From contig VFZE01000005.1 of assembly GCA_016871315.1 (NCBI GenBank), forward strand, positions 62,001 to 126,000: DNA of 64,000 nt. Reading direction: 5' to 3'. The notes below the pieces were generated by a model that had not been told where the DNA came from, searched no databases, and was given only the letters and a program-made list of their open reading frames with translations. Positions 1-64,000 of the stretch are shown piece after piece. Position 1 is the stretch's first letter, and each line of letters starts with the position of its first letter. A program made the translations under genes and the position numbers. Source of the stretch: Acidimicrobiia bacterium. GTDB lineage: Bacteria; Acidobacteriota; Terriglobia; Bryobacterales; Bryobacteraceae.

Positions 1-83
1 CCATGGACTCGCACGGCAACAGCCTGCACAGGGAAGTGGAGCAGCAGACGGGTGGGTTGCTCAAGCAGTTGCAGGAAGCCTGA
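1..83 (+). CDS. C-terminal end of an unidentified protein (5' end outside window)
   Basis: A plus-strand frame open from the window edge ends at TGA 81-83. The last residues (about 27) are polar and helix-like, ending in LLKQLQEA. The stop directly abuts the stop of the converging S41 remnant at 84-86, the tight tail-to-tail packing seen elsewhere in this window, which is the main reason to think the frame is real. No domain can be recognised in so short a piece. Confidence 0.35.
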   Translation, partial: MDSHGNSLHREVEQQTGGLLKQLQEA

Positions 84-539
84 TCAGTTTTTCTTCGAGG
101 TCAGTTCCTTGGTGAGCCGGTCGATTTCCTTTTCCACGGCTTCGCGCCGGCGCGGTTCCTTGATCTCCGGAAGCAGCTTCTCGAGCGCCGCCTTGCAGGC
201 CATCTCCAATGCGATTTCCTTGGCGACCTTGATGTCCGGTTCGACGCCCGTTCCTTCCCAGTTGGTTTTCGAAATCGGGTTGATGGCGCGGGCGAAGGGG
301 ACGCCAATCATGAAATGGTCGTGGATGCGTTGGCCCATTACCGGATGGGCTCCGCCGCCGGTGACTTCGCCGATGATGGTGGCCCGTTTGAGGTTCTTCA
401 GGTTGAAGGAGAACTCCTCCGCGCCGGATACACGGCATCGACAAATGAGACGCCGGGTGCGGCGCCCTGCGTCAGCGTGCGTCCCCCAAAGCGGCCTTTT
501 TGCAGCTGCATCATGCGCTCCGGCGGGAGGAAGATCAAC
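84..539 (-). pseudogene. S41-family peptidase remnant (C-terminal part only)
   Basis: Positions 84-437 read as the C-terminus of an IRBP/tail-specific type S41 serine peptidase. The nucleophile motif SGAEEF is followed by NLKNLKRATIIGE, a TGGGAHP loop and the family segment NWEGTGVEPDI, then a charged helix. Upstream of SGAEEF the frame (438-539) no longer looks like the family, and it closes at a stop beside the aldolase gene. A different frame there gives protein-like text (GRFGGRTLTQGAAPG), which suggests a junction or frameshift. There is no start codon with a ribosome site and no N-terminal or PDZ region; intact members usually exceed 400 residues. I read it as a broken gene that kept its catalytic Ser block. 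Confidence 0.6.
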
Positions 540-1325
540 TCATGGTGAGCCGGAGAGGCTCTTACGCAGATTGGCTACTTCGCTGCGCAGTGTTCCGGCG
601 TAGACGGCGACATCGCCGCGCCAACTGAGCACATTGAATCCCATCTTTCGCCACTGATCGGCCTGCTCCATGTTGCCGGGCTGCATGCCGGCAAGCTTGT
701 GGTGCTTGCGGGCGGCGTCGACCACTTTCTTCTGTGCCTCGAGGAATCGCGGATTCTGGAACTGGCCGGGGATGCCCATGGCCTGGCTGAGATCGAAGTG
801 GCCGATCCAAAGCACGTCGACACCGGGCGTGGCGATAATCGCTTCGACGTTTTCCAGGCCGGCGGGTGATTCGATCATGCAGATCACGGTGGAGTTATCG
901 TTCGCCTTTTGGAAATAGGCGACGGGGTCGGGATTCAGATAATCGGTGTGGGCCGCGCCGAGGCCAACACCGCGCTTGCCGAGCGGGGCGTATTTGGCGG
1001 CATCGACGATCTGGCGGGCTTGTTCGGCCGATTCCACGTTCGCCACCATGACTCCGAGCGCGCCGGCGTCCATGACACGGGCGATGAAGTGGTAGAGACC
1101 CTGCGGCACCCGAACGAAAGGCGCGATGTCGGTGGCCTTAAGCCAGGCAATCAGATCGGCGATGCGCTCGGTGTCAAACTCGGAGTGCTCCATATCGAGC
1201 AGTACGAAATCGAGGTTGGCCGATTCCAGGATCTTGGCGATGCCACGCGTGCCGAACTCCCAGATCATATGGCCGACGGGAATGCCGCCTGTGGCGACCA
1301 CTTTGCGGAAACGGTTTTCTTTCAT
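540..1325 (-). CDS. HpcH/HpaI family aldolase
   Basis: Class II (metal-dependent) pyruvate-type aldolase of 261 residues, the usual length. Members cleave 4-hydroxy-2-oxo acids such as 2-keto-3-deoxy-L-rhamnonate to pyruvate plus an aldehyde in the cytoplasm. The expected catalytic set is visible: His47 in DMEHSEF, Arg72 in VRVP, Glu152 in MIESPAG and Asp178 in GHFDLS. It starts 6 bp after the LarA-like gene and is probably co-transcribed with it, suggesting a shared hydroxy-acid pathway. The exact substrate cannot be read from sequence. The gene ends with TGA beside the S41 remnant. Confidence 0.9.
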   Translation of the reverse strand: MKENRFRKVVATGGIPVGHMIWEFGTRGIAKILESANLDFVLLDMEHSEFDTERIADLIAWLKATDIAPFVRVPQGLYHFIARVMDAGALGVMVANVESAEQARQIVDAAKYAPLGKRGVGLGAAHTDYLNPDPVAYFQKANDNSTVICMIESPAGLENVEAIIATPGVDVLWIGHFDLSQAMGIPGQFQNPRFLEAQKKVVDAARKHHKLAGMQPGNMEQADQWRKMGFNVLSWRGDVAVYAGTLRSEVANLRKSLSGSP

Positions 1326-1331
1326 GAGGGG

Positions 1332-2621
1332 TTAGTGGGCGTGTTCGAGTTCGCTTTCAGCGGCGAGCATCTCGCTGAGCTGGCCGTCCTCCTGGAACGG
1401 GAAATCGAAGGGGCCTTCAAGGATTTCCAGCGCGGGATTAGCCTTGAATTCGTCGAACAGGTTTTCGCTGATGGCGGCACGGGAGAGCTCCATGGTGTTG
1501 CGGATCCAGCCGATGCTGACGCGGCGCATGTCGAATTTGCCAACGGTGGGCATGATGCGCTCCAGGCATTCGCGGTCAGTGGAGAAATGGATGGGAGTCC
1601 GGATGGCGCTGGGGGTGGATGCGGTGAGCGAGTTGATCCAGGTGGGCGTCCAGTCGATCTTTTCCAGCAGGCGGTCATGCACCACGTCGGCCATGCCGAG
1701 GCCAACGCCGTTACCGTAGGAGTTGGGATGAAGGTCGCGGACGTAGATGCGCTCGAACTTCGGGGTATCGGGCCAGGGATTGTAGGCCCCGTTCACGGAG
1801 CGGTTGGCGACCTTGGTGTCCATGCCGGCGCCGGAAATGGGTTTGCCGATTTGATCGAGGATGAGTATGTCGAGGTGTTTCGCGGGGACGTGTCCCATCC
1901 AGGACTTGACGAGAGCGAGCAGCTCCTCTTCCTTCTGCTCCATGCCGTCAACCGGGACGGCGGTGAGCTGGCCCGTGTTGTGGTTGGCGTCTTCGAGAAT
2001 GGCGAGGCCGCCGAGGATCTTACCGGACTTGAGCACCTGGCGGCCGACGCTACGGATGACCTTTTCCAGGCCCATGGTGTAGGCGTAGGTGTGATAGGTC
2101 TGCGCGCCGGCGAACTTGCCGAGTCCAATGGCCATCATCTTGAACAGACCGCTTTCAATCTTGCCGGCGAAATCGGTGTGCCACTTGACGCGTCCAACCA
2201 GCATGACACCGTGGCTGTCAAAGGCGTTTTTATCGAGAAAGGCTTCCAGACCCTCGGCCGTTCTGCCGAGCGGAACCACTTCGAGCGAACTGAGAATGGG
2301 GCAGCCCATCGTGGCTTCGTGAATGCCATAGTGGGCGAGGACGTCGGCCTGGCCTTCCGCCGTGGCGGCGCCGTGCGAGCCCATCGCCGGGAAGATGAAG
2401 GGCTTCATGCCTTCCGATTTCCAGAAGTCGACTACGGCGCGGACGATCATCGCGATGTTGGTGATGCCGCGGCTGCCGACGCCGATGGCGACTTTCGCGC
2501 CCGGCTTGAGTTTTGACGCCAGGCCCGATTGTTTCAGTTCCTTTTGCACCGTGCCGGGGATGTCTTTGACACTGCGATCAGGAAAATTCTGTTGCACCAG
2601 ATAGAGGCGGGGAAACTCCAT
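1332..2621 (-). CDS. Lactate racemase (LarA)-like DUF2088 domain protein
   Basis: Protein of 429 residues with the Lar N-terminal (DUF2088) signature: GVGSRGITN near residue 48, PAMGSHGAATAEGQ at 78-91 and the GRVKWHTDF...IGLGK block around 143-170. LarA proper is a nickel-pincer racemase acting on 2-hydroxy acids. Many homologues act on other hydroxy acids or have unknown substrates, and no larB, larC or larE maturation gene is visible here. It is first in a two-gene unit with the HpcH aldolase, which suggests racemisation or epimerisation of a sugar-acid intermediate (inference). The plus-strand open frame across this locus is an antisense shadow. Confidence 0.8.
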   Translation of the reverse strand: MEFPRLYLVQQNFPDRSVKDIPGTVQKELKQSGLASKLKPGAKVAIGVGSRGITNIAMIVRAVVDFWKSEGMKPFIFPAMGSHGAATAEGQADVLAHYGIHEATMGCPILSSLEVVPLGRTAEGLEAFLDKNAFDSHGVMLVGRVKWHTDFAGKIESGLFKMMAIGLGKFAGAQTYHTYAYTMGLEKVIRSVGRQVLKSGKILGGLAILEDANHNTGQLTAVPVDGMEQKEEELLALVKSWMGHVPAKHLDILILDQIGKPISGAGMDTKVANRSVNGAYNPWPDTPKFERIYVRDLHPNSYGNGVGLGMADVVHDRLLEKIDWTPTWINSLTASTPSAIRTPIHFSTDRECLERIMPTVGKFDMRRVSIGWIRNTMELSRAAISENLFDEFKANPALEILEGPFDFPFQEDGQLSEMLAAESELEHAH

Positions 2622-2644
2622 GTATGCGAGTATACCAGCCCGGT

Positions 2645-2912
2645 TCAGGCCTGCTTTAGATACGCTTGGCGCGCATCGAGAATCACCTTGCGCGCTTCAA
2701 TCGGCCCGCGCCAGCCCTTCGATGCGGGTCTGCTTGCCTTCCAGCTTCTGGTCGGCCTCTTCGTTGTCGACCAGGTCGAGCACGCCGACGGGGCGCACGT
2801 CGATCCTTCAGCCGGGGAAGCTGGGCTCCTGCACGAGAACCAGCACATCGAGCGGGTCGCCACCATGGAAGGGTAACAGATCGATGCGCGGGTATGGGAG
2901 GATGGCAGTCAT
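2645..2912 (-). pseudogene. ppa: Inorganic pyrophosphatase remnant
   Basis: Three pieces of a family I soluble pyrophosphatase lie in order on the minus strand. From 2912, MTAILPYPRIDLLPF runs into the active-site block GGDPLDVLVLVQEPSFPG. A TGA then stands where the family usually has a Cys or similar residue. The same frame resumes with RIDVRPVGVLDLVDNEEADQKL. In the next frame follows the C-terminal helix GWRGPIEARKVILDARQAYL. The N-terminal ~50 residues and about 45 residues between KL and GW are absent. So there is a nonsense codon, a frameshift and a deletion: a dead gene. The live alpha/beta hydrolase gene on the other strand starts at its edge. Confidence 0.8.
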
Positions 2913-3717
2913 GTTGGTGTTGCTTCTGATGGCCGCCCTGGCGGCGGCGCAGGTTCCGCAGAATCCGTCGCCGATGGTGGATACCACGCGCGCGCACGAG
3001 CGGCTGAGCGAGCAGACGCCGCCGGGTGAGAGGCACAAGCTCTCGGTAGGGACGCTTTATTTGCCGCCGAGACTGAAGAGGGCCACTGCACCGCTGCTGA
3101 TTCACTTTCACGGGCCGGGCTGGATTGCGGAAGCGGCGGGATCACGGATGCGCGGGACGGCGGTGATCTCGATCGAACTGGGGCAGGGTTCGGCCGCCTA
3201 CGCGAAACCGTTCCGGGAGACGGGATTGTTCGAGAAGCTGGTGGAGGAAGCGGAGGCGAAGGCGGAGACGAAGTTCACGCCGATCACGCTGTCGAGTTGG
3301 AGCGCCGGATATGGCGCAGTGCGGGAGATCCTGCGCGTGCCGGGCTACTACGAGCGGGTAAACCGCTATATCGCGCTGGATTCGATTCACGCCGGCTACG
3401 TGTCGGGCAAAGCCGACCCGGCCAACGTGGATGTATTTCTGCAGTTCGCCCGGGATGCGGTGGAGGGGAAGAAGGAGATGCTGTTGACGCATTCGGAGGT
3501 GTTTCCGGGAACCTACGCCAGCACGACGGAGGTGGTGGACTGCCTGCTGGAGCAGCTGAAGCTGAAACGCAAAGCAGTTTTGAAATGGGGGCCGCTGGGG
3601 ATGCAGCAGTTGAGCGAAGTGAAGGCCGGGAAACTGGAGGTAATGGGCTTTGCGGGCAACTCGGCCCCGGATCACGTGGACCACATGCACGCGTTCCCTG
3701 AATTGGGGAGCCGCTGA
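2911..3717 (+). CDS. Secreted alpha/beta-hydrolase-fold protein
   Basis: Predicted 268 residues with a signal peptide (MLVLLLMAALAAAQ). A hydrolase core follows: strand and oxyanion region LLIHFHGPG at 62-70, nucleophile elbow SWSAG (Ser131), and a late His in DHVDHMHAF as candidate base. I chose ATG 2911 because GGAGG at 2897-2901 is 9 bases upstream; ATG 2902 or 2884 are in-frame alternatives, and the frame stays open back to 2620 only because it crosses the pyrophosphatase remnant. Substrate unknown. It lies 16 bp before rimO and may share its transcript. Confidence 0.75.
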   Translation: MLVLLLMAALAAAQVPQNPSPMVDTTRAHERLSEQTPPGERHKLSVGTLYLPPRLKRATAPLLIHFHGPGWIAEAAGSRMRGTAVISIELGQGSAAYAKPFRETGLFEKLVEEAEAKAETKFTPITLSSWSAGYGAVREILRVPGYYERVNRYIALDSIHAGYVSGKADPANVDVFLQFARDAVEGKKEMLLTHSEVFPGTYASTTEVVDCLLEQLKLKRKAVLKWGPLGMQQLSEVKAGKLEVMGFAGNSAPDHVDHMHAFPELGSR

Positions 3718-3733
3718 CGGGCCATGATATTCT

Positions 3734-5179
3734 ATGAGGGTAACCTCTTCCCGGGATTCATCCACTTTGAAAATAGGTTTTGTCAGTCTCGGGTGTCCCA
3801 AAAACCTGGTGGACACCGAAGTCATGATGGGGCAGCTTGCGAGCCGAGGGCACGAGTTGACGCCCGATCCGCAGGACGCCGAAGTGATCGTCGTCAACAC
3901 GTGCAGCTTCATTGATCCGGCCAAGCAGGAATCGGTAGACACAATTCTGGAAATGGCGGAGTTCAAAAAGAGAGGCCGCGCGAAGCGGCTGGTGGTGGCC
4001 GGGTGTTTGGTGGAGCGGTACGGCAAGGAGATCGCGGCGAAGATGCCGGAGGTGGACGCGATCCTCGGCACCAACCAAGTGGAACAGATCGTGGCAGCGT
4101 GCGAGGGCGGGGATCCGAAGGTGGCGCCGGAACCCTATCTCTATCACGATGGGACGCCGCGGGTGCGCGCGACGCCGAAGCATTTCGCCTATGTGAAGAT
4201 CGCGGAGGGGTGTGACCACCCTTGCACTTTCTGCGTGATTCCGCAGTATCGCGGGGCGTTTCGAAGCCGGCGGTTTGAGTCGGTGGTGATGGAGGTTTCG
4301 CGGCTTTTTCAGGAGGGTGTGCGCGAAGTGAACCTGATCGGGCAGGATACAACCTGCTACGGAGAGGATCTCGGTATCCGCGACGGGCTGGCGCACCTGC
4401 TTGAGCGGCTGTCGCGGATCGAGACGCCGCATCCGAAGTGGGTGCGTTTTCTCTACGCCTATCCGAACAAAGTTTCACAGAAACTGCTGGATACGATCGC
4501 GGCGCAGGATTCGCTGGTGAAGTATATCGACATGCCGCTGCAGCACGCATCCGGAGAAGTGCTGAGGCGGATGAAGCGCGGCTCGAACGGAGATCAGTTC
4601 CTGAAGCTGCTGGAGCGAGTCCGGCGGACGATACCGGGAGTCGCGATCCGGTCGAGCTTCATCGTGGGATTCCCGGGAGAGTCGCAACAGGATTTCGACG
4701 AGTTGTGCCAGTTTGCGGAAGCGGCGCGGTTTGACCGGCTGGGCGTGTTCACCTATTCCGATGAGGATACGAGCGGGAGCTTCCATCTGGACGGGAAAGT
4801 GGGCGGGCGCGACCGTTACAACCGCAAGCGGCGTTTGATGGCGATTCAGCGCCGGATTTCGGCGAAGATGAACCGCGGGCTAGTCGGCCGCGAATTTCCC
4901 GTGTTGGTGGAGGGGCCATCGCGCGAGACGGATCTGCTGTGGGAGGCGCGCCTGGCAACGCAGGCTCCGGAGATCGACGGGATCTGCTACATCAATGACG
5001 ACAACGGGCATCCGCTGCGGCCGGGCGAGATGCGGCGGCTGCGCATCGTGGAGGCGCACGATTACGATCTGGTGGGCGAAGTAGTGGATCTGCCCGAGGC
5101 TTCCTTCCAGCCGATGCCGCCGGCGCTGTTTCCGATTCTGACCGGCCCCGGCTCCCTGCCGATTTCGCGCGGACAATGA
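3734..5179 (+). CDS. rimO: Ribosomal protein S12 methylthiotransferase RimO
   Basis: Radical SAM methylthiotransferase that modifies the conserved Asp of ribosomal protein S12. The order is UPF0004 domain with cluster ligands Cys21, Cys57 and Cys91, then the radical SAM core with Cys160-x3-Cys164-x2-Cys167 (GCDHPCTFC), then a TRAM-like domain after about residue 380. LGCPKNLVDTE and IGQDTTCYGEDLG are family hallmarks that separate RimO from MiaB. At 481 residues it is slightly long because of a Pro-rich tail beyond TRAM. Its stop overlaps the yacG start (ATGA at 5176-5179), so the two are translationally coupled. Confidence 0.95.
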   Translation: MRVTSSRDSSTLKIGFVSLGCPKNLVDTEVMMGQLASRGHELTPDPQDAEVIVVNTCSFIDPAKQESVDTILEMAEFKKRGRAKRLVVAGCLVERYGKEIAAKMPEVDAILGTNQVEQIVAACEGGDPKVAPEPYLYHDGTPRVRATPKHFAYVKIAEGCDHPCTFCVIPQYRGAFRSRRFESVVMEVSRLFQEGVREVNLIGQDTTCYGEDLGIRDGLAHLLERLSRIETPHPKWVRFLYAYPNKVSQKLLDTIAAQDSLVKYIDMPLQHASGEVLRRMKRGSNGDQFLKLLERVRRTIPGVAIRSSFIVGFPGESQQDFDELCQFAEAARFDRLGVFTYSDEDTSGSFHLDGKVGGRDRYNRKRRLMAIQRRISAKMNRGLVGREFPVLVEGPSRETDLLWEARLATQAPEIDGICYINDDNGHPLRPGEMRRLRIVEAHDYDLVGEVVDLPEASFQPMPPALFPILTGPGSLPISRGQ

Positions 5180-5352
5180 AGCAGCTGGTGTGCCCGATCT
5201 GCCGCAAGCCGGTGACAATGGGCGATCCGGAGATGCCGTTCTGCGGTGAGCGCTGCCGGTTGCTGGATCTGGGCAACTGGGCATCAGAACGTTACGTCAT
5301 CTCGACTCCGATGGAGGAATCGGTGGAGGATCTGGAGGAGCCGGATGAGTAG
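5176..5352 (+). CDS. yacG: DNA gyrase inhibitor YacG (zinc finger)
   Basis: Small protein of 58 residues. It has a four-Cys zinc site, Cys6-x2-Cys9 (CPIC) and Cys23-x3-Cys27 (CGERC), followed by RLLDLGNWASERYVI, a hallmark of YacG. YacG binds the GyrB C-terminus and blocks DNA binding by gyrase; the acidic tail EESVEDLEEPDE is also typical. It overlaps rimO by 4 bp upstream and pgpA by 8 bp downstream, so it is certainly part of this operon. Confidence 0.93.
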   Translation: MKQLVCPICRKPVTMGDPEMPFCGERCRLLDLGNWASERYVISTPMEESVEDLEEPDE

Positions 5353-5821
5353 GGTTGGTTATGCGCCGGCGTGGGTGATTGCCACATTCTTCGGGTTTGG
5401 GCTTTCGCCGGTGGCGCCGGGGACGGTGGGTTCGGCGGGCGCCATTGCGGTTGCATGGTGGCTGCACAGCGCCTACGGATGGTCGGCGTTGGACTTTGTG
5501 ATTCTGAGTCTGCTGCTGACGGGGCCGGGGATTTGGGCCGCGGGAGCGGTGGCCAAGGCGGCTGCGAATAACGACCCGTCGAAGGTGGTGATCGATGAGG
5601 TGCTGGGAGTGTGGCTGGCGCTCGGCGGAGCGCACGAGTTGAACGGAAAGACGTGGGTGGCGGCGTTCGCGCTGTTCCGGCTGTTTGATATCTGGAAACC
5701 GTTTCCGGTACGGCAATTGGAGGGGCTGCATGGGGGAAAGGGAATCGTGGCCGATGATTTGGGGGCGGGGTTGTATGCGGCGCTTGTGTTGTTTGCCGCC
5801 GGATGGTTCAATCTAATTTAA
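5345..5821 (+). CDS. pgpA: Phosphatidylglycerophosphatase A
   Basis: Integral membrane phosphatase of 158 residues that removes phosphate from phosphatidylglycerophosphate to give phosphatidylglycerol. Family signatures are SPVAPGTVGS near the N-terminus, DEVLGVWLAL (acidic metal site) and FRLFDIWKP...GGKGIVADDLGAG. Three or four hydrophobic segments are seen. I chose ATG 5345 (MSRVGYAPAW), which overlaps yacG by 8 bp; an upstream ATG at 5246 only adds residues read out of frame inside yacG. Confidence 0.93.
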   Translation: MSRVGYAPAWVIATFFGFGLSPVAPGTVGSAGAIAVAWWLHSAYGWSALDFVILSLLLTGPGIWAAGAVAKAAANNDPSKVVIDEVLGVWLALGGAHELNGKTWVAAFALFRLFDIWKPFPVRQLEGLHGGKGIVADDLGAGLYAALVLFAAGWFNLI

Positions 5822-5823
5822 CG

Positions 5824-6858
5824 ATGCCAGAAGCGAAAGCAGCGGCGCAGCCGCGAATCTCAAGCGTTAGTCCGCAGGCCGCCATACCGGGCGGCGAATT
5901 CACGATCAAAGGGGAGAACCTGGCCGGCGCGGCCGTACCGCGTGTGTTGATCGGCGACGTGCCGGCATCGGTGCTGGTGGGGTCGGACTCCTTCATCATC
6001 GCCCGGGTTCCGGAAGGCGTTTCCGACAGCAAGATGGTGGTTCGCGCGACGCAGAAGGAAAGCAAGCCTTGGGTCTGCCACGTGGGGATCCCGCTGGCCG
6101 ATTCGCTGCATCCGGTAGCGAACCCTTCGATTGACCGCACCGGGAACGTGTTCACGACATTCAGCGGGTCGCGCGGGCAGAAGACACCGGTTTCGGTGTA
6201 CAAAGTGGACGGCCACGGCAACGTGAAGGCGTTTCTCTCCGATTTGATGAACGCGACATCGGTGGCCTTTGACAGCGAAGGACTGCTGTATGTCAGCTCG
6301 CGGTACGACGGTATCGTCTACCAGGTGACGCCGGCAGGCGAGATGTCGGTTTATGCCGAGGGCATGGGCGTGGCCACGGGGATCGCTTTTGACGGGGAAG
6401 ACAATCTGTTTGTGGGCGACCGGACAGGGACGATTTTCAAGATCAGCCGGAGCCGGCAGATTTACGTGTTCGCGACGCTGGAGCCGTCGATTGCGGCCTA
6501 CCACCTGGCATTCGGGCCGAAGCGCGATCTCTACGTGACGGGCCCAACGACCTCGAGTTTTGACGGCGTCTATCGGATCTCGCCGAACGGGCAAGTGTCG
6601 GTTTGCTACCGCGGACTGGGCCGTCCGCAGGGTTTGGCATTCGATATCGAGGGCCGGCTGTATGTGGCGGCGTCGCTCGGCGGGCGGCGCGGAGTGGTTC
6701 GTTTCCCTGGCGAGGGCGAGGAGCCGGAACTGTTCCTGTCGGGTCCCAACATTGTCGGGCTTGCCTTCATGGCGCCGTCGTACCTGGTTGTCACCACATC
6801 GAGTGCGCTCTACCGGGTGGAGGCGGGCGTCGCGGGACTTCCCTTCCCCAACCTGTAG
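5824..6858 (+). CDS. IPT/TIG domain plus SMP-30-like beta-propeller protein
   Basis: Predicted 344 residues. The N-terminal ~85 form an IPT/TIG immunoglobulin-like domain (ISSVSPQAAIPGGEFTIKGENL). Then come about six blades of the SMP-30/NHL type with repeated (V/I)AFD.EG.L(Y/F)V motifs (SVAFDSEGLLYV, GIAFDGEDNLFV, GLAFDIEGRLYV). No signal peptide is visible, which is unusual for such propellers. It begins 2 bp after pgpA and ends 13 bp before cinA, so it sits inside a housekeeping run. Function unknown. A start at 5803 inside pgpA is possible but lacks support. Confidence 0.8.
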   Translation: MPEAKAAAQPRISSVSPQAAIPGGEFTIKGENLAGAAVPRVLIGDVPASVLVGSDSFIIARVPEGVSDSKMVVRATQKESKPWVCHVGIPLADSLHPVANPSIDRTGNVFTTFSGSRGQKTPVSVYKVDGHGNVKAFLSDLMNATSVAFDSEGLLYVSSRYDGIVYQVTPAGEMSVYAEGMGVATGIAFDGEDNLFVGDRTGTIFKISRSRQIYVFATLEPSIAAYHLAFGPKRDLYVTGPTTSSFDGVYRISPNGQVSVCYRGLGRPQGLAFDIEGRLYVAASLGGRRGVVRFPGEGEEPELFLSGPNIVGLAFMAPSYLVVTTSSALYRVEAGVAGLPFPNL

Positions 6859-6871
6859 TCCGGCAGCGCCC

Positions 6872-8110
6872 ATGAACGCAGAGATCATCGCAGTCGGCTC
6901 CGAGATGCTGACACCGGCGCGGACCGATACCAACTCACTATGGCTGACCGATCAGTTGAACCAGCTGGGTATTGAAGTGGTGGCGAAGATGATTGTCGGC
7001 GACGACCGGCTGAGGCTGGCGACGCTGTTCGGGGCGGCGCTGTTGCGCGCCGATCTGGTGATTCTCACGGGAGGATTGGGACCAACCGAGGACGACGTCA
7101 CGCGCGAGGCGGTGGCCCAGGCGATGGGGCGGCAGCTACTTTACAAGCAGGAACTCGAGGATGCCATCGCGGCGCGGTTCCGCAGTATCAACCGTCCAAT
7201 GGCGGAGATCAACAGGCGGCAGGCGTTTCTGATCGACGGATTCGAGGCGCTGTCGAATCCGCGCGGCACCGCACCGGGGCAGTGGGGCGAGATGGAGAAC
7301 GCCAAGATGATTGCACTATTGCCGGGTCCACCGAACGAACTGAAGGGCATGTATACGGATCACTGCCTGGAGCGGCTGCGGAAACGCGTGCCGCCGCAAC
7401 GCATCGCGACGCTGGTATTTCGTGTGGCGGGCATGGGCGAGTCGGATCTGGATCAGCTGATCGCGCCGGTTTATACGCGGTACACAAATCCCGTCACGAC
7501 AGTGCTGGCCAAGCCTGGCGATGTGCAGATCCATCTGCGTGCGCGCTGTTGGAGGCAGGATGAGGCGGATGCCTTGTTGGCGGAGGTCGGGCCGCAGATC
7601 GAGAGCTTGCTGGGGGACCGCATTTATTCGCGGAATGGCGACGATTTGGAAACGGCAACAGGGAAGCTGCTGCTGGAGGGGAACGCGAGCGTGAGTGTGG
7701 CGGAGAGTTGCACGGGAGGGCTGCTGGCTTCGCGGATCACGTCGGTGCCGGGCTCGTCCGGATATTTTCGCGGAGGCTTTCTTGTTTATACGAACGCGAT
7801 GAAGCAGGCGCTGCTCGGCATTGAGGAGAAGCTGATCGCCGAGCATACGGAGGTGAGCGAGGAGGTGGCTCGAGCAATGGCGGAGGCAGCGCGAGCCAGA
7901 ACAGGGGCGACTCACGGAGTATCGGTGACGGGATACGCGGGGCCGGATGGCGGTACGGAAGCCAACCCGGTGGGCACGGTCTTTCTAGGTTTGGCCACGC
8001 CAGCCGGGACGAAGGTGCGCCGCGTGCAGTTGTTCGGCGACCGGCACCGGATACGGTCCGTTGCGGCAACGAGCGCGCTCGATCTTTTGCGGCGAAGCTT
8101 GCTGCGCTAA
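6872..8110 (+). CDS. cinA: CinA family protein with PncC-type amidohydrolase domain
   Basis: Two-domain CinA of 412 residues, the usual size. The N-terminal MoCF-like domain carries GGLGPTEDD at 67-75. The C-terminal PncC-type nicotinamide mononucleotide deamidase domain starts around residue 255, with VAESCTGGLLASRI and VTGYAGPDGG. It recycles NMN to nicotinate mononucleotide, and full-length CinA also has ADP-ribose pyrophosphatase activity. This complements pncA/pncB 48 kb away. ATG 6872 is chosen because MNAEIIAVGSEML is the conserved N-terminus. Its last 4 bp overlap the converging YVTN gene. Confidence 0.93.
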   Translation: MNAEIIAVGSEMLTPARTDTNSLWLTDQLNQLGIEVVAKMIVGDDRLRLATLFGAALLRADLVILTGGLGPTEDDVTREAVAQAMGRQLLYKQELEDAIAARFRSINRPMAEINRRQAFLIDGFEALSNPRGTAPGQWGEMENAKMIALLPGPPNELKGMYTDHCLERLRKRVPPQRIATLVFRVAGMGESDLDQLIAPVYTRYTNPVTTVLAKPGDVQIHLRARCWRQDEADALLAEVGPQIESLLGDRIYSRNGDDLETATGKLLLEGNASVSVAESCTGGLLASRITSVPGSSGYFRGGFLVYTNAMKQALLGIEEKLIAEHTEVSEEVARAMAEAARARTGATHGVSVTGYAGPDGGTEANPVGTVFLGLATPAGTKVRRVQLFGDRHRIRSVAATSALDLLRRSLLR

Positions 8111-9153
8111 GGACCTGGTGGCGGTTCCGTGATGATGACGCCCCAGGGGCGGTCGCCGACGGGGATTTTCTTAGCTTCTTTCTTCGAGTCGACGTCAACG
8201 AGGCTGATGTCATTGGAGGGGCCGTTGGCCGTGTAGATGCGCCTGCCGTCTTTCGTGATGGCGATGCCCCAAGGGCGGCGGCCAACCTGAATAGAACCTG
8301 CGGGCTGGTCCGTAGCGGCATCGATCAGCATGATGTGGCCGAAGGAGCCGGCGGTGACGTAAACGGTCTTGTTGTCGGGGGAGATCACGACGCCCATGGG
8401 ACGGACCTTCTCATCACCGAGCTTGACGGTCTTGAGAAGCTTGTGGGATTGGGCGTCGACGACAGCCACCGCGGCGTCGTTTTCGAGCGTAACGTAGCCT
8501 TTGGAGCCGTCGCCAAGAAAAGCGATGGAGCGGGGGCGGTGGCCGACCTTGATGACGGCAATCTTTTCGTGCTTGACGGTGTCGATGGCGTAGACGGTGC
8601 CTTCGTCTTCGCAGGTGACGTAGACGACCTTGCCGTCGGGACGGAGCGTGACGCCTTCGGGCTCTTCACCGATCTTGACGGACTGGATGATTTTGCCGGA
8701 TTCCAGGTCCACGACATTGGACATGGCGGCGTCTTCATTAGCCACGAAGAGGTAACGGTCGTCGGCGCTGACGGCGATTTGTTCCGGGTCAGGACCGACG
8801 TCAAGGACACGAAGGACTTTGAAAGTGGCGGCGTCGATGACAGCGACGCCGTCGGCGGAGCGGTCCGGCGGCGGGAGCTTGCTCTCGTCGGTGCCAGGAG
8901 GTGAAAAAGGAGAGCCGCTGAGGGCGACGTAGAGAAGCTTGCCGTCCGAGGATGCCTGGATGCCGCGGGGACGCTTGCCCAAGGGAACGGTGGCGAGAAT
9001 GGTGAGCGTGGATTCCTCGATCACACTCAGCGTTCCGGCGGCCTCATTGGTGACGAAGATGCGCGCGGAGGGGGGGTTGGCGGGTTCCGTGGGCGTGGGT
9101 TTGGAGCAGGCGGAGAGCCAGAGAGCGGCGGCGCTGAATAGGAATCGTTTCAT
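8107..9153 (-). CDS. YVTN-type beta-propeller lipoprotein
   Basis: Protein of 348 residues with a lipoprotein signal (LSAC, Cys16). About seven blades of the YVTN/NHL type follow, each with patterns such as GVTLRPDGKVVYVTCEDEGTV, SIAFLGDGSKGYVTLEND and GIAITKDGRRIYTANG. These propellers are typically exported binding or scaffold proteins; no catalytic motif is seen. It overlaps the upstream esterase gene by 4 bp (ATGA), forming a two-gene unit, and converges on cinA with a 4-bp overlap. Confidence 0.88.
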   Translation of the reverse strand: MKRFLFSAAALWLSACSKPTPTEPANPPSARIFVTNEAAGTLSVIEESTLTILATVPLGKRPRGIQASSDGKLLYVALSGSPFSPPGTDESKLPPPDRSADGVAVIDAATFKVLRVLDVGPDPEQIAVSADDRYLFVANEDAAMSNVVDLESGKIIQSVKIGEEPEGVTLRPDGKVVYVTCEDEGTVYAIDTVKHEKIAVIKVGHRPRSIAFLGDGSKGYVTLENDAAVAVVDAQSHKLLKTVKLGDEKVRPMGVVISPDNKTVYVTAGSFGHIMLIDAATDQPAGSIQVGRRPWGIAITKDGRRIYTANGPSNDISLVDVDSKKEAKKIPVGDRPWGVIITEPPPGP

Positions 9154-10373
9154 TGGTTTCTCCAGTGCATGCCGGCAAAGTCCATGAAGCGCTCCCAGTC
9201 ATAGAGAGTGACGTCGTGTTTGCCTTCGCGAATATGATAACCGATGGTTTGCATAAGGGGCTTGTGGATGACGGGCATTTCGGTGGCGCCGAGATCGCGC
9301 AGGCCGAGCAGGCGGTAGACGGGGCCTGCGGCAACGCCGGAGAGGAATTCGCCTTTGGGGTCGGCCCAGAGATCCTCGGCGGCGCTGGCGATGTAAACCG
9401 GGCGCGGGGCCATGAGGGCGATGAGCATGTGCTGATCGATGGGGAGCGCGGATTCGTCGCCGTTGTACTGGCGGAAGGTTTGGGAGAACCAGTGAGGAAA
9501 GGAAGTGTTGATGCGCTTGACGGTCTCTCCGAATGCGCGGCGGCTGAGAGCAGCGCCGCCGCAGCCGGAGTTGTTGGAGATGACGATGGAGAAGCGCGGA
9601 TCTTCGGCGCCGGCCCAAAGCGCGGCCTTGCCGAGGCGGGAGTGGCCGAGGACGGCGACTTTCTTGGAGTCTATGTCCTTGTCGGTTTCCAGATGATCGA
9701 GGGCACGGCTGAGCCCCCAGGCCCAGCCGGCGATGGCGCCCCAGGATTCGGGCGTACGTTCACCGCCCATGAGCGCGTGGACGCCGTTGGCGAAGCCGTC
9801 ATCGAAGTCAGGATCGAAGTCGCCGTAGTAGAGGGTGGCGACGCCGTAGCCACGCTCGATGATTTTTTCAATGGGCCAGCGGGAGGCGGTTGCTCCGCGT
9901 GCGGCAACGGCGCCGCCGCGCATCCATTGTTTGGAGACAGGAACGGCGGGGTCGAGAGTGACGGCGTGATTGCCGCTGAAATTGAGGCCGAGGAAGACGG
10001 GGACAGGGCCTTTGGCCTGCGCGGGGAGATAGATGAGGAGTTCGGCTGCAAGCTTGCGGTTTTGATGTTCGAGGTGCAGGTTGAGAATTTTACGGACAGC
10101 TTTTCCGGAGAGGGCCTGCGTGTCGAGATTGATGAGCTCCGCGGTCTGGCGCTGAGGCTTGGCGGGACTGCGGCCGAACATGTGAGCGCGGAAGAGTTCC
10201 AGGATTTCGGCGCGGCGGCGGGGCCAGTCCTTGGCGTTGCGGACGCCGTGAAGAGGGTCGGGGAGGGTGTAGGCAGGAACGCGCGTTTCGTCGTAGTGTG
10301 TGCCCTCCGGTTGCGCGGCAAGAGGGAGGGTAACCAGCAGGAGGGGGAGGGCCGTCTGTAGGATGCGCATCAT
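9150..10373 (-). CDS. Secreted glucuronoyl-esterase-like (CE15-type) hydrolase
   Basis: About 407 residues with signal peptide MMRILQTALPLLLVTLPLAA. The alpha/beta hydrolase resembles carbohydrate esterase family 15: nucleophile motif GHSRLGKAALWAG with Ser245, GWAWGLSRALDHLE upstream of it, and the late catalytic His386 in EGKHDVTLYDW. Family members split ester links between lignin and glucuronoxylan. The start is ATG 10373 or 10370; the open frame upstream to 10616 is antisense to the DUF1080 gene. Only 35 bp separate it from that divergent gene, so both promoters must lie in or overlap that gap. Confidence 0.85.
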   Translation of the reverse strand: MMRILQTALPLLLVTLPLAAQPEGTHYDETRVPAYTLPDPLHGVRNAKDWPRRRAEILELFRAHMFGRSPAKPQRQTAELINLDTQALSGKAVRKILNLHLEHQNRKLAAELLIYLPAQAKGPVPVFLGLNFSGNHAVTLDPAVPVSKQWMRGGAVAARGATASRWPIEKIIERGYGVATLYYGDFDPDFDDGFANGVHALMGGERTPESWGAIAGWAWGLSRALDHLETDKDIDSKKVAVLGHSRLGKAALWAGAEDPRFSIVISNNSGCGGAALSRRAFGETVKRINTSFPHWFSQTFRQYNGDESALPIDQHMLIALMAPRPVYIASAAEDLWADPKGEFLSGVAAGPVYRLLGLRDLGATEMPVIHKPLMQTIGYHIREGKHDVTLYDWERFMDFAGMHWRNQ

Positions 10374-10408
10374 TTGATAATCTATCAGCATTCGCTGTGA
10401 GGACACCC

Positions 10409-11233
10409 ATGAAACGCTTCCTGTATTTAATGATGACGATGGCTGTGGTTTGCGCGTTTGCGCAGCAACAGCGGCAGGTGGACCGCAAGAGCCGAACTTC
10501 TCCGCTTGGCTACGACGATACGCCGGTGCTGCCCGGGCAGAAGTGGAAGGTGCACGATATTGCCAGGCCGCGTCCCGCCATGGTGACGCCGGGCGCCAAG
10601 CCGGGCGATCCGCCATCGGATGCGGTTGTGCTCTTCGACGGGAAAGATCTTTCGCAATGGCTGGAGGGAGGGCGCGGTGGGGCGCGCGAGGCGCGGTGGA
10701 AGGTGGAGAACGGGTACTTCGAATGCGCGTCTGGTACGGGCAGTGTTTTCACCAAGGAGAAGTTCGGGGATGTGCAGTTGCATATCGAGTGGGCGGCGCC
10801 ACCGGAAATTGAGGGATCGGGCCAGTGGCGGGGGAATTCAGGCGTGCTGCTGATGAACCGCTATGAGATCCAAGTGCTGGATAGCTGGGAGAATCCGACC
10901 TATGCGGACGGGCAGGCGGGGTCGATCTACGGACAGTACCCGCCGCTGAAGAACGCGAGCCGGAAACCGGGCGAGTGGCAGAGCTACGACATTATCTTCG
11001 AGGCGCCGAAGTGGGAGGGGGAAAAGCTGGTAAAGCCAGCCTTTGCGACGGTGTTTCATAACGGGGTGCTGATGCACCACCGGAAAGAGATTATCGGGCG
11101 GATGGCGCACAAGGTGGTGGGCACGTATGCGCCGCATGGGCCCGAAGAGCCGTTGGGGCTGCAGAATCACGATACCTTTGTGCGGTACAGAAATATCTGG
11201 GTGAGGAGGCTGGGGACGTACGATCAGGAGTGA
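10409..11233 (+). CDS. Secreted DUF1080 (3-keto-disaccharide hydrolase-like) protein
   Basis: Protein of 274 residues with signal peptide MKRFLYLMMTMAVVCAFA. The DUF1080 domain (concanavalin-like jelly roll) follows: VVLFDGKDLSQWL, an SGVLLMNRYEIQVLDSW strand pair, a GQYPPLKNASRKPGEWQSYDI block and a C-terminal YRNIWVR strand. DUF1080 proteins are abundant in polymer-degrading Acidobacteria, Planctomycetes and Bacteroidetes, and some hydrolyse 3-keto-glycosides. ATG 10409 is preceded by GAGG at 10399-10402. It is divergent from the CE15-like esterase. Confidence 0.88.
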   Translation: MKRFLYLMMTMAVVCAFAQQQRQVDRKSRTSPLGYDDTPVLPGQKWKVHDIARPRPAMVTPGAKPGDPPSDAVVLFDGKDLSQWLEGGRGGAREARWKVENGYFECASGTGSVFTKEKFGDVQLHIEWAAPPEIEGSGQWRGNSGVLLMNRYEIQVLDSWENPTYADGQAGSIYGQYPPLKNASRKPGEWQSYDIIFEAPKWEGEKLVKPAFATVFHNGVLMHHRKEIIGRMAHKVVGTYAPHGPEEPLGLQNHDTFVRYRNIWVRRLGTYDQE

Positions 11234-11247
11234 GGAGCGTACTTGCC

Positions 11248-11610
11248 TTAGAGGAGCGTGATGTCGAGATTCTCGGAGGAGGGGATGGGGGGTTCGGGTT
11301 CGGCGCCAGCAAGGTATGCGCGGAGGGCATCGTGGGAGCCGCCAAAGTGGGTGGCGACAAGTTCCTCCAGCGCGAGGGTGCGTGCCTCGTCACGGGTGAG
11401 CACAGGGCGATAGAGAAAGGCCCGGCCGGAGCGGATCCGGGAAGCAGCGCCGCGTCGGGCTAGGCGATCCAGCAGCGTCATCACGGTGGTATAGGCGAGT
11501 TCGCGGCCGCCAGCGGCTATGTCGTCACGCACGTCGTGGACGCTGGCTTGCTCGAGACGCCAGAGAGATTTCAGGCATTCCAACTCGAGTGGTGGCGGAA
11601 GCTCTGGCAA
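11248..11610 (-). CDS. BlaI/MecI/CopY family transcriptional repressor
   Basis: Protein of 120 residues with the penicillinase-repressor winged helix: LECLKSLWRLEQASVHDVRDDI, then the recognition region ELAYTTVMTLLDRLARRG. A short C-terminal dimerisation part follows. BlaI-type repressors are usually released by cleavage by the BlaR1/MecR1 sensor protease; no such gene is adjacent. It is last in the surA-yhaM-blaI run, 4 bp after the YhaM-like gene. The final ~20 Pro/Glu-rich residues are not typical of the family. Confidence 0.9.
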   Translation of the reverse strand: MPELPPPLELECLKSLWRLEQASVHDVRDDIAAGGRELAYTTVMTLLDRLARRGAASRIRSGRAFLYRPVLTRDEARTLALEELVATHFGGSHDALRAYLAGAEPEPPIPSSENLDITLL

Positions 11611-11614
11611 GGTT

Positions 11615-12670
11615 TCAGTCCCCTTTGAGAGCCTGGCGGAGTTTTTCCGTCATGGCGGTGGCGGGTTCGGGAGAGCGCGTCGGGGTAGGAGCCGTTGCGG
11701 CGGGTGGAGGGCCATCGAGGTAGCGTGACTTTTTGAGCAGCGTACGGTCGAGCGAAGAGACGAAGCCGGTCCATACGCCTTCAAGGCAGCGGTCCTTCTC
11801 AATGGCTCCGCGGACGGATTCCATTTTCGAGTCGAGATTGTCGAGGTGATGCAGCAGGAGCGCCTCGGCGAACATGGGGACTTTGGGTGAGCCGAATTCG
11901 AGTTCGCCGTGGTGGGAGAGGATCATGTGCTTGACGAGGACGGCGAGACGAGGCGGGAACTCAGGGAGCCCGCGGAGTTTTTCCTCAACCATCGCCAGGC
12001 CTTGCACAAGGTGGCCGAGGAGCTGGCCTTCGGGGCTGTAGCCGAAGCCGCGGTCATAAATAAGCTCGTCGATTTTGCCGATGTCGTGAAGGATGACGCC
12101 AGTGAGCAGGAGGTCGAGATCGATGTGGGGATACTGAGGCGCGACGGCCCGTGCAAGAGTGCAAAGCGACAGCACGTGCTCAATGAGGCCGCCAAGCCAG
12201 GCGTGATGGATGGTTTTCGCGGCTGGAGCGCGCTTGAACTTGGCGGCGATGACAGGATCGACGAAGAGGGCTTCGAGAAGGGCGCGCAGGTGGGGGTTGG
12301 ATAGCGATGCGATGACGCCGTTGAGCTCGGCGAACATTTCCTCAGGATCGCGAGCGGAGGCGGGAAAGTAGTCGGCGAAGTCGACTTCGGAGTCGGAAAC
12401 GCGGACCAGAGTGTGAATGGTGAGCTGAATGCGGTTTTGGAACACCTGTGGCATGGCCTTGACGCGGACGAAATCGTCGCGGGAAAAGGTTTCCATGACT
12501 TTGTCAACGTTGTCCCACATCTTGGCATCGACGTCGCCGGTGCGGTCAGCTAGGGTGAGCGAAAGAAAGGGCTCACCGAATTTTTTCTGGCGGACATCCT
12601 TGTTCTGAACGAGGAAGACGCCGTTGGCCAACTGGTTGGCCTCGAGTTCACTGACGTAAGGAGATTTCAT
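11615..12670 (-). CDS. YhaM-like OB-fold/HD-domain 3'-5' exoribonuclease
   Basis: Protein of 351 residues. An OB-fold nucleic-acid-binding domain (~residues 5-95, VQNKDVRQKKFGEPFLSLTLADRTG) precedes an HD phosphohydrolase domain with His165 in LIEHV, the His195-Asp196 pair in VILHDIGK, and LSHHGELEFGSP. This architecture is that of YhaM/CbfA nucleases. The ~40-residue C-terminal tail is Pro/Ala/Thr-rich and low-complexity. ATG 12670 (MKSPYVSEL) is preferred; the frame upstream runs into the surA-like gene. Expected to be cytoplasmic, in RNA turnover. Confidence 0.85.
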   Translation of the reverse strand: MKSPYVSELEANQLANGVFLVQNKDVRQKKFGEPFLSLTLADRTGDVDAKMWDNVDKVMETFSRDDFVRVKAMPQVFQNRIQLTIHTLVRVSDSEVDFADYFPASARDPEEMFAELNGVIASLSNPHLRALLEALFVDPVIAAKFKRAPAAKTIHHAWLGGLIEHVLSLCTLARAVAPQYPHIDLDLLLTGVILHDIGKIDELIYDRGFGYSPEGQLLGHLVQGLAMVEEKLRGLPEFPPRLAVLVKHMILSHHGELEFGSPKVPMFAEALLLHHLDNLDSKMESVRGAIEKDRCLEGVWTGFVSSLDRTLLKKSRYLDGPPPAATAPTPTRSPEPATAMTEKLRQALKGD

Positions 12671-12693
12671 AGAGGAGGACGCGGAGCCCTCCC

Positions 12694-13845
12694 TTAACGC
12701 GAACTGCTGACGGGATGGGTCTCGGTGCCGGGCATCGGGATCATCCACAGCATACGCTTGCGGCGCGGATTGGCGGCGACTTCTTCCTTCTTAACCGTTT
12801 CCGGCCTCAACTCGGCGGGATCGGTCCAGGCTGTGTTCTTTCCGGGAGCGGCGGAGGAATCGACGTATCCTTCCTTGATCTCGAGAAAGGCGTCCTGGCG
12901 GAGTTGTGTGAGGTACTCGCGGATCTTGGGCTGGAAGCGTGGCATGTAGAGCTTCTCCATGATCTCGTTTTCGACCTCGTCCAGCTCGGCGATGCCGGCC
13001 TTGTGCTGCTCCTCAACCCGAAGGATCAGGAAGCCGTTGGGCATCTTAATGGGATCCGTAACATGCCCGCGCCCTTTGTCCCAGACGAGTGCAAGCAGGT
13101 CGGCGCGGAGATCATCTTTCTTCGCACCTGGCAGGGCGCCCATATCCTGCGCGGTGGCAGCGTCTGAGTTATCGCGGGCGAGATCGGCGAACCGTTCGCC
13201 TTTTTTGGCTCGGGCGGCCAGATCATTGGCCTTCTTCTCGGCGGCCGCCGCGGCGGCAGCGTCCATGCCTTCGGTGGAGATCAAGATCTCGCGGAGGAAG
13301 ATGCGTTCTTCGCGCTGGAATTCGCTCTTGTGCTCTTCGTAGTATTTGGCTACTTCCTGGCGCGGGATGTTGATGCGTCCGCCGACTTCCTGGCGGACGA
13401 CGCGCTGGGTGAGCATGGAGTTGCGAATCTCGTTGCGGTAGTCCTCATAAGGCATGCCGGTGTTTTGCTTCACATACTGCTGGAACTTTTCCGGGTCGGC
13501 GAGCGTGGGGTCCTGCTTGGCGACTTCCTTTTGGATGTCGGCCAGCTGGCGGCTGACATCGGGATCCACGTTGATGTTGATTTCCTTGCCCTTTTGCGTG
13601 AGCAGGAGCTGATCAATGCGGTCGCGGAGAATGTCCTTGGAGCGCTCGTCGTAGAGCTTGACGAGTTCGCCTTCCTTGGCGCCGCGAGCCTGAAGTTCGG
13701 CTTTCAACTGACGCTGGGAACGCTCCAACTCCGAGCGTGTTACGATGTCGCCGTTGACTTTGGCGACAATCTCCTCCATGACAACGACATCGGCGGCCAG
13801 AAGGCAGCCAACAAGAAAAGGCAAAACGCACAGGGTACGCCGCAT
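12694..13845 (-). CDS. SurA-like periplasmic peptidyl-prolyl isomerase
   Basis: Protein of 383 residues with an N-terminal signal (MRRTLCVLPFLVGCLLA). The SurA N-terminal chaperone region follows (VAKVNGDIVTRSELER), then one parvulin/PpiC domain around residues 180-290 (REERIFLREILIST...MPNGFLILRVEEQ). E. coli SurA has two PpiC domains; a single one is common outside Proteobacteria. Expected role: periplasmic folding of outer-membrane proteins. The C-terminal ~60 residues are basic and Pro-rich. It sits 17 bp after mfd and is probably co-transcribed with it. Confidence 0.87.
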   Translation of the reverse strand: MRRTLCVLPFLVGCLLAADVVVMEEIVAKVNGDIVTRSELERSQRQLKAELQARGAKEGELVKLYDERSKDILRDRIDQLLLTQKGKEININVDPDVSRQLADIQKEVAKQDPTLADPEKFQQYVKQNTGMPYEDYRNEIRNSMLTQRVVRQEVGGRINIPRQEVAKYYEEHKSEFQREERIFLREILISTEGMDAAAAAAAEKKANDLAARAKKGERFADLARDNSDAATAQDMGALPGAKKDDLRADLLALVWDKGRGHVTDPIKMPNGFLILRVEEQHKAGIAELDEVENEIMEKLYMPRFQPKIREYLTQLRQDAFLEIKEGYVDSSAAPGKNTAWTDPAELRPETVKKEEVAANPRRKRMLWMIPMPGTETHPVSSSR

Positions 13846-13862
13846 ACTTCTATTATCCTCGT

Positions 13863-16800
13863 CTAGGCGGTTAGATGCATCATGCGTTGCTCGATGTTTT
13901 CGATGAGGCGGGCGGGATCGTCCTGGCCGTCGAGGGGCAGGGTAAGAACACCGGCGGGGGTGAACTGGGCGTTGGGGATGGACTGAACCAGGTTCATCAG
14001 GCGGGAAGGGTCGGCCTGGGATTCCGGATGGAACTTGATGTTGATCTTGCCGTGGCGGCGTTCAATCGATTCAATACCGAGCCGTTCGGCGGCGCTTTTC
14101 AGCACGGCGAAGCGGAGCAGAAGCTTCACGGCATCCGGCGCCGAGCCGTAGCGGTCTTCCAGGCTTTCCAGAACCTGACGGGCTTTATCCGGATCGGTAA
14201 CGTCGGCGATGCGCTTATAGGCGCGTAGGCGCTGGTGCTCGTCTTCGATGTAGGAGGGCGGAATGCGAAGGTCGAGCCCGAGTTGGATGGTGGCGTGAAG
14301 TTCGGGCGCGATGGTTTCCCCGCGTAGTTCCTTGACGGTCTGCTCGAGCAGCGCCATATAGGTGTCATATCCCACCGAGAGGAACTGGCCGTGCTGCTCG
14401 CCGCCGAGCATGTTGCCCGCGCCGCGGAGTTCCAGATCAAGCGCGGCGATTTTGAATCCGGCGCCAAGGTCGGAGAATTCACGCAGTGCGGCGAGACGCT
14501 TGCGCGCGACTTCTGAGAGTTCGGCATCTTCCGGTACAAGCAGGTATGCGTACGCGCGGCGGTTGGAGCGGCCGACGCGGCCACGGAGCTGGTAAAGCTC
14601 GGAGAGGCCGTGCCGTTCGGCGTGCTCAATGATGATGGTGTTGGCGAGAGGGATGTCGAGGCCATTCTCGACGATGGTGGTTGCGACCAGCACGTCGAAC
14701 TCATGGCGCATGAAGCCAAGCATGACTTTTTCCAGCGCCTGCTCGCCCATTTGACCATGGCCTACGCCGATGCGGGCGTCCGGAACCAGCTGTTGAATCT
14801 CGGCGGCGCGGGCGAAGATGCTATCAACGCGATTGTGGAGATAGTAGACCTGGCCGCCGCGCGCCACCTCCTGCTCAATGGCGGTCTTGATGAGATCGGG
14901 CTGAAAGCGGGCGACGACGGTGTGAATGGCGAGGCGGTCCTTGGGCGGGGTCTCGATGACGGAGAGGTCGCGGAGGCCGAGCAGGGACATGTGGAGCGTG
15001 CGCGGGATAGGGGTAGCGGACATGGACAGTACGTCGAGGTTCTTGCGCAGCTGTTTGAGCCGCTCCTTGTGGCGCACCCCGAAGCGTTGTTCTTCGTCGA
15101 TAACGAGGAGGCCGAGGTCGGCGAACTGAATGTCGGCGCTGAGAAGGCGGTGGGTTCCGATGGCGATGTCGATCTTGCCCGCCGTGAGGTCCTCGGCGAG
15201 GGCTTTCAGCTCCTTGGCGGTACGAAAGCGGGAGAACATCTCCACGCGTACGGGGAAGGCGGCGAAGCGCCGCTTGAAGGATTCATAGTGCTGGAAGCAG
15301 AGCACTGTTGTGGGTGCGAGCAGTGCCACCTGCTTACCGTCGCCGAGCGCCTTGAAGGCCGCGCGCATGGCGACTTCGGTTTTCCCGAAGCCGACGTCAC
15401 CGCACAGCAAACGGTCCATCGGCTGGGGGGACTCCATGTCGCGCTTGATGTCGGCGACGGCCGATTCCTGGTCCTTGGTTTCGGTGAACTCGAAGGCGTC
15501 CTCGAATTCGCGCTGCCAGTTGGCGTCGGTGGAGAAAGAGAAGCCCTCGGTCATGCGGCGCTGCGCGTAGAGCTTGAGCAGCTCTTCCGCCATGTCGCGC
15601 ATCCTGGCCTTGACTCGCGACTTGGTTTTTGACCAGGAGACGCCGCCAAGCTTGTCAAGCGCGGGCTCGGCTTCGCCGCCTGCCCGGTATTTTTGGATGA
15701 GGTCAAGGCGCGTGAGGGGAACGTAGAGCTTGGCTTCGCCGGCGTACTCAAGCAGCATGAAATCGCCTTTGAGTTCGCCCTGGCCCACTTCGCGGATACC
15801 GAGGAAGCGGCCGATGCCGTGCGTGGAGTGGACCACGAGATCGCCGTCGCGCAGGTCGCCGATGTCGGCGGCGAAGGCACCCATTGGGGAGGCGCGGACG
15901 GCCGGTTGGGCGGCAAGCTCGGAGGCATCGAAAAGGTCTTCGGAGCCGAAGATGGCGAGGCGGCTATCCGGAAGCACGGCTCCGCGCCGGACACGGCCAC
16001 GGGCGATGAGGATGGAGGTGAGCGAGCCGCCGAGATAGGCGCGTTCGGCGAGATATGGCGCGGCGGCTTCGGAAGGATCGAGGGCGAGCTGGAACGGGAC
16101 GGAGTATTCGCGAAAGATGTCGGCAAGCCGTTCCATTTCGCCGATGGTGGAGGCGAAGAAAACAACGCGGAAGCCCTGTTCGGCGAGCGTGCGGGCTTCG
16201 GCGACACACATCTGCATGTTGCCGTGAAAGGCGATGGAGGGCTGTGAGGCGATGTGCGCGCCGGAGTCTTCCATCTGAAGTTGGCGTAGATGGAGCGTGG
16301 GGAGATTGCCGGCGCGCTGGAAGAGTTCCTCGACGGCGAAGTAATTGAGTTCAGGTGGGCAGGGATGTTCGCGGCCGGGCTCGAGGAGACGCTTCCAGAG
16401 ACGATCGCCGGCGGCGCGGATCTGTTCGGGCTCGTCGAGGACGAGCAGTGCATCGGGGCACTGTTCGAGGATGGAGCTGGTTTTGGGACGCAGCGCCGGG
16501 ACGAGGAATTCCCAACCGGGAAATGGAACGCCGTCATCGGAGCCGAGCTGGCGGAGCAGATCGAGAGACCGTGGGCATTCGATCAAGGGAAGCAGGGCGG
16601 CGTCGGAGATCTTGAGCACGGACCGCTGCGACTGGACGTCGAAGGTGCGCATGGACTCGATGAGGTCGCCGAAGAATTCGATGCGAACGGGGCGCTCGGC
16701 CTCGGCGGGGAAGACGTCGAGGATGCCGCCGCGGAGCGAGTATTCGCCGACCATTTCGACGGGTTCACGGCGCGTATAGCCGATCGACTCCAGGTGAGTG

Positions 16801-17300
16801 AGCAGATCAGTGAGAGGAACCTCCTCTCCGGCGCGGAGGCGGACGGCGAGTTGGCGGTGAAACTCCGGGGTTTCCGTGCGCAACAAGGCCGCGCCGATGG
16901 AGACGATGGAGATGGAGGCGGAGCGGCGGGCAAGCCGGTAAAGGCCGATGGCGCGCAACTCGGCTATTTCCGAGTGCGGGGAGAGGTTCTGGAAGGGAAG
17001 GATATCGAGCGCGGGGATGGTCTGCGGTGGCGGCGTGGACTTGTTAGTGACCAGCAGATCAAAGAACGTGCGGAGAAGTTCACCGAGCGATTCGGCCTGG
17101 CGGCTTCCGTCGACCATCACGATAAGCGGCCTCTCGGTGGCATGCCAAAGCAAGGCGAGATGCAGAGCCTTGACCGTGAGAGAGGGGCCGGAGAGAGAGA
17201 AGGTGCCTTGTTCGGCGGAGGGCGCCCAGCGGAGCAGTTCCTGAAATGCGGGCTGACGCTCAAGCGACAGCAGCAGGTCGCGGATTGCGGGGTGTGTCAC
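13863..17300 (-). CDS. mfd: Transcription-repair coupling factor Mfd
   Basis: ATP-dependent translocase of 1145 residues, full length. It removes RNA polymerase stalled at lesions and recruits UvrA. The N-terminal UvrB-homology region includes LLTHLESIGYTRREPVEMVGEYSLRGGILDVFP. A CarD-like RNAP-interaction domain lies around 480-560 (GDLVVHSTHGIGRFLGI). The RecG-like helicase core has Walker A (CGDVGFGKTEVAMRAAFKA, ~630) and the DEEQ box (LLVIDEEQRFGV, ~730). The TRCF domain is at the C-terminus. Its start overlaps the rfaE2 stop by 4 bp. Confidence 0.97.
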   Translation of the reverse strand: MTHPAIRDLLLSLERQPAFQELLRWAPSAEQGTFSLSGPSLTVKALHLALLWHATERPLIVMVDGSRQAESLGELLRTFFDLLVTNKSTPPPQTIPALDILPFQNLSPHSEIAELRAIGLYRLARRSASISIVSIGAALLRTETPEFHRQLAVRLRAGEEVPLTDLLTHLESIGYTRREPVEMVGEYSLRGGILDVFPAEAERPVRIEFFGDLIESMRTFDVQSQRSVLKISDAALLPLIECPRSLDLLRQLGSDDGVPFPGWEFLVPALRPKTSSILEQCPDALLVLDEPEQIRAAGDRLWKRLLEPGREHPCPPELNYFAVEELFQRAGNLPTLHLRQLQMEDSGAHIASQPSIAFHGNMQMCVAEARTLAEQGFRVVFFASTIGEMERLADIFREYSVPFQLALDPSEAAAPYLAERAYLGGSLTSILIARGRVRRGAVLPDSRLAIFGSEDLFDASELAAQPAVRASPMGAFAADIGDLRDGDLVVHSTHGIGRFLGIREVGQGELKGDFMLLEYAGEAKLYVPLTRLDLIQKYRAGGEAEPALDKLGGVSWSKTKSRVKARMRDMAEELLKLYAQRRMTEGFSFSTDANWQREFEDAFEFTETKDQESAVADIKRDMESPQPMDRLLCGDVGFGKTEVAMRAAFKALGDGKQVALLAPTTVLCFQHYESFKRRFAAFPVRVEMFSRFRTAKELKALAEDLTAGKIDIAIGTHRLLSADIQFADLGLLVIDEEQRFGVRHKERLKQLRKNLDVLSMSATPIPRTLHMSLLGLRDLSVIETPPKDRLAIHTVVARFQPDLIKTAIEQEVARGGQVYYLHNRVDSIFARAAEIQQLVPDARIGVGHGQMGEQALEKVMLGFMRHEFDVLVATTIVENGLDIPLANTIIIEHAERHGLSELYQLRGRVGRSNRRAYAYLLVPEDAELSEVARKRLAALREFSDLGAGFKIAALDLELRGAGNMLGGEQHGQFLSVGYDTYMALLEQTVKELRGETIAPELHATIQLGLDLRIPPSYIEDEHQRLRAYKRIADVTDPDKARQVLESLEDRYGSAPDAVKLLLRFAVLKSAAERLGIESIERRHGKINIKFHPESQADPSRLMNLVQSIPNAQFTPAGVLTLPLDGQDDPARLIENIEQRMMHLTA

Positions 17301-17770
17301 GGGGTGCGCTTGAGCAGCTCGTCGACGATGTTCGTGGAGGAGTAGCCGGGCTCAAGCGGAAGAGCCAGCACCTGACCGCCGGCGGCTTCCACTTCCTCGC
17401 GGCCGGCGATGAAGTGGGACCAATCGGCTCCCTTGACGAGAACGTCGGGGAGGATTTCGGCTATGAGCTCACGAGGGGTGTCTTCGTCGAAGAATGTGAC
17501 GGCGTCGACGGCTTCGAGCGATGAGGCCAGCGTGGCTCGCTCCTGCTGGCAGATGAGCGGGCGCGAGGGACCTTTGAGCCGGGCGACGCTGGAATCGGTA
17601 TTGAGGGCGAGGATAAGGATGTCGCCGAGCGAGCGAGCGCTTTCGAGCAGCCGGACATGGCCCGGATGCAGCAAATCGTAACAACCGTTGGTGAAGACGA
17701 CGCGCCTGCCCTGCTGTTTCCATAGCGCGCGCGCCCGGGCGAGTTCGGCGCGCGAGAGAATCTTGCTCAT
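17297..17770 (-). CDS. rfaE2: D-glycero-beta-D-manno-heptose 1-phosphate adenylyltransferase
   Basis: Cytidylyltransferase-fold enzyme of 157 residues, equal to the C-terminal domain of E. coli HldE. It makes ADP-D-beta-D-heptose for lipopolysaccharide core. The nucleotide-binding motif is TNGCYDLLHPGHV (HPGH at 35-38), with later family blocks VDAVTFFDEDTP, LVKGADWS and GYSSTNIVDELL. The kinase domain (RfaE1) is not in the window, so the bifunctional enzyme is split here. It is the first gene of the mfd run and divergent from the FMN reductase remnant. Confidence 0.92.
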   Translation of the reverse strand: MSKILSRAELARARALWKQQGRRVVFTNGCYDLLHPGHVRLLESARSLGDILILALNTDSSVARLKGPSRPLICQQERATLASSLEAVDAVTFFDEDTPRELIAEILPDVLVKGADWSHFIAGREEVEAAGGQVLALPLEPGYSSTNIVDELLKRTP

Positions 17771-17806
17771 CTCTACTGATGGTACAGTAACGGCCGGGAG
17801 GTGATC

Positions 17807-18204
17807 GTGATCAAGTTAGTGATCATTCAAGGGAGCGTGCGGGAAGGCAACTACACCGCGAAAGCGGCGGCTCTGTGGCCGACGAACTGAAGAGCCGCGA
17901 TGGGGTGAGCTGTCAAGTGGTGGACCCGGGGCAGCTGCGGCTTCCCTTCCCCGGTCAGAAGGCGCCGGGCGAGGACGGGGAGAAGCTGCGGATGCTGGTG
18001 AGCGAAGCGACGGGAGTGGTTCTGGCGACGCCGGAGTATCACGGCAGTCTTTCAAGCGTGATGAAGCTGGTGGTGGAGAACCTCGGGTTTCCGTCGGTGC
18101 TGGCGGGCAAGCCGGTAGCGTTGCTGGGCGTAGCAGCGGGACAGATCGGCGCGATCAAGAGCCTGGAGGCGCTGGAGGCAATGGTTCGCGAAGGCGGCGG
18201 CTGA
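17807..18204 (+). pseudogene. NADPH-dependent FMN reductase, frameshifted and truncated
   Basis: From GTG 17807 (GGAGG at 17797-17801) the frame reads VIKLVIIQGSVREGNYTAKAAAL, the flavodoxin-like start of the family, then hits TGA within five codons. The next frame, from GTG 17875, continues with VADELKSRDGV and contains the flavin-binding block ATPEYHGSLSSVMK and GVAAGQIGAIKSLE. One missing G in CTG-GTG at about 17875 explains the break. The protein then stops at GGG, about 50-60 residues short of the family's usual end. A frameshift plus loss of the C-terminus points to a dead gene, though a single-base sequencing error could account for the first defect. Confidence 0.75.
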
Positions 18205-18207
18205 GAT

Positions 18208-18981
18208 CTATTTCAGGAAGCCACTTGCTCCTGCGCCGGTGGCGCTCAATTGATCATTGAGCGGATCGTCGAGGGCAAGCAGCCAGCGCAGGCGAGGCGA
18301 GAGGCCTTGCTGCACTTCGGCAGGAATGAGGCGCTTCTGATACTGCTGCTGGGGCTTATCGCGTCGGCAAAAGAAGATGTGCATGGCCCGGCGGTGGCTG
18401 CCGGTGCGGTTTTCAGTGCCGCCGTGCCAGCCATGCGTGTTCATGATGACGACGTCACCGGCTTTGCCCGTGACGAGGATCTCGTCAGGGTGCGGCGCGG
18501 CAGGATCGGCGAGTACATCTTGAGGCAGTTTGCCCCATTGGTGAGAGCCGGGGACAAAGCGGATGGCTCCGTTTTCCTCGGTGAAGTCGTCTAAAAGCCA
18601 GACGGTGTTGCAGATCCAATAACCTCTCTTATCGGGCAAAGCGCCGGCATCGGCGTGGAGAGGCTGCGGCAGGTGGTTATGCGGATTGGCGGAACGGACA
18701 TTCAAACTGCTGAGCTTGTATTCCGCACCCAGGACATGTTCGACGTAAACGAGGATCTCGGGCATTTCGACGCATTGGCGGAAGATCTCGCCCTTTGCGG
18801 CGACATTGGCAAGGCGTCGAGAACCTGGCTCCAGGCGAAACTCCGAGCCGGCCTGGAGACCTTCGGCGGCAAACAACTCTTCGACTGTGTCGACGAGAGC
18901 CGCGGTTCGAGGGGCATCGAGCACCGCTTCCCGTTTGACGAAACCCAGCTCATCGAGTTGGCGCCGCTGGCCGTCATTCAT
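18208..18981 (-). CDS. Phytanoyl-CoA dioxygenase (PhyH) family protein
   Basis: Protein of 257 residues with the Fe(II)/2-oxoglutarate fold of PhyH. The metal motif is His109-x-Asp111 in LHADAG with a distal His (likely His186) in HGWHGG, and the 2-oxoglutarate-binding Arg lies in GSHRRAM. RFVPGSHQWGK is a family hallmark. Substrate unknown; PhyH relatives hydroxylate lipids, amino acids and natural products. ATG 18981 is chosen because the upstream frame lies inside the hybrid kinase. It starts 10 bp after the kinase stop, so the two are likely co-transcribed. Confidence 0.87.
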   Translation of the reverse strand: MNDGQRRQLDELGFVKREAVLDAPRTAALVDTVEELFAAEGLQAGSEFRLEPGSRRLANVAAKGEIFRQCVEMPEILVYVEHVLGAEYKLSSLNVRSANPHNHLPQPLHADAGALPDKRGYWICNTVWLLDDFTEENGAIRFVPGSHQWGKLPQDVLADPAAPHPDEILVTGKAGDVVIMNTHGWHGGTENRTGSHRRAMHIFFCRRDKPQQQYQKRLIPAEVQQGLSPRLRWLLALDDPLNDQLSATGAGASGFLK

Positions 18982-18991
18982 CGAGGCTATT

Positions 18992-21688
18992 TTAGCCCAA
19001 TGGAACGGGCGCGCGGACCCATTTTTGGAGAGTGGCTTGCAGAACCTCCCGGCGGACGGGCTTGGTGATGTAGTCATCCATGCCCGCTTCCAGGCAGCGT
19101 TCCCGGTCGCCTTCCAGAGCATTGGCGGTGAGGGCGATGATGGGGATGCGCCGCGGGCCTTTCTCGCGGCGGCGGATTTCCCGGGAGGCGTCGAAGCCGT
19201 CCATTTCCGGCATAAAGCCATCCATGAGAACAGCGTCGTAGCTTTGCTGGAATACGGCTTCCACGGCTTTGACTCCATCGGGAACGACGTCTACGCGGTA
19301 GCCGAGCACTTCAAGCATCTTCTTGGCCACGCGTTGGTTGACAACATTGTCTTCGGCAAGGAGAATGCAGCCCAACTCACGCCCCGGTTCAGGCAGGGAG
19401 GTTTTTGAAACGGGCTGCGCAAGATCGGCAGGCGGACAGGCAAGATGCATGAGGACGCGCATGAGCTGACCTCGGCGAAGTGGTCTTCGCAGCGTAGCGC
19501 CGATGCCGCAGGCGGCGAGGCGCTCACGGTCCGGGCGCTGGGTGTAGTCAATGAGAAGAACGACCGGAAGGGAACGGAATCGGGAATCGGCGCGAAGCCT
19601 GACTGCCAAGTCGAGGCCGGAACGGACGTTGAGATTCTGCGCGAGCAGGATGCCATCAAGCGGGGCTCCCTTCCGGACGCATTCCTCCAGTGTGGTGAAT
19701 AGCTCGGCGCCAGAAGCGGAAACGGGCTGAAGGCCGAGCGACTCCAGGGTAGAATTCAACTGAAACCGCTCGAGCGGGTCATCCTCGACGGTGAGAACGC
19801 GGAGCTTATGGAAGTCCAGCGTGCAGTGGCCATCGTCCCGCTGGCCGCTGGGTACGGTGAAGGAGATGGAGAAATAGAAGCGTGAGCCCTTGCCTGATTC
19901 ACTCTCCAATCCGATGCCGCCGCCCATGAGTTCGACAAGCCGCCTGGAGATAGTGAGGCCAAGACCGGTTCCGCCAAACCGGCGTGTGGTGGAGGCATCG
20001 GCCTGCGTAAAAGGTTCAAAGAGCCTCGATTGGGCTTCCTCGGAGATCCCAACGCCGGTGTCCTCAACTTCAAAGAGAAGCTCTCTTAGGTTGCCGTCGA
20101 GAGCGGTGAGACTGACGGAGATGGAAACGCTGCCGGAGGAGGTGAACTTGATGGCGTTGCCGGCCAGATTGAGCATGACCTGGCGAAGCCGCGAGGGGTC
20201 GCCGACAAGCCAGACGGGAAGGTTGGGGTCGATGATGCATCGGAGTACCAACCCCTTGGATTGGGCTCTCTCGGCGACCATTTCCACTGTCTCCTCGACA
20301 AGCTGGCGGACGTCGAACTCGATCTGTTCCAGGCTGAGCTTGCCGGCATCGATCTTAGACAGATCAAGGATGTCGTTGATCACAGCCAGCAAGGCATCGC
20401 CGCAGGCGCGGATGGTGTGGACGTAGTCATTCTGCTCGGTGGTGAGTTCGGTGGACTGGAGCAGATCGGTCATGCCGATGACACCATTGAGCGGGGTACG
20501 GATCTCATGGCTCATATTGGCGAGGAACTCGCTCTTGGCTTTGGCGGCGCCTTCGGCGAGCGCTTTGGCGGCTTCCACCTCGCCCAGGGCATGGCTGAGG
20601 AGGCTGGAAGTGGATGCCTGTTCCTGAATCAATTGTGAAAGATCATTGGCGTAATGTTGGATGCGCTCCTCAGACTCTTTGCGGCCGGTAATGTCGGTCA
20701 GGGCGCCAATGATCCGGCGCGGCTGACCTTGCGAATTCAGCTGCACTTCACCCCGGCTGCTCAGCCAGCGCACTTGCTCCTCGTCCAGATCCACGCGGTA
20801 TTCGGAGGAGTATGAGCCGCTGTGCCGGATGGCCTCCTCGACTTCTCCGAGGACGCGGCTCCTATCCTCGGGGTGAATGCAGGTGAGCCAATCCTGCGGC
20901 GCAACTGAACCCTTGCCGCCCGGAAGACCGATCATGTCGTTAAATTCGCCGGTACAGGTGATAGTGCCCTTGGCGAGGTCCCAGTCCCAGACGGCGATCC
21001 CCGCTGCACGTTGTGCCATCAAAAGCCGTTCGCGGCTGCCTCGCAGTTGGGTCTGGGTTCTTTCCAGTTCGGCGGCGTGTGTGGCATGTAGGTAACGGTC
21101 GGCGAGCGCATTCCAGAACCAAGTGTTGCCGCGGCGCACCTGTAGGATCAGCACGGTGAGCAAGATCACCGTGACCACAGCCATGGGGAGGCCTTTCTCC
21201 GCGCCCCGGCCGAGATGGGAAACAAGGGAAGGAGAGAGGATCAGGATGGGAAACCAGGTGCCAAGGCGACGATCCGGACTCAAAGAAACGGCGCCCACGG
21301 AACTGGCTGCCGCCGCACCCACCATCGCAATTAGAGTAGGTCCTTCATAGTCGTTCAGATAGACCAGGCCGGCGAGAAAGATCCCCCACACAAGGGCGAC
21401 TCCCAGCAGGCCCAATGCAAAAACCCGGCGCCAGCGCTTCGGATTGACGGCGTACCGCAATTCCCAGTTGTGGACGAACCATCTCTGAAGAGCGAAAAAG
21501 AACAGTACGGAGGCCGTTGCAGCCACATAGAACCACGCCAGCCTGTCCCAGTCGCCTCCAAACACGCACACGACGACTATCATCAAGGGATGGAGCCAGA
21601 TCGTTGCCCTACTGAGAAGTCCCAGTTGGCGGTCTGCCTGATAGATCAGCGACTCCAAGGAACCGACTTTGGGACTCGTTTCCTGCAC
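18992..21688 (-). CDS. Hybrid sensor histidine kinase/response regulator
   Basis: Protein of 898 residues. About six membrane segments (~30-185) precede a PAS domain (~222-340, with [15 protein letters not shown]). The dimerisation domain has phospho-acceptor His394 in [11 protein letters not shown], followed by an HATPase ([12 protein letters not shown], ~573-583). Receiver 1 (~628-750) is degenerate: Ala683 in ILLAQNL stands where the phospho-Asp should be, and RRP (~734-736) replaces the usual KP. Receiver 2 (~773-890) is intact, with Asp823 in [11 protein letters not shown] and Lys876. So signal passes to receiver 2 only. It lies directly upstream of the PhyH gene. Confidence 0.92.
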
Positions 21689-21789
21689 GGCTTCTCAATA
21701 GCTTTTCGGCTATAGAGGAAGAGTTGAAGAAAAGAAACGACAAGAGGGAGGTTAGGGATAAGGGAATGACTTCAGGGGGTAATAAAGAA

Positions 21790-22389
21790 ATGGTTCCAAG
21801 TGACCCAAATCCCAGCTCGCTCTCCAGCCTGCATGCCCGGCTTGAGCATGGCATCCACTTTCGCGGGGTGGTCATCGTCCGGCTCCCCTCCGCCGCCTTT
21901 CGGCTGCGAAGGCTCAACGCCTCGCAATTCACCTGCTCACGAAACCGGTAGAAGCCGGCATCTCGAAACGGCCTTTCGCTCGCCTACAGCGGGTATACCC
22001 TCTCAGGCACCCCCACGGCAGGGTCAAAGTTCCCGGCCTGTTTCTTCGTTGCCACATCGATTCCCTTGCCGACCCGTTCGATCCCGGATTCCCCTCCTCC
22101 GCAGGTTTTCCCCGCTGGGGAGGATCACTACCCGGTCACCGTTGCCAACTCGGAAACCGACGCCCCAGACCGCTCGCCGGACTCTCGCTCCCCGTCGGGG
22201 CTTTTCCTCCCCTTCGGATCAAAGCGCTCGATCCGGTTTGCTGCCTGGAAGCCTACCCAAACGGTTCGCCCGATCTCCCTTCGCTCCCCGGCCGCGGAGT
22301 GATTTATTAAAACCGTCCGCAACCGGATCACCGTTCCAGGTCCGCTACGTCCCGTCAGGCTCGCTGTTCCTTGAACCTCTTGGAACCAT
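21790..22389 (-). ncRNA. Candidate large structured non-coding RNA (~600 nt)
   Basis: No credible protein gene covers this stretch. Its ends are a perfect 10-bp inverted repeat, ATGGTTCCAA at 21790-21799 and TTGGAACCAT at 22380-22389, extendable by two G-U pairs in minus sense. Inside, 22288-22298 and 22316-22326 form an 11-bp helix that closes only in minus sense, because two positions are G-U there and A-C on the plus strand. A minus-sense hairpin at 21887-21912 (about 10 bp, one mismatch) is capped by GAAA. More stems lie at 22215-22235 and 21832-21850. Promoter-like elements sit just upstream. I see no tmRNA, RNase P, 6S or SRP signatures and no clear group II intron domain V; a mobile element with terminal repeats remains possible. 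Confidence 0.6.
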
Positions 22390-22423
22390 CCTTATGATGT
22401 ACCATCGGGACTATTCCCGTCAA
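22390..22423 (-). promoter_or_regulatory. Possible sigma-70 promoter for the structured RNA
   Basis: Read on the minus strand, TTGACG (22423-22418) is followed after 16 bases by TACATC (22401-22396), placing +1 near 22390, the 5' end of the terminal helix. The -35 is good and the -10 is weak. The spacer holds an inverted repeat, CGGGA/TCCCG (22406-22410 and 22415-22419), that could be an operator. Confidence 0.4.
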
Positions 22424-22509
22424 CAAAAATCGACATCGAGGAAGGGATTATCCTCAGCTTCTTTCTATTTTCGAATCAGTGGGATGCATCGATGTAGCTG
22501 TGGTAGCTC

Positions 22510-22540
22510 TGTGGATAAAACACGACGCATTGTTCGTGTT
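22510..22540 (-). terminator. Probable rho-independent terminator of the YCF48-like gene
   Basis: On the minus strand AACACGA (22540-22534) pairs with TCGTGTT (22525-22519) across an 8-base loop and is followed by TTATCC, giving a short T-run. It lies about 25 bp after the stop of the YCF48-like gene. The stem is only 7 bp. The T-rich tail overlaps TTATCCACA (22518-22510), a perfect DnaA-box consensus, here isolated and probably fortuitous. Confidence 0.45.
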
Positions 22541-22562
22541 GTAACAAGACGTAAAGCTTTTG

Positions 22563-23654
22563 TTATCTCCCAGCCCACTTCAGAATCATTCCCGTGTCGG
22601 TGGCCGCCCATACTTCGCCTTCAGCCCGGGCCAGTACCACCCTACGGGCTACGGCGCGATAGTCCACCTTCATCTCCTGCCAGTCGCCCTCACGACCCTG
22701 GAGAATATGCACTCGCCCGGGAACGGGAAGCTGTCGCACGGTGGTTGCCGGCTCCACGGCGCCGAGAATCAATTTGCCGTCAGGTTGCAGCAGCATGTCG
22801 GTGACCGCGCGGTTCTTCGCCTTGAAAATCGATTTCGATTGCGTGGAGTTGGCTTGGACCTCGTAAATCTCCGACGGGTAATCGAACTCATAGTGGAATT
22901 CGACGAGCGCATAGCCCGCGCCTGAAGGCGCCATTCGCAGACGGCTGATGCGGCCAAAGATGGAAGAGGAGGCCGGCTGCCAGGTTGCGCCGCCGTCGTT
23001 TGTGGACAAGGCCAGGGTCAGGGACGGCCACTGCCGCAGACGTTGAGCGCGCTCCGGATCCAGCCAGGCAGGGTGGCGAAGCGGATTCCTGGTGGTTTCG
23101 TGGAACCCGACAATGGCGCCGTTGGCGGGAGTGGAGAAATCGATCCAGTTGTACATGCTGCGGTTAGCTTCGGCTTCCGGCAACTGCGCCGCCGGGACGT
23201 CGCGCCAGTTCCTACCGCCGTCGCCGGTCTCCCACACCTTTTTAGGGCCGCCCACGGCGAAGCCACGTTTGGCATCGAGGAAATGCACGCGCGCGACTCC
23301 CTTCATCTTCACCAGTTTCTGAAACGACGCGCCGCCGTCGCCAGTGAACCAGACACCCTCATCGGTGACCATCCAGCCATGGGCCACGTCGAGGAAGAAC
23401 AACGACAGGCCGTCCTCCTTCAAAGGAGTCAGTTTCCAGGTGGCCCCGGCGTCGGAGGTGATGACGGCAACCGGCTTCCGGTTTCCCTTTTCCGAAAGCG
23501 CGGCCAGCGCGACTCCACGTTTCTCATTCGCGAAACGGAGTTCGTGAATCGCCAGGCTGCTGCGATCCTCGTCGTGGAAGAAGACCGTGCGCCATTCCCC
23601 GAAGACGGGCAGAGCCAAGCATAGCGCGGCAAGGGAGAGGTAATGTCTCAGCAC
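22563..23654 (-). CDS. Secreted YCF48/BNR-repeat beta-propeller protein
   Basis: Predicted 363 residues from GTG 23654, with a signal peptide (LRHYLSLAALCLALPVFG). At least four BNR/YCF48-like repeats are seen, each with an Asp-box form such as SDAGATWKL, GDGGASFQK, GDGGRNWRD and NDGGATWQP. These resemble photosystem II stability factor/sialidase-type propellers, common in heterotrophs as exported proteins of unknown role. GTG 23654 lies 4 bp after the stop of the GAF gene; the ATGs upstream would place the start inside that gene. Ribosome site weak. Confidence 0.75.
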   Translation of the reverse strand: MLRHYLSLAALCLALPVFGEWRTVFFHDEDRSSLAIHELRFANEKRGVALAALSEKGNRKPVAVITSDAGATWKLTPLKEDGLSLFFLDVAHGWMVTDEGVWFTGDGGASFQKLVKMKGVARVHFLDAKRGFAVGGPKKVWETGDGGRNWRDVPAAQLPEAEANRSMYNWIDFSTPANGAIVGFHETTRNPLRHPAWLDPERAQRLRQWPSLTLALSTNDGGATWQPASSSIFGRISRLRMAPSGAGYALVEFHYEFDYPSEIYEVQANSTQSKSIFKAKNRAVTDMLLQPDGKLILGAVEPATTVRQLPVPGRVHILQGREGDWQEMKVDYRAVARRVVLARAEGEVWAATDTGMILKWAGR

Positions 23655-23658
23655 AAAG

Positions 23659-24255
23659 TCAAGATTCGCGGGCCAGCGTGCCGCCGGCAAGCACGAGATC
23701 GGCGAAGTTGATGCGCGACAGATCGGCATCATCCAGGGCGGATTGGGCCACCAGGCAGCCGATCTGCTCGCCGACGGTGGTGACCATCTCGATCTCGTCC
23801 CCCGTGTGGGAATGCGGCTCCCTGTGTTGGAGATTAATCACGCCGGCGACGCGGCCGCGGGCGATGATGGGCGCGGAAAGAAAAGCCTCGTAGGTGTCCT
23901 CGGGAAGATCGCGGAAGTACTTGAAGCGCGAATCGTGATAGGCCTCGCGGGAGATCGCCAGAACGCGCCGTTCGCGCGCCACCCAGCCGGTGAGCCCTTC
24001 GGCCAGGCGCAGTTTCACTTCGCCCACCGCGCCAGGGTTGGAGCCTTTTGCGGCGCACAAAACGAGCTCCTCTCCGGAAACCAAATACAGCAGGCAGGAG
24101 TCGGAATGCATGAACTCGGCTACCAGCCCGACGATGGAGGAAAGCGCCTCGGCAAGAGGAACAGGGCGCGTCAGGAAGCGGCTGATCTTCTGGTAGAGGC
24201 GCAACTGCTTCTCCACCCGGTCCAGTCTCTGTTCCAGGTCTCTCGACTTTGCCAC
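23659..24255 (-). CDS. GAF domain protein
   Basis: Predicted 198 residues from GTG 24255. A short coiled-coil leader (RDLEQRLDRVEKQLRLYQKI) is followed by one GAF domain: VAEFMHSDSCLLYLVSGEELVL, the GLTGWVARERR helix and SAPIIARGRVAGVINLQHRE. No catalytic domain is attached, so it is probably a small-molecule or redox sensor partner. The frame is open back to GTG 24540, but that extension looks like a VWA domain end rather than a GAF leader, so I start at 24255. It is followed at once by the YCF48-like gene. Confidence 0.78.
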   Translation of the reverse strand: MAKSRDLEQRLDRVEKQLRLYQKISRFLTRPVPLAEALSSIVGLVAEFMHSDSCLLYLVSGEELVLCAAKGSNPGAVGEVKLRLAEGLTGWVARERRVLAISREAYHDSRFKYFRDLPEDTYEAFLSAPIIARGRVAGVINLQHREPHSHTGDEIEMVTTVGEQIGCLVAQSALDDADLSRINFADLVLAGGTLARES

Positions 24256-24540
24256 GACCCCATTATCCCAGAAGATTATTTGATCAACAGGAGGGAGAAC
24301 CTGGTAGCCTTGGGCCGGTGTTGGGGAGCCGTGCATGCAGTTCAGAAGTTCATGGGCCATCGCGGTCAAATTGGAGTCACTTTGCTGTGGAAAGTGATTC
24401 CCACCGGAGTGGCTGGCAATTCGCCGCAGAAGGGCGAGGCCCCTGAGATCTTCTATAGTCACGCCCCGGCCGACAGGCGGCGGATCCAGGGCCACGACGC
24501 ATACGGGGATGCCCGAGTCCCGACTTACGAGCCTCCACAC
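24256..24540 (-). pseudogene. Possible remnant of a VWA-domain protein
   Basis: This stretch, in frame with the GAF gene, encodes IPVCVVALDPPPVGRG then DLRGLALLRRIASHSGGNHF and LTAMAHELLNCM. These resemble the last strand and helices of a von Willebrand factor A domain as seen in acidobacterial VWA proteins. Further upstream the same frame shows [14 protein letters not shown] but is broken by TAG codons. No start with a ribosome site exists. It could instead be an N-terminal extension of the GAF protein; resemblance is moderate. Confidence 0.3.
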
Positions 24541-24688
24541 TCCAATCTAGACTACGCCGGGCCTGAGCCGCCCTCCCCAGCCTCCGGCCATTTCGACATC
24601 ACTCTACTTGAACCGGTCCGCTGACTTTGATATGCCGCGTAACTCCTCCACGATCGCCGCCGGTGCCCGTGATAACCTAGCTTCTAGC

Positions 24689-27600
24689 ATGGTTTGTCGG
24701 CAACTGGGCAGGGTGCTGGGATTGCTTTCCTTCGCCCTTCGCCTTACGGGACAGTCTGATCCCGACTATGTGATCCGTGGCTGGGGGACAGAGCACGGGC
24801 TGCCGGGGAATTCCGCCACCGCCATGGCGCAGACTCCGGATGGCTATCTTTGGTTTGGCACCTTTAGCGGGCTTGTCCGCTTCGACGGATCCACCGTCAG
24901 AGTCTTAAACCCTTCCAATACGCCCCAACTGCCGCACGCGGGGATCGTTTCCCTTCATTACAGCCCGGACTCGGGCCTGTGGGTCGGCACACTCGGCGGA
25001 CTCGCCCTCCTCTCGTCTAAGGGATGGGAACGTCCTCAGGTTCCGCTGAACTTCAGTGAGTTCATCACGATGATCATCCCCTCCCCCAATGGAGAGCTGT
25101 ACTTCCAAACCAATCAGCAACGATGCCTGAACTACCGGGATGCCCGCTTCTCCTGGTTACCTTCACCGAAGGTTTCCGACGTTCAAGGCTGGAGTCCCTT
25201 GTTTGACCGGCACGGGCATCTGCATGCGGGCTCGACACGCAGGCTGTGGACATGGAGTGGCGCGGACTGGGTGGAAGTACCGTTGCCCTCTGAAGTGATT
25301 TCCTCCGAAGGCGACACGGGCGCGGTCAGGTGGATTCAGGCGTTGGATGGCGGCCTTTTCTATCTGGCGCGCGGCGCTCTTTTCAAACTGGACGACGGCA
25401 AGCTGCTTCATACATGGCAGCTTCCCAATTCAGTCATCGGCACTCGGATCCTGTTGCAGGAGCCCGATGGAACTGTGTGGGCCTCCATGCCCGATGGCCT
25501 CCTGCGGCTCCGGCTCGGAGGCGGAGTCCGCCTGTTCAACCGGAAGACTGGGTTCCCCGCCAAAAGCATCCGGTTTGTGTTCCGCGACCGAGAGGGGATG
25601 CTCTGGGTCGGCACCAACGGTGACGGCCTCTTGCGGTTGGGTGACCGGCGGTTTGTGTCTTATGGCTTGGAACATGGCATGCCCGATTCGCCGGTAAAGT
25701 CGGTGACCCAAGCCCGGGACGGAAGCCTCTGGCTGGCCGCTTATGGCAATGGTGTGGTGCGGATTCATCAAGGGCGGATAGAACGGCTGGGCCCGCGTTT
25801 CATTGCCCAATCCCTCCTGGCTGACCGGAAAGGAACCGTTTGGGCCGGTACTTACGGCGACGGTATCTTCCAGTACCAAGAGGGTCGGATTTCGAGCTTG
25901 CCAACTCCGGCTGGCGTAACCGTCGAAGCCTTGTTTGAGGACTCCAAGGGAGCTATTTGGATTGGCGGCAATAGGGCCATCGCCGTCCATGAGAACGGAA
26001 GTTTCCGTACGGTGGAGATGGTCCTGCGCAAAGGCCCCGTATTCATTGCTTGCTTTGCGGAGGAGCCGGCTTCAGGAAGAATGTGGGCCGGAGGCGACGG
26101 CGGTCTCTACTCGTTAGAGAACGGGCGTTTTGTTCCTTTTACGATCGCCGGTGCTCCCTTGCCTGCTCTGCGTTCGATCCTCGCCTTCGATGATTCATTA
26201 TGGCTGGGCGCCTCCTCGCGCGGACTCATCCGTGTGAAGAACGGCATGGCTGTCAATATTCCAGGTCCGGTTGAGATGGAGCCAAGTGCGGGTTCCATCC
26301 ATCATGTCAAGGATTCTCTGTGGCTCGGCACTACGCGCGGAGTCTGGCGCGCCAGCCTGGCTGATCTCAACAAGTCCGCTGATGCCGGCGGCGCCGAAGT
26401 CGATTGGGAGGTCTTCGACACCAGCGACGGCATGCCGAGCGCCGAGACCTCCGTCGGGCATCAGCCCATGGCATACCTGGACCACTCCGGAATACTCTGG
26501 TTTGCCACGCTCAAGGGCCTCACCGGGATTGATACCGGAAAGGAAAATGTCCGCCCCGGCGGCTCCCCCGTGCTATTCGAGCAGGTCCTGTTTCGCAACA
26601 GCGCCGGCCAGGTGAGGTCTCTCGAGGTTTCCCCCAACGGTGGCGTCCGGCTGCCGCCCGGCAGTCACGACATCCGCGTCCAATTCGCCGTAATGAACAC
26701 GGCCGCCCCGAGAAAGGTCAAGCTCGATTATGAGGTTAGCACCGACGGCGATGTGGTTGCCTCCGGGAGGATCAGTGGGCGTGAGATTCGCCTCTACCGG
26801 TTGGACGCCGGATCCAACATTCTCCGGCTGCGCGCCAGCAACGGCAGCGGCGTGTGGGGCCCGGGTTCGGCAGAGCTCTCCATCTTCCGGGAACCCGCTT
26901 TTCTGGAGCGGACCGGAAGCAAGGCCGTGCTCGTTTTGCTGAGCTTTTCCTTGTCGGCATTGTTTTTCTGGTGGCTCCACAGCTTGAGAATCCGCTACCA
27001 TGCCCGCCAACTGGCGAGCATGCGCGAGGCCGAGGAAGTGCTGCGGCTGGCCAAGAACAAAGCCGAGGAGGCATCGCGGATGAAAAGCGAGTTTCTGGCA
27101 AACATGAGTCATGAGATCCGCACTCCCATGAACGGAATTCTCGGTACGGCCCAGTTACTCGCTTTCACGAAGCTCGACGAGGAACAGCGGACCTACCTCG
27201 GCGATATCAAAGATACCGGCGGCGCCCTTCTCCGGCTGCTCAACGATATCCTCGATCTGTCCAAGATTGAGGCGGGCCGCTTGGAGCTTCGTCCTTCCCC
27301 TTTCCGGATTGCCGAACTCGCCTCGGAGGTGATTCGACTGGTCCAGACCGCCGCCAAAGCCAGGAATCTCACCATATCCTGCACCGTATCCGATGAGGTT
27401 CCGGATCTTCTTTATGGCGACACGCTGCGTATCAGGCAGATCCTGCTCAACTATCTGGACAATGCCGTGAAGTTCACCGCCTCCGGCTTTGTCGAACTTT
27501 CCATTTCCACTCTTTCCCGCACGTCCGATGAGGCTGAAATCAAGATCTCGGTGCGCGATACGGGGCCCGGCATCCCGCCCGAAAAGATTCATGCCATCTT

Positions 27601-27871
27601 CGAAGCCTTCACTCAGGTGGACTCGAGCTCGACGCGCTCCTCGGGCGGAGCCGGGCTTGGACTGTCGATCGTCAAGCGCTTGGCGGCACTGATGAGCGGC
27701 TCGGTCGGCGCCGAATCGGAACTCGGCTGCGGCTCCATCTTCTGGGCGACGATGCGGCTGCCGCTCCAACCGGGCGCTCCGCCCCAAGTGGAACCCCATG
27801 CAGCCGGTAGTGATCTTGCCGCAAAGCCCCCATCCAAACCGGATTCCCTGTTGGCCGGACCTACTCTGTAA
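24689..27871 (+). CDS. Two-component propeller sensor histidine kinase
   Basis: About 1060 residues from ATG 24689 with a signal peptide ([19 protein letters not shown]). Some 12-14 Reg_prop repeats follow (forms such as [32 protein letters not shown]), then a Y_Y_Y-like domain and one membrane helix near 744-766. The kinase core has His808 in [11 protein letters not shown] and HATPase motifs ([16 protein letters not shown]). Unlike Bacteroides HTCS proteins it has no receiver or AraC domain; the protein ends in a Pro/Ala tail. Likely senses extracellular carbohydrate or a similar ligand. ATG 24608 is an in-frame alternative. Confidence 0.88.
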
Positions 27872-27892
27872 CGCTTCCGCGTAACCCCTGAC

Positions 27893-30289
27893 TCAGGGGG
27901 AGCCGACCACAGCCTGCCGAACGCGTAGGCGCTGACCCGCTTTGAGTCCGGTCAGCTTTTGTGTGGGGCTGCCGGGCCAAAAGATCTCCACCGAATCCAC
28001 GATGGTTCTTCTTCCCAGGCCGAAGTGGAGGGTGAAGGGATCGGTCGAGCCAAAACCTTCACTGCCTTTAACCTCGCGATAGAGGCTGAGGTCACCGGCT
28101 TTGAGAAGAACTCCTGCGCCGATGGCGAAGCGGTTGGTCTCGGGCCGCTCCACGTCCAGCTGCAACCATGGATTGCCTTTGGCTTTCAGATTGCGGTAGA
28201 AGGCATTCTCGGCATGGTCGCCGGGATAGTGGCCGCCGAGCTGAGCATAGAGGTCCAGGCCGCCGTCGCCGTCGAAGTCGATGAACGTCACGCCGTGGCC
28301 CTTTTGCCCGGGGCGCGCGAACGGGGTCAGCGCGGTGAGGTCGGAAAAGGTCCCATCGCCGTTGTTGCGGAAGAAGCGGTTCGGCTCCAGTCGGCTCAAC
28401 TGCGGATCTCCTGTGCCGAAGTAGAGGTCGAGGTGGCCGTCATTGTCGAGATCGGCGACGCCGGCGCCCATGACGCCCATTGGATGATACAGGCGCGCCT
28501 GAAAGGTCACGTCGGTGAAAGTGCCGTCGCCCTTGTTACGGAACAACCGCACCGAATCGGCGTGGATGGCGGGAGGATCCGGAACGCGGAAGTGGCGGGA
28601 GAGTCCCTCGACGACGTTCTCCCAAGGCGCGAGGCTGGTGGTGAGCAGATCCGGATAACCGTCGTTGTTGTAGTCGAGGAAAAAGCTGACGAAGCCGTTG
28701 TGGGGCGGCTGCGTAACGCCGGCTTGGCGGGAGACTTCCTGGAAACGAAACCCGCCCATATTGCGGTAGAGACGGTTGGGCGCCGTGCCCAGCCCGTTGA
28801 GGAACATGTCCAGGTCGCCATCGCGGTCATAGTCGCCGAGCGCTATGCCGATGGCGCCGTAAGTTGCCGGTTCGCGAATGCCGGCCTCGTGAGTCACGTT
28901 CTGAAACTTGCCGCCCAGGTTACGGTAGATCTGCGGAACGGAGCCATCCTTGAGGACGCCGTTGGCGACGGCGAAGTCCAGGTGACCGTCGTTGTCGAAG
29001 TCGCCCCACAGGGAAACAAAACCCGAGCCCGGATCGCCAGCGCCGGTCTCCGCGGTGACATCCTGGAATCTGCCGCCGAGATTGCGGTAAAGGCGGTTCG
29101 GCATGGGTCCGCTCCAACCGTTGAGGGAAAGATAAATGTCGAGGCGGCCGTCATTGTCGTAGTCGACGAAGTTGAGACTGTAGCCGGAAGGAACGCCGGC
29201 GAGACCGGCTTCACGGGTCACATCGCGGAAGCGGGCGCCTTCGTTGCGGTAGAGGGCAAGAAATGTGCCGCTGCCGGCCAACAGCAGATCGATGCGGCCG
29301 TCGTTATCGTAATCGCCCCAGGCGCAAGTGCCATTGCCGTCCTTGCGATTCAGGCCCAGTTCCGGCGCCATATCGGCGAAGGCAATCAGCGGTGGGTTGT
29401 CTTTGTCAAAGGCCGGTTGCATAGAAGGAAACAGCGCGGAGGCAGGAAGCGGAGGAGGAGGATCCTTCCACTGATCGAGCGAGACTTTGAGCAGCCACTG
29501 ATCGATGAGATTGGGCCTAAGCTGTAGTGCCTGATGGAAGGTTCTGGCTGCTTCGCCGTAGTCGCCCAGGCGGTAGAAACTGGCGCCCATTTCGCGCAGC
29601 AGCTCGCCGCGCTCGGCGGGCCGGCGCAGCGCCATCTTGAAGAAATCGATGGACCGCGCCCAGTTGCCGCGCTTGGCTTGCGCCTTCGCCATGGCGAAGA
29701 GCGCGATGGACTCTTCTGTGCTGTGGGGGACGGAGACGTCGATGACGCGGTCGAGGATGGCGATGGAGCGGTCGATGCCAGTCAGTGGATCGTGAGGGAC
29801 ACGGTGTTCGTGATGGCTGGTGAAGCGCACCTCGCCGGAGAGCCAGTCGGCGAGGTTCAGCAAATACTCATTGGCGAAGGGCTGAAGGCGCGCGACCCGG
29901 GCGGCGAGATCGTAGGCGAGATTGGGATCGTAGTAAAGCAACTCAGCGCGGGCATGAATAATGGCTTTTGAGCGGAGCGCGTAGAGGTGATCCGGATTAC
30001 GGGCCAGCGCGCTGGCAAGCGCCTCCATCGCCAGCGCCAGCGAGGTGCGCGCCTTTGCAGCATCCTGGTTCTCGTGAAAGTCGAGCAAGTGAGAGCGGGC
30101 GATCTGATAGTAGATCTCGGCATCGGACTTGCCTCCGGCGAGTAAGCGAATCAGCGTCTCGCGCGCTTGAGTGGTTTTGCCTTCGCGAATCTGTTGCAGT
30201 GGCGCACGAAGAGGCTCCGGCGTAAGCGGGATCGGCATGGTTTCCTGGCCATACAAGCACACGGCCAAACCGAGCAGGAGCCTTATCAC
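27893..30289 (-). CDS. Secreted TPR, FG-GAP/VCBS and ASPIC/UnbV protein
   Basis: Protein of 798 residues with a short signal (MIRLLLGLAVCLYG). The N-terminal third holds TPR-like helices (~35-265, AKRGNWARSIDFFKMALRR, YRLGDYGEAARTFHQAL). Then come about seven FG-GAP/VCBS repeats with calcium loops of the D-x-D-N-D-G type (WGDYDNDGRIDLLLA, FVDYDNDGRLDIYL, ADLDNDGHLDLYFG). The C-terminal ASPIC/UnbV domain (~700-790) has EIFWPGSPTQKLTGL. The architecture is frequent in Acidobacteria and Planctomycetes; function unknown. It overlaps the upstream radical SAM gene by 4 bp. Confidence 0.9.
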   Translation of the reverse strand: MIRLLLGLAVCLYGQETMPIPLTPEPLRAPLQQIREGKTTQARETLIRLLAGGKSDAEIYYQIARSHLLDFHENQDAAKARTSLALAMEALASALARNPDHLYALRSKAIIHARAELLYYDPNLAYDLAARVARLQPFANEYLLNLADWLSGEVRFTSHHEHRVPHDPLTGIDRSIAILDRVIDVSVPHSTEESIALFAMAKAQAKRGNWARSIDFFKMALRRPAERGELLREMGASFYRLGDYGEAARTFHQALQLRPNLIDQWLLKVSLDQWKDPPPPLPASALFPSMQPAFDKDNPPLIAFADMAPELGLNRKDGNGTCAWGDYDNDGRIDLLLAGSGTFLALYRNEGARFRDVTREAGLAGVPSGYSLNFVDYDNDGRLDIYLSLNGWSGPMPNRLYRNLGGRFQDVTAETGAGDPGSGFVSLWGDFDNDGHLDFAVANGVLKDGSVPQIYRNLGGKFQNVTHEAGIREPATYGAIGIALGDYDRDGDLDMFLNGLGTAPNRLYRNMGGFRFQEVSRQAGVTQPPHNGFVSFFLDYNNDGYPDLLTTSLAPWENVVEGLSRHFRVPDPPAIHADSVRLFRNKGDGTFTDVTFQARLYHPMGVMGAGVADLDNDGHLDLYFGTGDPQLSRLEPNRFFRNNGDGTFSDLTALTPFARPGQKGHGVTFIDFDGDGGLDLYAQLGGHYPGDHAENAFYRNLKAKGNPWLQLDVERPETNRFAIGAGVLLKAGDLSLYREVKGSEGFGSTDPFTLHFGLGRRTIVDSVEIFWPGSPTQKLTGLKAGQRLRVRQAVVGSP

Positions 30290-31350
30290 CGCGTAACTCC
30301 GAACAACCGCACGGCAAGTTTGCCGAATAGCGAGCGGCGGCCGGGGTTGAGGAACATCCAGTCCAGCATACGCACCAGCGGCGGCGTCTCAAAAGCGGGA
30401 TCACGCAACCGGCGCCGCTCGAGAATGCCGGCCAGCGTCTGGCGCGGCTGCTCGCGGAAAGCGTCGAGCATGGCTGTCTGGTGCACGCAGGAGATGGTAC
30501 ACAGCGGAGCACATGGCTTCGGCTGGTCTGCGTAGCGCGCCAGGTGCTCCGGCGTGTATTGTTCCAACGGGATGGCCGGGCTGCCGCGCTGCTGGGAGCA
30601 AAAATGGACCAGGCCGTCTTCGCAGATATACAGGAACCGCCCTCCGGCGCGGCAGTGCCATTGGTTGGGGCGGCCGTCGAGGATCGCCTCCTGGAAGCGG
30701 TCATAGTGGGCGAAGGAGAACAGGCCATTGCCGAGACTTACGATTCGGTCGTAGACGGCGCGGTGCGAGGCTTCCAGCGGCCGCAATTGTCCGTTGTGGT
30801 CATGCAGTACGCCGACGGTGGATGGAAAGCCGAGTTCGCGGGCACGCACGGCGACACGGTAGGCATCCTCCGGATCACGAACGCCGCAGCCGAGCACGGA
30901 GTTGATGGTAACGTCGAACTCGGCGTGCTCGGCCAGCCATTGGAGTTTGAGGTCCAACACTTGCAGGCTCTTTTTGGAAACCTTGTCGGGACGCACGTTG
31001 TCGATGCTGATTTGCAGGTAGTCGAGCCCGGCGCGGTTGAGGCCGCGGATGTACTCGGGAGTGAGCAGCAGGCCGTTGGTGATGAGGGTGGCGATGGCTC
31101 CGTGGCTTCGGATGCGCGCGATGACCGCGTCGAGTTGAGGATGAAGAGTCGGCTCACCGCCGCTCAGGGTGATGATGGTAGTGCCAAGCGTAGCGACCAG
31201 GTCGATGCGCCGCAGCATGGTCTTGACAGGCACCGGCTCGGACGTCTTGTCATATTCATTGCAGTAGGCGCAATCCAGGTTGCAGCGGCGGGTGGGGATG
31301 ATCTGCGCAAGGATGGGATGGCGCGGGGAATGCATGGCGCGCGCGAACAT
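30286..31350 (-). CDS. Radical SAM protein with C-terminal Cys cluster
   Basis: Protein of 354 residues. The SAM cluster motif is Cys23-x3-Cys27-x2-Cys30 (RRCNLDCAYC), followed by LSGGEPTLHP and an ISIDNVRPDK segment. The C-terminal part has additional cysteines (WHCRAGG, YICEDG, HFCSQQ, CAPLCTISC) consistent with a SPASM-like auxiliary cluster, so the enzyme may modify a peptide or protein. The stop of this gene overlaps the start of the ASPIC/UnbV gene (ATGA), implying coupled synthesis. Start is ATG 31350 or ATG 31335 (MHSPRHPIL). Confidence 0.87.
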   Translation of the reverse strand: MFARAMHSPRHPILAQIIPTRRCNLDCAYCNEYDKTSEPVPVKTMLRRIDLVATLGTTIITLSGGEPTLHPQLDAVIARIRSHGAIATLITNGLLLTPEYIRGLNRAGLDYLQISIDNVRPDKVSKKSLQVLDLKLQWLAEHAEFDVTINSVLGCGVRDPEDAYRVAVRARELGFPSTVGVLHDHNGQLRPLEASHRAVYDRIVSLGNGLFSFAHYDRFQEAILDGRPNQWHCRAGGRFLYICEDGLVHFCSQQRGSPAIPLEQYTPEHLARYADQPKPCAPLCTISCVHQTAMLDAFREQPRQTLAGILERRRLRDPAFETPPLVRMLDWMFLNPGRRSLFGKLAVRLFGVTR

Positions 31351-31455
31351 CCGCGCCTCACGGTAGCGCCGCAGAATCCGGTTTCGTTTCCTGCCGAGAA
31401 TGCTCCTATTGTCTCAAACAGCAGGCGAGGTCTGACACCGGCCGGGCAGGCCGCC

Positions 31456-32244
31456 TCACCGGGTCATCGAATAGATGATGTAGTTGATGGCGATGCGGTA
31501 GGCGAGCGAGGCGAAGTTCTCCGGATACTGCGGATGATCGGCCCATTCCCAGGCATCGCCGAGGTCCATGTTGTAGCAGATGGCCACCATGAGCCGTCCC
31601 TCGTCGTCGTAGACGCCGCGCCAGCGCGGATCGATGCCGCCTTTTTCATGGGTGACGCCGCTTCCCAGATAGTGAATACCCGGCACCTGGAAACGCTCAT
31701 CCAGATCGTACAGCACATGGAAGATCGGATCTTTGTCGTCCAGATCGACAATCGGGCGAGCGGGAAAGACCTGTTTCATACCGGCGGCGAATGCGTCCCA
31801 TTCGTACATGCCGTGGAAGTCATCCACCAAAAGCAAGCCGCCGCGGTTGAGATAGTCGCGAAGCCTCTTTGCCTGTTCCTCGGTGAAGCCCCAGGAGCCG
31901 ACTTCCACCGCATACAGCCACGGATACTCGAAGATCTGATCGGAGTCGATGTCCACCACCTGCTCCACCGAGCGGGTGTGCAGGCGCGTCAGCCGCCTCA
32001 ACCCTTGCAGAAACTGGCGGTCGGCCTTGGGATAATCGGTGGCCCAGCGCCCGCCGCGCCGGTAGTAGTTGCCACCCATGGAGCCGTAGCGAAGCCTGCC
32101 GAAGACGAATTCGGTTCTCTCACCGGCATCGGCAGGAAGCGGAACGTATTCCTCGTAGTAGCGTCCACGAAAGCCGCGCTGTGCGAGTAGCGCCGCCACG
32201 GACAGAACGCAAAGCAAAACGGCGGCCCGGAACCTGCTGAGCAC
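31456..32244 (-). CDS. Secreted DUF4159 domain protein
   Basis: Protein of 262 residues with signal peptide MLSRFRAAVLLCVLSVAALLA. The DUF4159 domain fills the rest: FVFGRLRYGSMGG at the N-terminal edge, then YPWLYAVEVGSWGFTEEQ, LRDYLNRGGLLLVDDFHG and a C-terminal helix LAYRIAINYIIYSMTR. The domain resembles a glutamine-amidotransferase-like fold and often accompanies MoxR/VWA gene clusters, none of which is intact here. Function unknown. Upstream 105 bp carry no gene. Confidence 0.87.
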   Translation of the reverse strand: MLSRFRAAVLLCVLSVAALLAQRGFRGRYYEEYVPLPADAGERTEFVFGRLRYGSMGGNYYRRGGRWATDYPKADRQFLQGLRRLTRLHTRSVEQVVDIDSDQIFEYPWLYAVEVGSWGFTEEQAKRLRDYLNRGGLLLVDDFHGMYEWDAFAAGMKQVFPARPIVDLDDKDPIFHVLYDLDERFQVPGIHYLGSGVTHEKGGIDPRWRGVYDDEGRLMVAICYNMDLGDAWEWADHPQYPENFASLAYRIAINYIIYSMTR

Positions 32245-32303
32245 GCATTCACTCTACAGCAGGCTACCGGACCGCCGCAATCCTGCCTAAGCAGGCGGAG
32301 GAG

Positions 32304-32714
32304 TTACTCTTCGGCGAACTCCTTCTCAATCACGAACCGGATATGCTGATCGGCCAGCGCATAGTTTTCTTGCGCGGCGCGCCGGGCTTCCATCGCAAGC
32401 TGCTTTTCCTTGGCGGCGGTGTTGCGCGCCATCGCGGGCCACTTGGCATCGATGCCGATCCGCGGGCCATTGGCCAGCTTACGGGCTTCAGCTTCATGCT
32501 TTTCGGCCTTCGCCGCAAAGCTCTCTGCACGCAGGCGGAATTGCTTGGCCACGGCGGCATGCTCGCCAGGAGTCTTGGCGTTCTTGGCCATGGTCTCCAG
32601 CTTCTCTGCGCCTACCATGGGCTCCGCGGCTACGGCCGGCATCGTGGCCATGGTGACCAGGAAAGCCAGAGCCAGTACGGTAAGTGATGCAAAACGAATG
32701 GATTTCAGTTTCAT
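32304..32714 (-). CDS. Small secreted helical protein
   Basis: Predicted 136 residues from ATG 32714, which has GGAGG 8 bases upstream; ATG 32720 is nearer but too close to that site. A clear signal peptide (LTVLALAFLVTMATMPAVAA) precedes an Ala/Lys/Glu-rich helical domain (TMAKNAKTPGEHAAVAKQFRLRAESFAAKAEKHEAEA) that probably forms a helical hairpin or coiled coil. No family recognised. It lies between the DUF4159 gene and the NarL-like regulator on the same strand and may be controlled by it (inference). Confidence 0.8.
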   Translation of the reverse strand: MKLKSIRFASLTVLALAFLVTMATMPAVAAEPMVGAEKLETMAKNAKTPGEHAAVAKQFRLRAESFAAKAEKHEAEARKLANGPRIGIDAKWPAMARNTAAKEKQLAMEARRAAQENYALADQHIRFVIEKEFAEE

Positions 32715-32802
32715 GTTCATTGCCTCCCGGTTTGGTTTCTTCACAATTCCATTGAACCGCGGGAAGCCAATCCGGCGATATCCGAAAATTTACGGATCTG
32801 TC

Positions 32803-33444
32803 TCAGACCGACACCAGGCCGTGGCGGATGGCATACTGCACCAGCTCGGCGCTGGTCCTGACGCCCAAATCGTCCATCATCTTGTACTTGTGGGTCTCCA
32901 CCGTTCTGGCGGAGATTTCGAGGATGGCGCCGATCTCCTTGGCCGACTTGCCTTCAGCCAGCAGCTGTAGCACCTCGCGCTGGCGCGGCGTCAGGTCGAT
33001 GGTCTGCTTGATGTGGACACGCGTTTCGTCCATCAGTTCCTCGAGCGCGGGATTCTTCAGTTGCCGGGAAACGAAGGTGCCTCCGCGCAGAGCCTCTTGA
33101 ATGGCCGCCACAAGCTCATCGGAAGCGGAGTGCTTCAGCACGTATCCGGAGGCGCCTGCTTCCAGCGCGCGAGTGGCGTAGATCAGGTCCGGGTGCATGG
33201 TGAGCATGACAATCTTGGCGGTGGAGCCCTGCTCGCGCAGCTTGCGTGCGGCTTCGATGCCGTTCAGCAGCGGCATCGAAACGTCGGCGACGATCACGTC
33301 CGGCTCCAGGCGCGCCGCCTCCTCCAGCAGGTCGCGGCCGTTGGTCACCGTGCCCACCAACTCGAACTCTTCCTCCAGCAGCGACCGCAATCCCTCCAGC
33401 ACAATCTTGTGATCGTCCGCCAGCAGGATTCTAGGCCGCTTCAT
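32803..33444 (-). CDS. NarL/FixJ-type response regulator
   Basis: Protein of 213 residues. The receiver domain has acidic pocket Asp10-Asp11, phospho-acceptor Asp54 in VADVSMP and Lys104; the LuxR/GerE helix-turn-helix covers ~147-210 (LTPRQREVLQLLAEGKSAKEIGAILEI). It overlaps its partner kinase gene by 14 bp, so the pair is one transcription and signalling unit. Confidence 0.95.
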   Translation of the reverse strand: MKRPRILLADDHKIVLEGLRSLLEEEFELVGTVTNGRDLLEEAARLEPDVIVADVSMPLLNGIEAARKLREQGSTAKIVMLTMHPDLIYATRALEAGASGYVLKHSASDELVAAIQEALRGGTFVSRQLKNPALEELMDETRVHIKQTIDLTPRQREVLQLLAEGKSAKEIGAILEISARTVETHKYKMMDDLGVRTSAELVQYAIRHGLVSV

Positions 33445-35548
33445 TCTCTTCCCTCACGGGCAGGGTGGCGTCAACCCTCGTTCCCTGGCCTGGTTGCGAC
33501 TCCACACTGAGTCGGCCGCCCAGCAGCCGCGCTCTCTCTTCCATGCTCGCCAATCCCAGTCCCGCGCGCCAACCCGGCGCGGCGCGGTCGAAGCCGCGGC
33601 CGTTGTCACGGATTTCCAGCAGCACCTTCGTTTTCTTCCTCCGGATCGTGATGCTCACCTCCGCGGCGGCCGAATGGCGGTAGATGTTGCGCAGGCTTTC
33701 CTGCACGATGCGGTAAATGCCGAGCGCGATCTCGGGAGGAAGGCCGTCACAGTTGCCTTCCTGTTGAAGTTCCACCGGCGGGCCGCCTCGATCGAAGAAT
33801 CCGCGGCATTCCGATTCCACCGCCGAGACCAGGCCGAGATCCTCCAGCGTGGACGGATGCAGCCGCCGGCTTAATCCGTGGATGTCGCGGGAAAGCGCGG
33901 CCATCTGTTCCTTGATGCGTTCCAGTCCTGATTGCAGCTCCGGCGTCTGCTCCATTCGCTGAAGACGGCCGGCCTCAATGGCTACGGCCGCCAGACGCTG
34001 CGTGAGATCATCATGCAGATCGCGCGCCAGGCGGCTGCGTTCCTCCTCCTGTGCAGTGATAAGGCGCCCCGCCAGCTTTTCCAGTTCTTCCTTCGATACG
34101 GTGGTCCGCTCCAGGTCCTCAACCATGCGGTTGAATGATTGGGCCAGTTGGCCGATTTCATCCTGCCTCTCCACGGGAATGCGCATGCGGAAATCGCCTC
34201 TTCCCAGTCGGCGAACCGAATCGGCCAGCGCAAGCACCGGCTGCGTCACCGAGCGCGCCAGCAGCGTCGCAGCGAGAAAAAAGGCGCCGGCGATAACCAA
34301 TCCCCAGCCGATGATGCGGATCCGAACCGCGTGCATCGGCGCATTCGCTTCTTCGGCTTCGATTTCGGCGATAAGAGTCCAATTCAGCTCGGGAACATCC
34401 AGTGGAGCGTGCGCGCGTAGCACCTCCACACCACGTGAATCGCGGCCGAGTTCCGTGTCGCGGCCTCCGCCGGTGATGTGCTGCATCAGCGTCTCCGGCA
34501 CTTTCAGGTTCAGGATGGCAGTCTTATATCGCCGGACGCGGTCGAGAATCTCCCGGCTCGCGCCGGCACGCTCCAACTGGCGGAGATACTCTTCCGGTTT
34601 CTCGACTTCGAAACGCAAATCACTGCGGAGCGCACCGTCGGGGCCCACAACAAACGCCTGGCCGGTTTCTCCCAGTCCTTCCTCCCTCCAGCGGCGGTCG
34701 CCGGTCATCACCCGGTTGACCTCCTCAATCGAAACCTGGACAGCGAGCACGCCGATCGTCATGCCGGCACGCCGGATGGGAGCCGCGGCAAAGGCGGCCG
34801 GTGCAAAGTAGGAGGCGGGATAAGGGGCGTAGTCTTCCAGCACGACTTTGCCGGGATCTTCCAGCTTGACCGCCCGCTGATAGGCGCGGGCCAGAGCTGT
34901 ATCGGAGAAAGCTCCTGCCACGAGACTGGCGCCGAGGTCGATCTCCTTAAATACTGTGTAGACAATCCGGCCCTGCCGGGGTTCAATGAGGAAAATATCG
35001 TACCAACCGAACGCCATGTGGAAGCGGTGCAGCGTGGGATGGTAGCGGGCATGCACTTCGCCGTAACGGCCCGAGCCGGGCGCGGAAAAGAGCAGGTCCT
35101 TGGAACCCACCGGGTTCGGGTTCGCCGCCAGATAGAAATGCTGCAATGTGGTGGCCGCTGGGTCCTGCGGGAGCCATGCTGGCAGGGAAAAGCCTTCCTC
35201 CATGGATACGCGGGGCGCGAATTCGGTTTCGTAATATTTCCGCACGGAGTCGTAACGCGGGGAGTCCGGTGGAGTGAGAGGCAGGCCATCCCAGGCGGCG
35301 CGGAACTGCTCCATCGCCGCAATGCTCGATTCATCGGAGGCCAAGGCCTGAACCTGGTTCCGCAGGTCGGCGAAGTAACGCTCAATCTGACGGCAACGGG
35401 TTTCGTGGATTGCGTTCAAGCGCTCATAAGTGGCCTCGCGCAGCGCGGCGGTGGCTCCCACGCTGGCCTCCCACCCGGTTACCGCGATCGCACCAAGACC
35501 TAGAGCCACAAACGCCGCACGGAGCTTCGCGCCATAGGAGGAGAACAA
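33431..35548 (-). CDS. NarX-type sensor histidine kinase with cache and HAMP domains
   Basis: Protein of 705 residues. A membrane helix (~12-30), a large extracytoplasmic dCache-like sensor (~35-405, containing FGWYDIFLIEPRQGRIVYTVFKEIDLG), a second helix (~408-428) and HAMP (~430-485, SVRRLGRGDFRMRIPVERQDE) precede a HisKA_3 domain. Phospho-acceptor His512 lies in ARDLHDDLTQRL. The ATPase has LEIRDNGRGFD and GLGLASMEERARLLGG. It phosphorylates the adjacent NarL-like regulator. The ligand is unknown; dCache sensors usually bind small amino acids or organic acids. Confidence 0.93.
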   Translation of the reverse strand: MFSSYGAKLRAAFVALGLGAIAVTGWEASVGATAALREATYERLNAIHETRCRQIERYFADLRNQVQALASDESSIAAMEQFRAAWDGLPLTPPDSPRYDSVRKYYETEFAPRVSMEEGFSLPAWLPQDPAATTLQHFYLAANPNPVGSKDLLFSAPGSGRYGEVHARYHPTLHRFHMAFGWYDIFLIEPRQGRIVYTVFKEIDLGASLVAGAFSDTALARAYQRAVKLEDPGKVVLEDYAPYPASYFAPAAFAAAPIRRAGMTIGVLAVQVSIEEVNRVMTGDRRWREEGLGETGQAFVVGPDGALRSDLRFEVEKPEEYLRQLERAGASREILDRVRRYKTAILNLKVPETLMQHITGGGRDTELGRDSRGVEVLRAHAPLDVPELNWTLIAEIEAEEANAPMHAVRIRIIGWGLVIAGAFFLAATLLARSVTQPVLALADSVRRLGRGDFRMRIPVERQDEIGQLAQSFNRMVEDLERTTVSKEELEKLAGRLITAQEEERSRLARDLHDDLTQRLAAVAIEAGRLQRMEQTPELQSGLERIKEQMAALSRDIHGLSRRLHPSTLEDLGLVSAVESECRGFFDRGGPPVELQQEGNCDGLPPEIALGIYRIVQESLRNIYRHSAAAEVSITIRRKKTKVLLEIRDNGRGFDRAAPGWRAGLGLASMEERARLLGGRLSVESQPGQGTRVDATLPVREENEAA

Positions 35549-35550
35549 GC

Positions 35551-36807
35551 CTAGTGTCTCCTGCCAATGGCGTACAGATGCCGTTCCGTGCGGAAATACC
35601 AGATGCCATCCACCAGCGCCGGTGAAGCAAGCGTCATTTCGTGGAACCGGTTCACATGCAGCAGCTGAAACTCATCTCCTGCCTTCAATACGTAGGTTTC
35701 CCCAACGTCGTTGGTGAAGAACACCTTGTTATCGACGTAAACCGGCGAGGCCGAGAATGACTCTCTCTGCGCTTCGCCGAGTCTGCCCTGCCAGAGGCTT
35801 TTGCCGGTCCGCGCCTCCAGGCATGTGGCGACGCCGGTCATGTCGTTGACGAGATAAAGATAGTCGCCGGCCAGCAGGGGCGAAGGGATGAACGGCGAGC
35901 CGCGCGGCGATTGCCAGGCGATATGCGACCGCGTCACGTTGCCGGAACCGCCTGGCCGGATGGCCAGCGTCGGGCCAGCCCGGCCCGAAGAAGCGAACAC
36001 CAAGTCATGCCCCACCACCGGTGTCGGCGTAACTTCCGCCGTCGTCCCGTAGGCAAACCAAAGCTGCTTGCCTGTCTCCGGGTCGTAAGAGTTCACTTTG
36101 AACTGGCTGCTGACGACGATCTCCTCGCGCTGCAGTGCGCGAATCGCGATGGGCGAACCCCATCCGGTATCTTCCTCGCGATGCGTCCACCACTTGGTCT
36201 TGCCTGTCTGCTTGTCGAAGGCGGCAATGAAAGAGTGCGCGGGCGAGCGCTGGTCTTGAAAGACAATCACTCGGTCCTTATAGAGAAGCGGCGAGCAGGC
36301 CGTGCCATGCAGACAATTGGTCCTGCCGAAGGAGCGATGCCAGGCTTGCCGCCCGGCAAAGTCCACCGCCATCAGCCCATGGTTGCCCAAGTAGGTGTAG
36401 ACCAGCTTGCCATCGGTGGATGGAGTGCCGGATGCGTGTCCGTTCTTCGGATAGGCCCGCTCCGGAGCGCTCTCCGGCGCGAAGGTCTCCCAGCGCAGCT
36501 TGCCATCGGCGCGATTCAGGCATAGCAGCGAGCGGCGCGCCCCGCCGTCATAGGAAGTGGTGAGAAAAATGCTGTCGCCCCAGATGACCGGCGAGGAGTT
36601 GCCGCTTCCCGGCAACTCGACTTTCCACAGAACATTCTCCGTGTTCGACCAGCGGTCGACATACCCTTTGTCCTCCACCATGCCTTGGCCCGATGGTCCG
36701 CGCCAGCGAGGCCAGTAGCGGGCGCCTTCGCCTTCCACGGGAATTTGCAGCACCTCGGCGCCGCCAACAGCAGCGCCAAGCAGCAGAACGGCGGCGAAGC
36801 GAGACAT
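35551..36807 (-). CDS. Secreted PQQ-like beta-propeller protein
   Basis: Protein of 418 residues with a signal peptide (MSRFAAVLLLGAAVGGA). Repeats of the PQQ/BamB type follow: WRGPSGQG near the start, LCLNRADGKLRWETF, AFDKQTGKTKWWTH, SYDPETGKQLWFAYG and CLEARTGKSLWQGRLG. No dehydrogenase active site (Glu/Asp/Cys-Cys) is visible, so it is a BamB-like binding propeller rather than a quinoprotein enzyme. It ends 2 bp before the kinase start, so these genes could be one transcript. Confidence 0.88.
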   Translation of the reverse strand: MSRFAAVLLLGAAVGGAEVLQIPVEGEGARYWPRWRGPSGQGMVEDKGYVDRWSNTENVLWKVELPGSGNSSPVIWGDSIFLTTSYDGGARRSLLCLNRADGKLRWETFAPESAPERAYPKNGHASGTPSTDGKLVYTYLGNHGLMAVDFAGRQAWHRSFGRTNCLHGTACSPLLYKDRVIVFQDQRSPAHSFIAAFDKQTGKTKWWTHREEDTGWGSPIAIRALQREEIVVSSQFKVNSYDPETGKQLWFAYGTTAEVTPTPVVGHDLVFASSGRAGPTLAIRPGGSGNVTRSHIAWQSPRGSPFIPSPLLAGDYLYLVNDMTGVATCLEARTGKSLWQGRLGEAQRESFSASPVYVDNKVFFTNDVGETYVLKAGDEFQLLHVNRFHEMTLASPALVDGIWYFRTERHLYAIGRRH

Positions 36808-36901
36808 CTCCCCGAGTGTAGCGGATCAGGCTATCTCGTTTCCGGCGCGCATTACGCCGACCGTCAAGGCAGGCCGATTAGAAGGGCCGGAATCAGGCAG
36901 G

Positions 36902-37648
36902 CTATCGTTTGGGTTGCGGCTGCAGCCACCAGGGCGTTTCCAGGAACTTGGCGCCATCCGGCATGAACGTGTGGCCCATCGTCGTGTAGTAAGCCCAGAA
37001 CTGGCGGTGCAGTTCGAGATGATAGATCGCGAAGGTGCCGCGCTTTTCCTGTTCACGCAGCAGCTTCGTCATGGCGTCTAGCGGCTCCGGACCGGCCTGC
37101 TGGAAGATGACCCGCCCGCCATAGGCGCGGTGCAAAACACGAAAGAACTTCCACGGAGAGACCCACTGTTCGGCCATCCGGTACTCATGCGTGGCGGGTA
37201 GCCCTTGTGCCAGTGCGTCACGCGACATGATGAGCAGTTCCTTCTCTTTTTCCAGCTTCTCCCGCTCCGGCGCCGCCAGTTGACGCGCCAGTGATTGGTC
37301 AATCGCCCGCAGCCTGTCATCGTCGACCGTGCGGCGCTGACGGTTCATCCGCGCCATGGCTTCTTGAAAGCCTTGAATTTCCGCTTCGTTGGGTGCGCAG
37401 TCCTTATCTGCGCAGAAGTGGCGCTTCACCGCCGCCCAGATCATCGACCCCAATCTGTCACCGCGTGATCTTTGAAGCCACTCCTCATACTCCTTGGTGG
37501 ACAGCTTCGCCCGATGTTGATCCTGCCAGGACTGCGGCGGGTCCAGCTCATCCAGCAGCACGACCTTCGAATCGACAACCGCTACCGGCTGCTCCTGCCC
37601 GCAAAGCTGCGATATCGCCAGCAGCGCGACTGCCGCATGTCGTCTCAT
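36902..37648 (-). CDS. Secreted hypothetical protein
   Basis: Protein of 248 residues with a signal peptide (MRRHAAVALLAISQLCGQ). The mature part starts PVAVVDSKVVLLDELDP, which recalls the N-terminal strand of SurA/parvulin-like chaperones, and then is strongly helical and charged (REKLEKEKELLIMSRD). Two Cys (FCADKDC) could form a disulphide. No PpiC domain follows, so a link to the SurA group is weak. The 94 bp separating it from the downstream PQQ-propeller gene show no feature. Confidence 0.75.
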   Translation of the reverse strand: MRRHAAVALLAISQLCGQEQPVAVVDSKVVLLDELDPPQSWQDQHRAKLSTKEYEEWLQRSRGDRLGSMIWAAVKRHFCADKDCAPNEAEIQGFQEAMARMNRQRRTVDDDRLRAIDQSLARQLAAPEREKLEKEKELLIMSRDALAQGLPATHEYRMAEQWVSPWKFFRVLHRAYGGRVIFQQAGPEPLDAMTKLLREQEKRGTFAIYHLELHRQFWAYYTTMGHTFMPDGAKFLETPWWLQPQPKR

Positions 37649-37780
37649 GAGAAGGCTCCTGATCCCCTATCGTCGGAGCCACCGCCAGACTATATAGCCT
37701 TGAACCGCTTCCCATCAAACGGCCCCACAGCGGCAAACATTGCACACGCAAGAACAAAACCCACCCAAATCGGTTTCCGC

Positions 37781-37810
37781 ATCCGTGTTCATCCGTGTTC
37801 ATCTGTGGCC
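37781..37810 (-). repeat. Copy of a dispersed intergenic repeat (GATGAACACGGAT type)
   Basis: On the minus strand the sequence reads GGCCACAGATGAACACGGAT then GAACACGGAT, with an internal direct repeat of GATGAACACG. A diverged copy (about 25 of 30 identical) lies on the plus strand at 62918-62947. The intergenic stretch 37649-37826 has no gene and otherwise shows nothing. Confidence 0.6.
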
Positions 37811-37826
37811 ATAAACTCTAAGGCCT

Positions 37827-39086
37827 CTACCAGTCGACAACACTGCCATCCTCCAGATCATACGTCTCCGGATTCCGCCAGTCGTGCCCCATCTTATCCG
37901 CCATCTCGTTCTCATCCAGCTCAATGCCAAGCCCCGGCGCCGGCGGCAGATCCAGGTAACCGCCCTTCACCTGGAATGGCTGCTTCAAATACCCCTCGCC
38001 GAGCGACACCTGCTCCTGAATCAGGAAGTTCGGAATCGACGCCGCCAGCTGAACGCCGGCCGCAAGCGAAATCGGACCCAGCGGATTATGCGGCGCGATC
38101 GATGCATAGTACGCCTCCGCCATGCCCGCGATCAGCCGCACTTCACTGATGCCTCCCGCATGGCACATATCCGGCTGCAAGATGGTCGCCGCGCCTTTCT
38201 CCAGCACTTCGCGGAAACCCCACTTCGTGAAGACGCGCTCGCCGGTGGCGATCGGCAAATGGGTGCCCTTGGCGATCTCCGCCATCACGTCGTGATTCTG
38301 GCACTGGCACGGCTCCTCGACAAACATCGGATTGTATGGCTCAATCCCCTTGATCAGCAGCTTCGCCGTCGCCGGACTGATCGCTCCATGGAAGTCGATG
38401 CCGATGTCGATGTCGTCGCCCACCACCTTGCGCAACTCCGCGAACCGCTCCACCGCATACTGCACCTGTTTGGGCGTCTCCACGTAGCGCGCATAGCTGC
38501 GCCCGTCCGAGCCGGTCCGCTTCGCCGGTCCTGTTTTGAACGCCGTGAAGCCGCGCTTGATGTCGGCGCGCACGGTATCGAGCGTCCGCGCATGCGAATA
38601 AACGCGCACCTTGTTCCGTGTCGGCCCGCCGAGCAGCTCATACACGGGAACGCCCAGCGCCTTCCCCTTGATGTCCCACAGCGCCATGTCAATGCCGCTC
38701 AACGCGCTGGTCAGGATCGGACCGCCGCGGTAGAAAGCGTGCCGGTAGATCGCCTGCCAGTGGTGCATCACCGGCCGCGGATCCTTGCCGACAAGATACG
38801 GCTCAATCTCCTTGATCGCCGTCGCGCAAGTCAGCGCGCGGCCTTCCGTAATCGGCTCGCCGAGCCCCGTGATCCCGGCATTGGTGTGAATCTTCAGGAA
38901 CAGCCAGCGCGGCTTCACAAGGAAAGTTTCGAGCTTCGTGATCTTCAGCGCGTCTTTCGGCCCAATCGGCGCCTCTCGCCGCGTCTCCTGCCCTTGCGCC
39001 GCGGACTGGAACGCCGCCAATCCCAATCCGCCCGAGGCGGTCGACAAGGCCACATCCCGCCGGCTCATCCCCTTTTCCGATTTCAT
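37827..39086 (-). CDS. Enolase-superfamily sugar-acid dehydratase (galactonate dehydratase-like)
   Basis: Protein of 419 residues with a Tat-like leader (SRRDVALSTASGGLGLAAF). The mandelate-racemase-type fold shows metal ligands Asp231 in GIDFHG, a Glu in FVEEP and Glu283 in ATGER. His233 in the D-x-H arrangement is the acid seen in D-galactonate and related sugar-acid dehydratases, and His333 (APHNPLGP) pairs with Asp306 (QPDMCHAGG). Expected reaction: dehydration of a sugar acid to a 2-keto-3-deoxy acid; export by Tat is unusual for this family. Start ATG 39086 overlaps the YCII stop by one base. Confidence 0.88.
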   Translation of the reverse strand: MKSEKGMSRRDVALSTASGGLGLAAFQSAAQGQETRREAPIGPKDALKITKLETFLVKPRWLFLKIHTNAGITGLGEPITEGRALTCATAIKEIEPYLVGKDPRPVMHHWQAIYRHAFYRGGPILTSALSGIDMALWDIKGKALGVPVYELLGGPTRNKVRVYSHARTLDTVRADIKRGFTAFKTGPAKRTGSDGRSYARYVETPKQVQYAVERFAELRKVVGDDIDIGIDFHGAISPATAKLLIKGIEPYNPMFVEEPCQCQNHDVMAEIAKGTHLPIATGERVFTKWGFREVLEKGAATILQPDMCHAGGISEVRLIAGMAEAYYASIAPHNPLGPISLAAGVQLAASIPNFLIQEQVSLGEGYLKQPFQVKGGYLDLPPAPGLGIELDENEMADKMGHDWRNPETYDLEDGSVVDW

Positions 39087-39487
39087 CAATCCTTCTCCTG
39101 CCGCTTTGCTTCGCTTTTGAGGATCCCGATTCCCTTGGCCGAATACCACGGCCGCCATTCCATCACCAGCCGCCCGCTTTTGATTGCCGGATCCTCGGCC
39201 GTCATCGCCTTGGCCTCATCCATCGTCACACCGTGAAACACGAACATTCCGCGAATATCGGAGTTGTCCATGAAAGGGCCCGCCAGCACCAGCTTTCCAC
39301 TGTCGGCCATTTTCTGGATGTTGGCCATGTGCCCTGCCTGTACCTTCTTGGTCTCTTCCGTCGACTCCGCGGTCCATGACGGCCCTTTCTTGAGAAATCC
39401 CACAACGTAGGTGGTCATCTCATAGGCCGGTTGCTGCGCGGCGGCGACTGCGGTGAGCCCGGCGAAGGCGAGAATTAATCGAACCAT
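39086..39487 (-). CDS. Secreted YCII-related domain protein
   Basis: Protein of 133 residues from ATG 39487 with a signal peptide (MVRLILAFAGLTAVAAA). The YCII/dimeric alpha-beta barrel domain follows: YVVGFLKKGPSW, QAGHMANIQKMADSGKLVLAGPF with the characteristic His, and FHGVTMDEAKAMTAEDPAI. Function unknown; related cytoplasmic proteins include muconolactone isomerase-like folds. Coupled to the dehydratase gene (TGATG) and 17 bp after the S9 peptidase gene. Confidence 0.87.
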   Translation of the reverse strand: MVRLILAFAGLTAVAAAQQPAYEMTTYVVGFLKKGPSWTAESTEETKKVQAGHMANIQKMADSGKLVLAGPFMDNSDIRGMFVFHGVTMDEAKAMTAEDPAIKSGRLVMEWRPWYSAKGIGILKSEAKRQEKD

Positions 39488-39504
39488 GTGAGCTATCGTA
39501 TCAA

Positions 39505-41745
39505 TCACCGTGGCTCGGGCTCCGGCGCTTTCACCACGTTCCAATCCGGCGGCTCAACCCCCAGCAGATTCCGCACAAAGAAGTCCGAGCGTTTGCGCTC
39601 ATAGTACGGCGGCAGGCCGTGGCCGGCGCCGGGCACAACCAGCAAGTCGAACATCTTGCCCGCCTTGATCAGCGCGTTCACAACCTGCATCGTCGATGCC
39701 GGATCGACATTCTCGTCCAGCTCGCCGACGGCCAGCAGCAGCTTCCCTTTCAGTTTGTGCGCATGTTCCACGTTGGAACTGGCCGCATACTCAGGCCCCA
39801 CCGGCCAGCTCATCCACTGCTCATTCCACGACATTTTGTCCATGCGGTTGTCGTGGCAGCCGGCCGATGACGCCGCCGCCTTGTAGAAGTCTCCGTGCAG
39901 CAACAGCGCTCCCAGCGAATTCTGGCCGCCCGCCGAGTGGCCGTAGATACCAACTCGATCCAGATCGTACCAGGGATACTTCGCCGCCGCGGCCTTGTGC
40001 CACAAAATGCGGTCCGGAAATCCGGCATCGCCGATATTCCGCCAGCTCACGTCGTGAAAGGCTTTGGCGCGGTTGGAGGTTCCCATCCCGTCCATCTGCA
40101 CGACGACGAAGCCCAGCTCTGCCATTGCCTGCATCGGGTGCGAGGGCGTGAACGTCTTCGGCACGAAGGAGTCCTGCGGTCCCGCGTAGATGTACTCCAG
40201 CACCGGATACTTGCGCGACGCATCGAAATTCGACGGCCGGAAGAGCACACCCCAAATATCGGTCTTGCCGTCGCGAGCCTTCGCCTTCAGCACTTCCGGC
40301 GCGCGCCAGCCTGTCCCTGCAATCGCCTCGCCATCCACTTTCCCGAGTTCGGTCACCAACGTCCCTTCAGAAGTCCGCCGCAACGCCGTCACCGGCGCCA
40401 GGTCTACTCGCGAGTAGGCGTCGGTGAAAAACTGAAAGTCCGGCGAGACGATCACATGGTGATCGCCCTCCTCCTTCGTCAGCCGCGTCAGTCCGCTGCC
40501 ATCAAACTTCACGCGAAACAGGTGGCGGAGGTAAGGATCCTTACCCGCATCCATCCCGCTGGCCACGAAATAGAGTTCGCGCTTATCCTCATCCACCGCC
40601 GCAACCGAGCGCACCACCCATTCGCCCTTCGTGATTTGGTTCTTCACTCGCCCGCTCACGCCGTCGTAAAGATACAGGTGATTCCAGCCATCGCGCTCGC
40701 TCGCCCAGATCACCTCCCGCCCATCGGCGATGTCGCGCCGGAACAGCTTCGAGTAGTAACAAAAGAACGTCGGCGACGTCTCCTCAACCACCGCGCGCGG
40801 CGAGCCTGTCTCCGCATTCACCTCGATAATCCGGTACACTTGGTGCCCGCGCTGATTGTAGTTGAAGTGAAGGGCCCGGGAGTCCTTCCTCCACTGAATC
40901 TCGGACATCGTGTACGGATTCGCGAACAGTGCGTTATCCACCTCCATCTGCTTCCGCGAAGCCACGTCGAAAAAAACGGGCCTTGGCAAATCCAGCGCAT
41001 CTCCCGGCTTCACGTAGGGGATGCTCTTCAGCTTCGGCTGCACTTGATCGGCGGGCGAGGACTCCACCATGTGTATCTGCCGCCGCTGCCCAGGCCGGAT
41101 GCGATACACGGCCACCTTCTTGCCGTCCGGCGACCACGCATTGGCCGATAGCGCGTAATAGTTGCCCTCGGAACCGTCAGTCGATAGCGCGACCGGCTTC
41201 TCTTCGCCTGCTTTCGCCCGCAACCAGATGTTGTAGTTGCGCAGGAATACCTCATGCTTTCCATCAGGTGAGGCAACCGGCCGTTCCAGCTCCGGCACTC
41301 GCGGTCCGCGCCCGAACTGCGCGCGCTGTGGATTTCGATTCACCTTGTATTCCGCCAGGTCCGCGAACCACGCATCATCGCCACGGCGGAACTCGATGCC
41401 CTTTCCGTTCTCCAGGACATTGAGTCCGACCAGGTTCAACTTCGCCGCGTCCACCTTCTGCCCTGTGGCTTTGGCCAGTGCCTCTGCCAGGCGCTTGTGA
41501 TCAAAAGCGGGTTTCCGATTTCCACCGGAGTCGGAAATCAGGTACTCGACTCCTTCCACCGTGCGTCTCGAATACGAGAACGTGCCAGTCTTGCCGATCC
41601 AACGTATATCCGCAACCGTTCCTGCAAGCAGCGGTTCCAGCCGCCCGCGCAGCCCGATGGAGCGTTCATAATCGGCCAGCGTACCTTGCGCCGCCAATAG
41701 CGTGGCAAACAGACCCAGAAAAGTGGAGACACGTAGTGTAAGCAT
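39505..41745 (-). CDS. Secreted dipeptidyl peptidase IV-like S9 peptidase
   Basis: Protein of 746 residues from ATG 41745 with a signal ([19 protein letters not shown]). An N-terminal DPP-IV beta-propeller (~60-490, with [10 protein letters not shown] and [10 protein letters not shown]) precedes the prolyl-oligopeptidase-type catalytic domain. The nucleophile is Ser604 in [10 protein letters not shown]; Asp in [10 protein letters not shown] and His in [12 protein letters not shown] complete the triad. It removes X-Pro or X-Ala dipeptides from peptides in the periplasm or outside. The frame upstream to 41994 crosses the neighbouring gene and is not used. Confidence 0.93.
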
Positions 41746-41771
41746 ATGTCCCTTGAGTCTACTCCGCCCGC

Positions 41772-43406
41772 CTAGCGTTCGCCGATCCAGATCTCGTACC
41801 GCCGGCCTTGGATCGCCAGCGCGCGCCGCCCAGCCTGCGCGGTCTCGGGAACTACGACATTCATCTGATCCAACCCCAAAAACCCGGGCGCCCGGCCGGC
41901 GTAGTGGATCGCCACGGCCGCTCCATCGATCGTGATCTCCGGCCCCTTCGCCAATCGCATCTGGGCATCGGTCAGCCCGCCGCCCGTTCCCCACAACACC
42001 ACGATCTCGCCCGGCCTCGCCGGACTCGCTTCATTCACCAGCGTCCCATCGGCATGCGTAATGATCGCTAGTCCATCGTGCCGGAATAACGCCAGCGCCT
42101 GCTCCACCGTCGCCACTGTCAGGGAATTAGAAAGAAAAGGCACTGCATGTGACTGCCCCAGGCTCAGCCGAACCTGGCAGGAGCCACCCAGCCTGCTCTC
42201 GGCAAGCACCCCATTCACTTGCCCGCCACCACTATGCAACACCGCCGCCGGCTGCTCACACGCCGTTACCCGAACATCGGCGGGAATGTGCTCGCCGAAA
42301 ACAGAGTAGATCGTGCCCGGCGCAAGCGCCTCCTGCTCAAAGGTGGCCCCATGCGTCACCGCGCGGAGCGCCGGCGTGCAGGGAAAGAAGCGCTCGAATA
42401 CCTGCGCCGTGTCTTCGAACGAAAACCGTCCCGGACGCGAGCATGTGGTGAACTCGCGCGTCGCACAGGACTGCTCGATGTGGAGAAACCTCTCCGGGTA
42501 TGGCAGCGTCTGTGGACACGCGCTCGAGGACGCGCACGTCGATCCTCCGCCCGCACACTGGCAAGGATCCGCCGCGCCCGCCAGGAAGCGCGCCTGCACG
42601 TTGGTCTGCGCGCAAAGCCTCGCCGGGCCGCCTGCCGCGTTGCAGCTGCCGGCGCTCAGCCCGCTGCCGCGGCTCTGAAACGCTTCCTCGAACGCGCCGC
42701 TCAGCTGCGTGGCGATGCTGCGCGGAAGCCGCTGGCAGGTTGCGTTGGAGATCATCAGGTCCGGATCGCCCGGCTCCCACGTGAATCCGTGCATCTGAAC
42801 GAAGATCGCGTTGTCCATCGCGCGTGCCGCCACCTCATGCGCGGCCTGAAAATACGATCGCGTGAAGTGCGCCACATCGGACACCGGATAGGCCTGCGGG
42901 CTTCCCGCGCAGACTGTCGTCGTCCCCTCGCACGGACTCGCCTGCCGGTTCGCACAGCGATGTGTCCCCGGAAGAAACAAACCCGCCGCGTCCAGCCTTA
43001 AGAAGAGATCGATCGATTGCCGGCCCGTATTCGCATCTCCCCCCGCATGCGGCGCCTGGAAAACCAGCCTGCGGCACGCCTCCGGGCGAAACACATAGGT
43101 CCCCTGCCCTCCGCCGCCCGCTCTCTCCCGCAACAAAGTGTAAATGCGGCTCGATGGTGCGTCGGTGTACCGAACCAGATCGTATCCAAGCCTGTCCGCC
43201 TGCGTCGCCGCCCGTGCAAACTCACCCTGCAACGCCGTCTCCATCACGCCGCGAAACGCAGCCAAGTTCTCCGCCGCCGGAATCTGAAACGACTCAGAAC
43301 CAGAGCCCGGCAGCGGCAGCGAATTCAAATGCTGTCTCAAATCGCCTGACTCCAACTTTTGGCACATCGCGGGCAACCCCACAAGCGCAAGCACAACCAG
43401 CCACAT
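41772..43406 (-). CDS. Secreted Cys-rich protein: N-formylglutamate amidohydrolase-like N-terminus, Solibacter C-terminal domain
   Basis: Protein of 544 residues with a short signal ([15 protein letters not shown]). The N-terminal half recalls the FGase/zinc-hydrolase fold: [29 protein letters not shown] and IFVQMHGF. A segment with many Cys ([21 protein letters not shown]) suggests disulphides. The last ~230 residues match the Solibacter-type C-terminal domain: VSGATFEQ-like [49 protein letters not shown]. This domain is almost confined to Bryobacterales. The fusion may be an exported peptidase or amidase; function inferred only from fold motifs. Confidence 0.8.
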
Positions 43407-43463
43407 CCCTCCAGGCTATTCGAAACTGCTTCCATCCTGCCATTCCCGCTATGCTTAGTAGCT

Positions 43464-44753
43464 ATGCGAATGCTCCCCGTTTTTCTGCTTACCCTGGCCG
43501 CGTTTGCCCAGGAACAAGTGATCGTGCTCAAGGCCGCCCGTATATTCAACGGCAAAACACAGGGAGCGACCGCGCCCGGCTTGATCGTCGTGCGCGGAAG
43601 CGTGATCGAACAGGTGGGCGGCGCGGCGCCCGCAGGCGCGCGGATCATCGACCTCGGCGACGCCACCCTGCTCGCCGGCTTCCTCGATGCCCACACGCAC
43701 ATGAGCTTTCAAGCCTCCGATGATTTGCGTCAGGACCGCGTCGATCGTCTCGCGAAATCCTCCGCCGAGCAGGCCCTGGACGCCACCCGCCACGCCCGCC
43801 GGACGCTCGAGGCCGGCTTCACCACCGTACGCGATGTCGGCGGCCTCGACACCATCGATGTCGCCTTGCGGAACTCGATCACCCGCGGCGTGATCCCTGG
43901 CCCGCGGATGCTGGTCGCCGTCCATTCCATAGGCGCCACCGGCGGCCACTGCGATCACTCCGCCGGTTACCGCTTCGGCCTTTTCGCCGAACCCGGTCCC
44001 GAGCGAGGCGTCGCCAACGGTCCCGACGCCATCCGCGCCGCCGTCCGCTACAACCACAAGTACGGCGCCGATGTGATCAAGGTCTGCGCCACAGGCGGCG
44101 TGCTCTCACTCACCGACGACGTCGACTCCCCGCAGCTCACGCAAACTGAGCTGGATGCCCTTGTCGATGAAGCGCACGCGCTGAAACGCAAGACCGCCGC
44201 CCACGCCCATGGCGCCGAAGGAGCCAAACGCGCCATCCGCGCCGGGATCGATTCCATCGAACACGGCACCTTCCTCGATCAGGAGGCCCTCGCCTTGATG
44301 AAGGCTCGCGGCACCTATCTCGTCGCCACGCTCATGGCTCCCAAGGGCGTGTTGGAGCGCATTTCCCGCGGCGGCAACCTGCCTCCGCAAATCATCGAAA
44401 AAGCCCGCGCCGCCACCAACCAGATTGAAGCCACCTTCCAACGCGCCGCCCAAGCCGGCGTGCGCATCGCGCTCGGCACCGATGCCGGCGTCTTTCCCCA
44501 CGGCCGCAACGCCGAGGAGTTCGCTCTCATGGTCAACAACGGCCTGAAGCCCGCCGAGGCCCTGCGCGCCGGAACTGTTCACGCCGCCGATCTGCTCGGC
44601 CTCGGCGACAAAGTCGGCTCCCTCGAGAAAGGCAAACTCGCCGACATCGTTGCCGTCCCCGGCGATCCCACTTCCGACATCCGCGCCACCGAGAAGGTCT
44701 TCTTCGTCATGAAGGAAGGCGTTGTCTACCGCGATACGCGGCCGAAATTGTAG
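43464..44753 (+). CDS. Secreted amidohydrolase (imidazolonepropionase/Xaa-Pro dipeptidase-like)
   Basis: Protein of 429 residues from ATG 43464 with a signal peptide (MRMLPVFLLTLAAFA). A complete binuclear amidohydrolase set is visible: His77-x-His79 (DAHTH), carboxylated Lys206 (ADVIKVCATGG), His247/His249 (AHAHG), His267 (IEHGTF) and Asp340 (ALGTDAG). Closest in style to exported prolidase-type amidohydrolases that split Xaa-Pro dipeptides; this would follow the S9 dipeptidyl peptidase in a peptide pathway (inference). It converges with the MetA remnant, overlapping by 28 bp. Confidence 0.92.
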   Translation: MRMLPVFLLTLAAFAQEQVIVLKAARIFNGKTQGATAPGLIVVRGSVIEQVGGAAPAGARIIDLGDATLLAGFLDAHTHMSFQASDDLRQDRVDRLAKSSAEQALDATRHARRTLEAGFTTVRDVGGLDTIDVALRNSITRGVIPGPRMLVAVHSIGATGGHCDHSAGYRFGLFAEPGPERGVANGPDAIRAAVRYNHKYGADVIKVCATGGVLSLTDDVDSPQLTQTELDALVDEAHALKRKTAAHAHGAEGAKRAIRAGIDSIEHGTFLDQEALALMKARGTYLVATLMAPKGVLERISRGGNLPPQIIEKARAATNQIEATFQRAAQAGVRIALGTDAGVFPHGRNAEEFALMVNNGLKPAEALRAGTVHAADLLGLGDKVGSLEKGKLADIVAVPGDPTSDIRATEKVFFVMKEGVVYRDTRPKL

Positions 44754-45135
44754 ACCAACCCTGTCAGCACACGGTAATCTCGCAGCCCCGCCGCCAGCCC
44801 CGGCTGCTGCACCGCCACGTCTACAACCAGGTTCGGATGCAGCGCATAAGTGATTCCTTGATTCAAAGACACCGCGGTGTCAAACCCCAGTGGCTTCTCG
44901 ATCAACAACCCCGCGAACACCGACGTCCGCTCTCCCAGTGCGCGTACGTAATCGAACGCGAAGTCCACTTCGTTGCCAGGGTTCGCTTAAACGTCGCGCC
45001 TGTTTCCAACTCCACAGTCCCCGGCGCCGTGGTCAGCGTATCGTTGGTGAAGGTCGGCCTCTGCCCGGTCGCCTTGTGAGGCCCCTGCGCGAAGCACGGC
45101 GCGGCCTGAGCAAGCGCAAGAAAAACGCTCCTCAT
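44726..45135 (-). pseudogene. MetA/transporter-type outer-membrane beta-barrel remnant
   Basis: The first frame (from 45135) gives a signal peptide (MRSVFLALAQAAPCFAQG) and the barrel start PTFTNDTLTTAPGTVELETG. Near 44975-44990 the coding shifts to another frame: VDFAFDYVRALGERTSVFAG, LNQGITYALHPNLVVDVAVQ and the outer-membrane end GLVYNFGRVSR. Intact members are ~250-300 residues; only about 135 remain, so about half is deleted as well as frameshifted. The 4-bp overlap with the upstream membrane gene shows it was once the next gene of that operon. Confidence 0.7.
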
Positions 45136-46514
45136 TTCCGTTTCTTCTTTTTCACAGGCTCAGCGGCCACTATAGGCATCCTTACCTCCGGCGACCGCAC
45201 CGCCATGAAAATCAGCCACAACACGCAGCCCCACAACTGTAAAAACAAGCGCGGCGCCGATGTCGGAATATGCCAGTTCAAATCAGTTTGCGCCACCAGA
45301 TATACGCCGAACTCCACCGCCATTGTCATCCACACCGGTACGCCGAGCCACAACAGCAGCCTCAGATTCTCACGAGGCTGAAGCTTCAGTACCGCCGTAA
45401 CCACAGCGGCAAGCAGGATCGGATGCGCCCACAACGACCCTACATCTACAAGCATTTTCCCGAGGCCCATAAGCGTGTCGGCCCACCGCCCGGAACTCAT
45501 GAGACTGTTCATCGCCTGGCCGAAGCTCGCCGGCGTCATCGACTCACGGCCTTCGCTCAACAGCTTGAGAATCATCGTCGCCAGCAACCCGGGCGCCGCT
45601 CCCGCCGCAACCCACACCACACTCCTGCCGGCAATCATTGCCGCCGCGGCTAGTCCCGCCAGCGCAAACGGCCACCCTTCATTCTTGATCCAAGGCGCAA
45701 ACCCGAGCGCCAATCCCGCGAAGCACCAGACCGCGCCGCTCTGCCTGCTCCACGCCTCATACATCAAGACAAGCGCTGCCAGAAACGCCACACCCAGCGC
45801 AACATCGGAATACTGCGCCGAAGCCTGCAAACTGAACGTATCCGTGGATAACAGAATCACCGCCGCCAATAGCGCCAGAGCCGCCGCGCGGCGCGACCAC
45901 AAGCTGCCCGCAAGCAACATCAGCAGGCCCACGCACATTAGTAGACTCACTGCCTGCGGGGCAGCCTGCGTGAAGGAGCCGTCGGCGCTCCACAACATCG
46001 CCACAAACGAAGAAAGGAACAGCGGATAGCCCGGGTGCGACGAGGTCAGAACATAAGAGCCCGGCTCCGCAGAGATCGCCCGGCGCCACGTATCCGGCTG
46101 CGTCAGCAACTTCGCCCGCAGATTGTAGATCGCCGCCGCATCCCATTCCCCGTGCGGGTTCGCCTCTACCGAAGAGAAGAAGTTCAACAGGAAGAAAATG
46201 CACGCCAGGCCGGCGGCAACGGCCACCGCCCACGTGTATGGAAACGTTCCCTCATCGCCAGGTTCGACCTTCGCCTCTAGTGGGAACCTCCGCGCCACCA
46301 CATAGGACAGCGCCGTCAATGCCGCCAGTGCGCCAATCACCACACCCGCGTTAACCAGGCCCACGGCAACCAGCATCCAATACATCAGCGACGACACCGC
46401 CGGCCCAAACATGATCGCCAACCCCGCGCGCACCATCCGGGAACTGGAAACGGCAGCTCCGGCAAGGAGCCATCCCGCGGCCAGCGACAGTAGAAGAGCC
46501 ACTATCCAAAGCAT
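45132..46514 (-). CDS. Multi-spanning membrane protein, GT-C glycosyltransferase-like
   Basis: Protein of 460 residues with about 11-12 hydrophobic helices. An extracytoplasmic loop after helix 4 holds EANPHGEWDAAAIYNLRAKLL and SHPGYPLFLSSFVA, resembling the Asp-containing first loop of GT-C enzymes, which use lipid-linked sugars. The C-terminus is basic (EPVKKKKRK). It is preceded by a small partner gene 10 bp upstream and overlaps the dead barrel gene by 4 bp. Substrate unknown. Confidence 0.75.
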   Translation of the reverse strand: MLWIVALLLSLAAGWLLAGAAVSSSRMVRAGLAIMFGPAVSSLMYWMLVAVGLVNAGVVIGALAALTALSYVVARRFPLEAKVEPGDEGTFPYTWAVAVAAGLACIFFLLNFFSSVEANPHGEWDAAAIYNLRAKLLTQPDTWRRAISAEPGSYVLTSSHPGYPLFLSSFVAMLWSADGSFTQAAPQAVSLLMCVGLLMLLAGSLWSRRAAALALLAAVILLSTDTFSLQASAQYSDVALGVAFLAALVLMYEAWSRQSGAVWCFAGLALGFAPWIKNEGWPFALAGLAAAAMIAGRSVVWVAAGAAPGLLATMILKLLSEGRESMTPASFGQAMNSLMSSGRWADTLMGLGKMLVDVGSLWAHPILLAAVVTAVLKLQPRENLRLLLWLGVPVWMTMAVEFGVYLVAQTDLNWHIPTSAPRLFLQLWGCVLWLIFMAVRSPEVRMPIVAAEPVKKKKRK

Positions 46515-46524
46515 GCTTGTCGGA

Positions 46525-46950
46525 TCAGCGCGCTTTCCGCCGGTAGAGAATCACCCCGTTGCCCAGGTCGGCTTCCACCACGTACCCCAACTGCTCACCC
46601 CGCGCAGCAAAATCCAGTGGCTGAAAGAAATTCCCGAGCGCCCATTCCGGACGCGCTCCGTCATTCATCTGGTACAACATCCTCGGCGCAATCGCGTTCT
46701 GCGCGCCCAGCAAAGCCGCATGATAGGCGTTATAGCCTTGTCCAGCCGCATCCAGGTCCGTGATCAACCCCACCTTCGCATTGGCCGGTACACGCTCGGC
46801 GATCGCGGCAAGCCTTGCTTCGGAAAACCCCAGCCGGTGCACATCGGCGAAGGCAGCATTGTACTCACCGGCCACTTGATAGGAACGCCACGCGCCCGCG
46901 CACGCCAGCGCGGCCACACCAAGACACGCTAGTGTTGAGGGCCGGGGCAC
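46525..46950 (-). CDS. Small membrane-anchored hypothetical protein
   Basis: Protein of 141 residues with one N-terminal hydrophobic segment (STLACLGVAALACAGAW) and a soluble domain (AERVPANAKVGLITDLDAAGQGYNAYHAALLGAQNAIAPRML). The soluble part resembles the C-terminal periplasmic part often attached to GT-C proteins, which fits its place 10 bp upstream of the GT-C-like gene. Possibly a split piece or partner of that protein. No family identified with confidence. Confidence 0.7.
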   Translation of the reverse strand: MPRPSTLACLGVAALACAGAWRSYQVAGEYNAAFADVHRLGFSEARLAAIAERVPANAKVGLITDLDAAGQGYNAYHAALLGAQNAIAPRMLYQMNDGARPEWALGNFFQPLDFAARGEQLGYVVEADLGNGVILYRRKAR

Positions 46951-46977
46951 AGGTCATAGGATAGCGCAGAGGCCGCT

Positions 46978-48408
46978 TCAGCGGCCCGGCTCCGGGCGGC
47001 TTGCCGCGCGGATGCCCTTGCCCGGATGCACTCCTTCCACCACCGCGCCGCCGTTCACAACCAGCGTTCCTTCCACCAGCACATACGGTATCCCCTCCGA
47101 CGCCAAATTGGGCTTCTCGAAAGTAGCCCGGTCGATCACCTTCTCCGGATGGAAGACCGCAATGTCGGCGTCGGCGCCCACCCGGATGCGCCCCTTGTTG
47201 CGCATCGCCGGGGCCATCGCTTCCAGCCGCTGCGCCGGCATCAGCGACATCTTGCGGATCGCCTCCATCAATGTCAGCGCCTTGCGCTCGCGCACGTAGC
47301 GTCCCAGAACGCGCGCAAAGGTTCCCGCCGCGCGCGGATGGCCCAGCCCGTTCTCGAGAATCCCGTCGCTTGCCACCATCACCAGCGGATGCGCCATGTT
47401 CTTCTCGATCATCTCCTCCGTGTTGGTGAACGTGGCAACCAGCCCGCCCTGCCGCCTGTATTTCTCGAACGTCTCCGCCGTCAAGCGCTCGCCCGTCGCC
47501 ACCCAAAGCATGTTCGGATAATCCAGGCCCAGCCGCTCCTGAAAGCCCGGCGCGAAGATCGCCGTTTCCATCCTCGTCATCCCTGCGATGTAGGGATACG
47601 ATTCCACGCTGATATCCAACCCGCGCCGCCTCGCAGCCTCCACCACCGAAATGGCGCGTTCAAAGTGAATCGTGGAAGATGCTCCCAGATGAACCACGTG
47701 TATCGATGCGCCGGTAACAACCGCGTAGGCGATCACCTCATGCAGCGATGCGACAACGCCGGGATCGCCATGCGACCCGTACCGCATGTGAACAAATCCC
47801 GGCCGCCGCCACTCGGCCGCAATCTGAAACACCTGCTGCAACTCCTCCTGCATCGCCTTCGGCGTGTAGTTGAATCCGAATCCGATGCCGAGTCCGCCCT
47901 CTTGCAGCCCCTTCCGGATCAGTTCGCGAATCTCAGCCTGCTCGCCCTCGCCCGCGGACTTCGTTACCGCATTGTCCTTGGGCAACCAGTCGCCCGTGTC
48001 CTTCATCACGATCATGCGCGAGCCAATATGCCCGACGCTGGCTCCAAAATGGATGAGCGCCTTCCCTTCCCTGGCCGCATACCACGGATTCACCGGGCTC
48101 ACGCCGATCTCCAGCTCAAGCGCCGTCGTACAGCCGTCGCGAGCCTTCAACCGGTAGTTCTCCTCCGTCTGCCCGTGCTGGTGGAGATCGATGAATCCGG
48201 ACGCAACCACGTGGCCGCTGGCGTCAATCTCCCGCGCGCCTCGCAGCGATGTCCGCGACACCGACGTGATCCTGGTCCCCCGAATCCCCAAATGCCGGAT
48301 CGCATCCAGGTTTGATTCCGGGTCGATCACGCGCCCATTGTTAATGACGATGTCGTAAGGCTGGGCGCAAAGGCAGGCAGTGGCCGCCGCAAGCAGCAAC
48401 AATTTCAT
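46978..48408 (-). CDS. Secreted D-aminoacylase family amidohydrolase
   Basis: Protein of 476 residues with a signal (MKLLLLAAATACLCAQ). N-acyl-D-amino-acid deacylase features: His76-x-His78 in FIDLHQHGQ, the bridging Cys93 in RDGCTTALELE (Cys instead of carboxy-Lys is typical of this group), His in FVHMRYGSHGD and VVHLGASS, and the late Asp in VMVASDG. Expected to release the acyl group from N-acyl-D-amino acids. Divergent from the PhoD-like gene with about 43 bp between them. Confidence 0.9.
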   Translation of the reverse strand: MKLLLLAAATACLCAQPYDIVINNGRVIDPESNLDAIRHLGIRGTRITSVSRTSLRGAREIDASGHVVASGFIDLHQHGQTEENYRLKARDGCTTALELEIGVSPVNPWYAAREGKALIHFGASVGHIGSRMIVMKDTGDWLPKDNAVTKSAGEGEQAEIRELIRKGLQEGGLGIGFGFNYTPKAMQEELQQVFQIAAEWRRPGFVHMRYGSHGDPGVVASLHEVIAYAVVTGASIHVVHLGASSTIHFERAISVVEAARRRGLDISVESYPYIAGMTRMETAIFAPGFQERLGLDYPNMLWVATGERLTAETFEKYRRQGGLVATFTNTEEMIEKNMAHPLVMVASDGILENGLGHPRAAGTFARVLGRYVRERKALTLMEAIRKMSLMPAQRLEAMAPAMRNKGRIRVGADADIAVFHPEKVIDRATFEKPNLASEGIPYVLVEGTLVVNGGAVVEGVHPGKGIRAASRPEPGR

Positions 48409-48451
48409 GCAACCACCTTACATGAAGCCCGGATTCGATACATTGATGGGG

Positions 48452-50281
48452 ATGTTTCGAAACCTGTTATTCCTTTCTGCCGCGCTGGCCGCATCAGCTC
48501 TCGCGCAGGCGCAGCGCACACCCCCTGTCCGCATCACGCACGGTCCGATGCTCGGCCACGTCACCTCGAACAGCATCGCCATCTGGGCCCGCACCTCCGC
48601 GCCCGGCGAGTTCCAGGTGCGCTATGGACTCGCCCCCAACGAGTTGGATCAAGTATCACCACCCGCCGCTACCGCCGCCTCGCGCGACAACACCGGTTGG
48701 ATCACGCTCACCGGCCTGAAACCGAATACGCGCTACTATTACCTCCCCTTCGCCCGCGCCGACGCCGGCACCGAGGGCGCTTTCCTTACTCTGCCCTCCG
48801 CCGAAGAGCACCGCCACCCGGCCACCAATCCGCGCGGCCTGTTCAATTTCCGGTTCCAGTTCGGCTCCTGCGCCAATCAGAAGCCCGGCAGCGGTACCGG
48901 CCCCAGCCTGCCCGCGTATGAAACCATGCTCAGGTCCCTTCCCGGCAAGGCACACTTCTCCATCATGAACGGCGACTGGCTCTATGAAGACAAGCGCGAG
49001 TTCACGGTGGAGGAATGGAAGCGGCAAACAGGCGTGCAAGCTCTCCCGCGGCTGCTGCAGCTGGCCCCTTCCATCACCGGCGTCTGGGAAAACTACAAGT
49101 ACTTTCTCGAACGCGGCGCCAACCTTGCCGCCTGGCACCGCGTCATGCCTTCCTACTACACGCCCGATGATCACGAGATTCTGAATGACGTCTTCGGCAC
49201 CGCCGAAGTCGGCCGCCGCGACCGCCGTACCGTCTTCCGCGACATCGGCATGCAAGCTTGGTTCGACTATCTGGCCGGCTCGCAACCTGTCCCCTACCCG
49301 CAGCCCATCCACTTCGGCCAGTCTCAACTCACCGCCGGCAGCGACGTGCTGACCGATCCCGCGGCCGACTTCACCAAGATGGACCAGAAGCAGATGTCCA
49401 ACCTGCACATCCATTGGGGCGGCCAATTCGCCGGTGTCGATACCGGCCAATTCCCGGCTGGTGACGGCGACCCCAATGCCGGCGTTTACGAGATCGTCGA
49501 GGTGCTCGGCGCGCAACGCCTCCGCATCCGCCCCCCCGCGGCCACGACCGGAAGCGCCGCCTACTCTATAGGCCGCGCCTCGTTCTCCAGCTTCCGCGTC
49601 GGCAACGTCGAATTCTACCTCCTCGACACACGTTCCATGCGCGACCTCCAGGACACGAAGAACCCGAACAAGCCCGGAACCTCCCTCCTCGGCCGCACGC
49701 AGCGCGACTGGCTGATCAACTCCCTGAAATCGAGCGACGCCGACATGTTCTTCCTCGCCTCCTCGGTCAACGTCACCATCCCGCATGAAGGTCCGCCCGG
49801 CGGCGGCCTCATCGAAAACAAAGACGACGCCTGGACCGCTTTCCTCGAAGAACGCGAGCAGATGATCCGCTTCTGGGATTCGCTCGGCAAGCCCGTCATG
49901 ATCATGACCGGCGACCTGCACAACAGTTGGTCCGTCAAGATCACCGACCGCGTCTGGGAATTCGCCTCCGGTCCGCTCGGCTCCCAAAACCACCCCGCCC
50001 GGAGCGAAGGCGGCCGCCCCCCCAACGGCCCGTTCGATTCCCGCGGCCGCCCGGTGGAGATCCGCTGGTCCAGCTTCATCCGCGACGATATGCCCGCCAC
50101 TCTGCGCAAAATGCCCTACTACGCCGTCGCGCAGATCAACAACGTATTCAATAACCCCAGCGCGCCAGGTACGACTCGCTGGGTCGCTTACCCGCGCCCG
50201 CACGTGGTGATTCAGTACTACGACGGCCGCACCGGCGATCTCGTCTATGCCGAACCCGTGCACCATGTGCCCGCCAAATAG
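48452..50281 (+). CDS. PhoD-like alkaline phosphatase
   Basis: About 609 residues from ATG 48452 with a signal peptide (MFRNLLFLSAALAASALAQA); ATG 48446 or 48422 are possible. An N-terminal fibronectin-like domain (~25-125, RITHGPMLGHVTSNSIAIWART) precedes the metallophosphoesterase core: FQFGSCANQ, IMNGDWLYED, YYTPDDHEILNDV, LLDTRSMRD and MTGDLHNSW. PhoD enzymes are Fe/Ca phosphodiesterase/monoesterases that gain phosphate outside the cell. The stop overlaps the acetyltransferase start by 17 bp. Confidence 0.9.
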   Translation: MFRNLLFLSAALAASALAQAQRTPPVRITHGPMLGHVTSNSIAIWARTSAPGEFQVRYGLAPNELDQVSPPAATAASRDNTGWITLTGLKPNTRYYYLPFARADAGTEGAFLTLPSAEEHRHPATNPRGLFNFRFQFGSCANQKPGSGTGPSLPAYETMLRSLPGKAHFSIMNGDWLYEDKREFTVEEWKRQTGVQALPRLLQLAPSITGVWENYKYFLERGANLAAWHRVMPSYYTPDDHEILNDVFGTAEVGRRDRRTVFRDIGMQAWFDYLAGSQPVPYPQPIHFGQSQLTAGSDVLTDPAADFTKMDQKQMSNLHIHWGGQFAGVDTGQFPAGDGDPNAGVYEIVEVLGAQRLRIRPPAATTGSAAYSIGRASFSSFRVGNVEFYLLDTRSMRDLQDTKNPNKPGTSLLGRTQRDWLINSLKSSDADMFFLASSVNVTIPHEGPPGGGLIENKDDAWTAFLEEREQMIRFWDSLGKPVMIMTGDLHNSWSVKITDRVWEFASGPLGSQNHPARSEGGRPPNGPFDSRGRPVEIRWSSFIRDDMPATLRKMPYYAVAQINNVFNNPSAPGTTRWVAYPRPHVVIQYYDGRTGDLVYAEPVHHVPAK

Positions 50282-51023
50282 CAGGTCGGAGCTGATCGAG
50301 CGTTCCGCCGCACAGAACTTGCTCGACTACGTGCAAGCCTTTCAGAGGGTCGCACCCGCGATTCGCGCCACTTCGATATCCGTCGCCGGCGGAGTAGCCG
50401 CCTACACCGGCCCCGGCTCTCCGCTCACCACCGTGAAAGGCATCGGACCCTCGATTCGCGAAAGGGACCTCGATGAGATCGAGCGCTTCTTCGGTAAGCA
50501 CGAATACACCATCGAAGCCGCGCCATGGCTGGACGAGAAGAGTTTGCGTCTGCTGGCCGATCGTGGCTATAAGCCGTCTGCCACGGAACATGTCGTTATC
50601 CGCGAGTGGCAGGAACTGACCCTCGAACCACACTCACAAGTTGGTGTCCTGGCGCCATCACCCTGGAGCGGCCTCATGCGGCGCGGTTTCGAACTCCCCG
50701 ACGAGTCACCCTGGCGCGAACTAACCTCCGCCGCCGCTCACCGGGAAGGCGCAACGAACCTCGCTCTGCCAGGCCCCAACGGAAACTGGTTCGCCTGCGC
50801 ACAATTAGCCCCCTGCGCCGGCCTCTGGATCCTCGGCTGCGACGCCACCCTGCCCGAACACCGCGGCCAGGGCGCACAAACCGCTCTCATCCACCAACGC
50901 CTCCACATCATCCCCCGCGCTGGCCTGGCCGTCGCCGAGGTGGCGCCCGGCAGCGCCTCGGAACGCAATTATCTGCGCTGCGGCTTCAAACTCGCACATG
51001 CCAGAACACACTTCAGACGTTAG
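50265..51023 (+). CDS. GNAT-type N-acetyltransferase
   Basis: About 252 residues from ATG 50265 (in-frame ATG 50247 is deeper in phoD). The N-terminal half (~1-130) is a degenerate GNAT-like lobe. The C-terminal half has the acetyl-CoA loop in ATLPEHRGQGAQTALIHQRL, followed by a helix and AEVAPGSASERNYLRCGFKL, the usual end of the fold. Substrate unknown. Overlaps phoD by 17 bp. Confidence 0.82.
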   Translation: MCPPNSRSELIERSAAQNLLDYVQAFQRVAPAIRATSISVAGGVAAYTGPGSPLTTVKGIGPSIRERDLDEIERFFGKHEYTIEAAPWLDEKSLRLLADRGYKPSATEHVVIREWQELTLEPHSQVGVLAPSPWSGLMRRGFELPDESPWRELTSAAAHREGATNLALPGPNGNWFACAQLAPCAGLWILGCDATLPEHRGQGAQTALIHQRLHIIPRAGLAVAEVAPGSASERNYLRCGFKLAHARTHFRR

Positions 51024-51272
51024 TCTCTCTTCTTGAATCCCTCAGTTGCGCACATGGCGCGAATGGAGAAGAAGGCGGGTACGTATGACAAGGTGGTCCT
51101 GCCACCGGGGGCAGAGGACAGGTAATTGTGCACGCTGAGCGTACTAGCACAGGAGAACAACAAGCTGAGAAGGCTGCCTTGATCGGTGGCTGGCAGATCA
51201 AAGTGCTACCACACTTGCTACCACACGGCCTGCTTTGGAGGAGGACTGTTTCTATAAGTCTTTTCTTTTGAG
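51024..51272. other. Intergenic region with a tandem 12-bp repeat beside tRNA-Lys
   Basis: No credible gene. At 51204-51226 TGCTACCACACT is followed at once by TGCTACCACAC, a tandem repeat. On the minus strand this reads like the GTGGTAGCA runs often found at integrase gene ends next to tRNA genes. A plus frame at 51057 (MARMEKKAGTYDKVVLPPG) is short and stops at once. This could be the scar of an element once integrated at tRNA-Lys; evidence is weak. Confidence 0.35.
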
Positions 51273-51348
<76 letters not shown>

Positions 51349-51396
51349 GCTTCTGTGCCTGGGGGAGGCTGAGTCCTCAGTATACCACCGCCGCGC

Positions 51397-52593
51397 TCAG
51401 CTTTCCACGCGATTTGCGGCCGCGTTCCAGCGCATCCGCCGGCCCTGCGTCAGCGACAGGTTCGCCATCTGAACCACCAGTGCGGCCTGGAAGCCGAGGC
51501 GCATCGGAGCGGTCGGTTCCTTGCGCGTGCGCATGCACTCGAGGAAATTCTCGACATGCAGGTCGCTGGCGTAGCCGAAGCCTTTCGCCGAACGCTTTGT
51601 GATCGCGGCGGTCTCCTCGGCGCCCTCCATGTAGACGTTGCATTCCTCGCGGCCGATGTCCATCCTCGCCTTGTCGCCGTCCAGGTGATTCATCTGGTCG
51701 TTGCGCGACTTGTACTTCATCGCCGCGTAGTTCACGCTGAACACGCCGATGAAGTCGCTCGGATATTCCGCCGTCACCACCACCGACTCCGGCGTATCAA
51801 CGCCGTCCTTGTGCGGCTTGCCCGCCGCCGCCGTCACCGCCGCCGGATAGCCGGCGTTCATCAGCAGGTGAATGCCGTCGAAGACGTGCGCGCCCTGATC
51901 GGCGACGATGCCGCCGGCGTAGTCGCCAAAGAAACGCCAATTGCGGAAGCGGTTTGGATCCAGCGGCCGCCGAGCGGCGGGTCCTTGCCATTGCTCCCAA
52001 TCGAGAGGGCCGTCGAGTCTCACCGCCCGGCTCGCGCCCAAGTAATTGTTCAACCACCAGGAGCGCACCATGCGGACCTGGCCCAGCGTGCCCGCGGCCA
52101 TGATGTCGCGGCCGGAAAGGTAGAGATCATAGCTGCGCCGCTGCATGCCAACCTGCACGATGTTCTTCGACTTGCGCTCCGCCTCCACAAGCTCGACGCC
52201 CTGCTCCGGAGTCTGGCACAGCGGCTTTTCCACGTAGACATCCTTGCCGGCGGCCAGCGCGTCCAGCACCATGCGGTGATGCCAGTGCTCGGGCGTCGCG
52301 ATCAGCACGGCATTGATCGATTTATCGTCCAGCAGCTGGCGGTAATTCCGGTAAGCCTTCGGCGAATCCTTCTGAGCCTTGGCAGCCGTCGACAGCGCCC
52401 GCTCCAGGTTCGGCTCATACACGTCGCAGACGGCGCCGACGCGCACCGATGCGTTCTTCTGGAACAGCGTCATCACGAAAGTGCCGCGGCTGCCGCTGCC
52501 GATCATGCCGAGCACGATCTCGTCCGACGGCGCCGCTTCGGCTGCAAAGGCAACGCCGCTTCCTAACAGGAATACCCGTCTGTTGGTCGCCAT
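51397..52593 (-). CDS. Exported Gfo/Idh/MocA family oxidoreductase
   Basis: Protein of 398 residues from ATG 52593 with a Tat-like leader (NRRVFLLGSGVAFAAEAAP). The Rossmann start is VLGMIGSGSRGTF, then VCDVYEPN, the EKPLCQTPEQ motif with the conserved Lys, and a C-terminal catalytic domain (GGIVADQGAHVFDGIHLLM). Such exported MocA proteins with bound NAD(P) are frequent in Bryobacterales and some are NAD-dependent glycosidases. The frame upstream to 52629 adds a leader without support. tRNA-Lys lies 48 bp downstream. Confidence 0.9.
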   Translation of the reverse strand: MATNRRVFLLGSGVAFAAEAAPSDEIVLGMIGSGSRGTFVMTLFQKNASVRVGAVCDVYEPNLERALSTAAKAQKDSPKAYRNYRQLLDDKSINAVLIATPEHWHHRMVLDALAAGKDVYVEKPLCQTPEQGVELVEAERKSKNIVQVGMQRRSYDLYLSGRDIMAAGTLGQVRMVRSWWLNNYLGASRAVRLDGPLDWEQWQGPAARRPLDPNRFRNWRFFGDYAGGIVADQGAHVFDGIHLLMNAGYPAAVTAAAGKPHKDGVDTPESVVVTAEYPSDFIGVFSVNYAAMKYKSRNDQMNHLDGDKARMDIGREECNVYMEGAEETAAITKRSAKGFGYASDLHVENFLECMRTRKEPTAPMRLGFQAALVVQMANLSLTQGRRMRWNAAANRVES

Positions 52594-52639
52594 GCAGGCA
52601 TCACACCACAACGTGAGGCCTCGCGACAACCAGCGAGAA

Positions 52640-53692
52640 TCAGAACTCCAGCCGCAGCACCAACTGCAGATTCCGGTTGCCGCCCTTCGCCGTGATGACC
52701 CCGAAACTGCCGGGTTGGACGACGTTGGTCCCCGGCGTGCCCCAGATGGGATGATTAAACGCGTTGAACATCTCGACCCGAAATTCGGTCAACAGCCGTT
52801 CCTTATAGGTGAAGTTCTTGAAGATCGAGGCGTCGAAGGCGCGCGTTCCCGGCCCGCGCAGGTCGGGCGAAGTCCGCGAAGCATTTCCGAAGGTAAAGTT
52901 GCCGGCCTGCGAGAATACGGACTGATCGAAACCAACCAGTTCACCCACGTGGGAACGGCGTTCGGCTGTGGCCAGTACTGGAGCATGTTCAACGCCACTG
53001 GATCCATACGCTCTCGGGGAATCCGGTTGCCGGGAAGGGGCTGGCGGATCCACAGTCCAGCCGCATCGCGGGTTGCAGTGGCATGGTCAAAAAACGGTGA
53101 TCGCTTGCCCGTTGCCGTTACGCAGGTTGGAGAAATCGCCGTTGCGCCACTCCGGCAACGGCACAGTGGCGGTTGCGCCGGCCTGGCTCGGCGTGCGTGT
53201 GCTCTGCTCGGCGAAGAAAAAGAAGGCTCGGTTCCGGCCGTCGTAGAGCTTTGGCAGCAGGACAGGCCCCCCGATGGTGGCGCCGAACTGATTCCGCTGG
53301 AACGCCGCGCGGCGGACACCATTGCGGTTGTTGGCCCAGCTGTTAGCGTCCAGTTTGCTGTTGCGCAGGTACTCAAACAGTGTGACCCGTGCACGGCGTT
53401 GGTGCCGGACTTGGTGGCTACCGTGATTGCGTCCATTCAATGGCAGGTCGAGCATCGCCTTGTTGGTGATCACGGTGGATACGGCCGAGGTGGTGGTGGC
53501 GAGCTGCGCGGCCCCGGCGCTTACCTCGGCGGTGGTGGTGACTTCGCCCACCGCCAACTGGATATCCAGCGCGATTGTCTGCTGCACACTCACCTTCAGG
53601 TCCGAGGTCGTGTGTTTCTGAAAGCCTTTCTTTTCCACTGTCAGCCGGTAGTCGCCGGGAATCAAGTACGGCTGCACAAAGCTGCCTGTCAA
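52640..53692 (-). pseudogene. Oar-like TonB-dependent receptor remnant
   Basis: Pieces of a ~1000-residue carboxypeptidase-regulatory/TonB receptor lie in order in three frames. First, YLIPGDYRLTVEKKGFQKH and LDLPLNGRN (plug). Then ITVATKSGTNAVHG, LFEYLRNSKLDANSWANNRN, FGATIGGPVLLPKLYDGRN and EWRNGDFSNLR, ending at a stop at 53087. Then GNRIPRERMDPVALNMLQYW in another frame. Last, the barrel C-terminus NFTYKERLLTEFRVEMFNAFNH...RNLQLVLRLEF. About 600 residues of barrel and the N-terminus are missing. A clearly dead gene beside the live alcohol dehydrogenase. Confidence 0.85.
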
Positions 53693-53741
53693 AACTTGTT
53701 AATATTCGGAACACCTGTTCACGGTATGCTGGAGTGTTACG

Positions 53742-54773
53742 ATGAAAGCCCTCCTCCTCACTCAATACAAGCAACTCGAACTCGCCGACATGCCGGTGCC
53801 GGAAATCGGTCCTGACGATCTGCTGGTTCGGGTGAAGGCTTGCGGCATCTGCGGCAGCGACGTCCACGGGTTCGACGGTTCGAGCGGCCGCCGAATTCCG
53901 CCGCTGGTCATGGGGCATGAGGCGGCCGGGATCGTGGCCGGCGCCGGCGCGAACGTGAAGGACCTCAAGGAAGGCGACCGCGTTACGTTCGATTCGACGG
54001 TCTATTGCGGGCGTTGCTTCTACTGCCTGCGCGGCGAAGCGAACCTCTGCGACAACCGCCAGGTGCTGGGCGTCTCGACGCCCGATTTCCGCCGGCACGG
54101 TGCCTTCGCCGAATACGTCTCAGTGCCGCGGCGCATTGCCCACAAGCTGCCCGATTCGCTGCCGTTTGAGCGCGCGGCGATGATTGAAGCAGTGTCGGTG
54201 GCGGTTCACGCCACCGCCATCACCCCCGTGAAGCTTGGCGACACGGCAGTGGTTGTGGGCACGGGCATGATCGGGCTGCTCTGTTTACAGGCTCTGAAGC
54301 TGGCGGGCTGCTCGCGCATCATAGCCGTCGATCTGGACGACGTGAAGCTGAAAGCAGCCGCCGGGCTGGGCGCCAACGTGCTGTTGAATCCGAAGACCGA
54401 CGATGTTCCGGCGGCGGTGCAGGCGCTCAGCGGCGGGCGCGGCGCCGATATCGCAATGGAGGCCGTTGGAGCCACCGCTCCGGTACAAACGGCGCTTGCC
54501 AGCGTGCGCAAGGGTGGGGCGCTCACGCTGGTCGGCAACATCACACCCAAGATCGAAATCAATCTCCAGTCCGTGGTCACGCGCCAGATCCGAGTGCAGG
54601 GCTCCTGCGCCTCATGCGGCGAATATCCGGCCTGCATCGATCTGCTGGCTTCCGGCGCGATTCAGGTGGACCCGCTGATCACGGCGCGCGCGCCGCTGGA
54701 GGAAGGTGCAAGCTGGTTCAACCGCCTCTACAGTCACGAACCCAACCTGATGAAGGTGATTCTGGAACCGTAA
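53742..54773 (+). CDS. Zinc-dependent alcohol/polyol dehydrogenase
   Basis: Medium-chain dehydrogenase of 343 residues. Catalytic zinc ligands are Cys37 (in CGICGSD) and His59-Glu60 (GHEAAG); the structural zinc site is Cys89, Cys92, Cys95 and Cys103 (CGRCFYC...NLC). The NAD-binding motif is VVGTGMIGLLCLQ with an acidic end (AVDLDD), which favours NAD. Sorbitol-, threonine- and galactitol-phosphate-type dehydrogenases share this layout; substrate uncertain. GGAG at 53731-53734 supports ATG 53742. Confidence 0.9.
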   Translation: MKALLLTQYKQLELADMPVPEIGPDDLLVRVKACGICGSDVHGFDGSSGRRIPPLVMGHEAAGIVAGAGANVKDLKEGDRVTFDSTVYCGRCFYCLRGEANLCDNRQVLGVSTPDFRRHGAFAEYVSVPRRIAHKLPDSLPFERAAMIEAVSVAVHATAITPVKLGDTAVVVGTGMIGLLCLQALKLAGCSRIIAVDLDDVKLKAAAGLGANVLLNPKTDDVPAAVQALSGGRGADIAMEAVGATAPVQTALASVRKGGALTLVGNITPKIEINLQSVVTRQIRVQGSCASCGEYPACIDLLASGAIQVDPLITARAPLEEGASWFNRLYSHEPNLMKVILEP

Positions 54774-54775
54774 GC

Positions 54776-56431
54776 TTGCGCCGGAACTGGTTTTGGCCCG
54801 CCGTCACGATTCTGCTGGCGTTCATGGCCCTATGCATGGGAAACGCCGCGCTCGAGGAATCGCAGACTTTTGACGAGGCTGTTCATCTGGTGGCCGGCTT
54901 CAGCTACTGGACGCGCGGCGACTATCGCCTGAACGAGGAACATCCGCCTCTGAGCAAGCTGCTCGGCGCGGCGCCCTTATTGTTTACCCAGACCAGCCTG
55001 CCTGAGAGGGAGGCGGATTGGAAAGCGGCCGATCAGCTAGCGCTATCCCATGCTTTTCTCTACCGGAATCGCCTGTCGGCCGGGACCATGCTTTTTCTGG
55101 GCAGACTCACGGCGGTTACGATTACTCTCTGCCTCGGCCTTGCGATTGCCGTTTGGACTCGCCGCCGAGTATCCGCCGCAGCCGGTGTGCTGGCGCTGGT
55201 GTTCCTGGCCACCGATGCCAACTTTCTTGCCCATGGCCACTACGTCACCTCCGACGTTCTCTCGGCGCTCACCTTCTTTCTCGCCGCCGTGACGTGGGCC
55301 GAGTATCTCGAGAGCGGTAAGAGAAGCCATCTGATCTGCGCCACATTCGCTTTAGGGGCGGCGCTGGCGAGCAAGTATTCCGCGCTCTATCTGATTCCGG
55401 TTCATCTACTCCTGTTTCTGATCTACGGCCGCCAAAAGCGCCGGCTTCTGCCTGTCCTGGTGGGCGCCGTGCTGATCCTCGGAATCACCTACGCGCCAGA
55501 GACGCTACGCAGCTTCGAGAAAGGACCGCTGAGCGAACATATCAACCTCGACATTCCAGCCGGCGTGAAAGCCCGCGCATTGGCGGAGCAGCTCAAACTG
55601 CCTGCGCATCCTTACCTGGTCGGAATGTGGCGGCTCTTCAGCCACAACGAAGAAGGGCAGCAATCCTACCTGCTGGGCCAGATCCGCAGAGAAGGAGACT
55701 GGCGATACTTTCCGGTCGCCTTCGCGGTGAAAACCCCAACAGGGCTGCTGATTCTCACTGCGATGAGTCTCGCGGCGATACCGTGGCGGCGATGGAGTCC
55801 GGTGCAGGCGGCGTTCGTACTCTATCCGATGATCTACTTCGCGTGGTGCCTGAACTCGCGGCTGAATATCGGCCACCGGCACATTTTACCGATCTATCTG
55901 TTCCTGTTCGTGGGTGTCTCGGCGGTGTTTCTGACCTGGTGGCGGCCGCGATGGCCGCGACTGGCGACGGCGGTTCTGATCGGCGCGGTGGCGCTGCAGG
56001 CGGCGGAACTGGCGCGAGTGCATCCCTACTATCTGGCCTTCTTCAACACAGCTGCCGGCGGCCCGCGGAACGGCCCGCGGTACCTGCTGGATTCCAACAT
56101 CGACTGGGGGCAAGACCTGGCGAGATTAAAAGCGTGGATGGAGCGCAACAAGCTGGATTCGGTCTGCTTGTCCTATTTCGGCATGGCCGATCTCGAATAT
56201 TACGGCATTCGAGAATACTCGCTGCTGAACATGACGGCGCAGGACCGCAAGGAGTTCGGCTGCGTGGCGGCGGTAAGCCAGAACAATCTTTACGACCTGT
56301 ATCATCCGCCGGGCACGCACGCCTGGGCGCGCGAGATGACTCCGTTCGGCCACATCGGCTACTCGATCCTGCTCTATGACCTGCGCCAGGACCGCAGCGT
56401 GCCTTTTATTGGATTATCTGATTGGCGGTAA
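54776..56431 (+). CDS. ArnT/PMT-like GT-C glycosyltransferase
   Basis: About 551 residues if TTG 54776 is the start; the first ATGs (MALCMGNAAL) lie within helix 1. The open frame upstream overlaps the dehydrogenase and reads unlike a protein. Around 11 membrane helices. The first outer loop has the Asp-Glu motif ESQTFDEAVHLVAGFSYW then LNEEHPPLSKLLGA, typical of PMT_2/ArnT enzymes using polyprenyl-phosphate sugars. The C-terminal soluble part has YLLDSNIDWGQDLARLKAWM. It begins 2 bp after the dehydrogenase stop and overlaps the converging pncA by 26 bp. Confidence 0.82.
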   Translation: MRRNWFWPAVTILLAFMALCMGNAALEESQTFDEAVHLVAGFSYWTRGDYRLNEEHPPLSKLLGAAPLLFTQTSLPEREADWKAADQLALSHAFLYRNRLSAGTMLFLGRLTAVTITLCLGLAIAVWTRRRVSAAAGVLALVFLATDANFLAHGHYVTSDVLSALTFFLAAVTWAEYLESGKRSHLICATFALGAALASKYSALYLIPVHLLLFLIYGRQKRRLLPVLVGAVLILGITYAPETLRSFEKGPLSEHINLDIPAGVKARALAEQLKLPAHPYLVGMWRLFSHNEEGQQSYLLGQIRREGDWRYFPVAFAVKTPTGLLILTAMSLAAIPWRRWSPVQAAFVLYPMIYFAWCLNSRLNIGHRHILPIYLFLFVGVSAVFLTWWRPRWPRLATAVLIGAVALQAAELARVHPYYLAFFNTAAGGPRNGPRYLLDSNIDWGQDLARLKAWMERNKLDSVCLSYFGMADLEYYGIREYSLLNMTAQDRKEFGCVAAVSQNNLYDLYHPPGTHAWAREMTPFGHIGYSILLYDLRQDRSVPFIGLSDWR

Positions 56432-56987
56432 TGAGGTGGCCGCCAGCGGCGGTGAACTCTTCCATCATCTGTTTGGCCTTTGCATCATCGAGGCTGCGGA
56501 CGGCGTCGGTGACGAGTTCGACGGGCTTGCCGGTTTTGAGAAGTCCGAATGCGGCGCAGCGGACGCAGATTTCGGTGACGACACCATAGACGACGTAGCG
56601 GTCCGCGTTGAGTTCGTCAAGCAGGGCGGTCAGGTTGGGGTTGGAGAAGCAGTCGAGCGTCTGCTTTTCAAGCAGCACCTGCTGGGCGTCGCCAATGGGA
56701 TATGCGCCCGGCGTGGAAGGAATGAGGACGCGCTTTTCGAGCAGTGTCTCTTGAGGCTTGCGCTGGCCGAGCGTGCCGGCGACGCAGTGCGAAGGCCAGT
56801 GGCGGAACTCAGGGTCGTTCTCCGCGTGCGCGTCCATGTCGGAAACGACGAGGATGCCGTTAGAAGCGGCATGGTGGTTGAGCGCGGAGACGACAGGAAC
56901 GATCTTCTCGGCGCCGGGAACGTAGAGAGCGCCGGAGGGAAATAGAAAGTCGATTTGGGTATCGACGTCAAAGAACACTGTCTTCAT
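56406..56987 (-). CDS. pncA: Nicotinamidase-like cysteine hydrolase
   Basis: Isochorismatase-fold hydrolase of 193 residues. The catalytic triad is Asp9 (FDVDTQIDF), Lys108 (LLEKQT) and Cys141 (VVTEICVRCAA); Asp52 and His54 (SDMDAHAE) fit the metal site of nicotinamidases. Reaction: nicotinamide to nicotinate. The name is supported by context: its start overlaps the pncB stop by 4 bp, so the next step of NAD salvage is co-translated. Confidence 0.87.
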   Translation of the reverse strand: MKTVFFDVDTQIDFLFPSGALYVPGAEKIVPVVSALNHHAASNGILVVSDMDAHAENDPEFRHWPSHCVAGTLGQRKPQETLLEKRVLIPSTPGAYPIGDAQQVLLEKQTLDCFSNPNLTALLDELNADRYVVYGVVTEICVRCAAFGLLKTGKPVELVTDAVRSLDDAKAKQMMEEFTAAGGHLITANQIIQ

Positions 56988-58282
56988 CGCGTGTCACCTA
57001 ATCCCTTTTCATAGAGTGCCAAAAGATCGGAACTGAACTCCACCCGCGGCTCGGCGGGCAGGCGCGGGATGGAGGCGGCGGCGCGCTGCCGGGCTTGTTC
57101 GGCGGTCGGCAGAGGCTCGACGAGCTTACCGGCTATGATGACGGGCCGTAGCAAGGCCTCGACGTTGCCGGAGTCGCACTCCGGACATTCCCAGGAGCAG
57201 CCGACCATGTCATGAGTGGGGAAGCGGAAAACCTGCTTGGCTCCGGGCAGCGTCTGCTTGTCGGCGCTGAACTTGGCGGTGTAGCGCTTGATGCCTTCGG
57301 TTTCAAGTTCAACCAGCTTGTAGACGGCGTTCAGATAAGGCTGGTCGGAAGAGGTGGCCAGCTCGGTGCCAACGCCGAAGGCATCGATGGGCGCGCCGTC
57401 AGAGAGCAAGGCGGCGATGCGGTGTTCACTGAGGTCGCCGCTGGCCATGATCTTTGCGTCGTGGAGGCCAGCCTCATCGAGGATGGCGCGCGTGGCCCGG
57501 GAGAGTTCGAGCAGGTTTCCGCTGTCCAGACGCACGCCCCATAAAGGGCGGCCGAGCTTCGCGGCGCGGCGGGCGCCATCGAGCGTGTCATAGGTGTCGA
57601 TCAACTGGACGGTGTGGGGACCGAGCAGCTGCTGAAGGCGCATGAATGCTTCCTGTTCGGTGGGGAACGACTGCACCCAACTGTGCGCGGAAGTGCCATA
57701 AACGGGCACCCCGAAGCGATGGCCGGCCTCTGTATTGGAAGTGCCGATGCAGCCGCCGATATAGGCGGCGCGGGCGGCAAGCAGGCCCGCTTCGGGGCCG
57801 TGAGCGCGGCGGGAGCCGAATTCGACGACAGCCCGGCCAGCGGCCGCCTCGACGACGCGGGCGGCCTTGGAGGCGATCATCGACGGAAAGCCGATGGAGG
57901 CGAGCAGATAGGTTTCGACGATCTGCGCCTCGACGAGTGGAGCGCGAACGGTGAGGATCGGCTCATTGGCGAAGACGGGCGTGCCTTCGGGAACAGCGAA
58001 CAAATCGCCGCTGAAACGTAGTCCGGCGAGCAGCTGAAAGAACTGCTCCGGGGCACCTGTCATGACAGGCAGGGTTCTGAGGTAAGCGATCTGCTCCTCG
58101 TTGAAGCGGAGGTTCAGCAGATACTCAGCGGCTTGGGCCAGCCCGGCGGCAAGGATGAACTTGCGGTGCTGCGGGAGGCGCCGGAAAAAGAGTTCGAAGG
58201 TGGCCTTCTGGCGGGTCTTGCCGGCGGCTGCATAGCCGGCAGCCATGGTGAGCTCGTAGAGGTCGGTGTGAAGGCCGTTCAA
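56984..58282 (-). CDS. pncB: Nicotinate phosphoribosyltransferase
   Basis: Protein of 432 residues, the usual size. It couples nicotinate to PRPP with ATP, giving nicotinate mononucleotide. Family marks are LYELTMAAGYAAAGK near the start, the phospho-His region GTSAHSWVQSF, LIDTYDTLDGARRA, VRLDSGNL, and GVGTELATSSDQPYLNAVYKL. A C-terminal CSWECPECDSG stretch may bind zinc. It starts 2 bp after the DUF4340 gene, so the NAD salvage pair sits at the end of the ABC-exporter operon. Confidence 0.95.
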   Translation of the reverse strand: MNGLHTDLYELTMAAGYAAAGKTRQKATFELFFRRLPQHRKFILAAGLAQAAEYLLNLRFNEEQIAYLRTLPVMTGAPEQFFQLLAGLRFSGDLFAVPEGTPVFANEPILTVRAPLVEAQIVETYLLASIGFPSMIASKAARVVEAAAGRAVVEFGSRRAHGPEAGLLAARAAYIGGCIGTSNTEAGHRFGVPVYGTSAHSWVQSFPTEQEAFMRLQQLLGPHTVQLIDTYDTLDGARRAAKLGRPLWGVRLDSGNLLELSRATRAILDEAGLHDAKIMASGDLSEHRIAALLSDGAPIDAFGVGTELATSSDQPYLNAVYKLVELETEGIKRYTAKFSADKQTLPGAKQVFRFPTHDMVGCSWECPECDSGNVEALLRPVIIAGKLVEPLPTAEQARQRAAASIPRLPAEPRVEFSSDLLALYEKGLGDTR

Positions 58283-58284
58283 AT

Positions 58285-59628
58285 TTACTTCTTCTTAGTA
58301 TCCTCTTTCTTCGGCGGAGGAGGCTCCTTGACGTCGGCGGCAGCTTTGCGGAGTTCGTCGACAGCGGTCTTGTCCAGTTCGTAGAGCGCGGGCTCGTTGT
58401 CGCGCTTGGCGATGAAACGGTCACCGGCCTGGGAGATGAGCACTTTTTCGACGCGCTTACCTTCGTTTGATGTGACGGTGGCTTCGACGATGGGCGTGGT
58501 GAAGCCGGAGTCGGGGAACTTTGCGGCGGACAGGTCACGGAGCTTGTCGATTAAGGACTGGACGGATGTGGAGTCCATTTGCTTGTTGGCTTCCATCCAC
58601 TTGTCGGACGCCTTTTCGAGCTTACGTGTCTTGTCGCCATCACGAAGCTCGACTTGAGAAGGATCGCTCCAGCCGAAATCGAATAGTTTCTTGTTGCGGA
58701 AGTCGTCTGTGCTCTTGTTGAGGCCGTCGCCAAGGTCGGAGGTGGCCTTGTGGATGCCTTCTACGGCGTCGGATTTGGCGTAGTAGGTGTTGTCCTTGGA
58801 CTTGCGGACTTCGAGCTGTTGTGTGCCGGCGGCGTCTGTGGCGCGGGCGATGGCGACAAGTTGTGCACGGGAATAAGCGGCGGCGATTTTCTTGGCTTCG
58901 TCTTCGGCGAGGTCGGTATCCATCTTGGCATCGCGAAGTTTGCGGACGAGCTCTTCGACCTGGCCGCCGTCGGCGCGCATCGGCTTGGGTCGTACGATCT
59001 GCCATTCGTTCTGGTTGTTCTTGCCGAACTCGACGGTTTGACCCTTGACGGTGAGTTCGACGCGGGTGAGTTTGTCGGAGTCAAAGGTGAGCAGGCGCTT
59101 GTCGCGAAGGTCTTTCGAGGTTTTGTCGAGGCTGGATTTATTCCAGCTGGCAAGTGTGAACACGCGCGGGTCGCCGTCGAGTTTGGCGAAGACCCCGCCG
59201 CCGGTGGGAGTTTCATTCCCGATGAGGAGCTTGGAGGTTTTGCCGTCCTTCTTGGTGATGTTGACGGACAGGGCGGGAGAGTCGAGGCCAAAGCCGGCGA
59301 GTGAGGAGGCTTTCTCCTCGATCAAGCGCTCAGAGGAAAGAGAAGAGAAGGTATTGACGAGAGTGGAGACATTGTCCTGGTCGGCGCGGAGAGGCTGAGG
59401 GGCAGTGACTTGCCACTTGCCGTCGGAGGCGCGCTTGAGCGTGGTGGTTTCCGGACCTTTGGCGATGTCGATCTGCCGGATCTGATCGGCGGGGATTTCG
59501 AGGATTTTGGGAGGAGCGTCTGGAGCGGGCTTGCCCTCTTTTTCCTTTTCGAGTTTGTTGGAGTACCAGACACCACCGGCAAGGAGAGCAAGGACGCCGG
59601 CGGCGGCAAGAAGACCACGAAGCTGCAT
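58285..59628 (-). CDS. DUF4340 domain protein of a Gld-type ABC exporter
   Basis: Protein of 447 residues with one N-terminal membrane segment (LLAAAGVLALLAGGVWY). Repeated DUF4340 units of beta strands follow: IPADQIRQIDIAKGPETTTLKR, LLIGNETPTGGGVFAKLDGD and LFDFGWSDPSQVELRDGDK. The C-terminus is Lys/Pro-rich (PPPPKKEDTKKK). DUF4340 genes regularly follow GldG-like genes, and the protein probably works outside the membrane with that complex. 6 bp after the GldG-like gene. Confidence 0.88.
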   Translation of the reverse strand: MQLRGLLAAAGVLALLAGGVWYSNKLEKEKEGKPAPDAPPKILEIPADQIRQIDIAKGPETTTLKRASDGKWQVTAPQPLRADQDNVSTLVNTFSSLSSERLIEEKASSLAGFGLDSPALSVNITKKDGKTSKLLIGNETPTGGGVFAKLDGDPRVFTLASWNKSSLDKTSKDLRDKRLLTFDSDKLTRVELTVKGQTVEFGKNNQNEWQIVRPKPMRADGGQVEELVRKLRDAKMDTDLAEDEAKKIAAAYSRAQLVAIARATDAAGTQQLEVRKSKDNTYYAKSDAVEGIHKATSDLGDGLNKSTDDFRNKKLFDFGWSDPSQVELRDGDKTRKLEKASDKWMEANKQMDSTSVQSLIDKLRDLSAAKFPDSGFTTPIVEATVTSNEGKRVEKVLISQAGDRFIAKRDNEPALYELDKTAVDELRKAAADVKEPPPPKKEDTKKK

Positions 59629-59634
59629 AGCGGT

Positions 59635-61005
59635 TTACCTCCTTCGCCACCAGACGCCGACGCCGGCGGCAACGACGGCGAGGGGAAGAAAAATGACACA
59701 ACCGAAGAAGAGGGTGCGCATCTGGGCGGTGGTAAGAGAGAGGCGGCGGTCTTCGGGCTCCTTGGGACGGATGGAGATGAGGTCCTCGTCCGAGCTGAGC
59801 CAGTTGAGCATGTTCAGGAGGAGGTCGCGGTTGCCATTGAAGCGGAGGATATTGTTGGCGGCCCAGCCGGAGGAACCAGTGACGACGAAGCGGCCCTGCA
59901 GCTTTTCATTTCCGGTGTTGTAAGTGCCGGCGACGCCGATGGTGAACGGTCCCTTTTTGTCCTTAGCGGGATCGAGTTTGATTTCGGCGGCTTGCAGGTT
60001 GAGGGTAGCTAGGCTGTTGGAAGAGGTATGGAAGAGCTTCTCGACGGTGGCGTTTCCGGCGGACTTGGTATCGAGGGAGCGGGTGAGCGGGAAGGCCGTG
60101 GCGACCTCTTTCATGTCGCGAACGATGGCGTGAAACTCGTAGGAGGTGACCAAGGGCACGACGAGTCCGAACAGGGTGCCGACGCCGCTGGTGTCAAGAA
60201 CGAGGTCCTTGTTAGCGGTCACGCCCCAAGATTCCAGCAGCTGAGCGAGGGCCTGGTTTTCCGAGACTTCGGTTTGACCAAGGCGAACGGGGGGATCGAT
60301 CAGGATGAGCGCGCGGCCGCCTTTTTCGACGAAGGATTTGATGGCATCCACGGCGGGCTGCTGATAGTCGAATCGCGGACCGCCGACGAGCAGGACGGTG
60401 CAGTCGGAGGGAACCTCGGGTTTTTCCAGCAGGGAGATGGAGCGGATCTTGTAGGTATTTCTTTCGACGACTTCCTTGAGGGAGGAGTAGCCGGTGCGGC
60501 CTGTTTCCTCGAGCCCATGCTCGCCGGAGCCGGAAACGGCGCAGACGGTGCGCTGTCCGCCCTTGAGGGCGCGAATGATGGCACCGGTGAGTTCCTCCTC
60601 GGTAACCGATTTGGCTTCTTCCTTGCGGCCCATGGCTTCGACGAAGATGTTGCCGTAGGCTTTGACGCCGGCGGCGGTGGCCACCGTTGGGTTCTTGTCG
60701 GGATCGACGTAGTCGACCTTGAGCTTGGGCGAGAGGTTGTCGTAGCGGTCAAGGAGGTCGCGCGCGGTCTGGAAGCGGCCGGTCTGGTCAAAGTAGGTGA
60801 TCTTGACATCGGACTTGAGGTTACCGATGATTTTGTGGGTTTGATCAGAGAGGCTGTACTTCTTGTTGGCCGTGGCGTCGAAGCTATTGTTGTGACGGTT
60901 GGCCAAGAAGTTGGCGATGCCCAGGACGGCAAGCACGACGGCGACGTAGATCGTAACGTAGGCGGTGAATTTGGTTTGCTTCGCTTTGAGCCAGTCGAGA
61001 TTCAT
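59635..61005 (-). CDS. GldG-like ABC-transporter auxiliary protein
   Basis: Protein of 456 residues. A helix near 18-35 (FTAYVTIYVAVVLAVLGIANFLA) and a C-terminal helix (LFFGCVIFLPLAVVAAGVGVWW followed by RRR) flank a large extracytoplasmic domain. The family block is KKYSLSDQTHKIIGNLKSDV, then YFDQTGRFQTARDLLDRY and VLLVGGPRFDYQQPAVDAIK. This is the ABC_transp_aux/GldG family, partner of GldA and GldF. It abuts the permease gene with no gap. Confidence 0.9.
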   Translation of the reverse strand: MNLDWLKAKQTKFTAYVTIYVAVVLAVLGIANFLANRHNNSFDATANKKYSLSDQTHKIIGNLKSDVKITYFDQTGRFQTARDLLDRYDNLSPKLKVDYVDPDKNPTVATAAGVKAYGNIFVEAMGRKEEAKSVTEEELTGAIIRALKGGQRTVCAVSGSGEHGLEETGRTGYSSLKEVVERNTYKIRSISLLEKPEVPSDCTVLLVGGPRFDYQQPAVDAIKSFVEKGGRALILIDPPVRLGQTEVSENQALAQLLESWGVTANKDLVLDTSGVGTLFGLVVPLVTSYEFHAIVRDMKEVATAFPLTRSLDTKSAGNATVEKLFHTSSNSLATLNLQAAEIKLDPAKDKKGPFTIGVAGTYNTGNEKLQGRFVVTGSSGWAANNILRFNGNRDLLLNMLNWLSSDEDLISIRPKEPEDRRLSLTTAQMRTLFFGCVIFLPLAVVAAGVGVWWRRR

Positions 61006-61769
61006 TTACGACCTCCAACGCAGGGATTCCATGGAACGGGCGGTAAGAAAGAGCCCAAATACGATGACGGAGAAGTAGAAGATGATGTCCTTACTATCGA
61101 GGACACCCTTTGAGAAGGGTTCAAAGTGGGTGACGACGGAAAGATAGGAGAGGACTTTGGAGGTAGCAGTGGTTTCGAAAGCGGTCACCCAATCGAGCAC
61201 CCACAGGAGCAGGCAGATGGCGAAGGTGCCGACGCCGGCGATGATCTGGTTGCGGGTGGTGGTGGAGATGAACGTGCCGATGGCAAGCAGGCAGCCGCCT
61301 TGGAGAATCAAGCCGAAATAGCCGACGAGCAGCGGCCTCCAGTCGGGGCTGCCGTAGGCGAACAGGATGAGGATATTGAGGGCGGAGACGGCGAGGATGG
61401 CGATGTACATGAGCAGAGCGGCAAACCACTTGCCGAGGATGATCTCGAAGTCGCGGACCGGAGAGGTGGCGAGCAGCTCGATGGTGCCTGAGCGTTTTTC
61501 TTCGGCGAACAGGCGCATGGTGATCATGGGGATGAGGAAGAGGCCGATGACGCTGACGTTCATCAGCACGGGGCGGATGACCCATTCATTGACGTCCATG
61601 GGCATGGGGCGGCCCATCATTTGGGATTCCATGCCGCGGGAAACAAAGATGGCGGTGGCGGCGTAGAAGAAGTAGCCGGAGATGAGGGCGAAGAAAGCCA
61701 TCAGCCCGTAGGCGATGGGCGAGGCGAAATAACTCTTCAACTCTTTTCGGCAGATGATCCAGATGTTGG

Positions 61770-61773
<4 letters not shown>
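61006..61773 (-). CDS. GldF-like ABC transporter permease
   Basis: Protein of 255 residues with six predicted membrane helices, of the ABC-2 type. Hallmarks are the N-terminal RKELKSYFASPIAYGLMAFFAL and the cytoplasmic block MRLFAEEKRSGTIELLATSPVRDFEIILGKW. It starts with a 4-bp overlap with the ATPase gene. In gliding Bacteroidetes GldF/GldG/GldA form one complex; most bacteria with this set do not glide, and the substrate is unknown. Confidence 0.92.
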
Positions 61774-62743
<970 letters not shown>

Positions 62744-62747
<4 letters not shown>

Positions 62748-63118
62748 AGACTCGCTCCCAGGATGGAGACTTTAGCGCTCCCGACTGTTTTTGCCCGTAT
62801 CGGCGGGACAGCAGGATGCGAAATCACTACAGAATCTTCATGATAAAGAGATAGAGAAATGGTGTCAACTTCCGGAGGCGTCGGGTTCGTTTCGGTATTT
62901 TTTAAAAGAGGGGGAATGGCCGCTGATGAACGCGGGTGAACGCGGATTTCCGAGGCGAGGTGAACATCGGGCGGCGGCGGAAGTTCTTGAGCGAGTTGGG
63001 GTTGTTGTGGCGCCGGGTTCGTTTCGACGTTTTTCGTTTCTGGTTCCGGAGAGGGAGTTGGAGGAGGGGACTTGCGGCGGGCGGCGTCGATTTTTTTCTG
63101 GGTCGGTTTGCGTTGCAT
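62744..63118 (-). CDS. Small Pro/Asn-rich hypothetical protein, possibly a remnant
   Basis: Predicted 124 residues. ATG 63118 has GGAGG 9 bases upstream, the best evidence for translation. MQRKPTQKKIDAARRKS recalls the start of a common acidobacterial family (AANRRNAQKSTGPKTPEGK type), but that core is missing. The rest is low-complexity with KNVETNPAPQQ and KNTETNPTPPE repeats (DNA repeat GGGTTCGTTTCG at 62883-62894 and 63015-63026). It also reads through the dispersed intergenic repeat. Likely a degraded member; it may still be translated ahead of the GldA-like gene (stop overlaps its start by 4 bp). Confidence 0.35.
62918..62947 (+). repeat. Second copy of the dispersed intergenic repeat
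   Basis: Reads GGCCGCTGATGAACGCGGGT then GAACGCGGAT, the plus-strand relative of the copy at 37781-37810. Differences are mainly A-to-G changes. The internal direct repeat (GATGAACGCG / GGTGAACGCG) is kept. Confidence 0.6.
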
Positions 63119-63363
63119 GCAGATGTACCTCCGGAGGGGAGTTTGGCATGAGGGCGGAGGGAAGTGCGGGATTGGAATGGGGAAGTGGTGGGAAAGAGGG
63201 GAAATCGAGTTTGGCGGATCTTGTGATGAACCGCCAATGGCGGAGGACATTCACAACCGGAGCGAGAACCTCAATGGAGTGAGATCTTCGGCGGGGACCA
63301 TGTGGCCGCGGCGGAGCGGTGCGCCGCCATGAGTCGCGGCGCGGCACACTGAAGTGTGCGCCA
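63119..63363. other. Non-coding gap with a compact hairpin
   Basis: No credible gene on either strand. GCACACT at 63344-63350 and AGTGTGC at 63353-63359 form a perfect 7-bp stem with a 2-base loop, just downstream of the dehydratase-activase gene stop on the minus strand. No T-run follows, so it is not a standard terminator; it could be a dispersed palindrome. Nothing else recognisable. Confidence 0.4.
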
Positions 63364-64000
63364 CTAGTCGCCGGCGGCGTGTTGAGGAGGTCTCGATGCG
63401 ACGAGGGCGCCGATGGTGACGTGGATTTGCGGCAGCGCGCCGTCGGGGTGCTCGTCATGCTGTTGCAAGGCGGCGAGCTTTTCCTTGAGTAGCTGGCGGC
63501 GGAGGCGGTCTTCGAATTCCTTCATCTTTCGGTCGATGTCGTTGCGCTTCTTGTGGGAGGCGACCATGTCTTCGCGGTAGCGCTTGAGGAAGTAGCCGAT
63601 CGTCTCGACGCGGATTTTGATGGAGCCGGTGGGCTTGTTTTCGTCGATGTCCTTGAAGCAGAAGTAGGGGGTGCCGGAGTGTTCGACGATTTCCTCGACT
63701 ACGGTGTAGATGGGGGCGTCGTGGCCGCATTTGAAGCTGGATAGTTCAAGGGCGACCAGGTTGGGGTGGCGGGCGATGTACTTGGCGGCCCAGACCTTGC
63801 GCGAGGTGTTTTCCGAGTAGGAGTTCTTCCAGACGTCGGAGATGGACATGGGGTCAGGGATTTCGCCGGAGAGGACTTCGTCGCCGAAGAGGCGCCAGAC
63901 GATGTCGTCATCGATGGGGAGGGCGTCCTGGGTGAAAACGGGGTAGCCGAGCTTCTGGAACTCCTCGAGGATTTCGTGGTTGACGCCGGGGTCGTTGTGA
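63364..64000 (-). CDS. 2-hydroxyacyl-CoA dehydratase activase-related protein (C-terminal part; start outside window)
   Basis: The minus frame is open to the window edge. It begins HNDPGVNHEILEEFQKLGYPV, then ELSSFKCGHDAPIYTVVEE and TPYFCFKDIDENKPTGSIKI, then a charged coiled-coil end. These blocks are those of the DUF2229/acyl-CoA dehydratase activase-related family, the last domain of large BadF/HgdC-type fusion proteins that bind 4Fe-4S clusters. Cys in FKCGHD is a likely cluster ligand. The internal ATG 63849 is not the real start. The N-terminal ASKHA ATPase part would lie beyond 64000. Confidence 0.85.
   Translation of the reverse strand, partial: HNDPGVNHEILEEFQKLGYPVFTQDALPIDDDIVWRLFGDEVLSGEIPDPMSISDVWKNSYSENTSRKVWAAKYIARHPNLVALELSSFKCGHDAPIYTVVEEIVEHSGTPYFCFKDIDENKPTGSIKIRVETIGYFLKRYREDMVASHKKRNDIDRKMKEFEDRLRRQLLKEKLAALQQHDEHPDGALPQIHVTIGALVASRPPQHAAGD

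Follow-up and report, generated by a model that had tools for sequence, protein, structure and literature searches.

A large structured RNA with several kink-turns and a predicted dimerisation loop in the Bryobacterales

Few known bacterial RNAs are as large and intricate as the one described here. What OLE, ROOL and GOLLD do is still open, and ROOL and GOLLD are often phage-linked. One functional kink-turn is reported for OLE in PMC9723947. A 2025 cryo-EM study (PMC12286853) describes at least five inter-subunit contacts per chain in OLE, ROOL and GOLLD. The literature considered here is that of open-licence PMC papers, and a reservation about novelty concerns two uncertain candidates from 2010 that Table 1 of PMC2864571 lists without Rfam numbers: Solibacter-1, for Solibacter usitatus, and Soil-1, for soil DNA only. 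Either could be a fragment of the RNA described here. A term search of two genome-wide discovery papers (PMC11109978, PMC8632094) returned no Acidobacteria-related terms.

We analysed a window of 64,000 nucleotides from contig VFZE01000005.1 (GCA_016871315.1), and all positions below are counted within it. An initial annotation, made from the letters alone, had proposed a candidate novel ~600-nt structured RNA, enclosed by a perfect 10-bp terminal inverted repeat. The repeat is indeed perfect, but it is 11 bp long rather than 10 (21790-21800 / 22379-22389). The proposed ends were well judged, and homologues, strong covariation and the lack of any Rfam match bear out the main proposal. The predicted RNA gene occupies minus-strand positions 22389-21780 (~605 nt) and appears to be an independent gene encoding a large structured RNA. 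That its family is a conserved structured RNA is, in our view, virtually certain. Homology, fold, strand and the conservation of promoter and T-tract are established by sequence comparison.

Across the whole window, Rfam 15 at gathering thresholds returned only a tRNA, and at E≤5 the RNA locus drew two meaningless lncRNA-model hits on the plus strand. Eighteen homologous loci likewise matched no Rfam family at gathering thresholds. RNase P, tmRNA and 6S RNA had not been recognised at the outset, and no model of these matched the locus; the genome has its own RNase P RNA elsewhere (275.4 bits), and its only over-cut-off tmRNA match among the matches listed also lies elsewhere (155.6 bits). Group I and group II introns were rejected because no covariance model matched at the gathering threshold, at E≤5 or in the 18 loci. 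The OLE, ROOL and GOLLD models gave no match at the gathering threshold or at E≤5. Comparison with these RNAs, which the initial annotation had drawn, was apt. Our RNA shares with OLE a size of ~600 nt, and it carries the sequence signature of a symmetric kissing loop that switches between palindromes, such as PMC12286853 describes for the OLE dimer. By contrast, it has four or five kink-turns against the one reported for OLE in PMC9723947, is found in one Acidobacteria order whereas OLE occurs in Bacillota, and lacks a detectable L7Ae-family (YbxF/OapC-type) protein in 237 genomes of its family. Because no model matched, the phylum differs and no L7Ae-family protein was found, we do not consider it a member of OLE. 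Like ROOL and GOLLD it is large, branched and covarying, and with GOLLD it shares a putative symmetric kissing loop supported by the same covariation logic (PMC12286853); it differs from both in having no Rfam match and no copy in the viral, phage and plasmid sets as searched. We therefore regard it as a new RNA class of the kind called large ornate bacterial RNA, subject to the reservation on Solibacter-1 and Soil-1 given above.

The minus strand had been proposed as the RNA sense, and both folding energy and consensus folding favoured it. The minus strand folded at -285.5 kcal/mol (z = -4.62), with none of 20 dinucleotide shuffles as good, whereas the plus strand had z = -1.11 and was equalled by 3 of 20 shuffles. 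RNAalifold on the homologues gave -337.4 in the RNA sense vs. -245.4 for the reverse complement. Two details noticed earlier also held: the helix 22316-22326 / 22288-22298 has 11 pairs in the minus sense, two of them U-G (A-C on the plus strand), and the hairpin at 21887-21912 carries a C(GAAA)G loop in that sense. This hairpin is a conserved 10-pair helix: every pair shows double changes in three or more copies, and three pairs covary significantly.

The description of the stretch as gene-free holds as far as indel lengths and substitution spacing can tell. Open reading frames of 107 aa (minus) and 334 aa (plus) overlap the RNA gene and exist mechanically. Across 68 copy pairs of 80-97% identity, 3 of 161 indels had lengths divisible by three (146 left a remainder of one and 12 a remainder of two), and successive substitutions showed no enrichment at spacings that are multiples of three (0.234). 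A coding gene was rejected, as the copies lack coding-type evolution by both measures. The plus-strand frame (21800-22804) runs across the RNA gene and into the adjoining one. Long open runs are frequent on the antisense strand of the family (median 156 aa vs. 97 aa in sense), which is probably a composition effect.

Many homologues were found in Bryobacterales genomes, where the initial annotation had pointed. A covariance model of the 5′ domain matched 146 of 257 genomes of the order (membership judged by record titles) under strict filters, 144 of them in the window's own family and 2 in a second family; the other 111 had no match at the settings used. An even draw across the phylum gave 2 matches in 396 genomes, both in the window's own family, and BLAST matched the stretch in 143 of 237 genomes of that family. 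An exact-pattern scan of named genome contigs returned 72 stretches, and every title named Acidobacteria or one of its subgroups (Bryobacterales, Bryobacteraceae, Solibacter, Terriglobia and the like). The same pattern had no match in viral contigs, and blastn found none in phages and plasmids. Given the strict filters, the genome presence counts are probably lower bounds, and absence counts may be too high since diverged copies such as L226 may be missed. L226 (genome G005, genus g3) scored weakly with the 5′-domain model (E 5.5e-9) and reached 209.8 bits over positions 7-550 with a full-length HMM. The window's genome has a single match to the stretch, and 35 of the 146 genomes have two or three, counts that may take in split or duplicated contigs.

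Homologues were gathered by BLAST, by a pattern holding the 5′ strand of the terminal helix P1, and by the 5′-domain model. Of the 232 HMM hits, 42 were excluded because they were partial or lay at a contig edge, and removal of duplicates and of copies with N left 133 unique full-length homologues (601-711 nt including short flanks), of which 113 remained after a 90% identity cut. Given these search routes, the invariance of GGTTCCAAGAGG is partly a product of how copies were selected. The P1 3′ strand was absent from pattern and model alike, and its conservation is also partly selected, as the full-length filter needs an HMM match reaching into it.

Covariation, which had been suggested as a check on the fold, was strong. 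In the 113 non-redundant copies, 28 base pairs covaried at an alignment-wide E≤0.05, and all 28 fall within the 188-pair consensus structure; when the test was limited to the given pairs, 75 of the 188 were significant. These values come from an in-house script that follows the R-scape approach (G-test, APC, 50 tree-based null alignments), run on a sequence-based MAFFT alignment. In an earlier set of 68 copies, all nine significant pairs were inside the structure. A separate count applied the structure from the larger set to a 58-row alignment and found 85.7% of cells paired, 1775 double changes where shuffles gave 627 (none of 500 reached the observed number), and a covariation score of 0.479 vs. 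0.09-0.13 for slid structures. Helices 18 and 23 were poorly supported in this count, at 44% and 43% paired. A search beyond the nested structure for pseudoknots and tertiary pairs gave nothing at E≤0.05 in the 113-copy alignment.

In the resulting fold (Table 1), P1 is followed by a 5′ domain; a long-range helix then closes three central arms, after which come a fourth arm and a 3′ hairpin. P1 has 16-17 pairs, including G-U pairs and a one-base interruption, with the 11-bp inverted repeat as its core; standard pairs average 0.93 across the 113 copies, and it contains no covariation-significant pairs because it is largely invariant. The 5′ domain includes the U-G helix described above. Double changes in at least three copies were seen at 18 of 19 pairs in the K2 arm (three significant), and double changes occurred at 21 pairs of the K3 arm (four significant), 14 of 15 in the K4 arm (four significant) and all five of the long-range helix (one significant). 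In the K5 arm, the outer helix had three significant pairs and the inner helices zero, one and three.

Table 1. Positions of the predicted RNA, its structural parts and its flanking signals in the window.
Feature	Position	Strand	Details
Likely transcribed stretch, first P1 pair to end of T-tract	21780..22389	-	from homologues, promoter and T-tract; ends inferred
-35 element TTGACG	22418..22423	-	TTGAC kept in homologues
-10 element CATCAT	22394..22399	-	family consensus CATNNT
P1 terminal helix, 5′ strand	22371..22388	-	pairs with 21791-21808
5′ domain	22255..22360	-	helices 22338-22360/22255-22279 and 22318-22333/22282-22296; 4 and 3 pairs significant, E≤0.05
K1, kink-turn-like	22282..22333	-	internal loop 22325-22333 / 22282-22289; GA/GA in 112/113
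Long-range helix closing three central arms	21952..22254	-	22250-22254 / 21952-21956
Arm carrying K2	22164..22249	-	22224-22249 / 22164-22188; 19 pairs
K2, canonical kink-turn	22186..22226	-	22216-22226 / 22186-22193; GC-UUU-GA-UCC / GGG-GA-GC
Arm carrying K3	22055..22162	-	22155-22162/22055-22062 and 22130-22149/22068-22089; 8 + 17 pairs
K3, canonical kink-turn	22086..22133	-	22122-22133 / 22086-22094
Arm carrying K4	21957..22053	-	22035-22053 / 21957-21973; 15 pairs
K4, canonical kink-turn	21978..22030	-	22021-22030 / 21978-21984
Arm carrying K5	21855..21948	-	outer helix 21942-21948 / 21855-21861 and inner helices
K5, canonical kink-turn	21882..21920	-	21911-21920 / 21882-21888; closes GAAA hairpin
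3′ hairpin, palindromic apical loop	21819..21847	-	hexamer GCAUGC at 21831-21836
P1 terminal helix, 3′ strand	21791..21808	-	pairs with 22371-22388
T-tract, terminator-like	21780..21790	-	directly 3′ of P1 3′ strand

Conserved signals flank the element on both sides. Of 110 copies anchored on GGTTCC, 107 carry TTGAC upstream (94 at -35, 11 at -36 and 2 at -37) and 3 do not. The -10 profile in the same 110 copies, out of the 113, reads C 0.92, A 0.98, T 0.84, N, N, T 0.97. This predicted promoter is sigma-70-like, and its spacing implies that the start should fall at the first P1 pairs. The promoter region is also G-rich at -16 (0.80), -15 (0.73) and -13 (0.81), and positions -42 and -41 are nearly A/T-only. 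This combination of a strong TTGAC with CATNNT and these flanking preferences may be that of the order's housekeeping promoter. At the other end, T makes up 0.55-0.96 of positions 2-11 past GGAACC and then falls to near background (106 of the 113 copies). A strong local hairpin at the T-tract occurred in only 17 of the 109 copies folded, so P1, joining ends ~570 nt apart, is likely the terminator stem. We infer transcription from the conserved promoter and terminator, and the exact ends of the predicted transcript from the same signals.

A near-consensus -35 promoter could also suit a protein-binding regulatory RNA, such as an RNA-polymerase regulator replacing 6S RNA, and the genome that carries the window gave no match to the Rfam 6S model. 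However, that model is of limited reach, matching in only 5 of 14 control genomes, and our RNA is about three times the usual size of 6S. 6S RNA is one long hairpin with an open-complex-like bulge, whereas the fold here is branched and has multiple kinks, and we regard such a regulatory role as improbable. With the Rfam models, RNase P RNA and tmRNA were both found in this genome although 6S RNA was not.

Recurrent genes surround many of the 150 copies whose neighbours were compared. A YCF48-like gene lies upstream on the same strand in 45 (as the nearest ORF in 42), an aminotransferase IV gene neighbours 40, a zinc-ribbon protein 22 (its Pfam match is below the cut-off) and a HipA-like kinase 19, while a glycosyltransferase 9 gene lies upstream on the opposite strand in 17. 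None of these five offered a functional partner. The window's own YCF48-like gene (22566-23732) is a member of the recurrent YCF48 cluster. Directly downstream in the RNA sense lies a PAS-HisKA-HATPase-receiver sensor histidine kinase (18995-21688, minus), and a propeller (Reg_prop) sensor histidine kinase lies beyond the YCF48-like gene (24608-27868, plus). Neighbour clusters C3 and C8 went unused because their representatives look like wrong-frame translations of the simple ORF caller; C3 is mixed and also holds the window's downstream histidine kinase.

Five genomes (G001, G003, G129, G225 and G226) were chosen because they hold copies at both a YCF48/aminotransferase IV locus (locus A) and a glycosyltransferase 9 locus (locus B). 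In all five, the two copies cluster within the genome (support 0.96-1.0), with identities of 0.82-0.93 within a genome vs. 0.67-0.83 across genomes at the same locus. In eight pairs with enough flank, identity between the two copies was mostly 0.8-1.0 inside the element, fell to 0.18-0.50 over the 50 nt immediately downstream, and was 0.48-0.94 in the promoter-proximal 50 nt upstream. The alike tract is thus limited roughly to the transcription unit in locus A and B copies. By this sequence pattern, the locus A and B copies in some genomes evolve in concert in the manner of rRNA genes, with recurrent insertion at the same sites a less likely explanation of the alike copies. Across 20 two-copy genomes, the copies were 0.82-0.98 identical in nine and 0.63-0.73 in 11, and in 9 of the 20 another genome held a copy closer to the first copy. 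Therefore, within-genome likeness is not general, which weakens the argument that copies must match.

The perfect terminal inverted repeat and the genomes with more than one match could instead point to a non-autonomous mobile element, an origin that had been named as a way the RNA reading might fail. However, the repeat forms the stem of an RNA with covarying arms, 117 of the 150 copies have one or more of the ten most frequent neighbour clusters beside them, and identity between copies drops at the element edges in the eight pairs above. No target duplication was visible by eye in the flanks, the window's genome has one match, and a Pfam scan of ten proteins, five from window ORFs and five representing recurrent neighbours, detected no transposase. 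With recurrent neighbours, its own promoter and a T-tract, the locus gives no sign of a transposon; we rejected the mobile element on the shared neighbour genes and the restriction of identity to the element, and consider it highly improbable.

The arms of the RNA are marked by a shared internal motif. Five arms have a bulged strand C-NNN-GA opposite a strand GA-G, and the sequence signature across the 113 copies identifies four canonical kink-turns (K2-K5) and one variant (K1). K2-K5 follow the kink-turn rules, with tandem GA/GA, a three-nucleotide loop that in most cases follows a C-G pair, and a non-canonical helix. K1 is termed kink-turn-like because its loop has only two nucleotides instead of a three-nucleotide bulge. 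GA/GA was present in 107 of 113 copies at K2, which has a three-nucleotide loop and a C-G pair at -1 in 102 of 113. The corresponding GA/GA counts were 101 at K3, 102 at K4 and 100 at K5, with a standard -1 pair in 108/111, 113/113 and 110/113, respectively. At K4, the -2 pair is weak (80/113), the 3b.3n position is most often C.C, and RNAalifold pairs part of the loop differently. The GGGGAGC strand at K2 and K5 resembles that of Kt-7. The motif is like a Kt-7 type kink-turn in its bulged C-NNN-GA and opposite GA-G strands; it differs in occurring four or five times in one non-ribosomal RNA. We found no L7Ae-family protein (PF01248) in any of 237 genomes of the family, with detection in 7 of 14 control genomes. 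A model built on OLE and YbxF was dropped because this expected kink-turn partner was absent (0/237).

Size, intricate fold and strong conservation (102 of 618 alignment columns are at least 95% identical) are also what a large ribozyme would show, with the dimer loop and kink-turns only building an active site. Conserved unpaired patches do lie outside the kink-turns, for example at GGA 22335-22337, GAA 22045-22047, GGA 22031-22033 and AAA 21974-21976. However, of 18 conserved unpaired runs listed, 8 are kink-turn GA elements and 10 are not, no Rfam family matched, ribozymes and introns included, and no cleavage or splice context was seen, as the element runs from promoter to T-tract. We therefore judge a ribozyme unlikely.

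The putative contact between molecules lies in the 3′ hairpin. Its apical loop carries the hexamer GCAUGC in 83 copies, and in the six-nucleotide register 98 of 107 loops are perfect palindromes, or 103 when G-U pairs are counted; 4 of 107 are not self-complementary. The other self-complementary hexamers are GCUAGC (9 copies), GUAUGC (3), GCAUGU, GCGCGC and UCAUGA (2 each), and GUAUAC and ACAUGU (1 each), making eight in register, six exact and two with G-U. Six of the 113 rows have another loop length and were left out; by eye, five of them hold a palindrome (three hexamers and two CTAG tetramers) and one has none. Among loops differing from GCAUGC, 20 of 24 were self-complementary, vs. a mean of 7.1 and a maximum of 14 in 2000 loop-half shuffles. 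The palindrome score of 0.91 was the best of the 6-column windows scanned, the next being 0.58. Parsimony requires at least six changes between exact inner palindromes, counted in register; a looser count of 18 was contaminated by stem sequence (CCGG), and the in-register value was used instead.

The two middle positions are AU in 94 copies, UA in 10, GC in 2 and AC in 1, and as neighbouring bases of a single chain are unable to pair with each other, the pattern points to base pairing across two molecules. The cryo-EM study (PMC12286853) makes the same palindrome argument for OLE L9.3 and GOLLD L21a. Alone, the middle palindrome pair had E = 4.4 in the alignment-wide test, above the E≤0.05 threshold, and as the outermost bases of the hexamer could pair in-chain around a CAUG tetraloop, only the inner four bases are strong evidence. 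A palindrome could also be the site of a protein dimer, but here it sits in an RNA hairpin loop. A loop that stays palindromic while changing sequence is the signature of an intermolecular kissing loop, and we predict with good confidence that the RNA dimerises through it.

An alternative to a simple dimer is a closed shell, as in a cage or packaging RNA of the ROOL or GOLLD type. The length is similar to that of ROOL, several arms carry kink-turn signatures, and the putative symmetric kissing loop resembles GOLLD L21a (PMC12286853). Yet only a single intermolecular contact is visible in the sequences, and neither the exact pattern in viral contigs nor blastn against phages and plasmids gave a match. 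A cage thus seems quite unlikely.

We favour, with moderate confidence, a trans-acting structural RNA that forms a homodimeric scaffold. A dedicated sigma-70-like promoter would drive minus-strand transcription of the RNA, and the transcript would end at the T-tract directly behind the P1 3′ strand. P1 would tie both ends together and hold the multi-arm core, whose arms would be bent by the four or five kink-turns. Close to the 3′ end, the palindromic apical loops of two molecules would kiss symmetrically and so form a homodimer or, with further contacts, a larger particle. Without a detectable L7Ae-family protein, the kink-turns would presumably be fixed by ions and tertiary contacts, or by another protein. 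The particle would most likely serve as a scaffold or RNP core, a role also proposed for OLE, with the RNA constitutively made, self-contained and presenting its kinked arms. We infer termination by P1, dimerisation and the scaffold role, and for the scaffold or RNP-core role we see about an even chance. In size, dimer loop and kink-turn, the RNA would work most like OLE (PMC9723947).

This analysis extends the initial annotation by the kink-turns and palindromic loop of the RNA, by its flanking promoter and T-tract, and by its taxonomic range and the concerted evolution of some copies. Taken together, these could tentatively describe a new class of RNA particle: a homo-oligomeric, L7Ae-free RNA with multiple kink-turns and a palindromic kissing loop, self-terminating by zipping of its ends and subject to gene conversion in some lineages, as rRNA is. 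This would be a family in which kink-turns apparently work without their usual binding protein. A further class combining a palindromic loop with kink-turns would suggest more than one origin of homo-oligomeric RNA particles, and the RNA family offers a compact system for asking what such particles do.
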